Shown: positions 1-39,389 of the stretch, in pieces
How the letters are laid out: each line of letters begins with the position of its first letter
How positions within the stretch are numbered: position 1 is the stretch's first letter
Source of the DNA: a virus
IMG/VR virus record: IMGVR_UViG_3300037322_000310
Coordinates: 1 to 39,389 of that record
DNA length: 39,389 nt
Strand: one strand, 5' to 3'
Made by a program: the position numbers and the translations under genes
The notes under the pieces: model-generated
Databases searched by the model: none
What the model was told of the DNA's origin: nothing
The model's input: the letters and a program-made list of their open reading frames with translations, nothing else

Positions 1-46
1 ACAAGGCCAGACCGGCAACGATGATAATGATAGAAGTATCAATCAT
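1..46 (-). CDS. Small membrane protein, runs off the window
   Basis: An ATG at 46-44 on the minus strand follows a good ribosome site (AAGGAAATCCC) placed just after the polymerase stop codon. The visible residues are MIDTSIIIIVAGLAL, a hydrophobic N-terminus typical of a membrane segment. The 3' end lies outside the window. It probably shares the polymerase transcript. Function cannot be told from 15 residues. Confidence 0.55.
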   Translation of the reverse strand, partial: MIDTSIIIIVAGLAL

Positions 47-55
47 GGGATTTCC

Positions 56-2350
56 TTAGTGAGTTTCGTGCCACGCATAGCCATTGGACGATGATGCATC
101 GACCGGGAGGGCAAAGTTCAGATATTCTCCTGCTCTCGCGGCGGCCTTGACACAGATTTCTTCAACCTTTTCTTCCAGACCTTCCCGGCAAGCGATCTGA
201 ACTTCGTCGTGGACCCAAGCGCAGAACACAAAGTCTCCATCCCATCCGTAGGTCAGGCCCTCGTCGTAGAGCATGTCTTCGATGAAGATCAGCCACCAGT
301 TGGCGATCGTTGCGCCCATTCCTTGTAGGTCGGTGTTGAGCGCCGCGTGCTTGGAACGCACGAACAACCGGCGGCCGTCGAGCCCTTCAAGGAACTTGCG
401 ACCTGCTTGACGCTGGATGTCACGGATCACCTTGTTCAGAGCCGGCAAGTTCTTGAGGAACTTCTGCTTGAGTTCCTTACCAATCTTGGCTTGCTGAACT
501 GGGCTAGACATGGGCGAAATAATGCGCCCGATCTTCTCGTCACCAGCCCCGTAGAGGAAGGCGTAGATGAAGGTCTTAGCCGTGTCGCGCATATCCAGAC
601 CAGCGAGGCGCTGATTTTCTGAGTGGATGTCGCCTTCGAGAAGAACCTGCCCGTAAGCGCCGCCATCATACTTCGCCATTTCATGGGCGAGGCAGCGGAG
701 TTCGATACCAGCCAAGTCGGACCCGACCAGTTTGAAGCCTTCATAGACCGTGAACAGCGAGCGGCATTCATAGCCCCAGCCGCCCTTGAGTCCGAGAATG
801 ATGACTTCGATAACCGGGTTGCCGTCGTCGTCCTTCTTGAGTTCTTCGTGATCGAGTGTCTGCCAGTTATCACAACGCACACCGCCGTGCATGACCAGCA
901 CCGGACCGCCCTTGAAGACAGCATTCGGTCGGATGATACCGGTAGGCTTGACGATCGGTTGGAGGGCCGAGATACGCGGCTTCTTCTTTCGAACGGCTGG
1001 GACCTGAGCAAGGTTAGGGAACGCGTGGGTGGCACGTGTGGTGACAGCACCACAGGGGTTTACGTAAGCGTGGATGCAGCCTGAGGTTGGATTGTAGACC
1101 TTGAGCCATGCCTGCTTACCGTCAGCCAACTGGCCCATCAGCTTGCGGATCGCGAGCAGATCGGCGAGGTCTTCGGCGACCGGGAACCGCTCGACGATGC
1201 GCCGCAGGATCACGTCGTTCGCTTTGACGTTGCCCTTTTCGGTGTAGTCCTCATCCTCAGGTTCCCAGCCAAGCTCTTGGAGCCGGTCGGTAATCTGTGG
1301 GCGTGATGTTGGCTTGAAATCCTGCCACACGATTGGCGTAAAGTGAGCCCCAGCGCTGTAGCGAGCGCGGAGTGGGTCCTTGAAGTTCAGTGCATCCTTT
1401 GGCTTGGTTTCTGGGTAACCATACCATCTACGGTCTGGCACCAGTTCCTCCATTTCTCCACGCTGCTTGGCAATCGCCTCGCTAGCAGATAGATTGGAAT
1501 CGAAGGTGATCTCAGCGGTTCCCCAGAAATCCGGGAAATCTCCGCCGTTGACGTTTCGGCCGATGGGTGCTGTATCCATCCGCTTCTTAGGAATGAAGCG
1601 GCCGGGGAAGGAAATTGCGAGCTTGGCTTCGAGGTCTCCCTGCTCGATCACCAGTTCACCGGCGAGTATCTTGGCGCGTGGTGCGTCGAACGGGAATCCG
1701 TTGTCTTGCTGCCGGGCCATAAGGTCACCAAGACGATGCTGCACATAAACAGCATCTGGGGATGCATCACGGCTCTCCACCATCTTGACGAGAAGGCAGG
1801 TTACATCAACGTCGTTAATGCAGTATTCTTCCAGTTCTTGAGTCCAAGTCCCCCACACCCAGAGGCGCATTTCCTCTGAGTCCTTGAGGTATCCCCGTTC
1901 GAGGCCGATGGCTTCCTTGATCGCTTTGTAGTCGCCCTTATACATACCAAGGCGCTGGCCCCAACTATCGAGCGTGTGCTTGCCGATCAGCTTACCTTCA
2001 AGCTTCCCGCCCTCATAGAGCCGGAAGTCCTTGTCCTTCTGGTCAGGGAACATGAGACGTGCAAGGATCAGGGTGTCGCGGATTCGTGCTTGCGGCTGGT
2101 ATCCGAAAAGGATTTCCAGCATGGGAATATCGTAGGCCACAATGTTGTGCCCCCAGATTTCCTCGGCGTCGTCCAGCAGCGCGAACAGCTTGTGGATCGT
2201 GTCCTCGCGCTTGTTCTTTCGGAACACCCAGCGCTGCCCGGTGTCGTAATCTCGAACAGCCACACAGTGGCAGACCGTGACCTGATTAAGCAGGCCATCG
2301 GTTTCCGCGTCGAACACGAGGCGACGATATGTTTTCGGCTTGAGCTTCAA
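56..2350 (-). CDS. Family A DNA polymerase with 3'-5' exonuclease
   Basis: 764 aa; the replicative polymerase of the phage, extending primers on single-stranded template. The N-terminus has the DnaQ-like proofreading domain: ExoI VFDAETDGL (about residues 12-20), ExoII GHNIVAYDIPML (67-78) and ExoIII YCINDVDVT. The C-terminal half has the pol A palm and fingers: motif A GSDLAGIELR with Asp545, motif B KTFIYAFLYG, and motif C WVHDEVQ with HDE at 714-716. Layout and size match T7-like polymerases. The start is TTG at 2350-2348, preceded by AGGTAG; no ATG lies close by. It has its own promoter (2376-2404) and is the last large gene of the minus-strand block. Family assignment is firm; the TTG start is less so. 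Confidence 0.96.
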   Translation of the reverse strand: MKLKPKTYRRLVFDAETDGLLNQVTVCHCVAVRDYDTGQRWVFRKNKREDTIHKLFALLDDAEEIWGHNIVAYDIPMLEILFGYQPQARIRDTLILARLMFPDQKDKDFRLYEGGKLEGKLIGKHTLDSWGQRLGMYKGDYKAIKEAIGLERGYLKDSEEMRLWVWGTWTQELEEYCINDVDVTCLLVKMVESRDASPDAVYVQHRLGDLMARQQDNGFPFDAPRAKILAGELVIEQGDLEAKLAISFPGRFIPKKRMDTAPIGRNVNGGDFPDFWGTAEITFDSNLSASEAIAKQRGEMEELVPDRRWYGYPETKPKDALNFKDPLRARYSAGAHFTPIVWQDFKPTSRPQITDRLQELGWEPEDEDYTEKGNVKANDVILRRIVERFPVAEDLADLLAIRKLMGQLADGKQAWLKVYNPTSGCIHAYVNPCGAVTTRATHAFPNLAQVPAVRKKKPRISALQPIVKPTGIIRPNAVFKGGPVLVMHGGVRCDNWQTLDHEELKKDDDGNPVIEVIILGLKGGWGYECRSLFTVYEGFKLVGSDLAGIELRCLAHEMAKYDGGAYGQVLLEGDIHSENQRLAGLDMRDTAKTFIYAFLYGAGDEKIGRIISPMSSPVQQAKIGKELKQKFLKNLPALNKVIRDIQRQAGRKFLEGLDGRRLFVRSKHAALNTDLQGMGATIANWWLIFIEDMLYDEGLTYGWDGDFVFCAWVHDEVQIACREGLEEKVEEICVKAAARAGEYLNFALPVDASSSNGYAWHETH

Positions 2351-2375
2351 GGGACTACCTATTAAAGGGATGGTC

Positions 2376-2404
2376 TGTTAACCACAAAACAGTGGCACTG
2401 TCAA
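2376..2404 (-). promoter_or_regulatory. Promoter for DNA polymerase
   Basis: Minus strand: -35 TTGACA (2404-2399), 17 bp spacer, -10 TTAACA (2381-2376), with a TTTTAAG run just upstream. The spacer holds a perfect odd palindrome, ACAGTG-C-CACTGT, which overlaps the -35 box and could be an operator. Same -35 and same -10 as the promoter at 7753. Confidence 0.6.
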
Positions 2405-2417
2405 CTTAAAATGGCGG

Positions 2418-2609
2418 TCAGGGCAGGCAGCGCGGCGAGCCGCCGCACACATTCGCGTAGTGACCAAACTCAAAATCTCCGGGAGCATCCTCCCATTCGG
2501 TAGTATTCCCGCAGGAGAGGCATTGAAAATAGAAACGACCGTTGTCTTCCCAGAGTCCGTCCGGGGGATAGTCCTCAGGTGAGGCCGTCTGGGTCATCAT
2601 CATCTCCAT
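2418..2609 (-). CDS. Small zinc-finger-like protein
   Basis: 63 aa, acidic, with a CLSCG pair and later Cys residues (CGG and RCLP at the C-terminus) that could bind one zinc. Length and composition suit a small phage regulator or host-takeover protein. Three nearby Met codons (MEMMM) follow GGAG, so the start may be up to four codons later. It overlaps the end of the upstream membrane gene. Family not recognised. Confidence 0.6.
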   Translation of the reverse strand: MEMMMTQTASPEDYPPDGLWEDNGRFYFQCLSCGNTTEWEDAPGDFEFGHYANVCGGSPRCLP

Positions 2610-2715
2610 TTAAGCCGGACAAAATAAGGAAGGCACAGACAATGATACTCACCCACAGGATTGCATCAGTGATCTTTTCAATTAGTTCAAATGTCGAGAA
2701 CAAGTTGACCTCCAT
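2575..2715 (-). CDS. Small single-pass membrane protein
   Basis: 46 aa starting at ATG 2715-2713 inside the 3' end of the kinase-like gene; the start follows GATGGAG. Residues 17-34 (ITDAILWVSIIVCAFLILSG region) form one clear transmembrane helix, followed by an acidic tail with four Asp in a row. Part of the minus-strand operon, overlapping genes on both sides. Function unknown. A longer in-frame start exists upstream, but it would run through the kinase-like gene and lacks a ribosome site. Confidence 0.55.
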   Translation of the reverse strand: MEVNLFSTFELIEKITDAILWVSIIVCAFLILSGLNGDDDDPDGLT

Positions 2716-3226
2716 CAGTAAAATCGTGTTTTTCTTCGTCGTAAGGATCATCGTAGGTGATGTATCCAGCATGGATCGACATATTGCGGCCGATCTGTTC
2801 GAAGAAGCCGTGGTAGCCATAGTCGTGGCAGACCACCTGACCATCGAGCATCCCGAAGTTGGCGAAATGGATGTCGTGCAGGACCGACGGGATTACACCT
2901 CCCCGTGTCCGGGTTAGAGCCGCCTTGAATTTCCGATCGGTATCAAAGGGTTCGGTCCGCTTCTGGATCAGCACGTTCCCATACGGATCGATGTCAGTGC
3001 AAGGCGCGAACCAATCCGAGATCGGCCATTCCTTCATCTCTTGCCAGACCAGCCACTCCGTTTGGTTGTGAAAAGTCCGGGAAGAGGTCTCAACCTTCAT
3101 CACAAGCGACGCATCATGCACCAACTCGTAAACTTCTCTGGACGACCCCTTACCTAAGCACTGGCCCAAGAACATCGTGAGGATGGAGTTCTTGAGAGGA
3201 TCGACGTAATTGCAGGGGTCGCTCAT
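2687..3226 (-). CDS. Protein-kinase-like protein
   Basis: 179 aa from ATG 3226-3224, chosen because it overlaps the previous stop as ATGA. It carries a compressed protein-kinase signature: a glycine-rich loop LGKGSSREVY (24-33), VMK with candidate ATP-binding Lys44, a catalytic-loop-like HDIHFANFG (117-125, compare HxDxxxxN) and DYG (135-137) at the DFG position. The family usually needs about 250 residues, so this is a minimal kinase or a pseudokinase: the usual catalytic Asp is present only if HDIHFAN is read as the loop. T7 also makes a kinase that shuts down host transcription, but no homology to it is claimed. Substrate unknown. Confidence 0.65.
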   Translation of the reverse strand: MSDPCNYVDPLKNSILTMFLGQCLGKGSSREVYELVHDASLVMKVETSSRTFHNQTEWLVWQEMKEWPISDWFAPCTDIDPYGNVLIQKRTEPFDTDRKFKAALTRTRGGVIPSVLHDIHFANFGMLDGQVVCHDYGYHGFFEQIGRNMSIHAGYITYDDPYDEEKHDFTDGGQLVLDI

Positions 3227-3552
3227 CTGTCTCTTTCGAAACGAAGCACCGTGACCGGTGAGGACCACGCGATGCCGGGGTGAAAATATAGCATGTCTTG
3301 CCGGGCTGCATCAGCATCAGCGTATCCGGATTGGATCGCATCGTAGTCGCTCAAATCACGAAAGGTCGTGTTGATGACACGATCGATGTAAACCGGAACA
3401 GGCCGGTAGTTTCCACTGGTGGAATGAAAGACCAGCCGACCCGGAGACACAGCCCGCTCGCCGAGACGCAAGTTTGCTTTCATACCTCCCCGGACCAACC
3501 GGTGGAAGAACCGGTCGTCTAGGAGGAGCGTCTGGTCATCATCGTAGGTCAC
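3223..3552 (-). CDS. ASCH/PUA-like RNA-binding domain protein
   Basis: 109 aa, GTG start at 3552-3550 overlapping the upstream stop (GTGA). The pattern GERAVSPGRLVFHS, VYIDRVINTTFRDL, DYDAIQSGYADAD and a final VTVLRFE resembles ASCH domains: a beta barrel with a GD-like turn, the 'fxdl' segment and a terminal 'vixFe' strand. ASCH proteins are thought to bind RNA or modified nucleotides. Second gene of this fold type in the operon region (see 7775-8098). Moderate certainty. Confidence 0.6.
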   Translation of the reverse strand: MTYDDDQTLLLDDRFFHRLVRGGMKANLRLGERAVSPGRLVFHSTSGNYRPVPVYIDRVINTTFRDLSDYDAIQSGYADADAARQDMLYFHPGIAWSSPVTVLRFERDR

Positions 3553-3728
3553 GGCAGTTTACTTGTAAAATCATCAACCTGTTGTTTGCGAAGTTCAAGC
3601 ATACTTGGCAGGTGCTTACCGATCTGACTCATGATCAGACTTAGGGGTTGTTTCGCAGTATCGATGTCCATTTCATCAATCTCTATTTCATAAACAAGCC
3701 CGTAACCGGATTCGACGGTGATAATCAT
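3549..3728 (-). CDS. Small hypothetical protein
   Basis: 59 aa from ATG 3728-3726, which overlaps the stop of the metallophosphoesterase gene as ATGA; it ends inside the start of the ASCH-like gene (GTGA). This chain of 4-base overlaps is good evidence of real translation-coupled genes. The protein has an acidic strand-rich N-terminus and a helical C-terminus. No family recognised. Confidence 0.6.
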   Translation of the reverse strand: MIITVESGYGLVYEIEIDEMDIDTAKQPLSLIMSQIGKHLPSMLELRKQQVDDFTSKLP

Positions 3729-5359
3729 GCGTGGAATCTTCCCTTGTTGAGCGTGATGATCGTTCGCTTCCCGTTCGGGTATGTGATGATGTGACTCTGC
3801 GACCACGAAGACGGGCCCTTGTTGTAACCGAGGTCCAATTTCCCAGAGACACCGCCAACGTAGGCACCGTCACGAATGGCGGGGCTGTGGGTGTGTCCGG
3901 TGTTCGACTTCCGGCCGGATCGGCTGATTGCCAGTGGCGAGCCACGCGAACCGTTCGGACCAAGGTGGCCGTGCATCCCGCATTCGATGTCGCCGCAAAT
4001 GATGAACGACTGATCTTCGTTGCAGAACACAGCGTCCTCAGGTGTTCCCATCTCACGCATGACTTGCTGAAACACATCCGGCGACTGGTTACCCGACTGC
4101 ATCTGTGTGTAGAGCCACTTCTGGCAACTCAGGAAGAACAGCGCGTTCTCCGGATCGTCCCGGTAGTCAGCCGTCTTGAGCCACTTTAGTAGTGCTTGAT
4201 CGTGGTTAGATTCCACGATGACTGACGTGCAGTCTTCCCGGTGAACCTGCTTGATGAACGCAGCGCAGCCCTTCAACGCCAACTGGACGTTGTTGTTCTG
4301 TCCGCCACGAGTGTGCGCGGCAAACCGGAAGTGGTGGTCCTTGATGTTGTGGTGATTACGCGGTGAGAAATCACTGAGGTCGTGGAAGAACTCATACTTT
4401 GGACGCAGGCTGTAAATCAGTGGCAGCGGGCGAGGGTCTTCCGGGTCTTGGAAGTTCTTAATATCCCATGCTTCCTGCGCGGACACATCGTAGCCCCATG
4501 TCAGCTTAGCAACTTCTGGGTCCAGCTTTTCGTGGTGGATGTCACCGTAACTGATGGCTTCCACTCGGTGGTTGGTGGTTACCCCTTGGTTGGTGATATA
4601 CCGATCGAGATCGTAGAACGAGCCATTCTCCAGATCGGTGGACAGCAGATGGCGGCAATAGGTCGCACCGTCCGGAGTCATCTCGACCAATACAGCACCA
4701 ATCTGGTGGTGGAAGGTTGCCTTGATGCCTGCCTTCTTTCGGACGTAGTTCGGTAGAGTGATCGAGCCAGTGGTCATCAACTGCTTGGCCCGCTCGTGCT
4801 TCATGGTCGCGACCGATTCCAACTGGACTTTCGGATGCGGGAAGATGCCCCAGCGAGCGCGGGTGTAGGTAGCGAAACCAGACAGCGGGGTGACCGCAGT
4901 CGGAAGTGTGTTCATTTCACCGCAGAAATCAACTTCGTCACCCAGCCGCACGCGGTCGTGGACGATGAAGTCATCAATGGAGGGATGGAATCCGACCTTG
5001 AGTGAACGGGTGTCGTGATCCTCAAACAGTTTCTTGCTATAGGTGAAACCGGAAACAATGATCTCACACTCACCAAGCCAGTGAGCATAGACGTTGAGTG
5101 CATCCCAGAAGTCCTGATGAATGTCTGAGCAGTCTTGTGCCGAAGTCAGGATGAAGAAGCGGTTATGTGCCAGAGGCTCATAGACAGTCGGGCGTAGTGG
5201 TCGGTTCGAGGTGAACACGAACTCGATCTGCTCCCCAAGGTCTTCCTGCGCTGTAATGTCGCGCTTCATGCGGTAGCGAAGTGTAGATTCTGCGATGTTG
5301 AGGGCGCGAGCAGCCGGGCGGATTCCGCCGTGCTGGGCAACCAGTTCAAGATATTCCAT
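3725..5359 (-). CDS. Metallophosphoesterase with N-terminal HTH, T5 A1-like
   Basis: 544 aa. Residues 8-33 read as a helix-turn-helix (GGIRPAARALNIAESTLRYR). The C-terminal half has the calcineurin/Mre11-type metal motifs: GDIHHEKLD (272-280), ESNHD (383-387), GMHGH (461-465) and GHTHSP (488-493). Such enzymes are manganese-dependent nucleases or phosphatases. The combination and length recall the A1 ('DNA transfer') proteins of T5-like phages, which are needed for host DNA breakdown; that link is from memory and inference. ATG 5359 follows GAGG. Lies between the methyltransferase and small genes in the early-looking operon. Confidence 0.75.
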   Translation of the reverse strand: MEYLELVAQHGGIRPAARALNIAESTLRYRMKRDITAQEDLGEQIEFVFTSNRPLRPTVYEPLAHNRFFILTSAQDCSDIHQDFWDALNVYAHWLGECEIIVSGFTYSKKLFEDHDTRSLKVGFHPSIDDFIVHDRVRLGDEVDFCGEMNTLPTAVTPLSGFATYTRARWGIFPHPKVQLESVATMKHERAKQLMTTGSITLPNYVRKKAGIKATFHHQIGAVLVEMTPDGATYCRHLLSTDLENGSFYDLDRYITNQGVTTNHRVEAISYGDIHHEKLDPEVAKLTWGYDVSAQEAWDIKNFQDPEDPRPLPLIYSLRPKYEFFHDLSDFSPRNHHNIKDHHFRFAAHTRGGQNNNVQLALKGCAAFIKQVHREDCTSVIVESNHDQALLKWLKTADYRDDPENALFFLSCQKWLYTQMQSGNQSPDVFQQVMREMGTPEDAVFCNEDQSFIICGDIECGMHGHLGPNGSRGSPLAISRSGRKSNTGHTHSPAIRDGAYVGGVSGKLDLGYNKGPSSWSQSHIITYPNGKRTIITLNKGRFHA

Positions 5360-5366
5360 GGAAACC

Positions 5367-6134
5367 TCAGTTCAGGCCGGTAGGGCTGGGAGCGAAATCG
5401 GGGTGAGAGTAAGCGATTCCAGCGGCACCAGCCTTGTGTCGCCAGTCCCATACGAACCATGAGTAATTGTGACGCGGCGAACCCGTGGAGCCGACGACCC
5501 AGCGAGGGCGCTTGGTGACCACGATCTTCTTGTGGAAGGGTGGGAGTCCGAACAACGGCATACGACCCTTACCGGCATCGTATTCGTTACGCAGGAACAT
5601 CGCGACCTGTCCTTTGACAGGCTGCATCAGCTTGAGTGCGTGCTTGATGAACTGCTCAGGAAGATCGCCGGCATACGGCGGGTTTGAAACGATCGCCTTG
5701 ATCGACGGATCAGGCAGTTTCGTCATCTTGAGGAAGTCCCCAAGATTAAAACGATCTTCGTAACCGTAGTCGATGATGTCACTCGACCAGACAGTGTGGC
5801 CGAAGTCCGTCAGGCGCTGCGAGATGTCGCCCTTACCGGCTGCACACTCCCATACGTTAGGGTGGATGTTGACGTGCTGGAGCAAGCAGTCCACATTCTC
5901 CGGAGGCGTGCAATAGTGATCGGCTTCGATGCGTTCGTAACCGGAGTCGCCAAGCATGGCGGCATCCTTCTTGGGCAGTGCTTTGAGTCGCTGAGCAGTT
6001 AACCCATCCACAGCCTGTTCGGTGGTCGTCGGGACCTGTATGAATTTTAGTTCGTCCAGAAGGGGGTTGGCTGATACCCCCGCAAGTTCTTCGGCCGTTG
6101 CGTCGCGCCAGTTGGTTTCAGGTAGGGATGTCAT
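5367..6134 (-). CDS. DNA N6-adenine methyltransferase-like
   Basis: 255 aa, Rossmann-fold methyltransferase: SAM-binding motif I WECAAGKGDIS (95-105), acidic residue at SSDI (117-120) and catalytic motif IV SNPPY (150-154), typical of N6-adenine (or N4-cytosine) enzymes. Probably protects phage DNA against restriction or marks it. The ribosome site (GAGGAATAAT) lies within the last codons of the dCMP deaminase gene, so the two are coupled. No target-recognition domain is obvious, so the target is unknown. Confidence 0.8.
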   Translation of the reverse strand: MTSLPETNWRDATAEELAGVSANPLLDELKFIQVPTTTEQAVDGLTAQRLKALPKKDAAMLGDSGYERIEADHYCTPPENVDCLLQHVNIHPNVWECAAGKGDISQRLTDFGHTVWSSDIIDYGYEDRFNLGDFLKMTKLPDPSIKAIVSNPPYAGDLPEQFIKHALKLMQPVKGQVAMFLRNEYDAGKGRMPLFGLPPFHKKIVVTKRPRWVVGSTGSPRHNYSWFVWDWRHKAGAAGIAYSHPDFAPSPTGLN

Positions 6135-6135
6135 A

Positions 6136-6684
6136 TTATTCCTCGGAGGAAAGCGTCGTCATCATGACACCCGCTTCTTGAAAAATGGCGCGTGTAGCGG
6201 CGAGACTCGTGCCCCACCGTTCAAGCTGTTCGGAAGTCGGTTCAGGGCTCACAACGCGGGTGATCCCGGATTGAACCACAAAGACGGCGCAGCGATCACA
6301 TGGAGTGAACGTGCAATACAGAGTGCAACCTTCAACTGGGCCATGGGCATTCAAAATGGCGTTCATTTCCGCGTGGACGATACGGCTGTATTTTGTTTCC
6401 CGATCGGCGTAGAGAGAAGGATCATCCGACATCCCGCGAGGGAAGCCATTGTAACCAACACTCATAACGGTGTTGTTCGGCCGAACGATTACAGCACCAA
6501 CCTTGGTGGATGGGTCCTTACTGGCTGTGGCGATGTATTGCGCCATACCAATGTAGAACTGATCCCACTTACCGATGCGCTCGGCCCGCTGTTGGATTTC
6601 TACTTCGTAAGCCTGTATCTTATCCTCGCGCTCGATACGAGGGTCTACATCACTGCGACCGATCAGGGGCGGGCAGCAGTTCAC
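6136..6684 (-). CDS. dCMP (deoxycytidylate) deaminase
   Basis: 182 aa; converts dCMP to dUMP for thymidine nucleotide synthesis. Zinc-dependent deaminase motifs are intact: HAEMNAI (His104, Glu106) and TPCDRCA (Cys129, Cys132). The STKVGAVIV and GYNGFPRG segments are also typical of the ComEB/Dcd family. The GTG start overlaps the previous stop as GTGA. Fits with the neighbouring HD phosphohydrolase in nucleotide supply. Confidence 0.92.
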   Translation of the reverse strand: MNCCPPLIGRSDVDPRIEREDKIQAYEVEIQQRAERIGKWDQFYIGMAQYIATASKDPSTKVGAVIVRPNNTVMSVGYNGFPRGMSDDPSLYADRETKYSRIVHAEMNAILNAHGPVEGCTLYCTFTPCDRCAVFVVQSGITRVVSPEPTSEQLERWGTSLAATRAIFQEAGVMMTTLSSEE

Positions 6685-6935
6685 AGGGAGGCCTTGTTCG
6701 CAATGTCCAGCTTCACTTCCGCCGGGAGGCCATCCATGACTGCCTTGACCATGCGATTAACCTTGGCTTCAAGCAGGCGGATGCCGGGTGTCGGGACACG
6801 GGCCATATCGGCTTCTTCGTAAACCTTAAGGATCGCTTCGGACAGGAAGGCGAGATCGTTGGCGCTACTCACATCGGCGTCGATGGCGGCACCTTCGGGG
6901 AGAATCGGTTCTTGCAGTCGGATGTGAATGTTCAC
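6681..6935 (-). CDS. Hypothetical protein
   Basis: 84 aa, mostly helical, GTG start overlapping the HD-gene stop (GTGA) with GAGGA upstream. The central part (NDLAFLSEAILKVYEEAD) and the basic helix after it suggest a small helical bundle. No domain recognised. Its place between two nucleotide-metabolism genes suggests an accessory role, which is inference. Confidence 0.6.
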   Translation of the reverse strand: MNIHIRLQEPILPEGAAIDADVSSANDLAFLSEAILKVYEEADMARVPTPGIRLLEAKVNRMVKAVMDGLPAEVKLDIANKASL

Positions 6936-7699
6936 AGGAGGTATCCTCTTTTGGTGTATTCCAAGGGCTCGTAATTGCCTTCGGTTTCGATGATGGTCTG
7001 GAAGCGGCGAATGAAGCGATCCTTGGCTTCCTTGGCCGACCAGACACGGAACTCAGGCACCACATCGTGGATCGTGAGTCGCGGGTGGTCATGTTCATTG
7101 GAATACGGCATAACCGGCGGACCCATGAGTTCATCTCGTTCGAGGAACACCATCATGTTATCCACTCGACGGACACATTCCCGGATCGCCTGATCGACCG
7201 GGCATTTCAGTTCTTCGATGATATGCTCCATAAGAGCATCTTCACCATCCTTGTAGCCGGTCACCGAATACTTGACCGGACGGACAAGATCAGCAAAGCC
7301 GTAACCTTCTGGAGCATCGTGAAGCAGGCCAAGCATGGCTGGTGATTCGGACAAGGACCAATCCCACTTGGGCACCAGCTTATTACGATTGAGGGAACAG
7401 ATGTCCGCGACGTGGACAGAGTGCTGGGCGACCGAGTAACGCACGGGGTCACCATAGCGATCGGCGGTCTGACCACCCCAGCGTGTCATCACAGCCAAGG
7501 TGTGAGCGATCGTCTCGATGTCGATCGAATTGCCGGGATGCTTAGGCTGGAGCGGCCAGAAGTAACGCCCCTTGTAAATCTGGATCGCCCCTTCAAGGCT
7601 CGAAACCTCGGCAACCGCTTGGTTGTGATTGATACGGGCTTGCCACTGGCTGTCGGAGAGACAGGCCGATGGTGTTGCTTGTGTCGGATGTTGTTGCAT
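6932..7699 (-). CDS. HD-domain phosphohydrolase (YfbR-like)
   Basis: 255 aa. HD-superfamily metal motifs: QHSVHVA (His93), LLHDAPE (His127-Asp128, Glu131), then YGFADLVRPVKY and a later RVDNMM. This arrangement matches YfbR-type 5'-deoxynucleotidases that strip phosphate from dNMPs. Phage HD enzymes may instead hydrolyse dNTPs; the sequence alone does not decide. First gene of the long operon, with promoter at 7753 and ATG 7699. Confidence 0.82.
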   Translation of the reverse strand: MQQHPTQATPSACLSDSQWQARINHNQAVAEVSSLEGAIQIYKGRYFWPLQPKHPGNSIDIETIAHTLAVMTRWGGQTADRYGDPVRYSVAQHSVHVADICSLNRNKLVPKWDWSLSESPAMLGLLHDAPEGYGFADLVRPVKYSVTGYKDGEDALMEHIIEELKCPVDQAIRECVRRVDNMMVFLERDELMGPPVMPYSNEHDHPRLTIHDVVPEFRVWSAKEAKDRFIRRFQTIIETEGNYEPLEYTKRGYLL

Positions 7700-7724
7700 G
7701 AGGTTTCCTTGGCGGGACGATCAC

Positions 7725-7753
7725 TGTTAAGCATAACTGTCGGTGACTGTCAA
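7725..7753 (-). promoter_or_regulatory. Promoter of the nucleotide/early operon
   Basis: Minus strand: -35 TTGACA (7753-7748), 17 bp spacer, -10 TTAACA (7730-7725). A 9-bp palindrome TGACTGTCA (7744-7752) overlaps the -35 box; related sites (TGAC-A/T-GTCA) sit upstream of the promoters at 13442 and 17438. Confidence 0.6.
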
Positions 7754-7774
7754 GCTTAAATGTCGGTGTGCGGT

Positions 7775-8098
7775 TCAGTAACCCGGCGCTGGTGTGTGAA
7801 GCAGACCGTCCACGTAAAGGCGTGGTATCTCGACGGTGACCGACAAAATTGCATAGGAGTTGTCCAGAGCCGACGACGACATGGCGCAAGGAGTCACGTT
7901 GTCTGTGATGTAGCTGATCGTGGCGATCGCTGCCCGGCCGGTGTATTGGCCGTTCCGGGGATCGAACTCACGCAGGAGCATCCGATCTCCGATGGCGTAG
8001 GCGCGATCGCGCTTGTCACGCATGTCGTGCTTCTTACGACCGGCGACCATCTCTTCAAAGAACCACGGCCACGACTTCACTTCGTAATCATATTCCAT
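7775..8098 (-). CDS. DUF3850 (ASCH-like) protein
   Basis: 107 aa matching DUF3850, an ASCH-related RNA-binding fold: KSWPWFFEEMVAGRKKHDMR, then DRAYAIGDRMLLREFDP and GQYTGRAAIATISYI. Common in phages; role unknown, probably RNA or modified-base binding. The start lies one base after the SNF2 stop, so they are co-transcribed. Confidence 0.8.
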   Translation of the reverse strand: MEYDYEVKSWPWFFEEMVAGRKKHDMRDKRDRAYAIGDRMLLREFDPRNGQYTGRAAIATISYITDNVTPCAMSSSALDNSYAILSVTVEIPRLYVDGLLHTPAPGY

Positions 8099-8099
8099 A

Positions 8100-10409
8100 T
8101 TATTTCCCCATCTTCATTTTAGGTTGTATTCCATCCACACCTTCTTGGATCATTGAGATACGGTCAATGAGTGTCTGAATGGTGAGTGCATCAATCGTGC
8201 CATCAACCACAAGGAAGTGAATCATGACATTGTGTTCAAGCCCGTAACGATGTGCCCGGTCTTCGCATTGCTCCATATCCCCCGGCACTGACCACATCTC
8301 CACAAACACTACGAAGGTAGCCTCAGTGAGAGTGTGACCCACGCCCCCAGCCTTGAGGTTGCACAAGATGACGTTGCATTCTGGATCAGGAGCGATCCTC
8401 GCATCCTTGTCGCCTTGAAAACGCAGCTTCTCAGCTTCAACCTTCTTTGCGCCCATCCCACCGACGATCCGGGCAGCATTCGGGAACTTTGTGTGAAGCT
8501 CCGAGATAACGTCCTTGTGGATCGCGAAGACAATCACCTTCTCACCGGCGTCTACAAGCCGCTGGATGTGTTCGGCCGCCATCGGGACCTTGGACAGTGC
8601 AAGGTCTCTACGGGCCTCTGAGTAGGCTGCAAAGCCCGGCGCAAGCTCCCCTACGTCGAGGTCATCAATCTCTGGTGAATCGAACCCTTGCGGTAGGATA
8701 AGCGCCATTGTGTCGAGGATAAGCGCCGGGTCCACTTCTTCGAGGACCAGCTTCTTATTGTATTGGATTCCGGTGTTTGCTGCGTCCAACATGGCGAGCG
8801 CATCGGTGAACTTATCACGCTCAGTCTTGATGGTCTTTTTCAAACCCTCAGGCGGAAACACGATAACCTGCCGTAGCTTTTCCGGGAGGTCCTTGAGAAC
8901 ATTCGACTTAAGGCGACGAATCATAAACGCCCGGCGAAGCTTCTCATTGAGTTCGGACAGGTTCGAGCCACCGGTGGCTTGTAAGCCGAAGGATGACATC
9001 ACCCCATCACAGTAAGTGAAGGCAAAATCTTCCCAACTCTTGCCCAGCCCTTCGGGATCGAAGTCGCGGATCATCGTCCACATATCCTTCGGTTGCTTCA
9101 TCATCGGCGTTCCGGTCAGCATCACCCGATAGTTGGCAGGTAAGCAGGATAGCTTACGCGTGCCACCAGACCGCTGCTTGATCCTTTCGCTCTTGCGATA
9201 CCATAAGGCGGTGCGGGGGTTGAAATTCCAAGTTCCAAAAATAGCCTGAGTCCGCTTCGACCCTCCGTTAGATAGATATTGGGCTTCATCACAAACCAGA
9301 ATATCCCAATGCTCAGCCCACAGCTTCTCCCGGTTCTTGTGGAGGATGTCATAATTGATGATTACGAAATCGGTGTCTGGGATGTCGGAACCCGCCGCGA
9401 CCCCGACGGTTAAGTCCTTATCGACCAACCACTTCATTATCTCCTTGAGCCAGTTGAGTTTCAAGGTAGAGGGACATACGATGATCCCGTTGGTCAGCCC
9501 AAGGTGGTTGATCAGGCCAATCGCTTGGATCGTGTTGTGCGTTACGATGTAATCATCTGTCACATATAGTTTATCTGGGGAAGACACAGAGATACAGCGA
9601 ACAGGTTCTTCACTGAAACTCTCTATCGACTTGAACATGCGCTTGGGGCTATATTTTACCCTCGGTTTCCATCGTTGAATCTTATTTTGCGCTCCTAAGA
9701 AAAGTGGTATTTCAATCTTATTATCTTTAATACCAGTAGGATAAGCACGCGAAATTAGCTCGCGGGTTTCCATTATCTCCCAATCGGGTTCTAAATACGA
9801 TTTATCTTTCCGTTGGATTCGCTTGCGTCGAACCTTCCAAAGATGATCACCATCTACGTGAGTTTCTGCCCCGTCACTGAACACCACTTTATAGACAGGT
9901 AGGACACCCTTATCGTAAACACCAGTGACGTAATAGGTGAGCCCATCAGAGCCAATGATCGGATCACCCACCAGAAGCTCACCCATAAGCCGCCAACCGG
10001 CTGGCGTCAGAACCTTCGCCCAAAGAGGTTGCCCCTTACCGAGGCCGGGGCTGTCCCCGATCAGTGTGTCATCACGCTCAGAAGCATATAGGATACCAGC
10101 CTTCTGGTAAGGTAAATAATCCAGCACCTCCCCTTTGTGGTTGATCAGATGCGGCCGGGCAATTTCAGCTTCGGCGAACATCGAGTAAGAGGCATTCATC
10201 GCTTCTTCGAGTTCGGTCAGCTTGGCATCCAGATCGTCCCACAACTCGTCCGTGTCGGCCCAGTCAATATACTCAGCCGCTTTGCGCCAGTCGGTGGTGG
10301 TATAGAACCGGTTGTTCCGATCGAATATCCAACCGGCGTCACGCAACTCCGCCCAGCGAGTCTCGCGGGCAGTGATGATATAGCGGTTGTGGCTTTGAGA
10401 TAGTTCCAC
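8100..10409 (-). CDS. SNF2-family helicase, intein-containing precursor
   Basis: 769-aa precursor. Without residues 126-292 the host protein is about 602 aa and has SF2/SNF2 motifs: motif I GDSPGLGK/T (split by the intein), motif II CDEAQYL, motif III LTGTPM, motif V region CNLKAGGVGHTL and motif VI EDRAHRYG. An N-terminal domain (1-90) precedes the core. SNF2-type ATPases translocate on double-stranded DNA; the phage role may be recombination or remodelling during replication. GTG start at 10409, three bases after the stop of the upstream 54-aa gene. The ATPase cannot work until the intein leaves, because the intein cuts the Walker A loop. Confidence 0.92.
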   Translation of the reverse strand: MELSQSHNRYIITARETRWAELRDAGWIFDRNNRFYTTTDWRKAAEYIDWADTDELWDDLDAKLTELEEAMNASYSMFAEAEIARPHLINHKGEVLDYLPYQKAGILYASERDDTLIGDSPGLGKGQPLWAKVLTPAGWRLMGELLVGDPIIGSDGLTYYVTGVYDKGVLPVYKVVFSDGAETHVDGDHLWKVRRKRIQRKDKSYLEPDWEIMETRELISRAYPTGIKDNKIEIPLFLGAQNKIQRWKPRVKYSPKRMFKSIESFSEEPVRCISVSSPDKLYVTDDYIVTHNTIQAIGLINHLGLTNGIIVCPSTLKLNWLKEIMKWLVDKDLTVGVAAGSDIPDTDFVIINYDILHKNREKLWAEHWDILVCDEAQYLSNGGSKRTQAIFGTWNFNPRTALWYRKSERIKQRSGGTRKLSCLPANYRVMLTGTPMMKQPKDMWTMIRDFDPEGLGKSWEDFAFTYCDGVMSSFGLQATGGSNLSELNEKLRRAFMIRRLKSNVLKDLPEKLRQVIVFPPEGLKKTIKTERDKFTDALAMLDAANTGIQYNKKLVLEEVDPALILDTMALILPQGFDSPEIDDLDVGELAPGFAAYSEARRDLALSKVPMAAEHIQRLVDAGEKVIVFAIHKDVISELHTKFPNAARIVGGMGAKKVEAEKLRFQGDKDARIAPDPECNVILCNLKAGGVGHTLTEATFVVFVEMWSVPGDMEQCEDRAHRYGLEHNVMIHFLVVDGTIDALTIQTLIDRISMIQEGVDGIQPKMKMGK
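9534..10034 (-). other. Class 3 mini-intein inside the SNF2 Walker A motif
   Basis: Residues 126-292 (167 aa) lie between GLGK and TIQAIG, which together restore a Walker A loop. Block A: VLTPAGWRLMGELLVGDP; C-terminal block: YIVTHN followed by Thr+1. The first residue is Gly, not Cys or Ser. The class 3 'WCT' triplet is present: Trp191 just after the block B His-Leu, Cys272 at block F position 4 (VRCISV) and Thr290 just before the terminal His-Asn. There is no homing endonuclease (no LAGLIDADG or HNH), so it is a mini-intein. Confidence 0.9.
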
Positions 10410-10412
10410 GAC

Positions 10413-10577
10413 TTATCCGGGTATTTCGAAACGATGTTCCTCAATACCATCATTCCAAGTAGTGCTGATCCCCACACTATGTGGCATCAATAATGCGTAG
10501 ATGTGATCCACCAACACCATGGCTCTTTGATTGTCCGGGTCATGTAGGATCGTGATGATGTTGTAGGGAGTGTTCAT
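10413..10577 (-). CDS. Small hypothetical protein
   Basis: 54 aa, found by reading the gap between the flanking genes. ATG 10577-10575 overlaps the upstream stop (ATGA), and the stop lies three bases before the SNF2 GTG start. Sequence begins MNTPYNIITILHDPDN. No family recognised; the tight coupling on both sides supports it as real. Confidence 0.6.
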   Translation of the reverse strand: MNTPYNIITILHDPDNQRAMVLVDHIYALLMPHSVGISTTWNDGIEEHRFEIPG

Positions 10578-11068
10578 CGGCTTGTCCGCCGGCCCATCTC
10601 ATACAAGACGTTAAGGTCGAGATCGAGATCAAGGGTTTCAACAACTTCCTCGTTGATACCACGCTTACAGTGAACAAAGTCTCCGATGTTGTTCGTCATC
10701 CAGCGCGTTTCTTCGACTGACAAAGCCCCCGCATCAGCCAGCATGTCCAGAATCATGAGAAGGAGTGATGTCTTCCCTTGAAGCTTAGCAGCGGAGACGG
10801 CAATGGATACACCGACCATCTGAGGCTGCCGGGCCTTCGCCAGTTGTGCTTTGGTGGGGAAGCGGCTGGCGTGAGGCGGGAAGTCCACAGCCTTGCAGGC
10901 ATCGGTCATTTCTTCTTCGATGGTGGCAAAGCGATTTTCCAGAGAAGCATCGAGCATAGCTTTATAGCGGGCTGCGTAACGTTGAGCCCATAGCTCGTCT
11001 CGCATGATAGCCACGTGAGACTCACAGTAGTTGTCGATGTCCTGATCGGTGAAGGTGGCAATGTCCAT
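10574..11068 (-). CDS. Hypothetical helical protein
   Basis: 164 aa from ATG 11068, which has an excellent AGGAGAACTTT ribosome site; a longer in-frame start would begin inside the promoter. Predicted all-helical and acidic at the C-terminus (ETLDLDLDLN). First gene of the operon leading to the SNF2 helicase. No domain recognised. Confidence 0.75.
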   Translation of the reverse strand: MDIATFTDQDIDNYCESHVAIMRDELWAQRYAARYKAMLDASLENRFATIEEEMTDACKAVDFPPHASRFPTKAQLAKARQPQMVGVSIAVSAAKLQGKTSLLLMILDMLADAGALSVEETRWMTNNIGDFVHCKRGINEEVVETLDLDLDLNVLYEMGRRTSR

Positions 11069-11090
11069 AAAGTTCTCCTGATTCGGACAC

Positions 11091-11119
11091 CAGCTAGACG
11101 ATTTCTCTTGCACTGTCAA
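11091..11119 (-). promoter_or_regulatory. Promoter of the SNF2 operon
   Basis: Minus strand: TTGACA (11119-11114), 17 bp, TAGCTG (11096-11091), with an AATTTTACA run upstream. The expected start is about 15 bases before the ribosome site of the first gene. Confidence 0.55.
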
Positions 11120-11136
11120 TGTAAAATTGCTATGTG
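11108..11136 (+). promoter_or_regulatory. Possible divergent promoter
   Basis: Plus strand: TTGCAC (11108-11113), 17 bp, TATGTG (11131-11136). It overlaps the minus-strand promoter head to head, so the two would compete. The -35 is weaker than others in the window. Confidence 0.35.
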
Positions 11137-11163
11137 TGTATTCATAATGTCGGTGCGTTTCTT

Positions 11164-11382
11164 ATGATCATCGTTAATGGTAGCACCATTTCCTCCAAAA
11201 CCCTACCTACAGAGTGGGATGACGACACTTGCCTATGCCAAGGTAAGGTGCCCGAAGACAAACGGATCGATGTGATCGAACGCATCTTCGACGAGAAACG
11301 CCAGAAGCATCGCTGGAAGGTGTATGTCCGCTACCATCAAGATTGTCCTGTCCACGGATGTGACCGCAAGGAGACTGCGTAA
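11164..11382 (+). CDS. Small Cys/His-containing protein
   Basis: 72 aa from ATG 11164. Contains CLC near residue 22 and HQDCPVHGC near the end, which could bind zinc; the middle is charged and helical (DKRIDVIERIFDEKRQKHR). Its stop overlaps the next start (TAATG). No clear ribosome site, so the exact start is uncertain. Function unknown. Confidence 0.6.
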   Translation: MIIVNGSTISSKTLPTEWDDDTCLCQGKVPEDKRIDVIERIFDEKRQKHRWKVYVRYHQDCPVHGCDRKETA

Positions 11383-11555
11383 TGCCACGAGGCTTGAGCC
11401 CCATTAAGTGCAATGACATCGAGCGAGAAGGTGTCATCCCAGACGAGTGCCGCTTTCTGAATCCATCATTACACTTCTGTCCTGATTGGCAGGGTGCGCT
11501 TATCGATTCCTCTGATCCTGAATTTGAGCGGTGTGCATGTCCAAAAGCCAAATGA
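11382..11555 (+). CDS. Small cysteine-rich protein
   Basis: 57 aa, read directly from the gap: begins MPRGLSPIKC and ends CACPKAK. Five Cys suggest a zinc-binding mini-protein. The start overlaps the previous stop, and the stop overlaps the next ATG (ATGA at 11552). Function unknown. Confidence 0.55.
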   Translation: MPRGLSPIKCNDIEREGVIPDECRFLNPSLHFCPDWQGALIDSSDPEFERCACPKAK

Positions 11556-11923
11556 TGTCGCTAGAAGGAATCCACGAGGCTCTGGTCTCGGATCACCGTG
11601 CGGCCGGGCCTGATGGATGCTCTAACATTGATCGTATTCGATTCATCAGTGAAACCATGCAACCCGAGGTCATCGACTTAACGATCGATTATGACTTCAC
11701 TTTAGTGGTTGAAGAGGATAACCCGATCTTGGTGGTGGCGGTCAAGCACCTAGCCTTGTTGAAACTCGATTATATGAACCGCCTCTACGATCATTGCCAC
11801 ATGATGAAAGAGGTCTATGATGCTGAGGCGGCCAAGTTGATTCTCGCGGTGCGTCGCATTGACCATCACCTTTCTTATCTGGAAGTAGGTCTTCCTACCC
11901 CTCCTTTCTCGGTGTTCTCGTAG
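11552..11923 (+). CDS. Hypothetical protein
   Basis: 123 aa from ATG 11552 (ATGA overlap); an ATG at 11537 is an alternative. Mixed alpha/beta with a long C-terminal helix (DYMNRLYDHCHMMKEVYDAE). No family recognised. Last of three overlapping small genes. Confidence 0.6.
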   Translation: MMSLEGIHEALVSDHRAAGPDGCSNIDRIRFISETMQPEVIDLTIDYDFTLVVEEDNPILVVAVKHLALLKLDYMNRLYDHCHMMKEVYDAEAAKLILAVRRIDHHLSYLEVGLPTPPFSVFS

Positions 11924-11948
11924 TTCCATTAGTTCCTCCACTTCTTCG

Positions 11949-11983
11949 TTGACAACGGTAGCGAATCGCGTTAACTCGCGATT
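11949..11983 (+). promoter_or_regulatory. Promoter with operator palindrome for the recombinase gene
   Basis: TTGACA (11949-11954), 17 bp, TAACTC (11972-11977). A perfect inverted repeat AATCGCG-TTAACT-CGCGATT (11964-11983) covers the -10 box, a natural place for a repressor. Confidence 0.6.
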
Positions 11984-12010
11984 ACCGAAACAACAAAGGA
12001 GTTAGACACT

Positions 12011-12637
12011 ATGGCTATCAAGCGTGCCAAGACTTTCGACGAGAAGCAGTTCAAGCGGCTGCTCGGTCACATCGAAGCAACCAGCCTCATGCCGGCCCGT
12101 GACAAACTGATCGTTGCCCTGTCCTTCAAGGCAGGGTTGCGTGTCGGTGAGATCGCCAAGATCAAAATCAGCGCCATGACCGATGTCGATGGTGCGGTCG
12201 CCAAGCAGATCAGCATCTTCTCCGACGTGGGTAAGAAGCAGCGAATGCGTGAAATCCCGATGAACGGGCTTATCAAGACGTATCTGGAAGAGTTCCGGAA
12301 GGAATATCCGAACGCCAAGTGCGTCGCAATCTCTTCGCAGCCTTTCCGTTGGATTATGGCACGCGGTCGGCCGATCCCCAAAGACGCTGAGTTCAAGCAG
12401 ATGTCTCCGGAAGCCTTGAAGACTTACTATCTCAAGATGCTTAAGACGTTTGGCTTTGAGGGCGCGTCCACCCACTCGGGTCGCCGAACTTTTGGCACTC
12501 AGCTTGCCCGCACGGCTAACTCTCACCACTGCTCGCTTCGTGACGTTCAGCGGTTGATGGGCCATGCTCGTATGGAAACCACCGAGGCTTATATCGAACT
12601 GACCGAAGATGCTTCTTCGTTGGTTCTTGCACTCTGA
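12011..12637 (+). CDS. Tyrosine recombinase, catalytic domain only
   Basis: 208 aa. All active-site elements of the phage integrase/XerD family are visible: Arg44 (GLRVGE), a Lys in the beta hairpin (GKKQRMR, 75-76), His155-x-x-Arg158 (HSGRRT), His185 (LMGHARMETT) and nucleophile Tyr194 (EAYIEL). The usual N-terminal core-binding domain is missing; the protein starts about 20 residues before the catalytic fold. It may resolve genome multimers rather than integrate. Strong AAAGGAG ribosome site. Followed 13 bases later by the next promoter. Confidence 0.9.
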   Translation: MAIKRAKTFDEKQFKRLLGHIEATSLMPARDKLIVALSFKAGLRVGEIAKIKISAMTDVDGAVAKQISIFSDVGKKQRMREIPMNGLIKTYLEEFRKEYPNAKCVAISSQPFRWIMARGRPIPKDAEFKQMSPEALKTYYLKMLKTFGFEGASTHSGRRTFGTQLARTANSHHCSLRDVQRLMGHARMETTEAYIELTEDASSLVLAL

Positions 12638-12650
12638 CAAACTTTTTTTC

Positions 12651-12681
12651 TTGACCAACTCGGTGGAGGTCTTTAGAGACC
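12651..12681 (+). promoter_or_regulatory. Promoter of the basic-tail protein
   Basis: TTGACC (12651-12656), 17 bp, TAGAGA (12674-12679). The -10 sits in a palindrome GGTCT-TTAG-AGACC (12668-12681). Confidence 0.55.
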
Positions 12682-12711
12682 GAATCACCAGCAACAAAAT
12701 GGAGGTTACAC

Positions 12712-13293
12712 ATGAAGACTGAAACGAATAAGCCCACCCGCACCCGTGCGAAGAAGACCACCGAAGCGACTCAGGTAAGCGAGAAGCAGAAGCAGGCAGC
12801 CAAGCCGGCTACCCCTGCCAAGCAGACTCGCAGCAAGAAGACCGCAGAAGCCACCCCGGCGATCGGGAAGCAGAAGCAGTCGGCTGAGGCAGCTACGATG
12901 GTCGGAAAGCAGGGAGCTTCGGCTTCCGGTAAGGCAACCAAGGCGGCTCCGCCCGCTGAACTCCGGGGCGGGACCAAGCAGGTGCTGATGACCGAAGCTG
13001 TGATTCCCGGTCGGGGTGGTCGCCCGGCGGGTATCGAAGATTACCCGTTCGGTGAACTGCCGGAGGCGTATAAGGACGAAAATGGCACCATCAAAGGCGT
13101 CTCGTTCTTCATTCCTCTGACTGACAAGGCCGAAGGCAAGTTGGCGGCGGCCCGCAAGCGCCACCGTGATGCTGACGGCACCCCGGCCCTGTTCTGGAGC
13201 CGCAAGGTTTTCCAACAGATCAATGGCGTGGGACCGGTGGTCGAAGGGCTTCTTATCTGGCGTGGCACCTCGAAGCTCAAGGGTCAGGTTTAA
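12712..13293 (+). CDS. Protein with histone-H1-like basic tail
   Basis: 193 aa. Residues 1-85 are low-complexity and rich in Lys, Ala and Thr, with repeats of the type EKQKQAA / GKQKQSA / GKQGAS, like histone H1 tails. Residues 90-193 form a compact domain (DYPFGELPEAY, then GVSFFIPL, then LFWSRKVFQQINGVGP) that I do not recognise. The likely role is DNA or RNA binding. Single-gene unit with its own promoter and terminator, so possibly highly expressed. Confidence 0.8.
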   Translation: MKTETNKPTRTRAKKTTEATQVSEKQKQAAKPATPAKQTRSKKTAEATPAIGKQKQSAEAATMVGKQGASASGKATKAAPPAELRGGTKQVLMTEAVIPGRGGRPAGIEDYPFGELPEAYKDENGTIKGVSFFIPLTDKAEGKLAAARKRHRDADGTPALFWSRKVFQQINGVGPVVEGLLIWRGTSKLKGQV

Positions 13294-13363
13294 TCCTTAC
13301 GAATCGCAGGGAACTGATCTAACAAGCTTCAACGTTGAACGAACAGCGTAAGCCCAAGAGGAA

Positions 13364-13390
13364 GGGCCGTCACGCAAGTGGCGGCCCTTT
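13364..13390 (+). terminator. Rho-independent terminator
   Basis: Stem GGGCCGTCAC / GTGGCGGCCC with a GCAA tetraloop (13364-13387), followed by TTTTCTT. Ends the recombinase/basic-protein block. Confidence 0.85.
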
Positions 13391-13441
13391 TCTTATAGTG
13401 AGGGCTGTGAAAATTTATTTTCACTGACAGTCATTTTTATG

Positions 13442-13470
13442 TTGACACCGCTAGTGTGAATATGTATTTG
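13442..13470 (+). promoter_or_regulatory. Promoter of the giant RNA region
   Basis: TTGACA (13442-13447), 17 bp, TATTTG (13465-13470). Upstream lies TTATTTTCACTGACAGTCAT, nearly identical to the sequence upstream of the 17438 promoter, including the TGACnGTCA palindrome. Confidence 0.6.
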
Positions 13471-13720
13471 ACCCTCACAACGTCGGTCCCATGATTTTCA
13501 GAGGGGCAGGAGCAGCCGGAGTCACTCTGACCCCGCAGTGTCTAACTTGGGCACGAGCGAGTCAGTGGCCGGTCTGGTGAGGATACGTTTCGTGTAAAGG
13601 GCGGGTAGAACAGGGGAAGCTCTGAGATCACCGGCCCCCAAACGATAGGCCGATCCAGCGCAAGTGCGACTGTCACGCTGTAAGTCATGGAATATCTCGA
13701 CGAGGCGTTTCGATTAAGTG

Positions 13721-13749
13721 TTGACACGAATCGAATCACCTAATAGAGA
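13721..13749 (+). promoter_or_regulatory. Second promoter inside the giant RNA region
   Basis: TTGACA (13721-13726), 17 bp, TAGAGA (13744-13749). It would start an RNA near 13757, so 13478-13757 may be a separate upstream leader. Confidence 0.5.
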
Positions 13750-14157
13750 GACGGAATACCAGCCTGATGGCGACAGTGTGAGGCAACTCACATAAAGGGG
13801 GTAAGGTCACATAACCCCGCCGACTTCGGTCGGTCAACTCAGGCAAGTGCAGTCAATCCCGCGAGGGGTTCTTCACCGGGGTCACCCGACTGGAGAAACT
13901 GCCAGACAGATAGAGGTCCTGTAGGGGATAAGGGAACGGCCGACGGTGGTTCCCAAAAGGAGGGCTTGGCGGCCCTTGGCCTCTCGCCAAACTGTTTGGT
14001 CACATGACAAAGCACAAGGTCACAAGTTCGAGGCTTAGCGGCCAAGGGCGGTGATCAGTTTCTCAGGGTTCACATCCTGTTTGACGATCTTGGTAGCCCT
14101 TAGCAGGGTGACGGATATGAGGCGACTAGCATTCCTTTGGCGGAAACGTCACGGGAA

Positions 14158-15231
14158 CTAGGTGATAGCTCGTCTCGGTGGCTTGCACAATCTAGCTCAG
14201 CGGTAGAGCAGCGGACTTATAATCCGATGGTCGAAGGTTCAATCCCTTTGGTTGTTATAAAACGCAAAGATTGTCACGACTGCATGTGAAAGACGCCTAA
14301 TGCCGTAGGGTTTACCCAATGCGGCCCGACCTGATCTCGCAAGGTGATGGTTGGTTGGTGGAAGAAGTTTCGTTGGGCCCGCAAGCCCTTAATGGCTGGA
14401 GACAGTCAACGGGATCGCAACTGCCGAATATCATGCAGTGTCACCGCTAATGCCAGCGGTCCCGTGAGAACCGGGAAAAATAGGCGGCGTTGATCCGGAA
14501 CTAGGCTACCGCAAGGGGCTTGGTGGATAAGTTGGCAAGGTGACTCGCAAGGTCACTGTAATCCAGCGAATGACGGATCGTAGTAGGTGTAATCTCAGCC
14601 TGCTCTTATTCACGACTTATTGCGGCTCAGGGATGCATCTACGCCCCGGTTAGTTGGTTGCAAACAGCAGCAGGAAGATGGTAAGAGTGTTGCTAGGTGA
14701 CGCTCGATGTGACGAACCGCCGCAGTGCTCGGCTTAGTAGGACGAAAAATTACCTGATCCGCAGTAAGTTGTGAGTCGGTTTCTACATAGGCCCAGCAAA
14801 GGAGGTTAGCTACCTTCTCCTCGGTGCCCGCAGGTCAGGTCGATCCCAGCTACTCGTATGCAGACGGATCGTCGAAGCGCTAGGTCCAGTAACGTCGAGC
14901 CGTGGCTTGGTGCATTGGGAGTCGCTGCAAACCCGCTGGGTCTTTGTAGACATCGATTTCACTCGTAATAAAGCCCTTCTTGCTAGACACGCAACTTAGC
15001 GTGCTGGTTAATTAACACTAGGTTGGAAAGTCTTCGGTTAGTGATCTTAGGCGGCTTTGAAGGGCCTTATTACAAGTGATTTATTTGGCAGGTGGTTGTC
15101 GCACTGGATGGTTGTGGGTCTGACACATAATCGTCGTAAGTGTTCCGGGAGGATTTAGGCAACACGGTCTACGTGGTGTGACTTGATCGCGCATCACTGT
15201 GTGCTGTGGGGGTTCGACTCCCTCCACCTAG
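14158..15231 (+). other. Long-range tRNA-like closure in the giant RNA
   Basis: CTAGGTG at 14158-14164, followed by a D-arm-like ATAGCTC region, can pair perfectly with CACCTAG at 15225-15231. The latter sits directly after a textbook T-arm (GGGGG, TTCGACT, CCCTC; 15208-15224). The geometry is that of a tRNA acceptor stem plus T-arm with about 1 kb inserted, as in tmRNA. A second CTAGGTGA lies at 14693. No CCA follows (CTACC). Could be chance or a structural mimic. Confidence 0.4.
14186..14257 (+). tRNA. tRNA-like element, Ile(UAU) anticodon, no CCA
   Basis: Canonical D-arm (TAGCTCAGCGGTAGAGC), anticodon loop CTTATAA (UAU, reads AUA), T-arm GAAGG-TTCAATC-CCTTT and acceptor CACAATC/GGTTGTT with one mismatch. 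No CCA is encoded (ATAA follows) and the anticodon stem has a mismatch, so it may be a structural tRNA mimic within the giant RNA rather than a working tRNA. Confidence 0.55.
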
Positions 15232-15242
15232 CTACCTTTATT

Positions 15243-15381
15243 ACATCTGTGATCAGGCTAGTGGTTACCCGATAGGTTTAAGGCGAGTGGTCTCCCGTCG
15301 AACGGAGTCAAGCACAGACCCGGATAGAAACCGTTTAGGGGTGTTGCTAGTGCTTTGAGCCACTGGCTTGATCACAGATGT
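15243..15381 (+). repeat. Long inverted repeat (22-bp stem) in the giant RNA
   Basis: 15243-15264 pairs with 15360-15381 over 22 bp, with only two G-U wobbles and no mismatch; the 95-base interior holds further hairpins. G-U in place of broken pairs suggests selection on RNA structure. Confidence 0.8.
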
Positions 15382-15730
15382 TTCACTTGCATCATGGGAA
15401 GCGGATACCGGCAAGAAAAACCGGGCCGGCTGCTTCGCGAACTTTGGTCCGCTTCCCTTGTTGCGAGTGATGTTCGAAGACCGTCTACTTCCCTGTCCGC
15501 AGGGTTGACCCGGAAGGTAACCATGGGTAGTTCGAATATCCTCGCATTCAGTTCCTTCGGGAACGCCGATTTACCAGCCGCGAAAGCTCAGGGGACACCT
15601 TGAGTGAGTTCGCTCAGTGGTTTTCACCATGCGGTTAACCGGGGTTGTGCCCGGAGCAGCGCTAGTGAGAGGACCGGGAGTTGGACAAGTAGCGGATCAA
15701 CTGGTCCATACCCTACCGCCGGGCGCTTCT

Positions 15731-15786
15731 AATTACGGTGACAATGGTGTGAAATGTAGTGGTTCACACAATCGGTGTAATTTTTT
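15731..15786 (+). terminator. Terminator of the giant RNA
   Basis: Outer stem AATTAC (15731) / GTAATT (15777), inner stem GTGTGAA (15747) / TTCACAC (15763), then a run of U. The only U-tract terminator in the 2.3 kb region. Confidence 0.65.
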
Positions 15787-15788
15787 AG

Positions 15789-15817
15789 TTGACATCCGAA
15801 TCGGATGTTGTTACACT
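15789..15817 (+). promoter_or_regulatory. Promoter with palindromic spacer
   Basis: TTGACA (15789-15794), 17 bp, TACACT (15812-15817). The spacer contains ACATCCG-AAT-CGGATGT, a perfect 7-bp inverted repeat starting inside the -35 box. Confidence 0.65.
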
Positions 15818-15867
15818 TCGAGCTTCAAGACCGGACATCCCGGTATAAAGGATTTTAGAGTTCTATC

Positions 15868-15957
15868 ATGTTTAACGTAGTCGCCATAAATAACCCCGCA
15901 GCACCGGCCATTATGGTCCCGGTCGCGATGGCGTGCGTTGAAGGAACACGAGACTAA
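15868..15957 (+). CDS. Possible 29-aa peptide or structured leader
   Basis: The only ORF between a strong promoter and a strong terminator: starts MFNVVAINNPAAPAIM, ends VEGTRD. The AAGGA upstream is 15 bases away, too far for an ideal ribosome site. The leader resembles the one at 17470-17520 (shared CTTCAA, CGGACA, AGGATTTT, GAG, then ATG). It may instead be a small RNA of about 190 nt. Confidence 0.3.
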   Translation: MFNVVAINNPAAPAIMVPVAMACVEGTRD

Positions 15958-15987
15958 GCCCTGTCTCAGTTCTCAGCAGTCATTTCG

Positions 15988-16020
15988 ATCGGGGGCCATG
16001 GAAACATGGCCCCCGATTTT
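15988..16020 (+). terminator. Strong hairpin terminator
   Basis: 13-bp perfect stem ATCGGGGGCCATG / CATGGCCCCCGAT with a GAAA loop, then TTTTGTTT. The tRNAs that follow have no promoter of their own, so read-through or processing must occur. Confidence 0.85.
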
Positions 16021-16024
16021 GTTT

Positions 16025-16100
16025 CTAGGTGTGGGAAAGTTGGTAATCCGTCTGGTTTGGGACCAGAAGACCGTAGGTTCGAACCCTACCACTTAGACCA
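16025..16100 (+). tRNA. tRNA-Pro(UGG)
   Basis: Acceptor CTAGGTG/CACTTAG with encoded ACCA, anticodon arm TCTGG-TTTGGGA-CCAGA, T-arm GTAGG-TTCGAAC-CCTAC. Starts four bases after the terminator U-tract. First conventional tRNA of the array. Confidence 0.93.
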
Positions 16101-16113
16101 GTTTAAAGAGTAT

Positions 16114-16192
16114 CAGGTGGTAGGGGAGTCCGGCCGTCCCCATCTCCCTCGGACGGAGAGGATCGCAGGTTCAAATCCTGCTCACCTGACCA
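16114..16192 (+). tRNA. tRNA-Pro(CGG)
   Basis: Acceptor CAGGTGG/TCACCTG plus ACCA, anticodon arm TCTCC-CTCGGAC-GGAGA, T-arm GCAGG-TTCAAAT-CCTGC. D-stem GGGG/CCCC with an 11-base loop, longer than usual. Confidence 0.9.
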
Positions 16193-16198
16193 GTTAAT

Positions 16199-16274
16199 GC
16201 CAGTGTAGCTCAGCGGTAGAGCAGGAGGCTCATAACCTCAAGGTCGTTGGTTCGAGTCCAACTATCTGGCACCA
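16199..16274 (+). tRNA. tRNA with CAU anticodon (Met or Ile2)
   Basis: GCCAGTG...ATCTGGC plus ACCA, anticodon loop CTCATAA, T-arm GTTGG-TTCGAGT-CCAAC. Two mismatches at the inner end of the acceptor stem. It lacks the GGG/CCC anticodon stem of initiators. It may be elongator Met, or Ile2 read after lysidine modification. Confidence 0.88.
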
Positions 16275-16329
16275 TTTCGAACCGTCTCGTTGAGACGCGT
16301 CTAAGCCGGAGTAATTAACCGGCGTGTGC

Positions 16330-16427
16330 GGGACGGTTGTAGAACGAGGAGGTCGCCGGTTCGAATCCGGCCATGGGGCACGCCCCCGTGTAGCTCAGCG
16401 GTTAGAGCGCCTTGTCAGTTTCGTCCC
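16330..16427 (+). tRNA. Circularly permuted tRNA gene, anticodon unassigned
   Basis: The 3' half comes first: anticodon-stem strand CGAGG (16345), AGGTC, T-arm GCCGG-TTCGAAT-CCGGC, acceptor strand CATGGGG (16372-16378). After only five bases (CACGC) comes the 5' half: acceptor CCCCGTG (16384-16390), TAGCTCAGCGGTTAGAGC D-arm, anticodon strand CCTTG (16410-16414). Acceptor strands pair over 7 bp (one G-U) and anticodon strands over 5-6 bp. The flanks GGGACG (16330) and CGTCCC (16422) also pair, extending the anticodon stem past a small internal loop. CCA is not encoded. The loop sequence after joining cannot be fixed, so the amino acid is open. Confidence 0.75.
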
Positions 16428-16463
16428 CGGCATCCGTAAAATCGGATGGGACAAAGAGTTTGT

Positions 16464-16539
16464 TGGTGATTAGCTCATTCAGGAGAGCGCCTGTTTTACA
16501 AGCAGGAGGTAGCAGGGGCAGAGCCTGCATCACCAACCA
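16464..16539 (+). tRNA. tRNA-Val(UAC) with GGCAGAG T-loop
   Basis: Acceptor TGGTGAT/ATCACCA plus ACCA, D-arm GCTC-ATTCAGGA-GAGC, anticodon loop TTTACAA, T-stem GCAGG/CCTGC enclosing GGCAGAG instead of the near-universal TTCRANY. The same loop occurs in the tmRNA here. Confidence 0.88.
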
Positions 16540-16540
16540 T

Positions 16541-16618
16541 CCACGGATAGCTCAGTTGGTAGAGCGGCCGACCGATAATCGGCGTCTTGCGGTGGTTCGA
16601 GCCCACCTCTGTGGACCA
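16541..16618 (+). tRNA. tRNA-Ile(GAU) with C33
   Basis: Acceptor CCACGGA/TCTGTGG plus ACCA, anticodon arm GCCGA-CCGATAA-TCGGC, T-arm GGTGG-TTCGAGC-CCACC. Position 33 is C rather than the nearly invariant U. Confidence 0.88.
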
Positions 16619-16763
16619 GTTTGAATAGGCTGTAATGGCCGAAACGCGGGGATTAGTCACCCGTAAGAGTGAGACCAAAAGGCCGAAACGTCGCTGGTGG
16701 ATGAGTTGACGACTCGCACTCCCAGTTAGAATAGTAGGTTGAGGTTTCACTACAAGTTTATGT
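16619..16763 (+). other. Gap of 145 bases, structured, no gene seen
   Basis: Contains GGCCGAAACG twice (around 16639 and 16681) and several short hairpins (for example CGGG...CCCG). No ORF with a ribosome site and no tRNA fold found. A hammerhead ribozyme core was looked for and not found. Confidence 0.4.
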
Positions 16764-16847
16764 TCGGCGGTGACAGAGTGGTAATGTGCCCGGCTGTTAA
16801 CCGGAGTCCCCGAAAGGGCGGAGGTTCGAACCCTCCCTGCCGAGCCA
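16764..16847 (+). tRNA. tRNA-Asn(GUU) with long variable arm
   Basis: Acceptor TCGGCGG/CTGCCGA with U1-A72 and G73 as expected for Asn, encoded GCCA, anticodon loop CTGTTAA. The variable region is 15 bases (CCCC-GAAA-GGG hairpin), a class II feature not normal for Asn. Confidence 0.88.
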
Positions 16848-16862
16848 AAATAGGAGAAGTGA

Positions 16863-17171
16863 GTGGAACGCTACAACATCAGTTACGATCGTGGTCGTAA
16901 CAATCTGCGTGAGACCGATCCGGGTCCGTCCGATACCGAGTGGAGGGGCGTTCGGGATTACTGGTCCAAGTCGCATGATGGAAAGTTCCTGACTGCTTAC
17001 GAAGAGGGTATCCAACTCGCCCGCACTGATCTGGAAGCCGGCGATCGGGTGAACCGAGACGCGCTTCTGGCTGTTGAGGCAACTCAGCGGAGCTTGAGTT
17101 GGAACGCACAGAAGGATGGTTACCTCGATACGGTCGGGGGAGGAAAATATATCGCACGACTTGATTTTTGA
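16863..17171 (+). CDS. Hypothetical protein inside the tRNA array
   Basis: 102 aa, GTG start with AGGAG seven bases upstream. Polar and mostly helical (FLTAYEEGIQLARTDLEAGD). It ends three bases before the next tRNA. No family recognised; coding is supported by the ribosome site and normal composition. Confidence 0.75.
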   Translation: MERYNISYDRGRNNLRETDPGPSDTEWRGVRDYWSKSHDGKFLTAYEEGIQLARTDLEAGDRVNRDALLAVEATQRSLSWNAQKDGYLDTVGGGKYIARLDF

Positions 17172-17174
17172 ATT

Positions 17175-17245
17175 GGTCCTGTAGCTCAATGGTAGAGCCA
17201 GCCCCTCATAAGGGCCGGGCGCGGGTTCAATTCCTGCCGGGACTA
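17175..17245 (+). tRNA. tRNA with CAU anticodon (second copy), CCA not encoded
   Basis: Acceptor GGTCCTG/CGGGACT, D-arm TAGCTCAATGGTAGAGC, loop CTCATAA on a GCCC/GGGC stem, T-arm GCGGG-TTCAATT-CCTGC. The next tRNA starts two bases later, so CCA must be added by enzyme. Met or Ile2; not an initiator by its stem. Confidence 0.85.
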
Positions 17246-17246
17246 C

Positions 17247-17322
17247 GCTTCGTTAGCTCAGTTAGGAGAGCGCTGCTACGACATGGCAGAGGTCGTAGGG
17301 GCAGGACCTACACGAAGCACCA
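17247..17322 (+). tRNA. tRNA-Val(GAC) with GGCAGGA T-loop and C33
   Basis: Acceptor GCTTCGT/ACGAAGC plus ACCA, anticodon arm CTGCT-ACGACAT-GGCAG (C at position 33), T-stem GTAGG/CCTAC enclosing GGCAGGA. D-loop AGTTAGGA shares the AGGA ending with the other Val tRNA. Confidence 0.87.
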
Positions 17323-17328
17323 CAGTTT

Positions 17329-17406
17329 GGGGTCGCATGTTCCAAGGGATGGCGACGGACCCTTGCAAGGTCTGTGAGGAGGGTTCGATTCCCTCCGGCT
17401 CCACCA
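17329..17406 (+). tRNA. tRNA-Ala(UGC)
   Basis: Acceptor GGGGTCG/CGGCTCC contains the G3-U70 pair that marks alanine tRNAs; loop CTTGCAA; T-arm GAGGG-TTCGATT-CCCTC; ACCA encoded. The D-stem is weak (mostly G-U). Confidence 0.9.
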
Positions 17407-17437
17407 TCAATTATTTTCGCTGACTGTCATTTTTTAT

Positions 17438-17466
17438 TTGACATCACAAACCGAATCACATATAGT
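17438..17466 (+). promoter_or_regulatory. Strong promoter in the tRNA array
   Basis: TTGACA (17438-17443), 17 bp, TATAGT (17461-17466). TGACTGTCA palindrome at 17421 upstream, and GGACAC-A-GTGTCC palindrome at about +15. Confidence 0.7.
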
Positions 17467-17618
17467 TCGGCTTCAACAACGGACACAGTGTCCACCAAAC
17501 AGGATTTTGAGTAACTGCTATGACCTACGGATTTACCAAACGAGATCGCCGGAGAGGCGAAGAACGAGGTTTTACCTCGTAACCCGGTAGTGCGTCCTAG
17601 CTACTGGTTTGTCTTAGC
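17467..17618 (+). other. Leader with 20-codon ORF and hairpins before tRNA-Lys
   Basis: An ATG at 17520 opens a 20-codon ORF (MTYGFTKRDRRRGEERGFTS) ending at 17582 within a hairpin ACGAGG/CCTCGT. The ribosome-like AGGA is 15 bases away. The leader resembles that at 15818-15868, so it may be a regulatory or processing element rather than a gene. Confidence 0.35.
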
Positions 17619-17694
17619 GGATCAGTAGCTCAGTGGGTAGAGCGGGAGATTCTTAATCTCCGCGTCGTGGGTTCGAACCCCTCCTGATCCTCCA
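17619..17694 (+). tRNA. tRNA-Lys(CUU)
   Basis: Acceptor GGATCAG/CTGATCC then TCCA (U73, unusual for Lys), loop TTCTTAA, T-arm GTGGG-TTCGAAC-CCCTC with one mismatch. A perfect 12-bp stem CTGGTTTGTCTT / AAGACAAACCAG clamps both ends of the tRNA in the precursor. Confidence 0.9.
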
Positions 17695-17715
17695 AGACAA
17701 ACCAGAAGTAAAGAA

Positions 17716-17746
17716 CGCCCTACCGGACGCCCGGTAGGGCGTTTTT
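17716..17746 (+). terminator. Strong rho-independent terminator
   Basis: CGCCCTACCGG (17716-17726), ACGC loop, CCGGTAGGGCG (17731-17741), TTTTT. Sits right after tRNA-Lys(CUU); the following tRNAs lack their own promoter. Confidence 0.9.
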
Positions 17747-17770
17747 CGTTTCCCGGCTGGTTCTTGGTGA

Positions 17771-17846
17771 GGACCGGTAGCTCAGTTGGCAGAGCGCGGG
17801 ACTTTTAATCTTGAGGTCGTGGGTTCGAACCCCACTCGGTCTACCA
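17771..17846 (+). tRNA. tRNA-Lys(UUU)
   Basis: Acceptor GGACCGG/TCGGTCT plus ACCA, loop CTTTTAA, T-arm GTGGG-TTCGAAC-CCCAC. Clamped by TTCTTGGT / ACCAAGAA in the precursor. Confidence 0.92.
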
Positions 17847-17872
17847 AGAAATTCAATAGTTTACGACTAGAT

Positions 17873-17947
17873 GCAGGTGTAGCTCAGGGGTAGAGTAGCT
17901 GCTTGCCAAGTAGAAGGTCGCGGGTTCGATCCCCGCCACCCGCTCCA
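17873..17947 (+). tRNA. tRNA-Gly(GCC)
   Basis: Acceptor GCAGGTG/CACCCGC with A3-C70 mismatch, U73 as expected for Gly, loop TTGCCAA, T-arm GCGGG-TTCGATC-CCCGC. Flanked by a CGACT/AGTCG clamp. Confidence 0.92.
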
Positions 17948-17975
17948 GTCGAAGTTGTTAGTGATGAGTGATGAT

Positions 17976-18050
17976 GCAGCCGTGGCCAAGTGGTTAAGGC
18001 AGTGGGTTTCCACCCCGCGATCGTCGGTTCGAATCCGACCGGCCGCTCCA
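17976..18050 (+). tRNA. tRNA-Gly(UCC)
   Basis: Acceptor GCAGCCG/CGGCCGC with the same A3-C70 mismatch as the other Gly tRNA, U73, loop TTTCCAC, T-arm GTCGG-TTCGAAT-CCGAC. Flanked by AGTGATG/CATCACT. Confidence 0.92.
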
Positions 18051-18064
18051 TCACTTATCTTACT

Positions 18065-18139
18065 GGCCGTGAAGCCCAACGGTTGGGCAGCGGATTGTCT
18101 ATCCGAAGGTTGCGGGTTCGAATCCCGTCACGGCCGCCA
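18065..18139 (+). tRNA. tRNA-Asp(GUC)
   Basis: Acceptor GGCCGTG/CACGGCC, G73 as in Asp tRNAs, GCCA encoded, anticodon arm GCGGA-TTGTCTA-TCCGA, T-arm GCGGG-TTCGAAT-CCCGT. Confidence 0.93.
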
Positions 18140-18147
18140 AGTTTCAT

Positions 18148-18221
18148 GGCCCCATCCTCTATGGGTAAGAGATCGCCTTTTCACGGCGACAAACCGGGTT
18201 CGAGCCCCGGTGGGGCTACCA
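18148..18221 (+). tRNA. tRNA-Glu(UUC)
   Basis: Acceptor GGCCCCA/TGGGGCT plus ACCA, anticodon arm TCGCC-TTTTCAC-GGCGA, T-arm CCGGG-TTCGAGC-CCCGG. Nearly identical to the Glu(CUC) gene at 18320 apart from the anticodon arm, so a duplication. Confidence 0.93.
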
Positions 18222-18235
18222 AAGTTTACGAGTTC

Positions 18236-18311
18236 GGTCTGGAGGCTCAACTGGAAGGGCACCCGCCTACGAAGCGGAAGGTTGTGGGTTCGACTCCCAC
18301 GCAGACCACCA
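18236..18311 (+). tRNA. tRNA-Arg(ACG)
   Basis: Acceptor GGTCTGG/GCAGACC plus ACCA, anticodon arm CCCGC-CTACGAA-GCGGA, T-arm GTGGG-TTCGACT-CCCAC. A34 needs host TadA to become inosine. Confidence 0.92.
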
Positions 18312-18319
18312 AGCTAAAT

Positions 18320-18393
18320 GGCCCCATCCTCTATGGGTAAGAGCCCGCCTTCTCATGGCGGCAAACCGGGTTCGAGCCCCGGTGGGGCTACCA
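18320..18393 (+). tRNA. tRNA-Glu(CUC)
   Basis: Same body as Glu(UUC) at 18148; anticodon arm CCGCC-TTCTCAT-GGCGG. ACCA encoded. Confidence 0.93.
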
Positions 18394-18401
18394 GATAATT
18401 T

Positions 18402-18473
18402 GCTGCGTCCGACTGGAACGGTCGTGACCGTCCGAAGGTCAATGAGGTGGTTCGAGTCCACCACGCGGCACCA
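18402..18473 (+). tRNA. tRNA-Arg(CCG)
   Basis: Acceptor GCTGCGT/ACGCGGC plus ACCA, anticodon arm TGACC-GTCCGAA-GGTCA, T-arm AGGTGG-TTCGAGT-CCACC. The D-arm is reduced (GAC/GTC, 3 bp). Confidence 0.87.
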
Positions 18474-18479
18474 GAGATT

Positions 18480-18554
18480 GCAGGAATAGCTCAGTGGTAG
18501 AGCGCCTGATTGAAGATCAGGGCGTCGGTGGTTCGAACCCATCTTCTTGCACCA
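18480..18554 (+). tRNA. tRNA-Phe(GAA)
   Basis: Acceptor GCAGGAA/TTCTTGC plus ACCA, anticodon arm CCTGA-TTGAAGA-TCAGG, T-arm GGTGG-TTCGAAC-CCATC. Confidence 0.93.
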
Positions 18555-18561
18555 TATACAG

Positions 18562-18632
18562 GCCCCCGCCGTGGAGCGGGTGAGGGTTTTCTAGGCCCAC
18601 AAGCGAGGGTTCGATTCCTTCCGGGGGCTCCA
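18562..18632 (+). tRNA. tRNA-Arg(UCU), irregular
   Basis: Acceptor GCCCCCG/CGGGGGC then TCCA, T-arm GAGGG-TTCGATT-CCTTC. The best anticodon arm is GGGT-TTTCTAG-GCCC giving UCU. The D-arm is not clear, so the anticodon call is tentative. Confidence 0.7.
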
Positions 18633-18690
18633 TTAAAAATTCTTCCGATCGATAGGATCAAAAAAAAAGTAGGGACAGCGAAAATAGTTG

Positions 18691-18719
18691 TTGACTTCCT
18701 ACGAAGCTTTCCATATACT
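18691..18719 (+). promoter_or_regulatory. Promoter before tRNA-Ser(UGA)
   Basis: TTGACT (18691-18696), 17 bp, TATACT (18714-18719). CGAAG...CTTCG (18701/18717) flanks the -10. The 110-base leader includes hairpin CTATATTG-GCATAGT-CAATATAG and a 27-codon ORF (ATG 18727) without a ribosome site. Confidence 0.65.
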
Positions 18720-18846
18720 TCGCATCATGTTCACACAGACCTCCTTGCAATGCCTTACGGGCACCTTACTATATTGGCATAGTCAATATAGTTCCCTGTC
18801 ACCCTTCTAAGGGAGCGGCCCTGACGCGCTGCTCTCTTCACAAGAA

Positions 18847-18943
18847 GGAGCGGTGGCAGAGTCTGGCTTATTGCGGCGGTCTTGAAAACCGTTGGTTTGT
18901 GTAAAAAGCATCCCCGTGGGTTCGAATCCCACCCGCTCCTCCA
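18847..18943 (+). tRNA. tRNA-Ser(UGA)
   Basis: Acceptor GGAGCGG/CCGCTCC then TCCA, anticodon arm GCGGT-CTTGAAA-ACCGT, long variable arm, T-arm GTGGG-TTCGAAT-CCCAC. Class II as expected. Confidence 0.92.
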
Positions 18944-18953
18944 GCATTTTTAG

Positions 18954-18988
18954 AGCGTCAGAGCCCCTCCGGGTTCTGGCGCTTTTTT
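18954..18988 (+). terminator. Rho-independent terminator
   Basis: AGCGTCAGAGCCC (18954), CTCC loop, GGGTTCTGGCGCT, TTTTTT. Directly after tRNA-Ser(UGA). Confidence 0.9.
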
Positions 18989-19008
18989 CGTTTTATCATC
19001 AAGTTTCT

Positions 19009-19093
19009 GGGTAGGTTCAGCCACGGGACGTGGCAAACGGTCTGTAACACCTGACTTTAACCGGGCGCGGTTCGACTCCGCACCTACCCACCA
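19009..19093 (+). tRNA. tRNA-Tyr(GUA), tentative
   Basis: Acceptor GGGTAGG/CCTACCC plus ACCA and a T-loop TTCGACT are clear. The anticodon hairpin is probably GGT-CTGTAAC-ACC (GUA), followed by a long variable region, which suits Tyr. The D-arm is a tight hairpin GCCACG/CGTGGC. Irregular, so the amino acid is provisional; it would complete the set of 20. Confidence 0.6.
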
Positions 19094-19126
19094 TTTTTTT
19101 TTTGGAGATAATTTAAGAGATTGTGC

Positions 19127-19204
19127 GCGCCTTTGGGCAAATTGGTAAAGTCGCTCGGTTTAGGTCCGAGAGTTATCCCGGTTCGAGTCCGGGAAGGCGC
19201 ACCA
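19127..19204 (+). tRNA. tRNA-Leu(UAG) with short variable loop
   Basis: Acceptor GCGCCTT/AAGGCGC plus ACCA, anticodon arm CTCGG-TTTAGGT-CCGAG, T-arm CCCGG-TTCGAGT-CCGGG. The variable loop is only about 6 bases, unlike normal class II Leu tRNAs. Confidence 0.88.
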
Positions 19205-19211
19205 AACTTAC

Positions 19212-19295
19212 GTGCGAGTGGTGGAATGGTAGACACACTGGTCTGAGGGACCAGCGGCTTCGGTCGTGGGGGTTCAAGTCCCCCCTTGCACACCA
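19212..19295 (+). tRNA. tRNA-Leu(GAG)
   Basis: Acceptor GTGCGAG/CTTGCAC plus ACCA, anticodon arm CTGGT-CTGAGGG-ACCAG, variable arm with CTTCGG, T-arm GGGGG-TTCAAGT-CCCCC. Confidence 0.92.
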
Positions 19296-19301
19296 AGTAT
19301 T

Positions 19302-19388
19302 GCGGGTCTGGCGGAATTGGCAGACGCACCAGCTTCAAAGTCTGGCGGGGTGATACCCGTATCGGTTCGATCCCGATGGCCCGCACCA
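19302..19388 (+). tRNA. tRNA-Leu(CAA)
   Basis: Acceptor GCGGGTC/GGCCCGC plus ACCA, anticodon loop TTCAAAG on CCAG/CTGG, long variable arm GGGGTGATACCC, T-arm ATCGG-TTCGATC-CCGAT. Confidence 0.9.
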
Positions 19389-19399
19389 GAATACGAATT

Positions 19400-19483
19400 G
19401 CGAGCATGGCGGAATTGGCAGACGCGGCGGGTTTAAGCCCCGGTGATTTATTCGTGTGGGTTCGACCCCCACTGCTCGCACCA
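19400..19483 (+). tRNA. tRNA-Leu(UAA)
   Basis: Acceptor GCGAGCA/TGCTCGC plus ACCA, anticodon loop TTTAAGC, long variable arm, T-arm GTGGG-TTCGACC-CCCAC. Confidence 0.92.
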
Positions 19484-19518
19484 AAATTATTATGCATCCC
19501 AGATGCGAGAAGTTTAAT

Positions 19519-19592
19519 GCCGGTTTATCTCAGTGGTAGAGAAGCGCCTTTGTAACGCGAAGACTGGGGTTCGATTCCCCAATCCGGCTCCA
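19519..19592 (+). tRNA. tRNA-Thr(UGU)
   Basis: Acceptor GCCGGTT/ATCCGGC, TCCA encoded (U73), anticodon loop TTTGTAA on a short GCG/CGC stem, T-arm TGGGG-TTCGATT-CCCCA. Confidence 0.87.
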
Positions 19593-19659
19593 GATAATGT
19601 TTCAAAATGGCTTCCATACTGGCGCTAATCAGTTTAGTGCATCATATGTCAGTCATTAT

Positions 19660-19735
19660 GGTGTTGGTAGCTCAATGGTAGAGCGGGGGCTTGTGAAGCC
19701 CTAGGTTGCGGGTTCGAGCCCCGTCCTTCACCCCA
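19660..19735 (+). tRNA. tRNA-His(GUG)
   Basis: Has the His hallmark G-1 opposite C73; loop TTGTGAA; T-arm GCGGG-TTCGAGC-CCCGT; CCA encoded. Two U-U mismatches in the acceptor stem. Confidence 0.9.
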
Positions 19736-19739
19736 GTTT

Positions 19740-19814
19740 TGCCCGATCGACTAATTGGCAAGTCGCTCGACTCTGAATCCTGTAATGTAGGTTCGACCCC
19801 TGCTCGGGCATCCA
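19740..19814 (+). tRNA. tRNA-Gln(CUG)
   Basis: Acceptor TGCCCGA/TCGGGCA with U1-A72 as in Gln tRNAs, TCCA encoded, loop CTCTGAA. The anticodon stem is poorly paired. Confidence 0.82.
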
Positions 19815-19830
19815 ATTTATGGAGTTAGTT

Positions 19831-20079
19831 ATGGAAGTTCTTGACGAACAAACTGACCAACCTGATGCCCCTTCGGCTAATGGTAAGTCAGCGCCCTTTG
19901 AAGGCGAAGACGTTGGTTCGATCCCAACAGGGGCATCCAAAAATTTATCTCCGCTCCAGCGATGCGAAGTGCGGCAGGTCGGAGAGTTCACGTTCGTTCT
20001 GGTCGAGCCTGATGGCTCCTTGTTCAACGTGGTCAAAGAGATCGATCGTCAGTTCATGGCTGGGGGTTGTAACAAGTAA
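19831..20079 (+). CDS. Hypothetical protein whose frame runs through tRNA-Gln(UUG)
   Basis: 82 aa from ATG 19831 (GGAG six bases upstream). Residues from the tRNA region (PDAPSANGKSAPFEGEDVGS) link a short acidic start to a protein-like tail (CEVRQVGEFTFVLVEPDGSL, then NVVKEIDRQFMAGGC). The tail has no good start of its own. The tRNA may have inserted in frame into an older gene, or the tail is a remnant. Function unknown. Confidence 0.45.
   Translation: MEVLDEQTDQPDAPSANGKSAPFEGEDVGSIPTGASKNLSPLQRCEVRQVGEFTFVLVEPDGSLFNVVKEIDRQFMAGGCNK
19866..19939 (+). tRNA. tRNA-Gln(UUG), inside an ORF
   Basis: Acceptor TGCCCCT/AGGGGCA with U1-A72, TCCA encoded, anticodon arm GCGCC-CTTTGAA-GGCGA, T-arm GTTGG-TTCGATC-CCAAC. 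Lies fully within the frame at 19831-20079. Confidence 0.92.
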
Positions 20080-20080
20080 C

Positions 20081-20156
20081 GCCGTTTGAGCAAGATGGGA
20101 CTGCACTCCCTTGGTAGGGGAGAGAAGATTCGGTTCGATTCCGAAAAACGGCTCCA
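20081..20156 (+). tRNA. tRNA-Thr(GGU)
   Basis: Acceptor GCCGTTT/AAACGGC, TCCA, anticodon arm CTCCC-TTGGTAG-GGGAG, T-arm TTCGG-TTCGATT-CCGAA; D-stem 3 bp. Confidence 0.9.
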
Positions 20157-20161
20157 ATATA

Positions 20162-20249
20162 GGAGGGTGCCAAGGTCGGCTCCTTAACTGGCTTGCTAAG
20201 CCGGGGTGACCCTTCGGGGTCAGGGGTTCGATGCCTCCACCTTCCTCCA
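20162..20249 (+). tRNA. tRNA-Ser(GCU)
   Basis: Acceptor GGAGGGT/ACCTTCC, TCCA, anticodon arm CTGGC-TTGCTAA-GCCGG, long variable arm TGACCCTTCGGGGTC. Confidence 0.92.
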
Positions 20250-20257
20250 CTGAGTAT

Positions 20258-20345
20258 GGAAAGCGCGTGGGTCGGCTCCCTAATCAGCTTGGAACGCTGT
20301 CGTGACCCTCCGGGGTCAGGGGTTCGATGCCCCCGCTTTCCTCCA
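20258..20345 (+). tRNA. tRNA-Ser(GGA)
   Basis: Acceptor GGAAAGC/GCTTTCC, TCCA, loop TTGGAAC, variable arm TGACCCTCCGGGGTC; D-arm and variable arm similar to Ser(GCU), so probably a duplication. Confidence 0.92.
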
Positions 20346-20353
20346 CTTAATAG

Positions 20354-20390
20354 TTGACATATCATGTAGACTCAGTTAATCCACATGATA
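20354..20390 (+). promoter_or_regulatory. Promoter with operator-like repeat before tRNA-Cys
   Basis: TTGACA (20354-20359), 17 bp, TAATCC (20377-20382). TATCATGT and ACATGATA form an 8-bp inverted repeat that brackets the -10 region. Confidence 0.6.
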
Positions 20391-20400
20391 CATCAATCAA

Positions 20401-20485
20401 GCCGCCTTGGCCGAGAGGTAATGGCACCCGGTTGCAACCCGGAGGTTCCGAAAGGACGCAGGTTCGATCCCTGTGGGCGGCTCCA
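20401..20485 (+). tRNA. tRNA-Cys(GCA) with long variable arm
   Basis: Acceptor GCCGCCT/GGGCGGC, U73 as in Cys, loop TTGCAAC, T-arm GCAGG-TTCGATC-CCTGT. The variable arm TCC-GAAA-GGA is class II-like, as in the Asn gene. Confidence 0.9.
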
Positions 20486-20499
20486 TACTATGAGGTGAA

Positions 20500-20757
20500 A
20501 TGGACGTAGACGATTTTTATGCTGAGTGCGCTGTGATCCTTGGAGTCCCCCACGAGGGTGCAGAGTTCACCCACTACAAGCGGACCCGTTGGAACAACCG
20601 AAGCCCCGGCCGAGGTCGTTACCCCGGCGCTGGTTTGATCCGCGTGTTCGGTAACGTCGTCCATTTGAATATCCGATCCCCTGTAGTTATTCAGGTGATC
20701 GTCGAAGGCTTACCCGAAGCGTTGATATATCTGCGCAGTCGGGTTGTTGGGGTGTAG
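20500..20757 (+). CDS. Hypothetical protein, overlaps tRNA-Trp
   Basis: 85 aa, ATG 20500 with GAGGTGAA upstream. N-terminus acidic, middle basic (THYKRTRWNNRSPGRGRY), C-terminus strand-rich. The stop codon (TAG, 20755-20757) is positions 8-10 of tRNA-Trp. No family recognised. Confidence 0.7.
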   Translation: MDVDDFYAECAVILGVPHEGAEFTHYKRTRWNNRSPGRGRYPGAGLIRVFGNVVHLNIRSPVVIQVIVEGLPEALIYLRSRVVGV

Positions 20758-20821
20758 CTTAGTGGTAAAGCAGTGGTCTCCAAAACCGCCCACCGGGGTT
20801 CGATTCCCCGCTCCCCTGCCA
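20748..20821 (+). tRNA. tRNA-Trp(CCA)
   Basis: Anticodon arm GTGGT-CTCCAAA-ACCGC, T-arm CGGGG-TTCGATT-CCCCG, G73 and CCA encoded. The acceptor has mismatched ends (U1-U72). Confidence 0.9.
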
Positions 20822-20836
20822 GACAGAAATTTTCAA

Positions 20837-20887
20837 TTGACAATCGTTCGCTTTTACCTTACCTAAGTGATTCTCAGAAATCTTAGG
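20837..20887 (+). promoter_or_regulatory. Promoter and operator-like repeat
   Basis: TTGACA (20837-20842), 17 bp, TACCTA (20860-20865). ACCTAAG (20861) and CTTAGGT (20881) form an inverted repeat reaching the ribosome site of the next gene. Confidence 0.6.
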
Positions 20888-20898
20888 TGGAATAACTA

Positions 20899-21477
20899 AT
20901 GGACTTTTCTGCTCGCCAGCAAACATTCGGGATCAGCCAGCTACAGCGTTTGCTTGGTAAGAGTTCTCAGGATGTTGAGCGGTTTGCTTCCTACAGTGGC
21001 TGGAGCGGTTTGACCGGACAGTTGGTCACGCTGGATGTTTCCGGCGCGCTGAACATGATGGTTCACTCGATTGCCGCCGACTTCGGTATTGAACGCAGTC
21101 TCGTCGGGGCTTGGCTGCCCGGCCTTCGGACCGGGGGTCTGATGACGCTGGGGCGTAATGTAGACAACTGGCGCTTCAACGGAACGGCTGAGGATCAGAA
21201 CCGATTCTTCGCAAGCCTTTTCGGTGATCAAACGAAGGCTGCTGATTTCGTAGCGACCACACTCGGTTGTCACTCCGGCACAGCCAAGCGCCAGATGCGC
21301 TTTCATTCGGCAACAGATGTGGAGCTTCTGTCAGAAGCAGAGTTCCGGGCCGGATACAGTGCGCGCTCCCCCCGGTTTGTGATTGATTCGAAAAGCCTCG
21401 CGGATCGGCTGGCTGCTATTCAGCAGCCCTTGTTTGTGGCGAGCGTCAAGGAAGTTTCCTCATCGGCCTACTACTGA
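20899..21477 (+). CDS. Hypothetical protein between tRNA array and tmRNA
   Basis: 192 aa, ATG 20899 after AGGTGG. Balanced globular composition with segments SYSGWSGLTGQLVTLDVSGA and AWLPGLRTGGLMTL. No recognised domain, no signal peptide or membrane helix. Own promoter; weak A/T-rich hairpin after the stop. Its steady association with translation genes might mean a role there, but that is a guess. Confidence 0.75.
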   Translation: MDFSARQQTFGISQLQRLLGKSSQDVERFASYSGWSGLTGQLVTLDVSGALNMMVHSIAADFGIERSLVGAWLPGLRTGGLMTLGRNVDNWRFNGTAEDQNRFFASLFGDQTKAADFVATTLGCHSGTAKRQMRFHSATDVELLSEAEFRAGYSARSPRFVIDSKSLADRLAAIQQPLFVASVKEVSSSAYY

Positions 21478-21513
21478 TCAGCTCAGAAAATTCGAAGCAC
21501 TCGAAATTTTAAG

Positions 21514-21542
21514 TTGACAGTGATGGGCGAATCGCTTATTAT
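21514..21542 (+). promoter_or_regulatory. tmRNA promoter
   Basis: TTGACA (21514-21519), 17 bp, TATTAT (21537-21542), with AATTTTAAG upstream. Spacer holds GCGA-A-TCGC. Predicted start about 21549. Confidence 0.75.
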
Positions 21543-21548
21543 TCTCCT

Positions 21549-21923
21549 CGTCAAGTGCTTCGGCACGAAGACTATGGTCGTAGAAGGCCATCGAAGTTGA
21601 ACGGAGACGCGGGGGCAGAGCCCGCCGCCTCCACCATCGCTTCCGAGCTGCGAGGCTCAGAACTTCGAAGACACGGCGGTAACCAACCCGCAGGGCCTCG
21701 GAAGCGTTGATGGGGGCGAATTAGGATCGATCCGTAAGACCGATGTGGAGAAGCGCCCCGTTTAGATACCGCTCGTTATGCGGATCAAATTCATCAACTG
21801 TCAACGACAATGATGTGGTCGTCGCCCGCGAAGAGATTCGTCTCGCCGCGTAAGCGACAAAATCCCTAGGGCTTCACACCCTTAGGTGGCGCGTGGTCCC
21901 GAGCGTAGCAACAGTTTCGGGAC
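21549..21923 (+). ncRNA. ssrA: Circularly permuted two-piece tmRNA
   Basis: The acceptor piece ends with T-arm GCGGG-GGCAGAG-CCCGC, CGCCTCC and ACCA (to 21636). A spacer closed by CGCTTCCGAG/CTCGGAAGCG follows, then the coding piece from GGGGGCG (21712), which pairs with CGCCTCC including the alanine-type G3-U70. The tag frame 21800-21853 starts at a GTC codon and reads VNDNDVVVAREEIRLAA then stop; the alphaproteobacterial NDN and terminal LAA are kept. The resume codon is Val, not the usual Ala. Ends at the terminator stem 21896-21923 plus a U run. Rescues stalled ribosomes with host SmpB. Confidence 0.9.
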
Positions 21924-21934
21924 AACATCTTTTT
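21896..21934 (+). terminator. tmRNA terminator
   Basis: GTCCCGA / TCGGGAC stem followed by AACATCTTTTT. Confidence 0.75.
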
Positions 21935-21961
21935 CGCCAGCGCCTCGGCCTTCTGTTCTAG

Positions 21962-22030
21962 GCAGATGACAAAGAGGGGTATTCTGGCGACGTTGCCGAA
22001 GTGAATGAGGGTTCGACTCCCTCGCTCTGC
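21962..22030 (+). tRNA. tRNA-like element without CCA
   Basis: GCAGA/TCTGC ends, perfect T-arm GAGGG-TTCGACT-CCCTC, but the anticodon hairpin has a six-base loop GACGTT and no U33. No CCA (GTAG). Probably a degenerate tRNA or a structural mimic. Confidence 0.45.
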
Positions 22031-22033
22031 GTA

Positions 22034-22065
22034 GAAAGTCGGATAAGACGAAAGTCGGATAAGAC
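22034..22065 (+). repeat. Tandem direct repeat, 2 x 16 bp
   Basis: GAAAGTCGGATAAGAC occurs twice in tandem (22034-22049 and 22050-22065) between two tRNA-like remnants; possibly a scar of unequal exchange. Confidence 0.8.
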
Positions 22066-22130
22066 CGGATCGCAGTTTAAGTGGTAGAAATGTTTGGGAC
22101 TTGAGGTTCGATGCTCAACCTTCGAGTTGG
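22066..22130 (+). pseudogene. Decayed tRNA-like remnant
   Basis: D-arm-like TTTAAGTGGTAGAAA, a TTTGGGA loop (as in Pro(UGG)) and a T-arm TTGAG-GTTCGATG-CTCAA, but no acceptor stem and no variable region. Confidence 0.35.
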
Positions 22131-22159
22131 GGTTCTGGCGAAAGAGATGTAAATAGTTC

Positions 22160-22188
22160 TTGACGAACCGGACGAATCGTCCTATTGG
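22160..22188 (+). promoter_or_regulatory. Promoter with 13-bp palindrome in the spacer
   Basis: TTGACG (22160-22165), 17 bp, TATTGG (22183-22188). The spacer contains GGACGA-A-TCGTCC (22170-22182), a perfect palindrome. Confidence 0.6.
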
Positions 22189-22194
22189 TTTGTC

Positions 22195-22398
22195 ACCGAG
22201 TTTATCGGGGATTGTGACCTACAGTGGTCAAAGCATGAGAAGAGATCGCCGGGTGCCCGGAATGATTGATGAGGCTCTTGTGGACGGGTTCAGAGCCCGG
22301 CACCCCTTGCAGTTACCGCCGGGAGGCTAAGGTCTGTCTCCAACTCGCTGTGAAGCTCCCGGCAGTGGCCCGGCCGTCGCAAGATGGCCGGGCCTTTT
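22195..22398 (+). ncRNA. Small structured RNA with tRNA-like domain, or 31-aa gene
   Basis: A unit of about 200 nt between a promoter and a strong terminator. GGGTGCC (22251) pairs with GGCACCC (22299), which directly follows a T-arm-like GGG-TTCAGAG-CCC; there is no room for a full anticodon arm. A second stem GCCGGGAG/CTCCCGGC (22318/22356) follows. An overlapping ORF 22235-22330 encodes 31 aa (starts MRRDRRVPGMIDEALVDGF) without a ribosome site. Could be RNA, peptide or both. Confidence 0.5.
22367..22398 (+). terminator. Strong rho-independent terminator
   Basis: GGCCCGGCCGTC, GCAA loop, GATGGCCGGGCC, TTTT. Confidence 0.9.
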
Positions 22399-22469
22399 GA
22401 TTCGGTGAAACTATTTTTGTCCGAAGTCGTCCGTTCCCGTCCAGTTCGTTTTCTGTGTGACATTCTTTC

Positions 22470-22498
22470 TTGACATCACCGCGATTCTAGCTTAACCA
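22470..22498 (+). promoter_or_regulatory. Promoter of the HslV-like/primase operon
   Basis: TTGACA (22470-22475), 17 bp, TAACCA (22493-22498). Start would be about 20 bases before the first ATG. Confidence 0.6.
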
Positions 22499-22525
22499 TG
22501 CAGCCGCATTCGGAGATACGGCTTC

Positions 22526-22972
22526 ATGACAACCATTGCTTATCGATCGGGCCTTCTGGCCGCTGATACCTTGATCTCCTACAGTAGCATCACCAATGGT
22601 TCTCGCAAGAAGATCGCTGAGTGTGGTCGCTACACGGTGGCCCTTGCTGGTATGGCGTGGATTCGAAAACCACTGGAACAGTGGTGCGAGGATGGTTGTC
22701 CAGAAGACAACGTTCCCCAGCCATTGATCGACAACGGTAGCGAGTTCGCTGCCCTCATCATTGACAACAAGACCGGCGAACTCTTTGAGTTCGACAATGG
22801 TTATCTCATTCCCATCTGCGCCGATTACACCGCAATCGGCTCAGGTGGTTTGCTCGCATTGGGTGCCATGGCCCATGGAGCAACCGCTGAGGAAGCCGTT
22901 CTGGCTGCCTCCAAACACGATAAGAACACAGGCGGCCCGGTGACCATCCTGTCCCTTCCAATCGCAGCATAA
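22526..22972 (+). CDS. HslV-like Ntn hydrolase (proteasome beta-fold peptidase)
   Basis: 148 aa. Starts MTTIAYRSGLLAADT, so removal of Met1 exposes a catalytic Thr as in HslV and proteasome beta subunits. The C-terminal part TAIGSGGLLALGAMAHGATA and EAVLAASKHDKNTGGPV matches the family, including the AIGSGG turn. No ATPase partner (HslU) is seen in the window, so it may act alone or with host HslU. GGAG ribosome site. Co-transcribed with the primase, eight bases downstream. Confidence 0.82.
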   Translation: MTTIAYRSGLLAADTLISYSSITNGSRKKIAECGRYTVALAGMAWIRKPLEQWCEDGCPEDNVPQPLIDNGSEFAALIIDNKTGELFEFDNGYLIPICADYTAIGSGGLLALGAMAHGATAEEAVLAASKHDKNTGGPVTILSLPIAA

Positions 22973-22980
22973 GGTCACCC

Positions 22981-25900
22981 ATGCCTCCTTACACCCAACT
23001 CATTCACGACCTGATGGGTCGTGCCAGTGGAGCCGTCACTGTCGAGGCAGCAGACGGTAGCTACATTACCAGCGACGATCTACTCGAAGTAGGTGCGTTT
23101 GCCTCACACGCCGAAGACCCTTGGATCGATCTCGTCACCGAAGAAGGCTTCGCTGTCGGCGTCTTTGTGGCTGGTAATCCGGAAGTTGTTGTGCCGCAAC
23201 CCTCCTTCGATGTCGAGGGTGGGATGATCTACATGATCGATGGCGATCCAATCCCCGGTATGAAGCAGGGCCTGCATATGTGCCCGCTCAGCGTGTTCAT
23301 GTCCAAAGGCAAGCCAGACTTTGATGGTCTTAATTGGTATGCCCCAGAAGACCTCGACCTGATGACACCGGGATCGGCCCGCGCCATCACTCTCATGACA
23401 GGTCGCCGCCGCGACGAAGGCCAAGGTAAGTGGAAAGAGATTTCCAGCACCTTCGGCCAGTTTGAGACAGTGCTACAAGAACACACAGCAGGTCAGAAAG
23501 ATGGTCCGTGTTTCCTGCAAGGGAAATCGGCGAATGGGGCGCGCAAAGCGGTTGCCATGATCGAGAACCACATCCTCGGTGTTGATCTGGATTCGGGCGC
23601 TCCCTTGACGGACGTGATGGAGACCATCCAGAAGTATGGTCTCGAAGCCATCATCTACACTACCCACAGCCACCTCAAGGACACAAGCGTTATCAAGCGC
23701 GACCACTACCTCAAGTGGAATGAGAGTGATGAGATCGAAGAAGAAGGCATCCGATACTACCTGATAAAGTGCAAGGGAATACTTCCCTTGATCGTGGAGG
23801 ACTTGGAAATAATCGACGACTCTCACCACACCGACGAAGGTGTGGTGATTCTAGTAAAACACAAGCCGATGCCAAAGTTTCGGGCGGTGTTCCCTCTTAA
23901 GGAGCCTTTCGTCTTCGCCAAGCGCGGCGGCTCGCAGAAAGATGCCATCAACGAGTGGAAGGAGCGTTACGCTGGTTTCTGCACGGAGCTTGGTCTGTTC
24001 TTTGACGAAAAGTGTGTTGACCCTGCTCGGTTGTTTTATCTCCCCCGCCATGCAGCCAAGGATACGTCCTTCGGATCGTGGTTGGTCGTAGGTGAAGCAC
24101 TCGATCTTGATCAGTTTGATCGGGTCAAGATGAAGCGTGGTCGGACCAGCAAGCGTAGTGCGGTCTCGAACAACGCCTTTACATCGGCTGGTGGCGGTGT
24201 TCCCGACGACGATGACGATGAGGATCGGTATGTCACGTCCTGTGGATTCAACCTCAAGGGCTGGTCTGTCAAGAACGCAAAGCGCTTCGAAGTCCAGACC
24301 ATGATCGAAGAAGTTCTGGACGGAGATTTCATCCGCGAATCTCGCGGCAATAAGCCGGGCGTTCATGTCGAATGTCCCTTTGAAGCCGAACACTCCAGTT
24401 TCGGAGGTGGCGGGACCTTTGTGGTCAACTCGTCAGACAATCTGGATGATGGTTACGATGGTGGCTTCACCTTCACCTGCGTGCATAACTCGTGCGCCGG
24501 CCGTGATCGCTTGGATTATCTCAAGGAGATGATCGAACAAGAACTGATCACTGTTGATGATCTGAAATCCAAGGAGTTCCTTTTCGAACTGGAAGAGGAT
24601 GAGGATGAGGAAGAGGAAGAGGTTCAGGCTCAGCGGGAGAAGCCGAAGAAGCACACACAGCAGACGGACAAAGAACACCGGGAAGAGCATGAGGATCAGA
24701 TCAACGATGATGATTTCGGAGATGATGAAGACTCGATGCTCAAGGCATTCAACCGACGCTATGCGGTAATTCGCACAAGTGGCGGTGTTCGAATCCTTGT
24801 CGAGCCCCGGACAGCCGAGGACGATGTGGTCTTTGAAAGCCAGAACGATGTGGCTCTCTACGAGAAGAACCGTATCATCTGGGTGACCGAAGGTAAGCAG
24901 ACCCGCAAGGTCGAAGCATTCAAGCAGTGGCTTGAGTGGGAGAAGCGCCGCACCTACCGCAATGTGGTGTTCAAACCGGGTGAGAAGACACCCAAGGATG
25001 TCTACAATTTGTTTCAGGGTTGGCCGTTCGAAGCGGTTCCTACGACATGGGAAGAAATTCTGGACAACAAGGACAAGCCAGTGGCTGGTGATTGGTCCAT
25101 ACTGCGTGGGCACATTTACGAGAACATCTGCGAATCCAACGATGTCTACTTCGAGTGGTTGATGACATGGATTTCCATGCTATTCCAGAAGCCACAAGCC
25201 AAGCCCGGCTCAACCGTGGTTATCACCGGTAAGAAGGGCACTGGTAAGTCCACGCTGTTCGATTACATCAACCAGCTTCTCGGCCGGTGTGGGATCACTG
25301 TGTCCCAGCGTAAGCAGATTGTCGGACAGTTCAACGGGCACCTCGCAACCACCTTGCTGATGGTGTGTGAAGAAGCCTTCTGGGCGGCCGATCCTCAGGC
25401 CGAAGGTGTTCTCAAGGACATGATCACCAACAAGTCGGTGCTGATCGAAAAGAAGGGATATGATCCAATCCAGTCGCAGAACTACACGCGTCTGGCGCTG
25501 ATCTCGAACAACGAATGGGTGGTGCCGGCCTCGCTCAAAGACGAGCGGCGCTTCTTTGTCCTGCGTTGCTCTGACGCTGTGCAAGGTAATATCCAATTCT
25601 TCGAGGACATGCGTGATCAGATGGAGAAGAAGGGCGGGCTTGAAGCCATGCTTTTTGATCTACTGAATTGGGCACCGGCTGGTGGCACATTCGCAACCTT
25701 GTTCACACCACCAGCAACTGCCCATCTCCAGCAGCAGCAGATCGAATCACTTTCTGGCGTGCAGAAGTTCATGCTTGAACTGGTTAAGTCTGGTATCTAT
25801 GAAACCCACGACGACAAGGTGACACCGATCGAACTGAATATCGACACCGAAACCACCGTCTATGCAGTGGACATGAGAGCGGCTGTCGAAGACTACGTTC

Positions 25901-26136
25901 GCTTCCAGTTCTCCTCAGACAAAGCCAAGACCAGCTACGACGACATCTCGGCTGTAGTCACCGACTGGTTCGGTGCCCGTGAAATCAAGCTGATGGTGGA
26001 TGGTCATGTCAACGGGAAACGGACGTTCATCTTCCCGCCCCTGTCTGATGTTCGTGCTAAGCTTAAGGAAAACAAGGGACTGGATGTGGAAGCGATGACC
26101 GAAGAGGCCGTCAAGTCGATCCGTTTGCGCTCGTAA
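22981..26136 (+). CDS. Primase-helicase (AEP-like primase plus SF3 helicase)
   Basis: 1051 aa. The N-terminal region has GVDLDSG (about 200-206) with spaced acidic residues, suggesting an archaeo-eukaryotic (primpol) primase domain. A zinc-finger-like block follows near 450-515 (ECPFEAEHSS ... FTCVHNSCAG). An acidic linker (ELEEDEDEEEEE) separates it from a D5/DUF5906-type SF3 helicase: Walker A GKKGTGKST (about 750-758), Walker B-like LLMVCEEAF, and ALISNNEWVVP with arginine-finger segment DERRFF. It would unwind DNA and make primers for the pol A enzyme. Primase domain assignment is weaker than the helicase. Confidence 0.85.
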   Translation: MPPYTQLIHDLMGRASGAVTVEAADGSYITSDDLLEVGAFASHAEDPWIDLVTEEGFAVGVFVAGNPEVVVPQPSFDVEGGMIYMIDGDPIPGMKQGLHMCPLSVFMSKGKPDFDGLNWYAPEDLDLMTPGSARAITLMTGRRRDEGQGKWKEISSTFGQFETVLQEHTAGQKDGPCFLQGKSANGARKAVAMIENHILGVDLDSGAPLTDVMETIQKYGLEAIIYTTHSHLKDTSVIKRDHYLKWNESDEIEEEGIRYYLIKCKGILPLIVEDLEIIDDSHHTDEGVVILVKHKPMPKFRAVFPLKEPFVFAKRGGSQKDAINEWKERYAGFCTELGLFFDEKCVDPARLFYLPRHAAKDTSFGSWLVVGEALDLDQFDRVKMKRGRTSKRSAVSNNAFTSAGGGVPDDDDDEDRYVTSCGFNLKGWSVKNAKRFEVQTMIEEVLDGDFIRESRGNKPGVHVECPFEAEHSSFGGGGTFVVNSSDNLDDGYDGGFTFTCVHNSCAGRDRLDYLKEMIEQELITVDDLKSKEFLFELEEDEDEEEEEVQAQREKPKKHTQQTDKEHREEHEDQINDDDFGDDEDSMLKAFNRRYAVIRTSGGVRILVEPRTAEDDVVFESQNDVALYEKNRIIWVTEGKQTRKVEAFKQWLEWEKRRTYRNVVFKPGEKTPKDVYNLFQGWPFEAVPTTWEEILDNKDKPVAGDWSILRGHIYENICESNDVYFEWLMTWISMLFQKPQAKPGSTVVITGKKGTGKSTLFDYINQLLGRCGITVSQRKQIVGQFNGHLATTLLMVCEEAFWAADPQAEGVLKDMITNKSVLIEKKGYDPIQSQNYTRLALISNNEWVVPASLKDERRFFVLRCSDAVQGNIQFFEDMRDQMEKKGGLEAMLFDLLNWAPAGGTFATLFTPPATAHLQQQQIESLSGVQKFMLELVKSGIYETHDDKVTPIELNIDTETTVYAVDMRAAVEDYVRFQFSSDKAKTSYDDISAVVTDWFGAREIKLMVDGHVNGKRTFIFPPLSDVRAKLKENKGLDVEAMTEEAVKSIRLRS

Positions 26137-26157
26137 AAATATTGTAGAATTTATCCG

Positions 26158-26202
26158 GTAAGCCTTGACAGGCATTTTCCCTGACGCTAGGGATAGGCTT
26201 AC
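26158..26202 (+). promoter_or_regulatory. Promoter of the rtcB operon, with nested repeats
   Basis: TTGACA (26165-26170), 17 bp, TAGGGA (26188-26193). GTAAGCC (26158) and GGCTTAC (26196) enclose the whole promoter, and CCCT-GACGCT-AGGG overlaps the -10. Looks like an operator. Confidence 0.6.
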
Positions 26203-26246
26203 TAAACGTGATTTATCACATTTTGAATTTTCAAAAGGAGGTCATT

Positions 26247-26255
26247 ATGAAGTAA
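26247..26255 (+). CDS. Two-codon minigene (Met-Lys-stop) in the rtcB leader
   Basis: A near-perfect ribosome site AAAGGAGGT stands four bases before ATG AAG TAA. Such minigenes (as in lambda bar) can trap peptidyl-tRNA or set up attenuation. It is followed by a hairpin 26296-26325 and then rtcB. Confidence 0.4.
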   Translation: MK

Positions 26256-26295
26256 GCAATAAGGCTGCCAACCAACTCTGGCGTTATTTAGGAAC

Positions 26296-26330
26296 GGCCG
26301 CGCTTGGGATAATTCCCGGCGCGGCTTTAG
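26296..26330 (+). terminator. Leader hairpin, possible attenuator
   Basis: GCCGCGC / GCGCGGC stem with inner GGGA...TTCCC, then TTTAGATT. The U run is weak, so partial termination or RNA protection is more likely than a full stop. Confidence 0.45.
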
Positions 26331-26345
26331 ATTAGGGAGATAGAC

Positions 26346-27587
26346 ATGCGCGTTGATCAGATCGTGGATAGTCACGGACACAAGAAGCTAGTGAAGCTCT
26401 GGGAGCCGGAAGGTTATCCATTCGAGCCCGAAGCTGTTGAGCAGATCAACAACATGGCTCGTCTTCCATTCGTATTCAAGCACGTTGCTGTCATGCCGGA
26501 TGCTCACACCGGTAAGGGCTCGACCGTGGGCACCGTCTTCGCAACCAAGGGTGCGATCGTCCCTGCTGCCGTCGGTGTTGACATCGGGTGCGGTATGATG
26601 GCCGTCCGCACTTCACTGACCGCAAGCGATTTACCAGACAGCCTAGCCCATATTCGTGGGATGATCGAGGCTGCTGTGCCTCATGGTCGCGGGTCGATGG
26701 ACCAGATTCGTGCTGGGCGTGACCCCGGATCGTGGGGGAAGCCAACTCGTGATGCGGAAGTTCGCTGGAAGAATCTGGCTACCCGCTATGATGCAATCGT
26801 CGCCAAGCACCCCAAGATCGCCCAGAAGCGCCACCCGGTGCATCACATGGGCACTCTAGGAACCGGCAACCACTTCATCGAAATCTGTCTGGACGAAGAC
26901 CAGAACGTGTGGGTCATGCTGCACTCAGGCTCGCGTGGTATCGGCAATGCGATCGGGACCTACTTCATCAACAAGGCAAAGGAAGAGATGCTTCGGTATC
27001 ATATTGCTCCGTATCTGCCGGATGAAGACCTTTCGTATCTGGTCGAGCATACTGAGGTCTACGATGATTACGTAGAAGCGGTCGGATGGGCTCAGGATTT
27101 TGCCATGGCGAATCGGAACACTATGATGGAGGCTGTGTTGGGCGTGATGCGTCAGACCCTACCGCCGTTCCTGTCCGATCAGATGGCGATCAATTGTCAC
27201 CACAACTATGTGACCAAGGAACAGCATTACGGCGAGCCCGTTCTGGTGACCCGCAAGGGTGCCGTTCAGGCTCGTAAGGGCACCATGGGGATCATTCCGG
27301 GGTCGATGGGCACCGGTAGCTTCATCGTGCGTGGTCTCGGCAATCACCACTCGTTCCACTCGTGTAGTCACGGGGCGGGGCGCGTGATGAGCCGCACCAA
27401 GGCGAAGAAGCTGATCACCATGGAACAGCACGCCGAGGCGATGAAGGGAATTGAGGCTCGCTTGGATGCAGACGTGTTGGACGAAAGCCCCGCCGCCTAC
27501 AAGCCGATCGGGGCTGTGATGGATGCTCAGTCCGATCTCGTAGAGATCGTTCACCGCCTCCGTCAAGTTCTCAATGTCAAGGGCTGA
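26346..27587 (+). CDS. rtcB: RNA ligase RtcB
   Basis: 413 aa, full length. Joins RNA ends carrying 2',3'-cyclic or 3'-phosphate to 5'-OH using GTP and Mn2+. Metal and guanylylation motifs are intact: MPDAHTGKGSTVGTVF, GVDIGCGM (Asp79, Cys82), LGTGNHFIEI, LHSGSRGIGN, NCHHNYV, GSMGTGSFIV and SCSHGAGR with candidate guanylylated His342. GGGAGATAG ribosome site. In phages it can repair tRNAs cut by anticodon nucleases; here it might also join the halves of the permuted tRNA. No archease gene is seen. Confidence 0.96.
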   Translation: MRVDQIVDSHGHKKLVKLWEPEGYPFEPEAVEQINNMARLPFVFKHVAVMPDAHTGKGSTVGTVFATKGAIVPAAVGVDIGCGMMAVRTSLTASDLPDSLAHIRGMIEAAVPHGRGSMDQIRAGRDPGSWGKPTRDAEVRWKNLATRYDAIVAKHPKIAQKRHPVHHMGTLGTGNHFIEICLDEDQNVWVMLHSGSRGIGNAIGTYFINKAKEEMLRYHIAPYLPDEDLSYLVEHTEVYDDYVEAVGWAQDFAMANRNTMMEAVLGVMRQTLPPFLSDQMAINCHHNYVTKEQHYGEPVLVTRKGAVQARKGTMGIIPGSMGTGSFIVRGLGNHHSFHSCSHGAGRVMSRTKAKKLITMEQHAEAMKGIEARLDADVLDESPAAYKPIGAVMDAQSDLVEIVHRLRQVLNVKG

Positions 27588-27629
27588 GATGAACCCTAAG
27601 AATGAACATAAAACAACAGGGAGTATGAC

Positions 27630-28034
27630 ATGAATACCAAATTGAAGATCGGACTGGGCGTCTCCGCCTTGTTCATCGGTGTCCCGATTGCCATCACGGC
27701 AATCGGCACCATCAATACCGTCGCCTCCGCGCCGGCCCGAGTAGTCAACAAGACGCTCGAAACGAACAACATCATCGAGAATTACGAAGGCTTCTTCGTT
27801 CGCAAGGCCGAATATGACTCGCGTCTCGCCCAGATCACTGAACATGGTAAGATCATGGCGGACAACACGGACCCGGCCGAAGCTGCTCGTTTGCGGGTTG
27901 AACTAGCTGCAATGCGTCAGTCCTGTCGCGATCTCGCCGTGATCTACAACGCCAATGCTTCGATGGCGAACAAGGAGATTTTCCACTCCGACGAGCTTCC
28001 CGAAGCCCTCCCGGAGGTTGCTTGTGATTCGTAA
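27630..28034 (+). CDS. Membrane-anchored or exported protein
   Basis: 134 aa with Lys-start and a hydrophobic segment about 7-27 (GLGVSALFIGVPIAITAIG). The rest is helical with RQSCRDLAVIYNANASMANK near the end, slightly reminiscent of LemA-type YNA motifs. Its 3' end overlaps the next gene start. Probably envelope-located; function unknown. Confidence 0.7.
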   Translation: MNTKLKIGLGVSALFIGVPIAITAIGTINTVASAPARVVNKTLETNNIIENYEGFFVRKAEYDSRLAQITEHGKIMADNTDPAEAARLRVELAAMRQSCRDLAVIYNANASMANKEIFHSDELPEALPEVACDS

Positions 28035-28530
28035 GCTTGTGACGCTTATCACCGCTCTCGCCCTGTCCTTCACCGTAGCTGCTTGCGATGAAGAGCCGCC
28101 GGAGACTTCAAAAAGTGTGCAGGCTCAGAAGGCGGCAGCCGCTGCTGCTTCGCTCTCGTTCACCGAGAACGCCGAGATCGACAACATCAAACGTCGTCTG
28201 GAACTGACCAGCAGCCCCGGCGCGGTGGGGTTTGTCGTCCTCCTGAACCAAGCCGGGCAGCCGATTCTCTATACCGGTGTCAAGGGCAAGATCACTTCGT
28301 CGGGCAAACGCCTGACAAGCCCACAGCAGAACGTCAAGGCGCGCTGCGGTGAGTTCTGTTCGGAAGCACTGGGTGACGGACCTTCCGATGAAGGGACTTA
28401 CGGATCATCTGATCCCTACATCTTCTTCTGGGACACCAACGGAGTCTACCACCAGTGGTCTGGGTCGTATCTCTACAGCGACAAGCCCATCCGACTGCGG
28501 GTCGAACCGCTGGTCATCAATGCTCTCTAA
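28024..28530 (+). CDS. Lipoprotein
   Basis: 168 aa from GTG 28024 with GGAGG six bases upstream. Signal peptide LVTLITALALSFTVAAC ends in a lipobox VAAC, so Cys is lipidated. The mature part is an Ala-rich linker and a small beta domain (GAVGFVVLLNQAGQPILYTG). The same family occurs in many phages next to SPFH-like genes. Possibly linked to superinfection control; unproven. Confidence 0.75.
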   Translation: MIRKLVTLITALALSFTVAACDEEPPETSKSVQAQKAAAAAASLSFTENAEIDNIKRRLELTSSPGAVGFVVLLNQAGQPILYTGVKGKITSSGKRLTSPQQNVKARCGEFCSEALGDGPSDEGTYGSSDPYIFFWDTNGVYHQWSGSYLYSDKPIRLRVEPLVINAL

Positions 28531-28544
28531 GGGGAAGGAATATC

Positions 28545-28964
28545 ATGCCCGAAACTCGTAATCTCTTTTCACTCGCCGCCGGCATCGCCCTTCTGCTTCT
28601 CGTCGTCGTCGGCGGTGGTCTGGGAAGCTGCGCTGCTTACAACTCAGTCCGTGTCTGGAATGCCGAGACGGCTGGTGAAGCCGAATTGGCTCAGGCTGGT
28701 TCCAACCGTCGAATTGCGGTGCTGGAAGCTCAGGCTTTGATGGACAGCGCCAAGCTCAAGGCTGATGCTGAGATCGCTCGCGCTCGTGGTGTAGCTGAGG
28801 CCAACCGGATTGTTGCCGAGGGCCTTGGTGGGCCTGAGGGATACCTGCGGTATCTCTACATCAACAACCTCGAAAACTCGAAAGGCCAGATCATCTACAT
28901 TCCGACCGAAGCTGGTCTGCCGATCCTCGAAGCCGGTAGGCGTCCGACCCCGGCGGCTGAGTAA
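28545..28964 (+). CDS. SPFH/prohibitin-like membrane protein
   Basis: 139 aa from ATG 28545 (AAGGA). One N-terminal transmembrane segment, then a long charged Ala-rich coiled coil (LEAQALMDSAKLKADAEIAR) and a C-terminal YIPTEAGLPILEAGR, as in C-terminal parts of HflC/prohibitin-type proteins. Lacks the full SPFH beta domain. Might protect phage proteins from FtsH-HflKC or affect the membrane. Confidence 0.65.
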   Translation: MPETRNLFSLAAGIALLLLVVVGGGLGSCAAYNSVRVWNAETAGEAELAQAGSNRRIAVLEAQALMDSAKLKADAEIARARGVAEANRIVAEGLGGPEGYLRYLYINNLENSKGQIIYIPTEAGLPILEAGRRPTPAAE

Positions 28965-28994
28965 ACCCGTTCAACAAGAACAAGGAACCTACCC

Positions 28995-29243
28995 ATGAGT
29001 GAACAGAACGAACCCGCCGTTGACGAGCGCCTTCGTCTCCTGATTGAGCGTATCGAGCGTCTCGAAGAAGAGAAGAAGGGGATCGCAGATGACATCAAGG
29101 ATGTCTACTCCGAAGCCAAGGCAGTCGGTTTCGATGCCAAGATCATGCGTATGATCGTGCGTCTCCGCAAGATGAAGCCGGACGATCGCAGCGAGCAGGA
29201 CATGATCCTCGAAACCTACAAGAACGCACTGGGCATGGGCTGA
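28995..29243 (+). CDS. GapR-like nucleoid protein (DUF2312)
   Basis: 82 aa matching GapR/DUF2312 closely: [47 protein letters not shown] and YKNALGM at the end. GapR is an alphaproteobacterial protein that clamps overtwisted AT-rich DNA ahead of replication forks. A phage copy could help fast replication or compete with host GapR. AAGGAACC ribosome site. Confidence 0.9.
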
Positions 29244-29713
29244 TGCCTCAAGTCATCATGTTCAGCGGCTGGTATAGCTCGGCTCTTTGCCGCGCCTGTC
29301 CAGACTTTCTGTTCGTGTTCGGTGACAATATGCTTGGGTTCGGAAAGGGTGGTCAAGCGATCATCCGTTCCGAACCCAATGCCTTTGGTGTCCCCACAAA
29401 ACGAAAGCCATCAATGGCTCATGGGGCCTTCTTTGCCGAAGGAAATGAGAGCGATCTCGATGCAGTCCTATTTTGGATTGGGCAGTTATGGGATCGTCTC
29501 GAACAAGGGTATACTGTCGTCATCCCAATCAACCAAGTAGGGGAGATCAGCCTTGGCCTCGAAAGAGCCCGCCTTCGAGAAGTCGCGCCAAGTGTCTACG
29601 ACACCATCAAAAACCACGTCAACGAAATGTGCGCCGCCCAAGGGTGGATCAAGATCAAGGACCAAGAGGCCCTCGAAGCCCATTATGCTTCTATCGCAAG
29701 ACCCGCGAGTTAA
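29243..29713 (+). CDS. Conserved phage hypothetical (GDN/GGQA motif family)
   Basis: 156 aa; start overlaps the gapR-like stop (TGATG). Contains VFGDNMLGFGKGGQAIIR and AFGVPTKRKPS, a signature I have seen in a phage/bacterial hypothetical family (possibly DUF7831); the Gly-rich loop is faintly like macrodomains. Biochemical role unknown. Confidence 0.75.
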   Translation: MPQVIMFSGWYSSALCRACPDFLFVFGDNMLGFGKGGQAIIRSEPNAFGVPTKRKPSMAHGAFFAEGNESDLDAVLFWIGQLWDRLEQGYTVVIPINQVGEISLGLERARLREVAPSVYDTIKNHVNEMCAAQGWIKIKDQEALEAHYASIARPAS

Positions 29714-30026
29714 TCTCCTGCAAGCCATGGTGCAGAGCCACAACCACTTCGAGGCTAATGGATACAGCACCCTGCATCTCAAGGTGTTTTTCGCCGTCGA
29801 GTTGTTTATCAGTGTGTCCAAAGAAAGAACTTTCCCTGATGAAAAAGGGCTAGGTGAGCTTCTCGGGCTGCGTGTAGGGGATTTTTCCAAAGAACTGGAA
29901 GAGCTTGTGGAGAAACGTTATCTGCACAAGAGGCACTCGAAGTATGGTGAGTTGGTTTACACTTACAAAATCGGCTCACTTGGTGGAACATTGATGCGTA
30001 GAATAGCCTTACTCAAGGTGGTCTAA
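29685..30026 (+). CDS. Winged-helix transcription regulator-like
   Basis: 113 aa from ATG 29685 inside the previous gene. The pattern LHLKVFFAVELFISV, EKGLGELLGLRVGDFSKELE, ELVEKRYLHKRHSKYGELVY and TYKIGSLG gives helix - recognition helix - basic wing, like MarR/PadR proteins. Last gene before a terminator. Confidence 0.65.
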   Translation: MLLSQDPRVNLLQAMVQSHNHFEANGYSTLHLKVFFAVELFISVSKERTFPDEKGLGELLGLRVGDFSKELEELVEKRYLHKRHSKYGELVYTYKIGSLGGTLMRRIALLKVV

Positions 30027-30049
30027 GTATACAGAAATTATTAAAATAG

Positions 30050-30086
30050 CGGTGAACGAACTGATCCATCGTTCACCGACATTTTT
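30050..30086 (+). terminator. Rho-independent terminator
   Basis: CGGTGAACGA (30050) / TCGTTCACCG (30069), then ACATTTTTG. Ends the rtcB operon. Confidence 0.85.
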
Positions 30087-30088
30087 GC

Positions 30089-30124
30089 TTGCCTAAAACG
30101 GGCTTTCCTGCTATCATAGATGAT
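30089..30124 (+). promoter_or_regulatory. Promoter of the lysis-type cassette
   Basis: TTGCCT (30089-30094), 17 bp, TATCAT (30112-30117). ATCAT-AG-ATGAT (30113-30124) overlaps the -10. Confidence 0.5.
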
Positions 30125-30166
30125 CATAGGTGCTTGCACCATCAATCACCAACAGGATGCATCGTA

Positions 30167-30523
30167 ATGTTCATCGTCTATCTGGCGACGGTGTGTGGCG
30201 CTTTTTCGTTCCTCACTGGCCTCATCGCAGTCGGCTCCGGTAAGGAGTTTCAATACAAACCCAAACACCTGTTGCAAGGACGCCGCGACGCGCTTCTGTA
30301 TGTCTGGGTTATTTTCTCAACTATCTTCGCATTAGCCCATTTTTGCTCATTGGTGAATTACGGAATAAGTGAGCATTGGGGTTATCGATCCGGTGACACC
30401 GGACTATGGATGCTAATTCATGTTGGTATCGGTGTTCTCTTAACAGCCGCACACCTTTTCATCCGTCAAGACCTGTCCTCATCAAGTGTATTTCTCTGGG
30501 GTCCGCGTCGCCATGCCGTCTAA
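30167..30523 (+). CDS. Integral membrane protein of the lysis cassette
   Basis: 118 aa from ATG 30167 (AGGA upstream). Four hydrophobic stretches: residues 1-20, 42-62, 77-98 region and a final short one, with charged loops. Overlaps the holin-like gene by 11 bases. Could be an antiholin or a second holin. Confidence 0.65.
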   Translation: MFIVYLATVCGAFSFLTGLIAVGSGKEFQYKPKHLLQGRRDALLYVWVIFSTIFALAHFCSLVNYGISEHWGYRSGDTGLWMLIHVGIGVLLTAAHLFIRQDLSSSSVFLWGPRRHAV

Positions 30524-30944
30524 TTTAGCCATTTTCCTAGCAGATTCGGAAATACAGCACAGTATCTGGGTCGCGACCGGAGGATCGATGCTGGTTCTGT
30601 TACAGTCAATCCTATCTGGCGAACGCCGTGTGTGGTGGAAGCTTCTGGTTTCCTGCATCATCGGTGGTAGCGCTGCGGCTCTGGTTGGAAACGCTTTCGA
30701 AGGCTCCACATGGGTCTACATCTATTGCGGCATCTCAGCCATCGTCGCTGAGAACATCATCTTTGGCTTGGTGAAGGCTTCCGAGCAATTCAAGCAAAGC
30801 CCGATCACTGTGTTCGCCCAACTCTGGCGTGTCGTTATGCCTAGCTTTGGTAAGGTGACCGATAAGCCGGCTGATGCTCTGGATGTCAATCCGGATGACG
30901 GAAAGCCTACCGATCGAGGTGATAACACCCCCGCTGCGGGTTAA
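30513..30944 (+). CDS. Holin-like protein
   Basis: 143 aa from ATG 30513. Three predicted membrane segments (SIWVATGGSMLVLLQSIL; LLVSCIIGGSAAALVGNAF; WVYIYCGISAIVAENIIFGL) then a charged C-terminal tail (PADALDVNPDDGKPTDRGDN), the layout of class I phage holins such as the LydA type. Forms membrane holes that time lysis. No endolysin is recognised in the window. Confidence 0.65.
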   Translation: MPSNLAIFLADSEIQHSIWVATGGSMLVLLQSILSGERRVWWKLLVSCIIGGSAAALVGNAFEGSTWVYIYCGISAIVAENIIFGLVKASEQFKQSPITVFAQLWRVVMPSFGKVTDKPADALDVNPDDGKPTDRGDNTPAAG

Positions 30945-31003
30945 CCCTTAATTTAACTGAGCAACCCGACCTGCTCTCCTCTTGGAAGGTTTGGTCAAAT
31001 GGG

Positions 31004-31132
31004 GTGGCGATAGACAGCGCCGACGCTGGGGAGGTGCTTGAATCCCGTAGGGGGTTTCCAGCTTGGCTGATGCCACTGCTCTTTTTCGTAGGTGAAACAC
31101 TAGCCTTAGCTCTTATCAAGATTTTCAAATGA
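31004..31132 (+). CDS. Possible small membrane protein after the holin
   Basis: An ORF with GTG 31004 gives 42 aa; the end FPAWLMPLLFFVGETLALAL is a convincing membrane helix with KIFK anchor. The frame is open further upstream but has no ATG. No good ribosome site. May be a lysis-accessory protein or a remnant. Confidence 0.35.
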   Translation: MAIDSADAGEVLESRRGFPAWLMPLLFFVGETLALALIKIFK

Positions 31133-31163
31133 AAACGCCTCGGAGTGATTCCGGGGCGTTTTT
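31133..31163 (+). terminator. Rho-independent terminator
   Basis: AACGCCTCGG / CCGGGGCGTT stem with TTTTT and TCG after it. Confidence 0.8.
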
Positions 31164-31166
31164 CGT

Positions 31167-31194
31167 TTGACAAATCTTCCTATTTGCCTATTAG
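31167..31194 (+). promoter_or_regulatory. Promoter
   Basis: TTGACA (31167-31172), 16 bp, TATTAG (31189-31194). Spacer holds CAAAT-CTTCCT-ATTTG. Confidence 0.55.
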
Positions 31195-31220
31195 AAGGTC
31201 TTCATCAACGAGGAGACCTC

Positions 31221-31667
31221 ATGATTCTTTTAAACAAAGTGCGCTGCCACAAGTGTGGCGACACTCCTTTCAGCGCCCATCAACACGACTTTAAGTATTG
31301 CGCTTGTGGTTCTATCGCAGTGGACGGCGGGATGAGTTACTGTCGCCGAGTCGGTGCTATTCGCGCCTACGACGATATGAGCATTATTTTTCCTGACGAC
31401 ATCTGTCAGGAAGCCATTGAGAAGGCTGATCAGGTTATTGGTGAAGGGAGGGACTACTATCCTCTTGAACTTTTTGTGGTGCTTACCGCTTTACAACGTA
31501 AGGGTATCACGATCGAGGGTCTGTCCGACGAGGGAATCCGAGACGCGACCGCTTCTGCTTGTCACTGGACCAAAGATAATGGTCGCAATGGTCTGGGCGC
31601 TTTGTGTGCCATCGCTCGTTACGTGCGGGATGCCGGCGGCGTATGGAAGGTTCCTGTTGATGCCTGA
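31221..31667 (+). CDS. Zinc-ribbon protein
   Basis: 148 aa, ATG 31221 after AGGAGACCTC. N-terminal CHKCGDTPFSAHQHDFKYCA then CGSIAVDGGMSYCRRVG is a compact zinc-binding unit seen in many phage and bacterial hypotheticals (possibly DUF7695). C-terminal helical domain unknown. Confidence 0.75.
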   Translation: MILLNKVRCHKCGDTPFSAHQHDFKYCACGSIAVDGGMSYCRRVGAIRAYDDMSIIFPDDICQEAIEKADQVIGEGRDYYPLELFVVLTALQRKGITIEGLSDEGIRDATASACHWTKDNGRNGLGALCAIARYVRDAGGVWKVPVDA

Positions 31668-32286
31668 TCGTTTCTTCTGTGCTGATCCTCATTTCGGCCA
31701 TAAAGGCATGGTCATGTTCACTTCCGGTGGGAAGGCAATCCGTCCGTGGGGAACCACGGTAGGTAAGGTCAAGTTCGAGGAACTTGAGCCTGAGATTCAG
31801 GCTGACATCATCTATCGGGTTGCCGAGATGGATGAAGACCTGATCGAGAACTGGAACCGAGTAGTAGGCCCTACCGACAAGGTTGAGGTGCTGGGTGATG
31901 TAATCATCGGACGGACGGCTCGTCATACCCTTGGTCGCCTCAACGGGCGCAAGCGTCTTCGGATGGGTAACCATGACATCTTCATCAAGCACAATAACCG
32001 GGACTACGCCGAGCATTTCGAAGAGATCACTGCCTACAAGGTATTCGACGATCTGATCTGCTCGCACATTCCCTTGCACCCTGCATCGGTGAAGGAGCGA
32101 TGGAAGGCGAACGTGCATGGGCACCTTCACACCAAGCGCGTGATGATGTCCGAGCCGACATGGTGGGGCGGCAGCCGGGAGGTGCTTGATCCGAAATATC
32201 TGTGTGTGTCGATGGAACATATCGACTACACACCAATTACTATGGATGAAGTCTACCGTCGTATTGAGGAACAACAGCATGGCTAA
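31660..32286 (+). CDS. Calcineurin-like metallophosphoesterase
   Basis: 208 aa, ATG 31660 overlapping the previous stop. Five metal motifs: CADPHFGHKG (7-16), VLGDVIIG, MGNHD, CSHIPLHP and HGHLHTK. Same class as the phage/bacterial phosphoesterases that act on nucleotides or RNA ends (2',3'-cyclic phosphates among them). The substrate is not shown by sequence. Confidence 0.88.
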   Translation: MPDRFFCADPHFGHKGMVMFTSGGKAIRPWGTTVGKVKFEELEPEIQADIIYRVAEMDEDLIENWNRVVGPTDKVEVLGDVIIGRTARHTLGRLNGRKRLRMGNHDIFIKHNNRDYAEHFEEITAYKVFDDLICSHIPLHPASVKERWKANVHGHLHTKRVMMSEPTWWGGSREVLDPKYLCVSMEHIDYTPITMDEVYRRIEEQQHG

Positions 32287-32509
32287 CCCCAAGACACCGG
32301 CTTCGGCCGTGCTAGATTTCCGAGAACGTCATCGGTTGGATCAAGCAGCCGTCGATCGCTTGTTTGGATTCTCGTCCGCCGGGCGTGCTTGTCGTCGCTG
32401 GGAAGCAGAAGACGCTCCCTATTATGTGACGATTTTGATGGCTTACGTCGATACCTATGGGCTTGCAAAGATGGAAGGGCTTGCAGCCGGGCGCGAACTT
32501 ATCGCTTGA
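32279..32509 (+). CDS. HTH (XRE-like) regulator
   Basis: 76 aa, start overlaps the previous stop by 8 bases. DFRERHRLDQAAVDRLFGFS, then AGRACRRWEAEDAPYYVT fits a Cro/C1-type helix-turn-helix including the conserved Trp-Glu. Possible repressor for one of the palindromic promoters. Confidence 0.65.
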   Translation: MANPKTPASAVLDFRERHRLDQAAVDRLFGFSSAGRACRRWEAEDAPYYVTILMAYVDTYGLAKMEGLAAGRELIA

Positions 32510-32569
32510 CCGCAATGCTCTGATGTTCTAGTTTTGTCTTGAAGCACTGTCTTTGTTGCTTTCGGTGGC

Positions 32570-32602
32570 CTCGCCCATCCAGTTTTCACTGGGTGGGCGA
32601 AG
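32570..32602. terminator. Hairpin between convergent genes
   Basis: TCGCCCATCCAG / CTGGGTGGGCGA 12-bp stem with a six-base loop, between a plus-strand and a minus-strand gene end. No strong U run on either side. Confidence 0.5.
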
Positions 32603-32607
32603 TCACA

Positions 32608-32937
32608 TTAGGCTTCACTGTCGCCGCGAACCCACAAAGAGACGGGAGGAAGGCTGTTACCTGAGATCAACATCCGGATGGGCTCTCCTTTGTTCAAGAG
32701 ATGAAGTTCCTCTTCGGACGGTCGCCACTCGGACATGAAAGCCGGGTAAACTGCTTCTCCGCTGGGTAGTTCTGATCTCACGATGCGGGCGGCTGGTTCG
32801 AACAAGATGTCACCGGTGGCTCCGACGCGGCGGACAGCCAGTGTCCCGCAATCAGCTTCGTCCCAGTCGGCCGGCTTTCCCACACGTATGTAGTGATCTG
32901 GTGCGTCCGGGTGCGGTCCAATATCGATTGCTTGCAT
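32608..32937 (-). CDS. Hypothetical protein
   Basis: 109 aa from ATG 32937, with AAGGAG ten bases upstream and just one base after the preceding stop; a start at 32961 would overlap. Contains HPDAPDHYIRVGKPADWDEADCGTL and a C-terminal SGNSLPPVSLWVR. No family recognised. Confidence 0.65.
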   Translation of the reverse strand: MQAIDIGPHPDAPDHYIRVGKPADWDEADCGTLAVRRVGATGDILFEPAARIVRSELPSGEAVYPAFMSEWRPSEEELHLLNKGEPIRMLISGNSLPPVSLWVRGDSEA

Positions 32938-32938
32938 G

Positions 32939-33070
32939 TCAGATGGTCTCCTTATCTTCATCGATCGGAATTTGATCTTCGAAGGAACCGAACGATCCCC
33001 TATGTTGCTTGGTCCACTTCATTCCGTGAAGAAATAACGAAAGGTCGATTTCGGAATCAGGTGTAAGCAT
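32939..33070 (-). CDS. Small hypothetical protein, probably leaderless
   Basis: 43 aa, found by reading the gap (begins MLTPDSEIDLSLFLHGMKW). The -10 TAGACA ends seven bases before the ATG, so transcription should start at or near the A of ATG. Its stop is one base from the next start. Confidence 0.5.
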   Translation of the reverse strand: MLTPDSEIDLSLFLHGMKWTKQHRGSFGSFEDQIPIDEDKETI

Positions 33071-33076
33071 CCCGGC

Positions 33077-33104
33077 TGTCTACCAGAATGCCCACCATAG
33101 TCAA
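33077..33104 (-). promoter_or_regulatory. Promoter for the small minus-strand pair
   Basis: Minus strand TTGACT (33104-33099), 16 bp, TAGACA (33082-33077); a second overlapping TTGACT lies five bases upstream. Confidence 0.45.
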
Positions 33105-33117
33105 GTCAAAATAGCAC

Positions 33118-33246
33118 TCAGCGCATAATCAGATCGGTCGCTTCACGTTGGCTGATCTCCCTAGCTTCGTGCGCTTCCATGATCTCGCGATCGCGGAAGA
33201 ACTTCTGGTTGTCGAGACCTTGCCGGTTTGTCAAATCTGGTTTCAA
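33118..33246 (-). CDS. Small hypothetical protein with TTG start
   Basis: 42 aa reading LTNRQGLDNQKFFRDREIM then EAHEAREISQREATDLIMR. The TTG at 33246-33244 overlaps the upstream stop as TTGA, mirroring the ATGA/GTGA couplings elsewhere. Helical and charged. Confidence 0.45.
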   Translation of the reverse strand: MKPDLTNRQGLDNQKFFRDREIMEAHEAREISQREATDLIMR

Positions 33247-33512
33247 TCAGGCTTGCGGTCCCGAAACTGATAATGGGCCGGACGGCTCTTGCGTTCAGCG
33301 TCTCGAATGATCCGTGCCGCTTCCCGCTCCCGGCGGACAGTCCGGTTCGAATAAACGGTGTCACGCGCACGGTCGCGATCGGCCTTGCTGGTGCGCTCAG
33401 AGCGCTCAGAGCGACGATCTGGTTCCTGAGCGGATGCAGGGGCTGCGAAAGCGCTTATTGAAGCACAGAGCAGTGCGGCGACAATCAGGCTATGTTTCAT
33501 GTTCATGTTCAT
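33243..33512 (-). CDS. Exported charged protein
   Basis: 89 aa with a classical signal peptide (KHSLIVAALLCASISAFA, cleavage after APASA) and a highly charged Arg/Glu/Asp-rich mature part. GAGGAG ribosome site. Probably periplasmic; function unknown. Confidence 0.7.
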   Translation of the reverse strand: MNMNMKHSLIVAALLCASISAFAAPASAQEPDRRSERSERTSKADRDRARDTVYSNRTVRREREAARIIRDAERKSRPAHYQFRDRKPD

Positions 33513-33527
33513 ATCATTCTCCTCTTG

Positions 33528-34487
33528 TTAATTCCATCCGAAATTTTCGGCGCAAATTGGTCCCATCGCCCGGTCGATGGATTCGTTGCGGGTCAACTTG
33601 CGGGCGCAGATCGAGCAAGTGCCCGTCCTTTGTCCGTAAGCCTTAGCAGCAGCGGCCGGGTCCATTGCAGCAGCGATAATACGCTCTTGCTCCTCCGGGT
33701 TACACTTGAAGCTCTTGACGAAGCGTCCGTCAACGATCTTTCCAAGGTAGCGCCGTTCACCGGCGTCGTCCTTGTCGATTGCCTTGATGTAGATCGCCCC
33801 AGCGTTTGCGCCGGTCCGGGCCTTCGAGAATATGAAAGCATCGAGACGCATCTTCGGGAACTTGATGTCCCGATCGATCGCAGAGCAGAACGCCTGTTCA
33901 ATCTTGTCTAGCGATTGCCCGGAGATGTCCGGAGCGCGCTCAGCGATCAGGCGGCGTTCGTCTTCACGGCTAGCATCTTGTGCCATGCAGCGCCGAACGG
34001 CTGCAAGCTGACGTTCCGTCAGGAAACCATACTTCAAGACCGTCTGGGTCATCTCGAAAGCGAATCCAAAACCGTGCTTGGTGGCTTCCGCCATCCACTG
34101 TGTTTCGGTCATGTGATCGTCGAACCACATGGCAGCCTTCTCGGAAGCTTCCTTGGCTTTCCGCTCAGCCGCCGAAGCGCGATACTCGGCTGCCTTGGCA
34201 CGCTCTTCCGGAGAAGTCTTAAATGTGACCTTACCAGTTCCCTTGCAGTTAAAGCAAGGACCCACAAGGCGACCGGCATAGCTGATGAAGCGACCAGACC
34301 CCAGACACTTCGGACAGGTTTCCTCGAAGATGAGACTACCGACCTTGGATTCTGGACGCGCTTGCGATAGGTGGTTGAGGACAAAATCAGCGTCGGCCGA
34401 TGGCTTGGGATCGAAGGCACCGAACAGATCGGTGAGATCGTCGTCCAGACGTTCGTCGTGGTCTTGGTTCTTACAGATGCTGCACAT
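33528..34487 (-). CDS. Multi-zinc-finger protein
   Basis: 319 aa. N-terminal MCSICKNQ; DnaJ-like zinc centre CPKCLGSGR ... CFNCKGTGK (about 58-86); Ala/Glu-rich helix; then a domain ending with CSICARKLTRNESIDRAMGP and C (resembles DUF6011-type zinc motifs). Likely binds nucleic acid or acts as an adaptor; not identified further. Confidence 0.75.
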   Translation of the reverse strand: MCSICKNQDHDERLDDDLTDLFGAFDPKPSADADFVLNHLSQARPESKVGSLIFEETCPKCLGSGRFISYAGRLVGPCFNCKGTGKVTFKTSPEERAKAAEYRASAAERKAKEASEKAAMWFDDHMTETQWMAEATKHGFGFAFEMTQTVLKYGFLTERQLAAVRRCMAQDASREDERRLIAERAPDISGQSLDKIEQAFCSAIDRDIKFPKMRLDAFIFSKARTGANAGAIYIKAIDKDDAGERRYLGKIVDGRFVKSFKCNPEEQERIIAAAMDPAAAAKAYGQRTGTCSICARKLTRNESIDRAMGPICAENFGWN

Positions 34488-34519
34488 GGTGTGTCTCCGA
34501 TTCGTTGTCTATGCGAATC

Positions 34520-34548
34520 GGTTTAGACACACCAAGAGCATTGGTCAA
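34520..34548 (-). promoter_or_regulatory. Promoter of the zinc-finger gene
   Basis: Minus strand TTGACC (34548-34543), 17 bp, TAAACC (34525-34520). Spacer holds ACCAA-TGCTC-TTGGT. A 9-bp hairpin GAGTCGGC/GCCGACTC lies just upstream (34560-34582). Confidence 0.6.
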
Positions 34549-34585
34549 CAACTTTTTCCATGAGTCGGCGAAGCCGACTCATCCA

Positions 34586-35449
34586 TCAGTTTCTCCACTT
34601 TGAGTTCTTGCGGTCCACCGTGTAGCTGGTGTTCATGATCCCAAGTTCCGGGTTTCCCCGATAGTGAGGAGGCACCATAACGACCGACACGTTCTTGTAA
34701 CGCTGGTGAACAAGAAACCGCATATGCGCCCGGACGAAATGCAGACACCGCTCCGGACCATCTCCCTGACCTTGTGTGATCTTGAGAGCGTGCTTGTCGA
34801 TATTCAAACGCACTTCGTGATGCGGATGGTAAGGATATTTACCACGCTTGAGACGCCGTGCGTTAAAGCGAGCCACATCAACTTCTCGCGTCCGGATCAG
34901 CTTTGGCGAGTTCATGAAAGCAAGCAAGGTAAGAAGCAGGGGCTTCATCTCCTTCACGAAGGGGGCCATCCGGGACTGCTGAACCAAAGGGTCGCCACCG
35001 CCGTGCGGGCCCGGTTCAAGTAAACCAAACAATTCCCGAGTCTTTTGATCGATACCCATCCGCTCAGCTTTCATACGAGCCATCATATTCAGGTCGCAGA
35101 AACGCATTTCATATTTATGGAGATCGATTGACACCGGGACGAACTGAATCTCTTCTCCGTCGCGGTGATCAAGCATGAAAAGAGCATGTCCTGAAAGGAC
35201 ACTATTCTCATCGCCGTGAAAATAGAGACCAATATCACAACCATCTAGTTGGAACTCCAACCAAGTGTCGTAATCAGGCCAGCAAGTGTATTGAGACACC
35301 TTATTCATTTTGTTGTCGTCGGTGTCTTCGAGTAGTTTAAGGGCAGCTTCAACGACATCATCGTGAATCGCGACCATCCGAGAGCCATCGAGCAAAGGGT
35401 CGAGTAGGTCGGAATCAACCAGTTTTTCTCTTAGGCGATCAGCGAACAT
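34586..35449 (-). CDS. Conserved phage hypothetical protein
   Basis: 287 aa from ATG 35449, overlapping the upstream stop by 11 bases. The C-terminal part (HEVRLNIDKHALKITQ, RCLHFVRAHMRFLVHQRY, VVMVPPHYRGNPELGI) matches a pattern common in phage hypotheticals ('xFHxVRGHxR ... VxxHxRGxxxxG'). No known function. Confidence 0.7.
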   Translation of the reverse strand: MFADRLREKLVDSDLLDPLLDGSRMVAIHDDVVEAALKLLEDTDDNKMNKVSQYTCWPDYDTWLEFQLDGCDIGLYFHGDENSVLSGHALFMLDHRDGEEIQFVPVSIDLHKYEMRFCDLNMMARMKAERMGIDQKTRELFGLLEPGPHGGGDPLVQQSRMAPFVKEMKPLLLTLLAFMNSPKLIRTREVDVARFNARRLKRGKYPYHPHHEVRLNIDKHALKITQGQGDGPERCLHFVRAHMRFLVHQRYKNVSVVMVPPHYRGNPELGIMNTSYTVDRKNSKWRN

Positions 35450-36206
35450 TACCAGACTCCTTTTCCATCTGGCGCACGATCTGGCGCACACGTTCTGTTG
35501 TCAGGTCCATCGTGTCAGCAACTTCCTGCATCGTCATGCCGTATTGACAGTAGGTGAATACCCGCCTGTTGCGGGCCACCAACGCGCTCCGCTTCATGTT
35601 ATCGCCGCGCCGATTATATTGACGCTTCTTGGGAGTGATGACGGGTGCCTCTGCTGTATCCTGCCGGGCGGTTTTTGCCGGTCGAGCAGAGTGGGCTCTC
35701 ATCAGGTTGCGTTCCTTCTCGAATTTCGAGCGGATCGATCCCTTAGTGGCGAGCAATAAGTTTTCGATCGTGGTGCGTGCCAGAGAGAACTCAGCTATGA
35801 TTGTGTCGATCGTGACACCCCTCATGCTATATCGTTTGACGATCTCACTGCGCTTCTCGCGGGTCAGCTTGGTTCGGCGAGGTGTGGGTTCACTCGCTCC
35901 AAATGCAGTGCGTTCGATAACGGCTGGTGGTGGAAAAACCTGCGATGCTCGCACAAGTGGTTTGACTGGCGCGATCGTTGTTTTCAATTCGAGCAGGAGC
36001 CAGCGTAGGCGTTGTTTGGTGTTGCGTAGGCCGTGGCCATGTGATGCCCCAGAACAAGGGTAATGAAAAGTTCGTTCTTGGTCGTGTAACCTTACGACCA
36101 CCTTACGGTGGTTCCTGCCGTCGGTGCCACGTTCAACAATTGAAGCGCCCGCGTCGTTTACGACGCGGGCGATCATTGCATCATATTCTCGTGCCTTGGC
36201 ACCCAT
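35439..36206 (-). CDS. DNA-binding protein with two HTH motifs
   Basis: 255 aa from ATG 36206 (GGAG). Residues about 120-150 (EIVKRYSMRGVTIDTIIAEF) and the C-terminus (MTMQEVADTMDLTTERVRQI) are helix-turn-helix segments; the latter looks like sigma-70 region 4. The basic linker (KKRQYNRRGDNMKRS) may bind DNA too. It may act as a phage transcription factor. Confidence 0.7.
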   Translation of the reverse strand: MGAKAREYDAMIARVVNDAGASIVERGTDGRNHRKVVVRLHDQERTFHYPCSGASHGHGLRNTKQRLRWLLLELKTTIAPVKPLVRASQVFPPPAVIERTAFGASEPTPRRTKLTREKRSEIVKRYSMRGVTIDTIIAEFSLARTTIENLLLATKGSIRSKFEKERNLMRAHSARPAKTARQDTAEAPVITPKKRQYNRRGDNMKRSALVARNRRVFTYCQYGMTMQEVADTMDLTTERVRQIVRQMEKESGNVR

Positions 36207-36236
36207 CAATTTGTCTCCATGATTTGCTATCAGGAA

Positions 36237-36265
36237 GATTTATCCGGAATGTATTACGTTGTCAA
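36237..36265 (-). promoter_or_regulatory. Promoter of the double-HTH operon
   Basis: Minus strand TTGACA (36265-36260), 17 bp, TAAATC (36242-36237). The -35 overlaps the stop codon of the upstream NAMPT gene. Confidence 0.6.
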
Positions 36266-37728
36266 CCCTGATAAACACGACGCCAGTCGGCGGCGTTTTT
36301 ACGAACCTGCTCCCATTTCTGGGTGTTGAGTAACACCGAATTTGCATAGACCACAACCAGATGATTCGTCCGTCCGTTAATGTCGCACTGGCTAATCGTC
36401 TGGAGCTTTCCAGAATCGTCCGCCCTGACCACAGCGAAACGACCAGCCTTGGATGCCTTACTGGGGTCAGTCGCCACTTCTTTGCGGACATCGCGGGGCA
36501 TCCCTGCGATCTGCACATAGGAAGTCTTCATGGCGAACCGGTGAGTGTCACGCTCTGCCTCGTGGACCAACAGCCCACCACCCGATCCGAACACCAGATT
36601 GTCCACTGACCACTTGTGGTAGGTCACACGCTGGAGGATGCGACGAAGACTATCCTCGTTGATCCCGTCGCCCTGAATGAGACGAACGTAATCAGGCAGG
36701 ACCCGGTAGCCCTTGTCGTTCACCGTCCAACCAACGAGTCGGCCGATTAGGTCAAGGCAGTGGACTACATTGATGATCGGGTCACCGGAGTCAGGCCGCA
36801 CCACCAACCGCATGTTCGACGCCTTGAGCCGTTCGAGCAGCCCGCCTTCACCGGCGGGCTTAAGCCACATACCGATGGCAGTATCCTGATCGTAGGTATC
36901 AATCACGACAGACACAGGGTAGCGCCCGCCGCCGAGGAACTGCTTGTCGCCGTGGACTTCCAGAATGCGTTCGAAGAACGCCATCTCGTTCTCCCGGCCC
37001 CACGACGTGGTGACCGAGTGTTCGGTGGCAGGAATCGAGAAGCCCGGCATTCCATCGAACTGGTAAGCGTGCTTGGCGAACCGGATGCCCATCAGGTTGT
37101 CAGTCACCTGAAAGTTCACGAGGTGGGCCATACCACCGATCGCAGCAGCTTCGGTCGATTGTGCGCCACGAGCGCCGAAGTCCACCATCAGCCAGTCAGC
37201 CAGTTCAGGCGTCCCACTTTCCGTCAGGTAATTCTCCAGCAGATTGTGCCAGCGCATCGAACGAGTCGCGATCGTGGTCGGATACCAAACAGCACGGAGC
37301 AACATGGTCTCGACGTAGGCAGCGATGCCAGCACATTCTTCATCGGTGGATTCCACCGTCACCAGCACCGTTCCCTGATCGACCACAGTTCCTTCCGGGA
37401 GGGCCCGGACTAGGACGGGCAGATAGCCAGCGTGTTTCTCGACTATCCGATCCCACACCACACGATTGAACGGGACACCGTGCGCGGAGAGTTCCGCTTC
37501 GGCTTCATCGATCATTGCAGTCGTGACCTGCTGCAACAGGTAATACCGCAGCGCATATTGCAGGCCGAAGAACTGGACGTGGGTGAACGCACCACCCTTA
37601 CGGGCTTCGATATAGCCGTAGCTCTTCTCGAACTCAGGGTGTTCGAACGTCCAGTGTGTCGCCTTGTAGGTGTCGGCGTTGAGGATCGGCTGGGTCAACA
37701 GCGTTCCGAGGTCATTGATGAATTGCAT
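36262..37728 (-). CDS. nadV: Nicotinamide phosphoribosyltransferase (NAMPT)
   Basis: 488 aa, family length. Makes NMN from nicotinamide and PRPP. Diagnostic segments: NADTYKATHW (N-terminus), VDFGARGAQS, PATEHSVTTSWG with the catalytic His, RPDSGDP, IQGDGI and FGSGGGLL. Start ATG overlaps the upstream stop (TAATG). It sits downstream of an NMN adenylyltransferase-Nudix gene, so the two form an NAD+ rebuilding route, known in phages as NARP2, that overcomes NAD-depleting immunity. Confidence 0.96.
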   Translation of the reverse strand: MQFINDLGTLLTQPILNADTYKATHWTFEHPEFEKSYGYIEARKGGAFTHVQFFGLQYALRYYLLQQVTTAMIDEAEAELSAHGVPFNRVVWDRIVEKHAGYLPVLVRALPEGTVVDQGTVLVTVESTDEECAGIAAYVETMLLRAVWYPTTIATRSMRWHNLLENYLTESGTPELADWLMVDFGARGAQSTEAAAIGGMAHLVNFQVTDNLMGIRFAKHAYQFDGMPGFSIPATEHSVTTSWGRENEMAFFERILEVHGDKQFLGGGRYPVSVVIDTYDQDTAIGMWLKPAGEGGLLERLKASNMRLVVRPDSGDPIINVVHCLDLIGRLVGWTVNDKGYRVLPDYVRLIQGDGINEDSLRRILQRVTYHKWSVDNLVFGSGGGLLVHEAERDTHRFAMKTSYVQIAGMPRDVRKEVATDPSKASKAGRFAVVRADDSGKLQTISQCDINGRTNHLVVVYANSVLLNTQKWEQVRKNAADWRRVYQG

Positions 37729-37919
37729 TAGACAATCTCCACGCAGTGAGTGCAGGCAGCGACATCCGGAAGTCCCATACTATCACAATCAATGTGTAGG
37801 GCCACCTTGGTTCCGTCGGTGAAAAGAAACTCGATGTTGTTACGGCTTGTCGCATCCATCTTTATGATCGTCTTACCAACGAAAAGATGAAGGGCTTTAG
37901 AAATCGGAACTTCCATCAT
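37728..37919 (-). CDS. Small hypothetical protein between NAD genes
   Basis: 63 aa, ATG overlapping the NMNAT stop (ATGA). Strand-rich (TIIKMDATSRNNIEFLFTDG) with CTHC near the end. No family recognised; coupled translation with the two NAD genes suggests a related role. Confidence 0.65.
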   Translation of the reverse strand: MMEVPISKALHLFVGKTIIKMDATSRNNIEFLFTDGTKVALHIDCDSMGLPDVAACTHCVEIV

Positions 37920-39001
37920 AGCACCGAGTTGAAACGAGTGGCGAAGTGATCGATGACGTTGAAGTGGTCTTCGAACATCATCTCACGGGTTACTTCATCG
38001 ATCGGCCACCAACGAGCCACGCTGGCATCGTCCTGTCCCCGGACGAGGGGCAGGTCCATGCTTAACGAAGTAAGATCGAAACCGTAGGCAACCGAGATCG
38101 TCCGCTTCCGGGTCGAGCGCCACGGATTGTCCAACAACTTCTCACCCTTACAGGCAAGCGCGAGAATCGCGAGATTCACGTCGATGTCAGTCTCTTCGAC
38201 CAGTTCCCGTAGCGCAGCTTGTTCGAAGGTCTCGTCCATCCCAACATGACCGCCGGGTAAGGCCCACAGACCCTCACCGGGCATCTGGCCGCGACGCACC
38301 AGTAACACGTGCCCGGCCATGATCACACAGGCATCGGCAGCCGTGAAATAGCGAGGATAGGGTTCTTGCGAGAACTGGTCGAGATAATAATTCATGAAAT
38401 GATATTCCCGGCGCATCTGATTGAAGCGCTCCGTGCTTACCCATTCCCGAAGGAAGCTGAAAGTCCCACGAGGGAAGATCGTCTCTCCAGTCTGCTGCTG
38501 AAACCGGACAAGCGTTTCGACCGCGTTGTCCTCTTCGGGGATGTCGTAGAGAATCTTCCGCAGCTTCGTGGCATCCAACGTCCCGTGAAGTTCCGGGCTG
38601 GCCGGCGTCACGCTGATCGATCCCCACTGGGGGAACAGAGTGAGATAGTAGGACGACCCATCCTTCGAATATCCGATCAGGGCGATTTTCGGATCAGAGA
38701 TCGAGATCGCCTTGGCCTGATCGGTGACGCATTTTTGGACAGCAGCTACCCAGCGGTTGTCATTCTCCTGATCTGCAATGCCGAGAATGAACACACGGTC
38801 CTGCTCGGTGGGAGTCAGGCTGGCCCGGATCATTTCACGAACCTCTTCGAAGGTGAAGGGGTTACGGAAATTGATCGGTTCACCAACGGAGCCAACAATG
38901 ACGAAAAGATATTGGGCCTTCTGGAGAGCCTGCTTGATCACAGTCATGTGACCAGCGTGGAAAGGGCGCATACGCCCGGCAAAAACGCAGATGTCATACA
39001 T
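37916..39001 (-). CDS. Bifunctional NMN adenylyltransferase / Nudix hydrolase
   Basis: 361 aa. Residues 1-170: nucleotidyltransferase fold with GRMRPFHAGHM (HxGH at 15-18) and ISISDP...GYSKDGSSYY, as in NadM-type enzymes; converts NMN plus ATP to NAD+. Residues about 220-361: Nudix domain with ALPGGHVGMDETFEQAALRE followed by LVEETDI; the box's last Gly is Asp. The fused Nudix domain may hydrolyse ADP-ribose, the product of NADases. AAGGAGACAG ribosome site. Confidence 0.94.
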   Translation of the reverse strand: MYDICVFAGRMRPFHAGHMTVIKQALQKAQYLFVIVGSVGEPINFRNPFTFEEVREMIRASLTPTEQDRVFILGIADQENDNRWVAAVQKCVTDQAKAISISDPKIALIGYSKDGSSYYLTLFPQWGSISVTPASPELHGTLDATKLRKILYDIPEEDNAVETLVRFQQQTGETIFPRGTFSFLREWVSTERFNQMRREYHFMNYYLDQFSQEPYPRYFTAADACVIMAGHVLLVRRGQMPGEGLWALPGGHVGMDETFEQAALRELVEETDIDVNLAILALACKGEKLLDNPWRSTRKRTISVAYGFDLTSLSMDLPLVRGQDDASVARWWPIDEVTREMMFEDHFNVIDHFATRFNSVL

Positions 39002-39013
39002 AAGTCTGTCTCC

Positions 39014-39389
39014 TTAATCAGCAGGCATGATGTTGATTTGAATGTCGAAGAACTCCAGCTTCTCAGCCAGTGATCGAAGGGCAGCCCGTGCCTCTTTGAT
39101 CATTACAAGTTCTTGCGGCATGTGCAATTGATAATGGTAGACCCACGAAGAGTTTTCCACCGACAGGCGCAAGATCAACCGTTCCAGATCGGTGAAGGGA
39201 TCGCTCAGGCAGTTCGCGTAGGCATATTCGAACATACCTTCGCAACAGGTGTTGATCGCCGTCGGGTGATAACCCGCTTGAAGCAGAGTGAACAACGGGT
39301 CCGAAGGATCGGTCACGTCTTCTCGAAAAGCGTGATCACCGATCTGGGCAAAACCCCACATCAAACCTTCCGCTTCCTTGTCCGTGATC
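39014..39389 (-). CDS. Hypothetical protein, 5' end outside the window
   Basis: The frame stays open to the window edge (ITDKEAEGLMWGFAQIG), so the N-terminus is probably missing; an internal ATG at 39361 gives 115 aa. Acidic, helical, with NTCCEGMFEYAYANC. First visible gene of the NAD operon. Unknown. Confidence 0.65.
   Translation of the reverse strand, partial: ITDKEAEGLMWGFAQIGDHAFREDVTDPSDPLFTLLQAGYHPTAINTCCEGMFEYAYANCLSDPFTDLERLILRLSVENSSWVYHYQLHMPQELVMIKEARAALRSLAEKLEFFDIQINIMPAD

What the first reader, a model, noticed from the sequence alone, without database searches (positions are those of the whole stretch)
16330..16427. Circularly permuted tRNA gene in a phage
A complete T-arm plus acceptor strand comes five bases before the matching acceptor strand plus D-arm. 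Both the acceptor pairs (CCCCGTG/CATGGGG) and the split anticodon stem (CCTTG/CGAGG) fit, and the flanks GGGACG/CGTCCC extend the stem past a small internal loop (a 3-nt TAG bulge, 4 pairs CAGT/GTTG, a 2-nt TT bulge) that resembles a bulge-helix-bulge. Permuted tRNAs are known from red algae and some archaea; I know of none in phages.
Basis: partly seen in the sequence, partly recalled or inferred. Interest (0 to 1): 0.9.

Follow-up and report, generated by a model that had tools for sequence, protein, structure and literature searches.

The report
Phage tRNA-mimic RNA, Y RNA type
The "permuted tRNA gene" is a real, conserved RNA structure in a phage, but it is built like the tRNA-mimicking part of bacterial Y RNAs (YrlA) rather than a working tRNA, and it belongs to a form found mainly in phages where no Ro partner protein was detected.

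Summary
The core observation holds. Window 16345-16414 encodes a tRNA cloverleaf in circularly permuted order: T arm, acceptor stem (7/7 paired), five-base loop, D arm, closed by a 5/5 anticodon stem. Compensatory changes in relatives show that the structure is selected. The flank helix and bulge-helix-bulge are not supported: GGGACG belongs to an upstream hairpin and CGTCCC to a downstream one, and the flank helix is absent from a syntenic relative. Nothing points to a decoding tRNA: no encoded CCA, no conserved anticodon loop, no splicing endonuclease. The architecture is that of the effector module of YrlA, the tRNA-mimicking bacterial Y RNA; Rfam aligns 16330-16430 end to end with YrlA, though at 39.7 bits against a cut-off of 69. 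In a viral scan, 30 of 48 contigs with such a module also encode a Ro protein. Phage YrlA is already in the literature. The window and its searched relatives lack a detectable Ro gene, and its form, with a complete anticodon stem, is mostly Ro-less (11/18 Ro-less contigs against 1/30 Ro-bearing, p about 1e-5). I call it a Ro-orphan variant of the YrlA effector module, probably a tRNA decoy or adaptor. The mechanism is inferred.

The parts
16280..16338 (+).
   Evidence: folds; nearly invariant in 7 relatives; L162 folds into a comparable nested hairpin with different sequence
16345..16349 (+). 3' strand of the anticodon-stem analogue (CGAGG)
   Evidence: pairs 5/5 with 16410-16414; two two-sided changes in syntenic L162
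16355..16371 (+). T arm (GCCGG TTCGAAT CCGGC)
   Evidence: T54-A58 and C56 kept in 14/14 modules
16372..16390 (+). acceptor-stem analogue CATGGGG / CCCCGTG capped by the 5-nt loop CACGC, no CCA
   Evidence: 7/7 pairs; compensatory changes in L008, L162, Rey and others
16391..16408 (+). U8, A9 and D arm (GCTC AGCGGTTA GAGC) with G18G19
   Evidence: U8-A14 in 14/14 modules; 15-48 is G-C in 13/14 and A-U in 1/14
16410..16414 (+). 5' strand of the anticodon-stem analogue (CCTTG)
16330..16430 (+). stretch aligned end to end with Rfam RF02553 YrlA (39.7 bits, E 1.7e-7, below the gathering score of 69)
16423..16452 (+).
   Evidence: same hairpin with changed pairs in XM05, L02, L023, L026 (no module at this site) and in L162
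26346..27587 (+). RtcB RNA ligase gene (context, not shown to act on the module)
   Evidence: PF01139 E 1.5e-123

Best explanation
The locus encodes a structured non-coding RNA within the phage's tRNA array: a 5' hairpin, a tRNA-mimic module, and a 3' hairpin. The module is a cloverleaf in circularly permuted order whose acceptor end is capped by a short loop and whose anticodon stem opens into the flanks, so it has the tRNA elbow but no anticodon loop and no free CCA end. This is the architecture of the effector module of YrlA-type bacterial Y RNAs. In many phages that module occurs with a Ro protein gene; here and in a related subset it stands without a detectable Ro. Shown: the module, its selection through compensatory change, the strong tie of such modules to Ro in other phages, and the absence of a detected Ro gene in the window and its relatives. 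Inferred: it is transcribed and acts as a tRNA mimic bound by proteins that recognise the tRNA elbow, either as a decoy that tRNA-cutting nucleases cannot cut in an anticodon loop, or as an adaptor for an RNA-processing enzyme such as PNPase, which YrlA is reported to tether.
For: Rfam YrlA alignment of 16330-16430; other phage modules including Rey also match YrlA. Covariation within the syntenic family and across lineages. tRNA elbow contacts kept in all 14 modules compared. Of 61 viral junctions with no tRNA call on either side, 49 have at least 6/7 acceptor pairs, while 0 of 45 tandem tRNA junctions reach 7/7. 30 of 48 contigs with a module encode a Ro protein (phrog_850) and 24 a TROVE hit. 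In bacterial genomes, two of three pattern hits lie in 8-kb loci that hold a TROVE gene. A perfect anticodon stem occurs in 11/18 Ro-less contigs and 1/30 Ro-bearing ones, Fisher p 1.4e-5. The decoy idea was proposed for Salmonella YrlA, whose tRNA-like domain was not cut when tRNAs were (PMC7790460).
Against: The YrlA score is below the curated threshold, and ordinary tRNA junctions in these phages reach about 30 bits. The Ro-binding basal stem is not demonstrated here. No expression or binding data exist. Close relatives XM05 and L02 do without the module at this site, so it is dispensable.
Confidence: 0.62

Rival explanations
1. A complete Ro-binding Y RNA: the GGGACG/CGTCCC helix with its internal loop is the Ro-binding stem, and a host-encoded or very diverged Ro protein binds it.
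For: The Rfam alignment covers the whole model including the basal stem. If excised alone, the stretch folds with the basal stem at probability near 1, and in L014 and L008 the stem is only 1.1 kcal/mol from the best fold. Olaya, which encodes Ro, has similarly short YrlA copies.
Against: Neither TROVE nor phrog_850 was found in the window or its relatives, including a 176-kb contig. Both flank strands belong to separately kept hairpins, and the basal stem is missing in syntenic L162. The GGTTACTTC stretch common in Ro-bearing phages is absent.
Confidence: 0.18
2. A permuted tRNA that is circularised, for example by the phage RtcB, and cut to a functional tRNA.
For: All four stems of a tRNA are present in permuted order. 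The phage and several module-bearing phages encode RtcB.
Against: No conserved anticodon loop, no NCCA here, no splicing endonuclease, tandem copies without loop space. RtcB is kept in relatives without the module and is rare among module-bearing contigs, 4/48.
Confidence: 0.07
3. A processing element of the polycistronic tRNA transcript: a tRNA-like fold that draws RNase P or 3' processing enzymes and is cut in the acceptor loop.
For: Sits among tRNA genes in the window family, cluster M phages, BAjuniper and others; RNase P recognises acceptor plus T stem (general knowledge).
Against: The capped acceptor loop and the link to Ro in other phages are not explained; relatives that lack the module keep a similar tRNA array.
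Confidence: 0.09
4. A relic of recombination between tandem tRNA genes, without function.
For: Permuted order could arise by duplication and loss in tRNA arrays (inference); the module is absent from some relatives.
Against: Five two-sided compensatory changes between the window and L162, and 49 viral junctions with at least 6/7 acceptor pairing.
Confidence: 0.04

Closest known systems
YrlA, bacterial Y RNA-like A (Rfam RF02553)
   Same: T arm, loop-capped acceptor helix and D arm in the same permuted order; tRNA elbow contacts; reported in phages
   Different: No detectable Ro gene, complete 5-bp anticodon stem, basal Ro-binding stem not supported, score below the Rfam threshold, flanked by two separate hairpins in a tRNA array
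rsr-yrlBA-rtcBA RNA-repair operon of Salmonella (PMC7790460)
   Same: A YrlA-type RNA and RtcB occur in one genome
   Different: Here RtcB lies about 10 kb away and no Rsr was found; RtcA and RtcR were not sought
Circularly permuted tRNA genes of algae and archaea (PMC3978253)
   Same: 3' half precedes 5' half with a short intervening sequence
   Different: No strict bulge-helix-bulge, no splicing endonuclease, no anticodon loop, no sign of a mature tRNA
Two-piece (permuted) tmRNA of alphaproteobacteria
   Same: Permuted order around the acceptor stem; this phage also carries one at 21510-21924
   Different: Has a tagging reading frame and no canonical D stem (general knowledge); a different RNA

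Membership tests
YrlA bacterial Y RNA | tRNA-like module: T arm, capped acceptor helix, D arm in permuted order | tested here: met
YrlA bacterial Y RNA | score above the curated Rfam threshold (69 bits) | tested here: not met
   39.7 bits; Olaya, next to its Ro gene, reaches only 50
YrlA bacterial Y RNA | basal stem joining the two ends, Ro-binding | tested here: inconclusive
   Forms if the stretch is folded alone, probability about 0.04 in context in the window, 0.23-0.80 in L014 and L008, absent in L162
YrlA bacterial Y RNA | Ro/Rsr partner encoded with it | tested here: not met
   No TROVE or phrog_850 in the window or relatives; Ro in the host could not be tested
YrlA bacterial Y RNA | binds Rsr and PNPase | not testable with these tools
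   needs biochemistry
Circularly permuted tRNA gene | 3' half upstream of 5' half with all stems paired | tested here: met
Circularly permuted tRNA gene | bulge-helix-bulge at the ends | tested here: not met
   bulges of 3 and 2 nt around a helix with two G.U pairs; not kept in L014 or L162; both strands belong to other hairpins
Circularly permuted tRNA gene | anticodon loop with U33 once joined | tested here: not met
   U at 33 in 9/18 modules, C in the window
Circularly permuted tRNA gene | splicing endonuclease available | tested here: not met
   PF01974 absent in 12 phage records; host not tested
Circularly permuted tRNA gene | circular intermediate and mature tRNA | not testable with these tools
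   needs RNA from infected cells

The most novel reading that the evidence does not exclude
Phages carry a Ro-independent class of circularly permuted tRNA mimics, with a complete anticodon stem but no anticodon loop, placed in tRNA arrays and sometimes in tandem, which act as uncuttable decoys against tRNA-cleaving host defences.
Probability: 0.27. Interest if true: 0.75.

Novelty: new variant of a known kind. Interest (0 to 1): 0.5.

Why it matters
YrlA RNAs have been studied as part of Ro particles. If a Ro-less class with its own structural signature is real and spread over unrelated phages, the tRNA-mimic module has a use of its own, and phage tRNA arrays become the place to test it. It also warns that tRNA-gene annotation of phages passes over these modules, or reads them as odd tRNAs.

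Tried and rejected
Permuted tRNA with bulge-helix-bulge: rejected on covariation of the two flanking hairpins and on syntenic L162. Natural permuted intron-exon arrangement: considered for Rey and L025; Rfam gave no group I intron there. Junction of two neighbouring ordinary tRNAs: true for the Skinny/SirSheldon Arg-His hits and for L060, not for the window. Conserved RtcB partnership: RtcB is kept without the module and is rare among module-bearing contigs. Relatives of a virus record cannot be drawn, so Ro in the host lineage was not tested. The main papers on YrlA (Chen 2014, Sim and Wolin 2018, Wang 2018) are not held, so their content is cited only through other papers.

Full report
WHAT IS THERE. 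Between tRNA-Met (16199-16274) and a tRNA with anticodon TAC, probably tRNA-Val (16464-16536), the window holds CGAGG-aggtc-GCCGG TTCGAAT CCGGC-CATGGGG-cacgc-CCCCGTG-TA-GCTC AGCGGTTA GAGC-G-CCTTG at 16345-16414. A scanner written for permuted cloverleaves finds this and no other place in the 39-kb window. All stems pair. Halves drawn from different ordinary tRNAs of the window reach this quality once in 600 combinations, so the window by itself leaves about a 5% chance over its junctions; the relatives decide.

RELATIVES. The window is related to Erythrobacter phages XM05 and vB_EliS-L02. They lack the module at this site. Six IMG/VR contigs carry it at the same site; they keep 7/7 acceptor pairs with either CATGGGG/CCCCGTG or CACCGGG/TCCGGTG. 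L162, a syntenic relative at about 66-74% identity over its longer aligned stretches, has CGGGA...TCCTG for the anticodon stem and CGGGGCC/GGCCGCG for the acceptor: five pairs changed on both sides, one broken. Mycobacteriophage Rey has the module with 7/7 and 5/5 pairs and other bases; others are in GenevaB15, Reindeer, Phabba, BAjuniper (two in tandem), Percival, Vibrio phage 1.244.A, and L025 (two in tandem).

FLANKS. GGGACGGTT pairs with AACCGTC upstream in a hairpin 16280-16338, and GTCCC pairs with GGGAC downstream in a hairpin 16423-16452. The downstream hairpin is kept with changed pairs in XM05, L02, L023 and L026, which have no module at this site. L162 has a comparable nested upstream hairpin of different sequence and no GGGACG. 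Forced into the whole segment of the window, the flank helix costs 2.9 kcal/mol relative to the best fold and its pairs have probability about 0.04; in L014 and L008 the cost is 1.1 kcal/mol and probabilities are 0.23-0.80, so energy alone does not settle it there. It forms readily if 16330-16427 is cut out first. A strict bulge-helix-bulge (two 3-nt bulges around a 4-bp helix, PMC3978253) is not present.

WHAT IT RESEMBLES. Rfam aligns 16330-16430 with YrlA, model positions 1-114, at 39.7 bits, E 1.7e-7; the same family rings in Rey and L025 and in other phages. The curated threshold is 69, and ordinary tRNA junctions in these phages reach about 30, so the score alone proves little. The link to Y RNAs rests on more. 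In Xanthomonas phage Olaya, YrlA copies lie directly before a Ro gene. In bacterial genomes, two of three hits of the same DNA pattern lie in 8-kb loci that hold a TROVE gene; one of these has two YrlA copies in a row. Of 48 contigs with such modules, 30 encode phrog_850 (29 with E at or below 6.5e-31, one weak at 1.2e-5) and 24 TROVE.

A SUBCLASS WITHOUT RO. No Ro was detected in the window or its relatives, including contigs of 176, 164 and 163 kb; the same holds for Rey and other cluster M phages, BAjuniper, Percival and Vibrio 1.244.A. Among the 48 contigs, the anticodon stem is perfect in 11 of 18 without Ro and in 1 of 30 with Ro (Fisher p 1.4e-5). Ro-bearing copies commonly carry GGTTACTTC and an anticodon-arm-like hairpin on the 5' side, and CTAAA or the like after the D stem; the window does not. 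The contigs may be fragments and are not independent, so the p-value is indicative.

WHY NOT A tRNA. All 14 compared modules keep U8-A14, a 15-48 pair (G-C in 13, A-U in one), T54-A58, C56 and G18G19, so the elbow is tRNA-like. The decoding end is not: the would-be position 33 is U in 9 of 18, NCCA follows the acceptor in 2 of 14, tandem copies leave 1-2 nt between anticodon stems, and no splicing endonuclease was found. RtcB is present but also in relatives without the module, and in only 4 of 48 module-bearing contigs.

MECHANISM. Published work describes YrlA as a stem that holds the Ro protein Rsr and a tRNA-like domain that binds PNPase (PMC8394870), and suggests that the domain might inhibit an anticodon nuclease, since it was not cut when tRNAs were (PMC7790460). 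With no Ro detected and no anticodon loop, a decoy or adaptor role is the most economical reading. It is an inference; no expression, binding or phenotype data bear on it.

NOVELTY. Phage YrlA is in the literature (PMC7765460, PMC12282133), and TROVE proteins as well as RtcB are described in jumbo phages (PMC7824862). What I did not find described is a Ro-less class with a complete anticodon stem in phage tRNA arrays; the main YrlA papers could not be read here, so this could be known.

Noticed in passing
window 16632-16764: An unannotated structured RNA between tRNA-Ile and tRNA-Asn, kept in six relatives: 28 predicted pairs, 10 with changes on both sides, a 9-bp terminal stem followed by ACCA in most (ACAA in the window), no Rfam match.
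   Followed up: partly
window 16423-16452: A small hairpin with a one-sided CGGC bulge kept at the same site in phages with and without the module.
   Followed up: partly
window 14119-14601: GOLLD RNA (157.6 bits) with a tRNA-Ile(tat) inside; GOLLD also lies downstream of the module in Rey.
   Followed up: no
window 21510-21924: Two-piece, alphaproteobacterial-type tmRNA in the phage (the relative L025 has one too).
   Followed up: no
window 36262-38998, - strand: Nicotinamide phosphoribosyl transferase and a cytidyltransferase/NUDIX protein next to each other, which suggests NAD metabolism.
   Followed up: no
L004 about 1910-1830 (- strand); L008 about 4616-4694: XM05 and the L008-type phages carry a degenerate tRNA-like sequence (GATCCAG...CTGGACCA, GACCCAG...CTGGGACG) near the place of the module.
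   Followed up: no
L003 1440-2140: Xanthomonas phage Olaya has three YrlA-like copies, and a hairpin among them without a tRNA module, directly upstream of its Ro gene; none annotated.
   Followed up: partly
window 22526-22972: HslV-family peptidase-like protein (phrog_1040) downstream of the tRNA array, kept in relatives.
   Followed up: no

Follow-up and report, generated by a model that had tools for sequence, protein, structure and literature searches.

A permuted alphaproteobacterial-type tmRNA with a valine resume codon in a phage contig, and the recurrence of that codon in a phage clade

Permuted tmRNAs carried by phages are already known, and so is a Val resume codon, which Helicobacter pylori has as GUA. 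Alanine is the usual residue at this place and not a defining one; Gly, Asp, Arg, Ser, Glu and Val resume codons have been recorded elsewhere (PMC1168896, PMC2862035). The locus studied here brings the two features together, and it raises the question of whether such a phage RNA works and what its valine start signifies. The window, that is, the whole stretch of 39,389 bases analysed (IMG/VR record IMGVR_UViG_3300037322_000310), is a virus contig akin to Erythrobacter phages vB_EliS-L02 and XM05 and Sphingobium phage Lacusarx, its closest isolates. The original prediction had read the locus as a permuted phage tmRNA that resumes at Val and encodes a tag ending in LAA, and that part of the interpretation stood, while the tie that it drew to the phage's own Val(GAC) tRNA did not. 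In our judgement, the locus probably represents a working phage-borne tmRNA of the permuted, two-piece alphaproteobacterial type, which would use the SmpB and AlaRS of the host and in which valine would be tolerated.

The identity of the locus was investigated with Rfam covariance models, a check that the original prediction had itself proposed. RF01849 matched 21510-21924 with 86.1 bits (gathering score 50, E 4e-22), and RF04321 matched 21576-21853 with 80.0 bits against a cut-off of 47. Both scores exceed the curated cut-offs, and on its sequence the locus is a permuted tmRNA of the alphaproteobacterial type. It closely follows the tRNA array of the window and consists of these features:

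21514..21542, + strand: promoter-like TTGACA-17-TATTAT, with 11/12 consensus matches
21549..21636, + strand: acceptor half of the permuted tmRNA (RF01849/RF04321 alignments, acceptor pairing, G3-U70), its 5' end placed from the promoter-like site
21609-21625, + strand: T arm
21626-21632, + strand: acceptor 3' strand
21633, + strand: A73
21634-21636, + strand: CCA
21637..21711, + strand: intervening segment between CCA and the GGGGGCG 5' strand
21712..21925, + strand: coding half of the permuted tmRNA (RF01849 alignment to 21924; 3' end approximate)
21712-21718, + strand: acceptor 5' strand GGGGGCG
21800..21853, + strand: tag frame VNDNDVVVAREEIRLAA with its stop (translation, register, A at -4, vB_EliS-L02 homologue by ARAGORN)

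The acceptor half, which ends in CTCCACCA at 21636 with an encoded CCA, stands 5' of the coding half, and the two halves form an acceptor stem of seven pairs (GGGGGCG x CGCCTCC), G3-U70 among them, with A73 and CCA after it. The span 21549-21923 and the permuted order given by the original prediction were thus right. The promoter-like site, of which shuffled sequence yields 0.3 matches on average, ends at 21542, which would place the start of the RNA near the predicted 21549; a TTGACA with a TATNNT box occupies the same place in the related loci L003, L071, L072 and L073 and was not seen there in L002, L004, L078, L080 and L081. By analogy with known two-piece tmRNAs, the intervening segment is expected to be removed from the precursor. 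Several P2-helix pairs are mismatched in the Rfam alignment, the coding half taken by itself beats shuffled sequence in folding by only a moderate margin (z -1.75), and ARAGORN did not report a tmRNA on the window. A tRNA gene misread as a tmRNA was also considered and rejected, as neither RF00005 nor ARAGORN called a tRNA at 21549-21925.

The resume codon is GTC at 21800-21802 and the stop is TAA at 21851-21853, giving a tag of 17 residues with an RLAA end, so that the window does not carry the usual Ala codon. The preceding sequence reads TTCATCAACT|GTC|AAC|GAC|AAT. The frame in E. coli is set by the A (A86) that precedes the resume codon by four bases, and its change to C or U left no activity in the main assay (PMC2481249). 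In the window an A stands at -4 (CAACT|GTC) only if GTC is the resume codon, and the aligned position is GCC in Lacusarx and GCA in the alphaproteobacterial consensus; the A at -4 and the Lacusarx GCC at the same aligned place support the GTC register. Translation is in agreement, and ARAGORN read the vB_EliS-L02 homologue as a Val-start tag, VNDNDVVVARDEVRLAA. The predicted frame beginning with GTC and ending in LAA was therefore upheld, and a resume codon in another register, which had been named as what would refute the prediction, is disfavoured. The tag had also been called novel; it is not unique, L072 having the same 17 residues and many phages near variants.

The locus was compared with the closest known systems. 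Chromosomal alphaproteobacterial tmRNA (RF01849) has the same permuted order, G3-U70, odd GGCRGTA-type T loop, A at -4 and ANDN-type tag, but its resume codon is Ala in the cell tmRNAs examined. Lacusarx (KY629563; PMC5648845) bears the same permuted alpha-type tmRNA by a tRNA array, annotated, with the tag ANDNDVVTAEVRLAA, and has its upstream primase/RtcB neighbourhood in common with the window; it differs in its GCC (Ala) resume codon and in having no HslV-like gene between tmRNA and primase in the annotated region. The phages vB_EliS-L02 (OL955261) and XM05 (PV416404) have the same GUC codon and an HslV-like gene downstream, whereas their tag bodies (VNDNDVVVARDEVRLAA and VNDNDVVETPMALAA) differ slightly and their retrieved feature tables list no tmRNA. 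The parts of PMC9004378 considered here count 53 phage-borne permuted tmRNA genes and describe two-piece forms in methylophage Melnitz and other aquatic phages; the Melnitz gene lies under a glutamine riboswitch, and a Val start is not mentioned in those parts. The cellular tmRNA of H. pylori also has a natural Val resume codon, although it is GUA, not alphaproteobacterial, and joined to another tag end (PMC2862035).

The original prediction had the resume codon read by the phage's own odd Val(GAC) tRNA. ARAGORN found 32 tRNAs in the array, to which Rfam added two Val tRNAs that ARAGORN did not call:

16464..16536, + strand: tRNA-Val(TAC), GGCAGAG T loop (RF00005, 48.6 bits)
17247..17319, + strand: tRNA-Val(GAC), C33, GGCAGGA T loop (RF00005, 42.7 bits)

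The Val(GAC) tRNA is thus present and indeed odd, with C33 and a T loop lacking the usual TTC, and by codon rules it should be able to read GUC. Similar Val(GAC) tRNAs occur in L004 (4156-4231) and in vB_EliS-L02, the latter with U33 instead. The T loops of both window Val tRNAs are of the GGCAG kind seen in alphaproteobacterial tmRNA, and a narrow pattern for such Val tRNAs as common host tRNAs matched none of 58 alphaproteobacterial genomes. The proposed tie itself failed as a general explanation. Val-start tmRNAs were found with no detected tRNA in L057, L059, L044, L016 and L067 (phage records of 51-66 kb, which may be fragments), whereas Lacusarx, L080 and L081 have Ala starts with 24-25 tRNAs, and Lacusarx encodes Val(GAC) itself. 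No association of the Val start with the phage's own Val(GAC) tRNA appeared across the few records available (Fisher p 0.59), and Val starts do not track phage tRNA arrays. Since valine occurs in records where no tRNA was detected and alanine in Lacusarx, the explanation by the phage's own tRNA is not needed. A phage smpB was likewise sought and not found in 15 related records, while control genomes gave a signal, so the SmpB and AlaRS of the host are probably used.

We then asked how widely the Val start is distributed among phages. A pattern scan of IMG/VR for GNC at the resume position gave 66 contigs, and the real tmRNAs among them carried GCC or GTC, plus one Asp GAC (L054/L064) under the -4 A register. 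About two dozen distinct Val-start phage tmRNAs were recognized in IMG/VR, mostly from one supported clade, and ten related loci or phages, among them L004, L007, L009, L021, L033 and L036, were given Val tags by ARAGORN. With A, G or T as third base, almost only Ala appeared among the matches listed. A complete IMG/VR scan restricted to Val codons with a third base other than C added the GTG of L134, for which no acceptor half was located. With other first bases the single case was Ile (ATA, L262); together with the Asp GAC, it is an apparent unusual resume codon in phage tmRNAs. A further permuted Val case, L272/L273, has a different upstream sequence, and the two narrow patterns applied to one-piece phage tmRNAs returned chance matches and this same permuted case.

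When 146 distinct tmRNAs were placed on a tree without their resume codons, a branch of 30 phage tmRNAs, that of the window among them, was recovered (SH-aLRT 96), and 19 of these have Val. The residue changed at least nine times, five of them forced by starred branches; the exact numbers are soft because the tree is a quick one of a short RNA. Ala and Val toggle between near-identical tags, e.g., VNDNEPVTALRLAA and ANDNQPVTALRLAA. The start residue of the close relative L071 is ambiguous: near 2271-2290 its resume position reads GTCGCA, and these three differing bases either insert an Ala behind the Val or bring back an Ala start; it was entered as Val by the -4 rule in the tree counts. An A stands at -4 in 28 of the 30 clade members and in all 89 other phage tmRNAs, and G3-U70 is present in 30/30 and in every tmRNA of the set. 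Acceptor pairs 4-6 show compensating changes between the halves, and no clade member has lost any of the seven pairs, evidence in favour of a working RNA.

In cells, the Val start is almost absent. Approximately 85,000 species genomes scanned with the Val pattern gave 13 matches, of which four were real tmRNAs. Two are in Aureimonas genomes that also have a chromosomal Ala tmRNA, their Val copies matching L067 and L068, and a third comes from a Phreatobacter MAG, where its contig is phage-like; these three belong to prophages or a phage-like contig. The fourth, in a Hyphomonadaceae MAG, is chromosomal-looking and the sole such cellular case among these genomes (L099/L222; Val start, tag VNDNEAEEFALAA, 225 bits). 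Among 289 alphaproteobacterial genomes the Ala pattern matched 55 and the Val pattern one, namely the second tmRNA of the Aureimonas genome on which the sample was centred. The patterns are strict, and these cellular figures are comparisons rather than full counts. All 26 distinct unselected cell tmRNAs have an Ala resume codon, and the Val start as a host trait is not supported.

With respect to how the RNA may operate, we infer from the sequence that it is expressed, processed, charged and functional, and that its Val start reflects tolerance and not selection. It would be transcribed from its own promoter beside the tRNA array, and host tRNA-processing enzymes would cut the precursor into acceptor and coding pieces. 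Alanine charging would proceed via G3-U70, and host SmpB would deliver the RNA to stalled ribosomes, where translation would resume at GUC and add the tag Ala-VNDNDVVVAREEIRLAA, whose LAA end would feed host ClpXP. The resume codon would be held to a G first base and A at -4, and within these limits the clade may exchange GCC and GUC. E. coli tmRNA works with either GUC or GUA at this position, and GUA is the natural codon of H. pylori (PMC2862035), so that Val can be tolerated. Extra ribosome rescue during infection is the likely benefit to the phage and the one that we favour. Redirecting tagged proteins or freeing ribosomes during host shut-off, as originally suggested, is a plausible putative role; the literature has proposed that phage tmRNAs counteract host tagging (PMC5648845) and, in the parts of PMC9004378 considered here, that they maintain the hijacked translation machinery or help degrade host proteins.

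The Val start could instead be an adaptation, with GUC selected either because the tag start is unlike that of the host, so that phage tags would meet host adaptors or proteases differently, or because translation then resumes via tRNA-Val(GAC) and not tRNA-Ala. We consider this unlikely, though it survives better than the other alternatives. Phages show the Val start repeatedly and cells hardly at all, and the complete IMG/VR scan yielded one real GUD case. All 19 Val members of the clade use GUC, whereas the Ala codons vary (GCC 6, GCG 4, GCA 1; Fisher p 0.003, kinship uncorrected), and GUC makes up 35% of the Val codons in eleven window genes. This preference (19/19 versus 35%) exceeds what plain tolerance predicts and leaves room for selection. 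On the other hand, GCC becomes GUC by one C-to-T change, so that ancestry alone can explain the third base; the two versions toggle between close relatives, and Val starts turn up in phages where no tRNA was detected, Ala starts in phages that encode Val(GAC), Val tracking neither tRNA arrays nor the following gene:

22526..22972, + strand: HslV-like peptidase gene (phrog_1040, E 8e-31)

The MTTIAYRSG start and other invariant residues of this gene are kept in 13 relatives, and it lies just downstream of the tmRNA in L003, L004, L071-L073, L078, L080 and L081. Its distance past the resume codon is 539-1088 bases in nine loci, with Val and Ala starts both represented. A Val start tied to this neighbour was rejected, as the gene also stands next to an Ala (GCG) tmRNA in L080 and L081, and any functional connection of the tag with the peptidase is conjecture. 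It is doubtful that this alphaproteobacterial phage clade adopted GUC as a selected resume codon nearly absent from cells, giving phage-tagged proteins a tag start of their own and a handling unlike that of host-tagged ones, possibly with the HslV-like peptidase.

Several other elements of the window were observed. Between the tmRNA and the peptidase gene, where Rfam gave nothing at or above the gathering score, 21957-22130 holds a decayed-looking tRNA-like sequence with a GGTTCGACTCC T arm and no Rfam tRNA match. A GOLLD RNA (RF02032, 157.6 bits) occupies 14119-14601 with tRNA-Ile(TAT) embedded at 14186-14257. On the minus strand, adjacent genes for a nicotinamide phosphoribosyltransferase (36262-37728) and a cytidyltransferase/Nudix protein (37916-39001) suggest a phage NAD salvage pathway.

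It is quite improbable that the locus is a decoy or relic, that is, an RNA without tagging that sequesters SmpB or inhibits host tmRNA, or a decaying copy. Phage DS6A has a nearly tag-less form (PMC11915505), a similar form inhibits endogenous tmRNA in E. coli (PMC4131195), and ARAGORN missed the window copy; but the clade keeps an open tag frame, its stop and an RLAA-type end, together with the compensating acceptor changes and invariant G3-U70, and the TLD-only inhibitory form of the DS6A type is ruled out by the 17-codon tag frame with its stop. Least probable of all is a register one codon later, with GUC as the -1 triplet and resumption at AAC (Asn; NDNDVVV...), which would match the natural UAGUC of E. 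coli (PMC2481249) and the resemblance of CUGUC-GCA in L071 to E. coli UAGUC-GCA, but would put U at -4, a change that inactivates the E. coli RNA (A86U; PMC2481249). Against it stand the A that 28 of 30 clade members have at -4 when GUC is taken as the resume codon and the GCC of Lacusarx at the same aligned position.

The literature searched, which covered few subscription papers and not the tmRNA database, gave no account of a GUC start recurring within a phage clade. This recurrence indicates that phage tmRNAs do not merely duplicate those of the host, as this clade repeatedly swaps the otherwise conserved Ala for Val, almost always as GUC, and keeps it. The natural Ala/Val pairs provide test beds for the role of the resume codon, and they could tell ribosome freeing alone from a marking of proteins different from that by host tmRNA.
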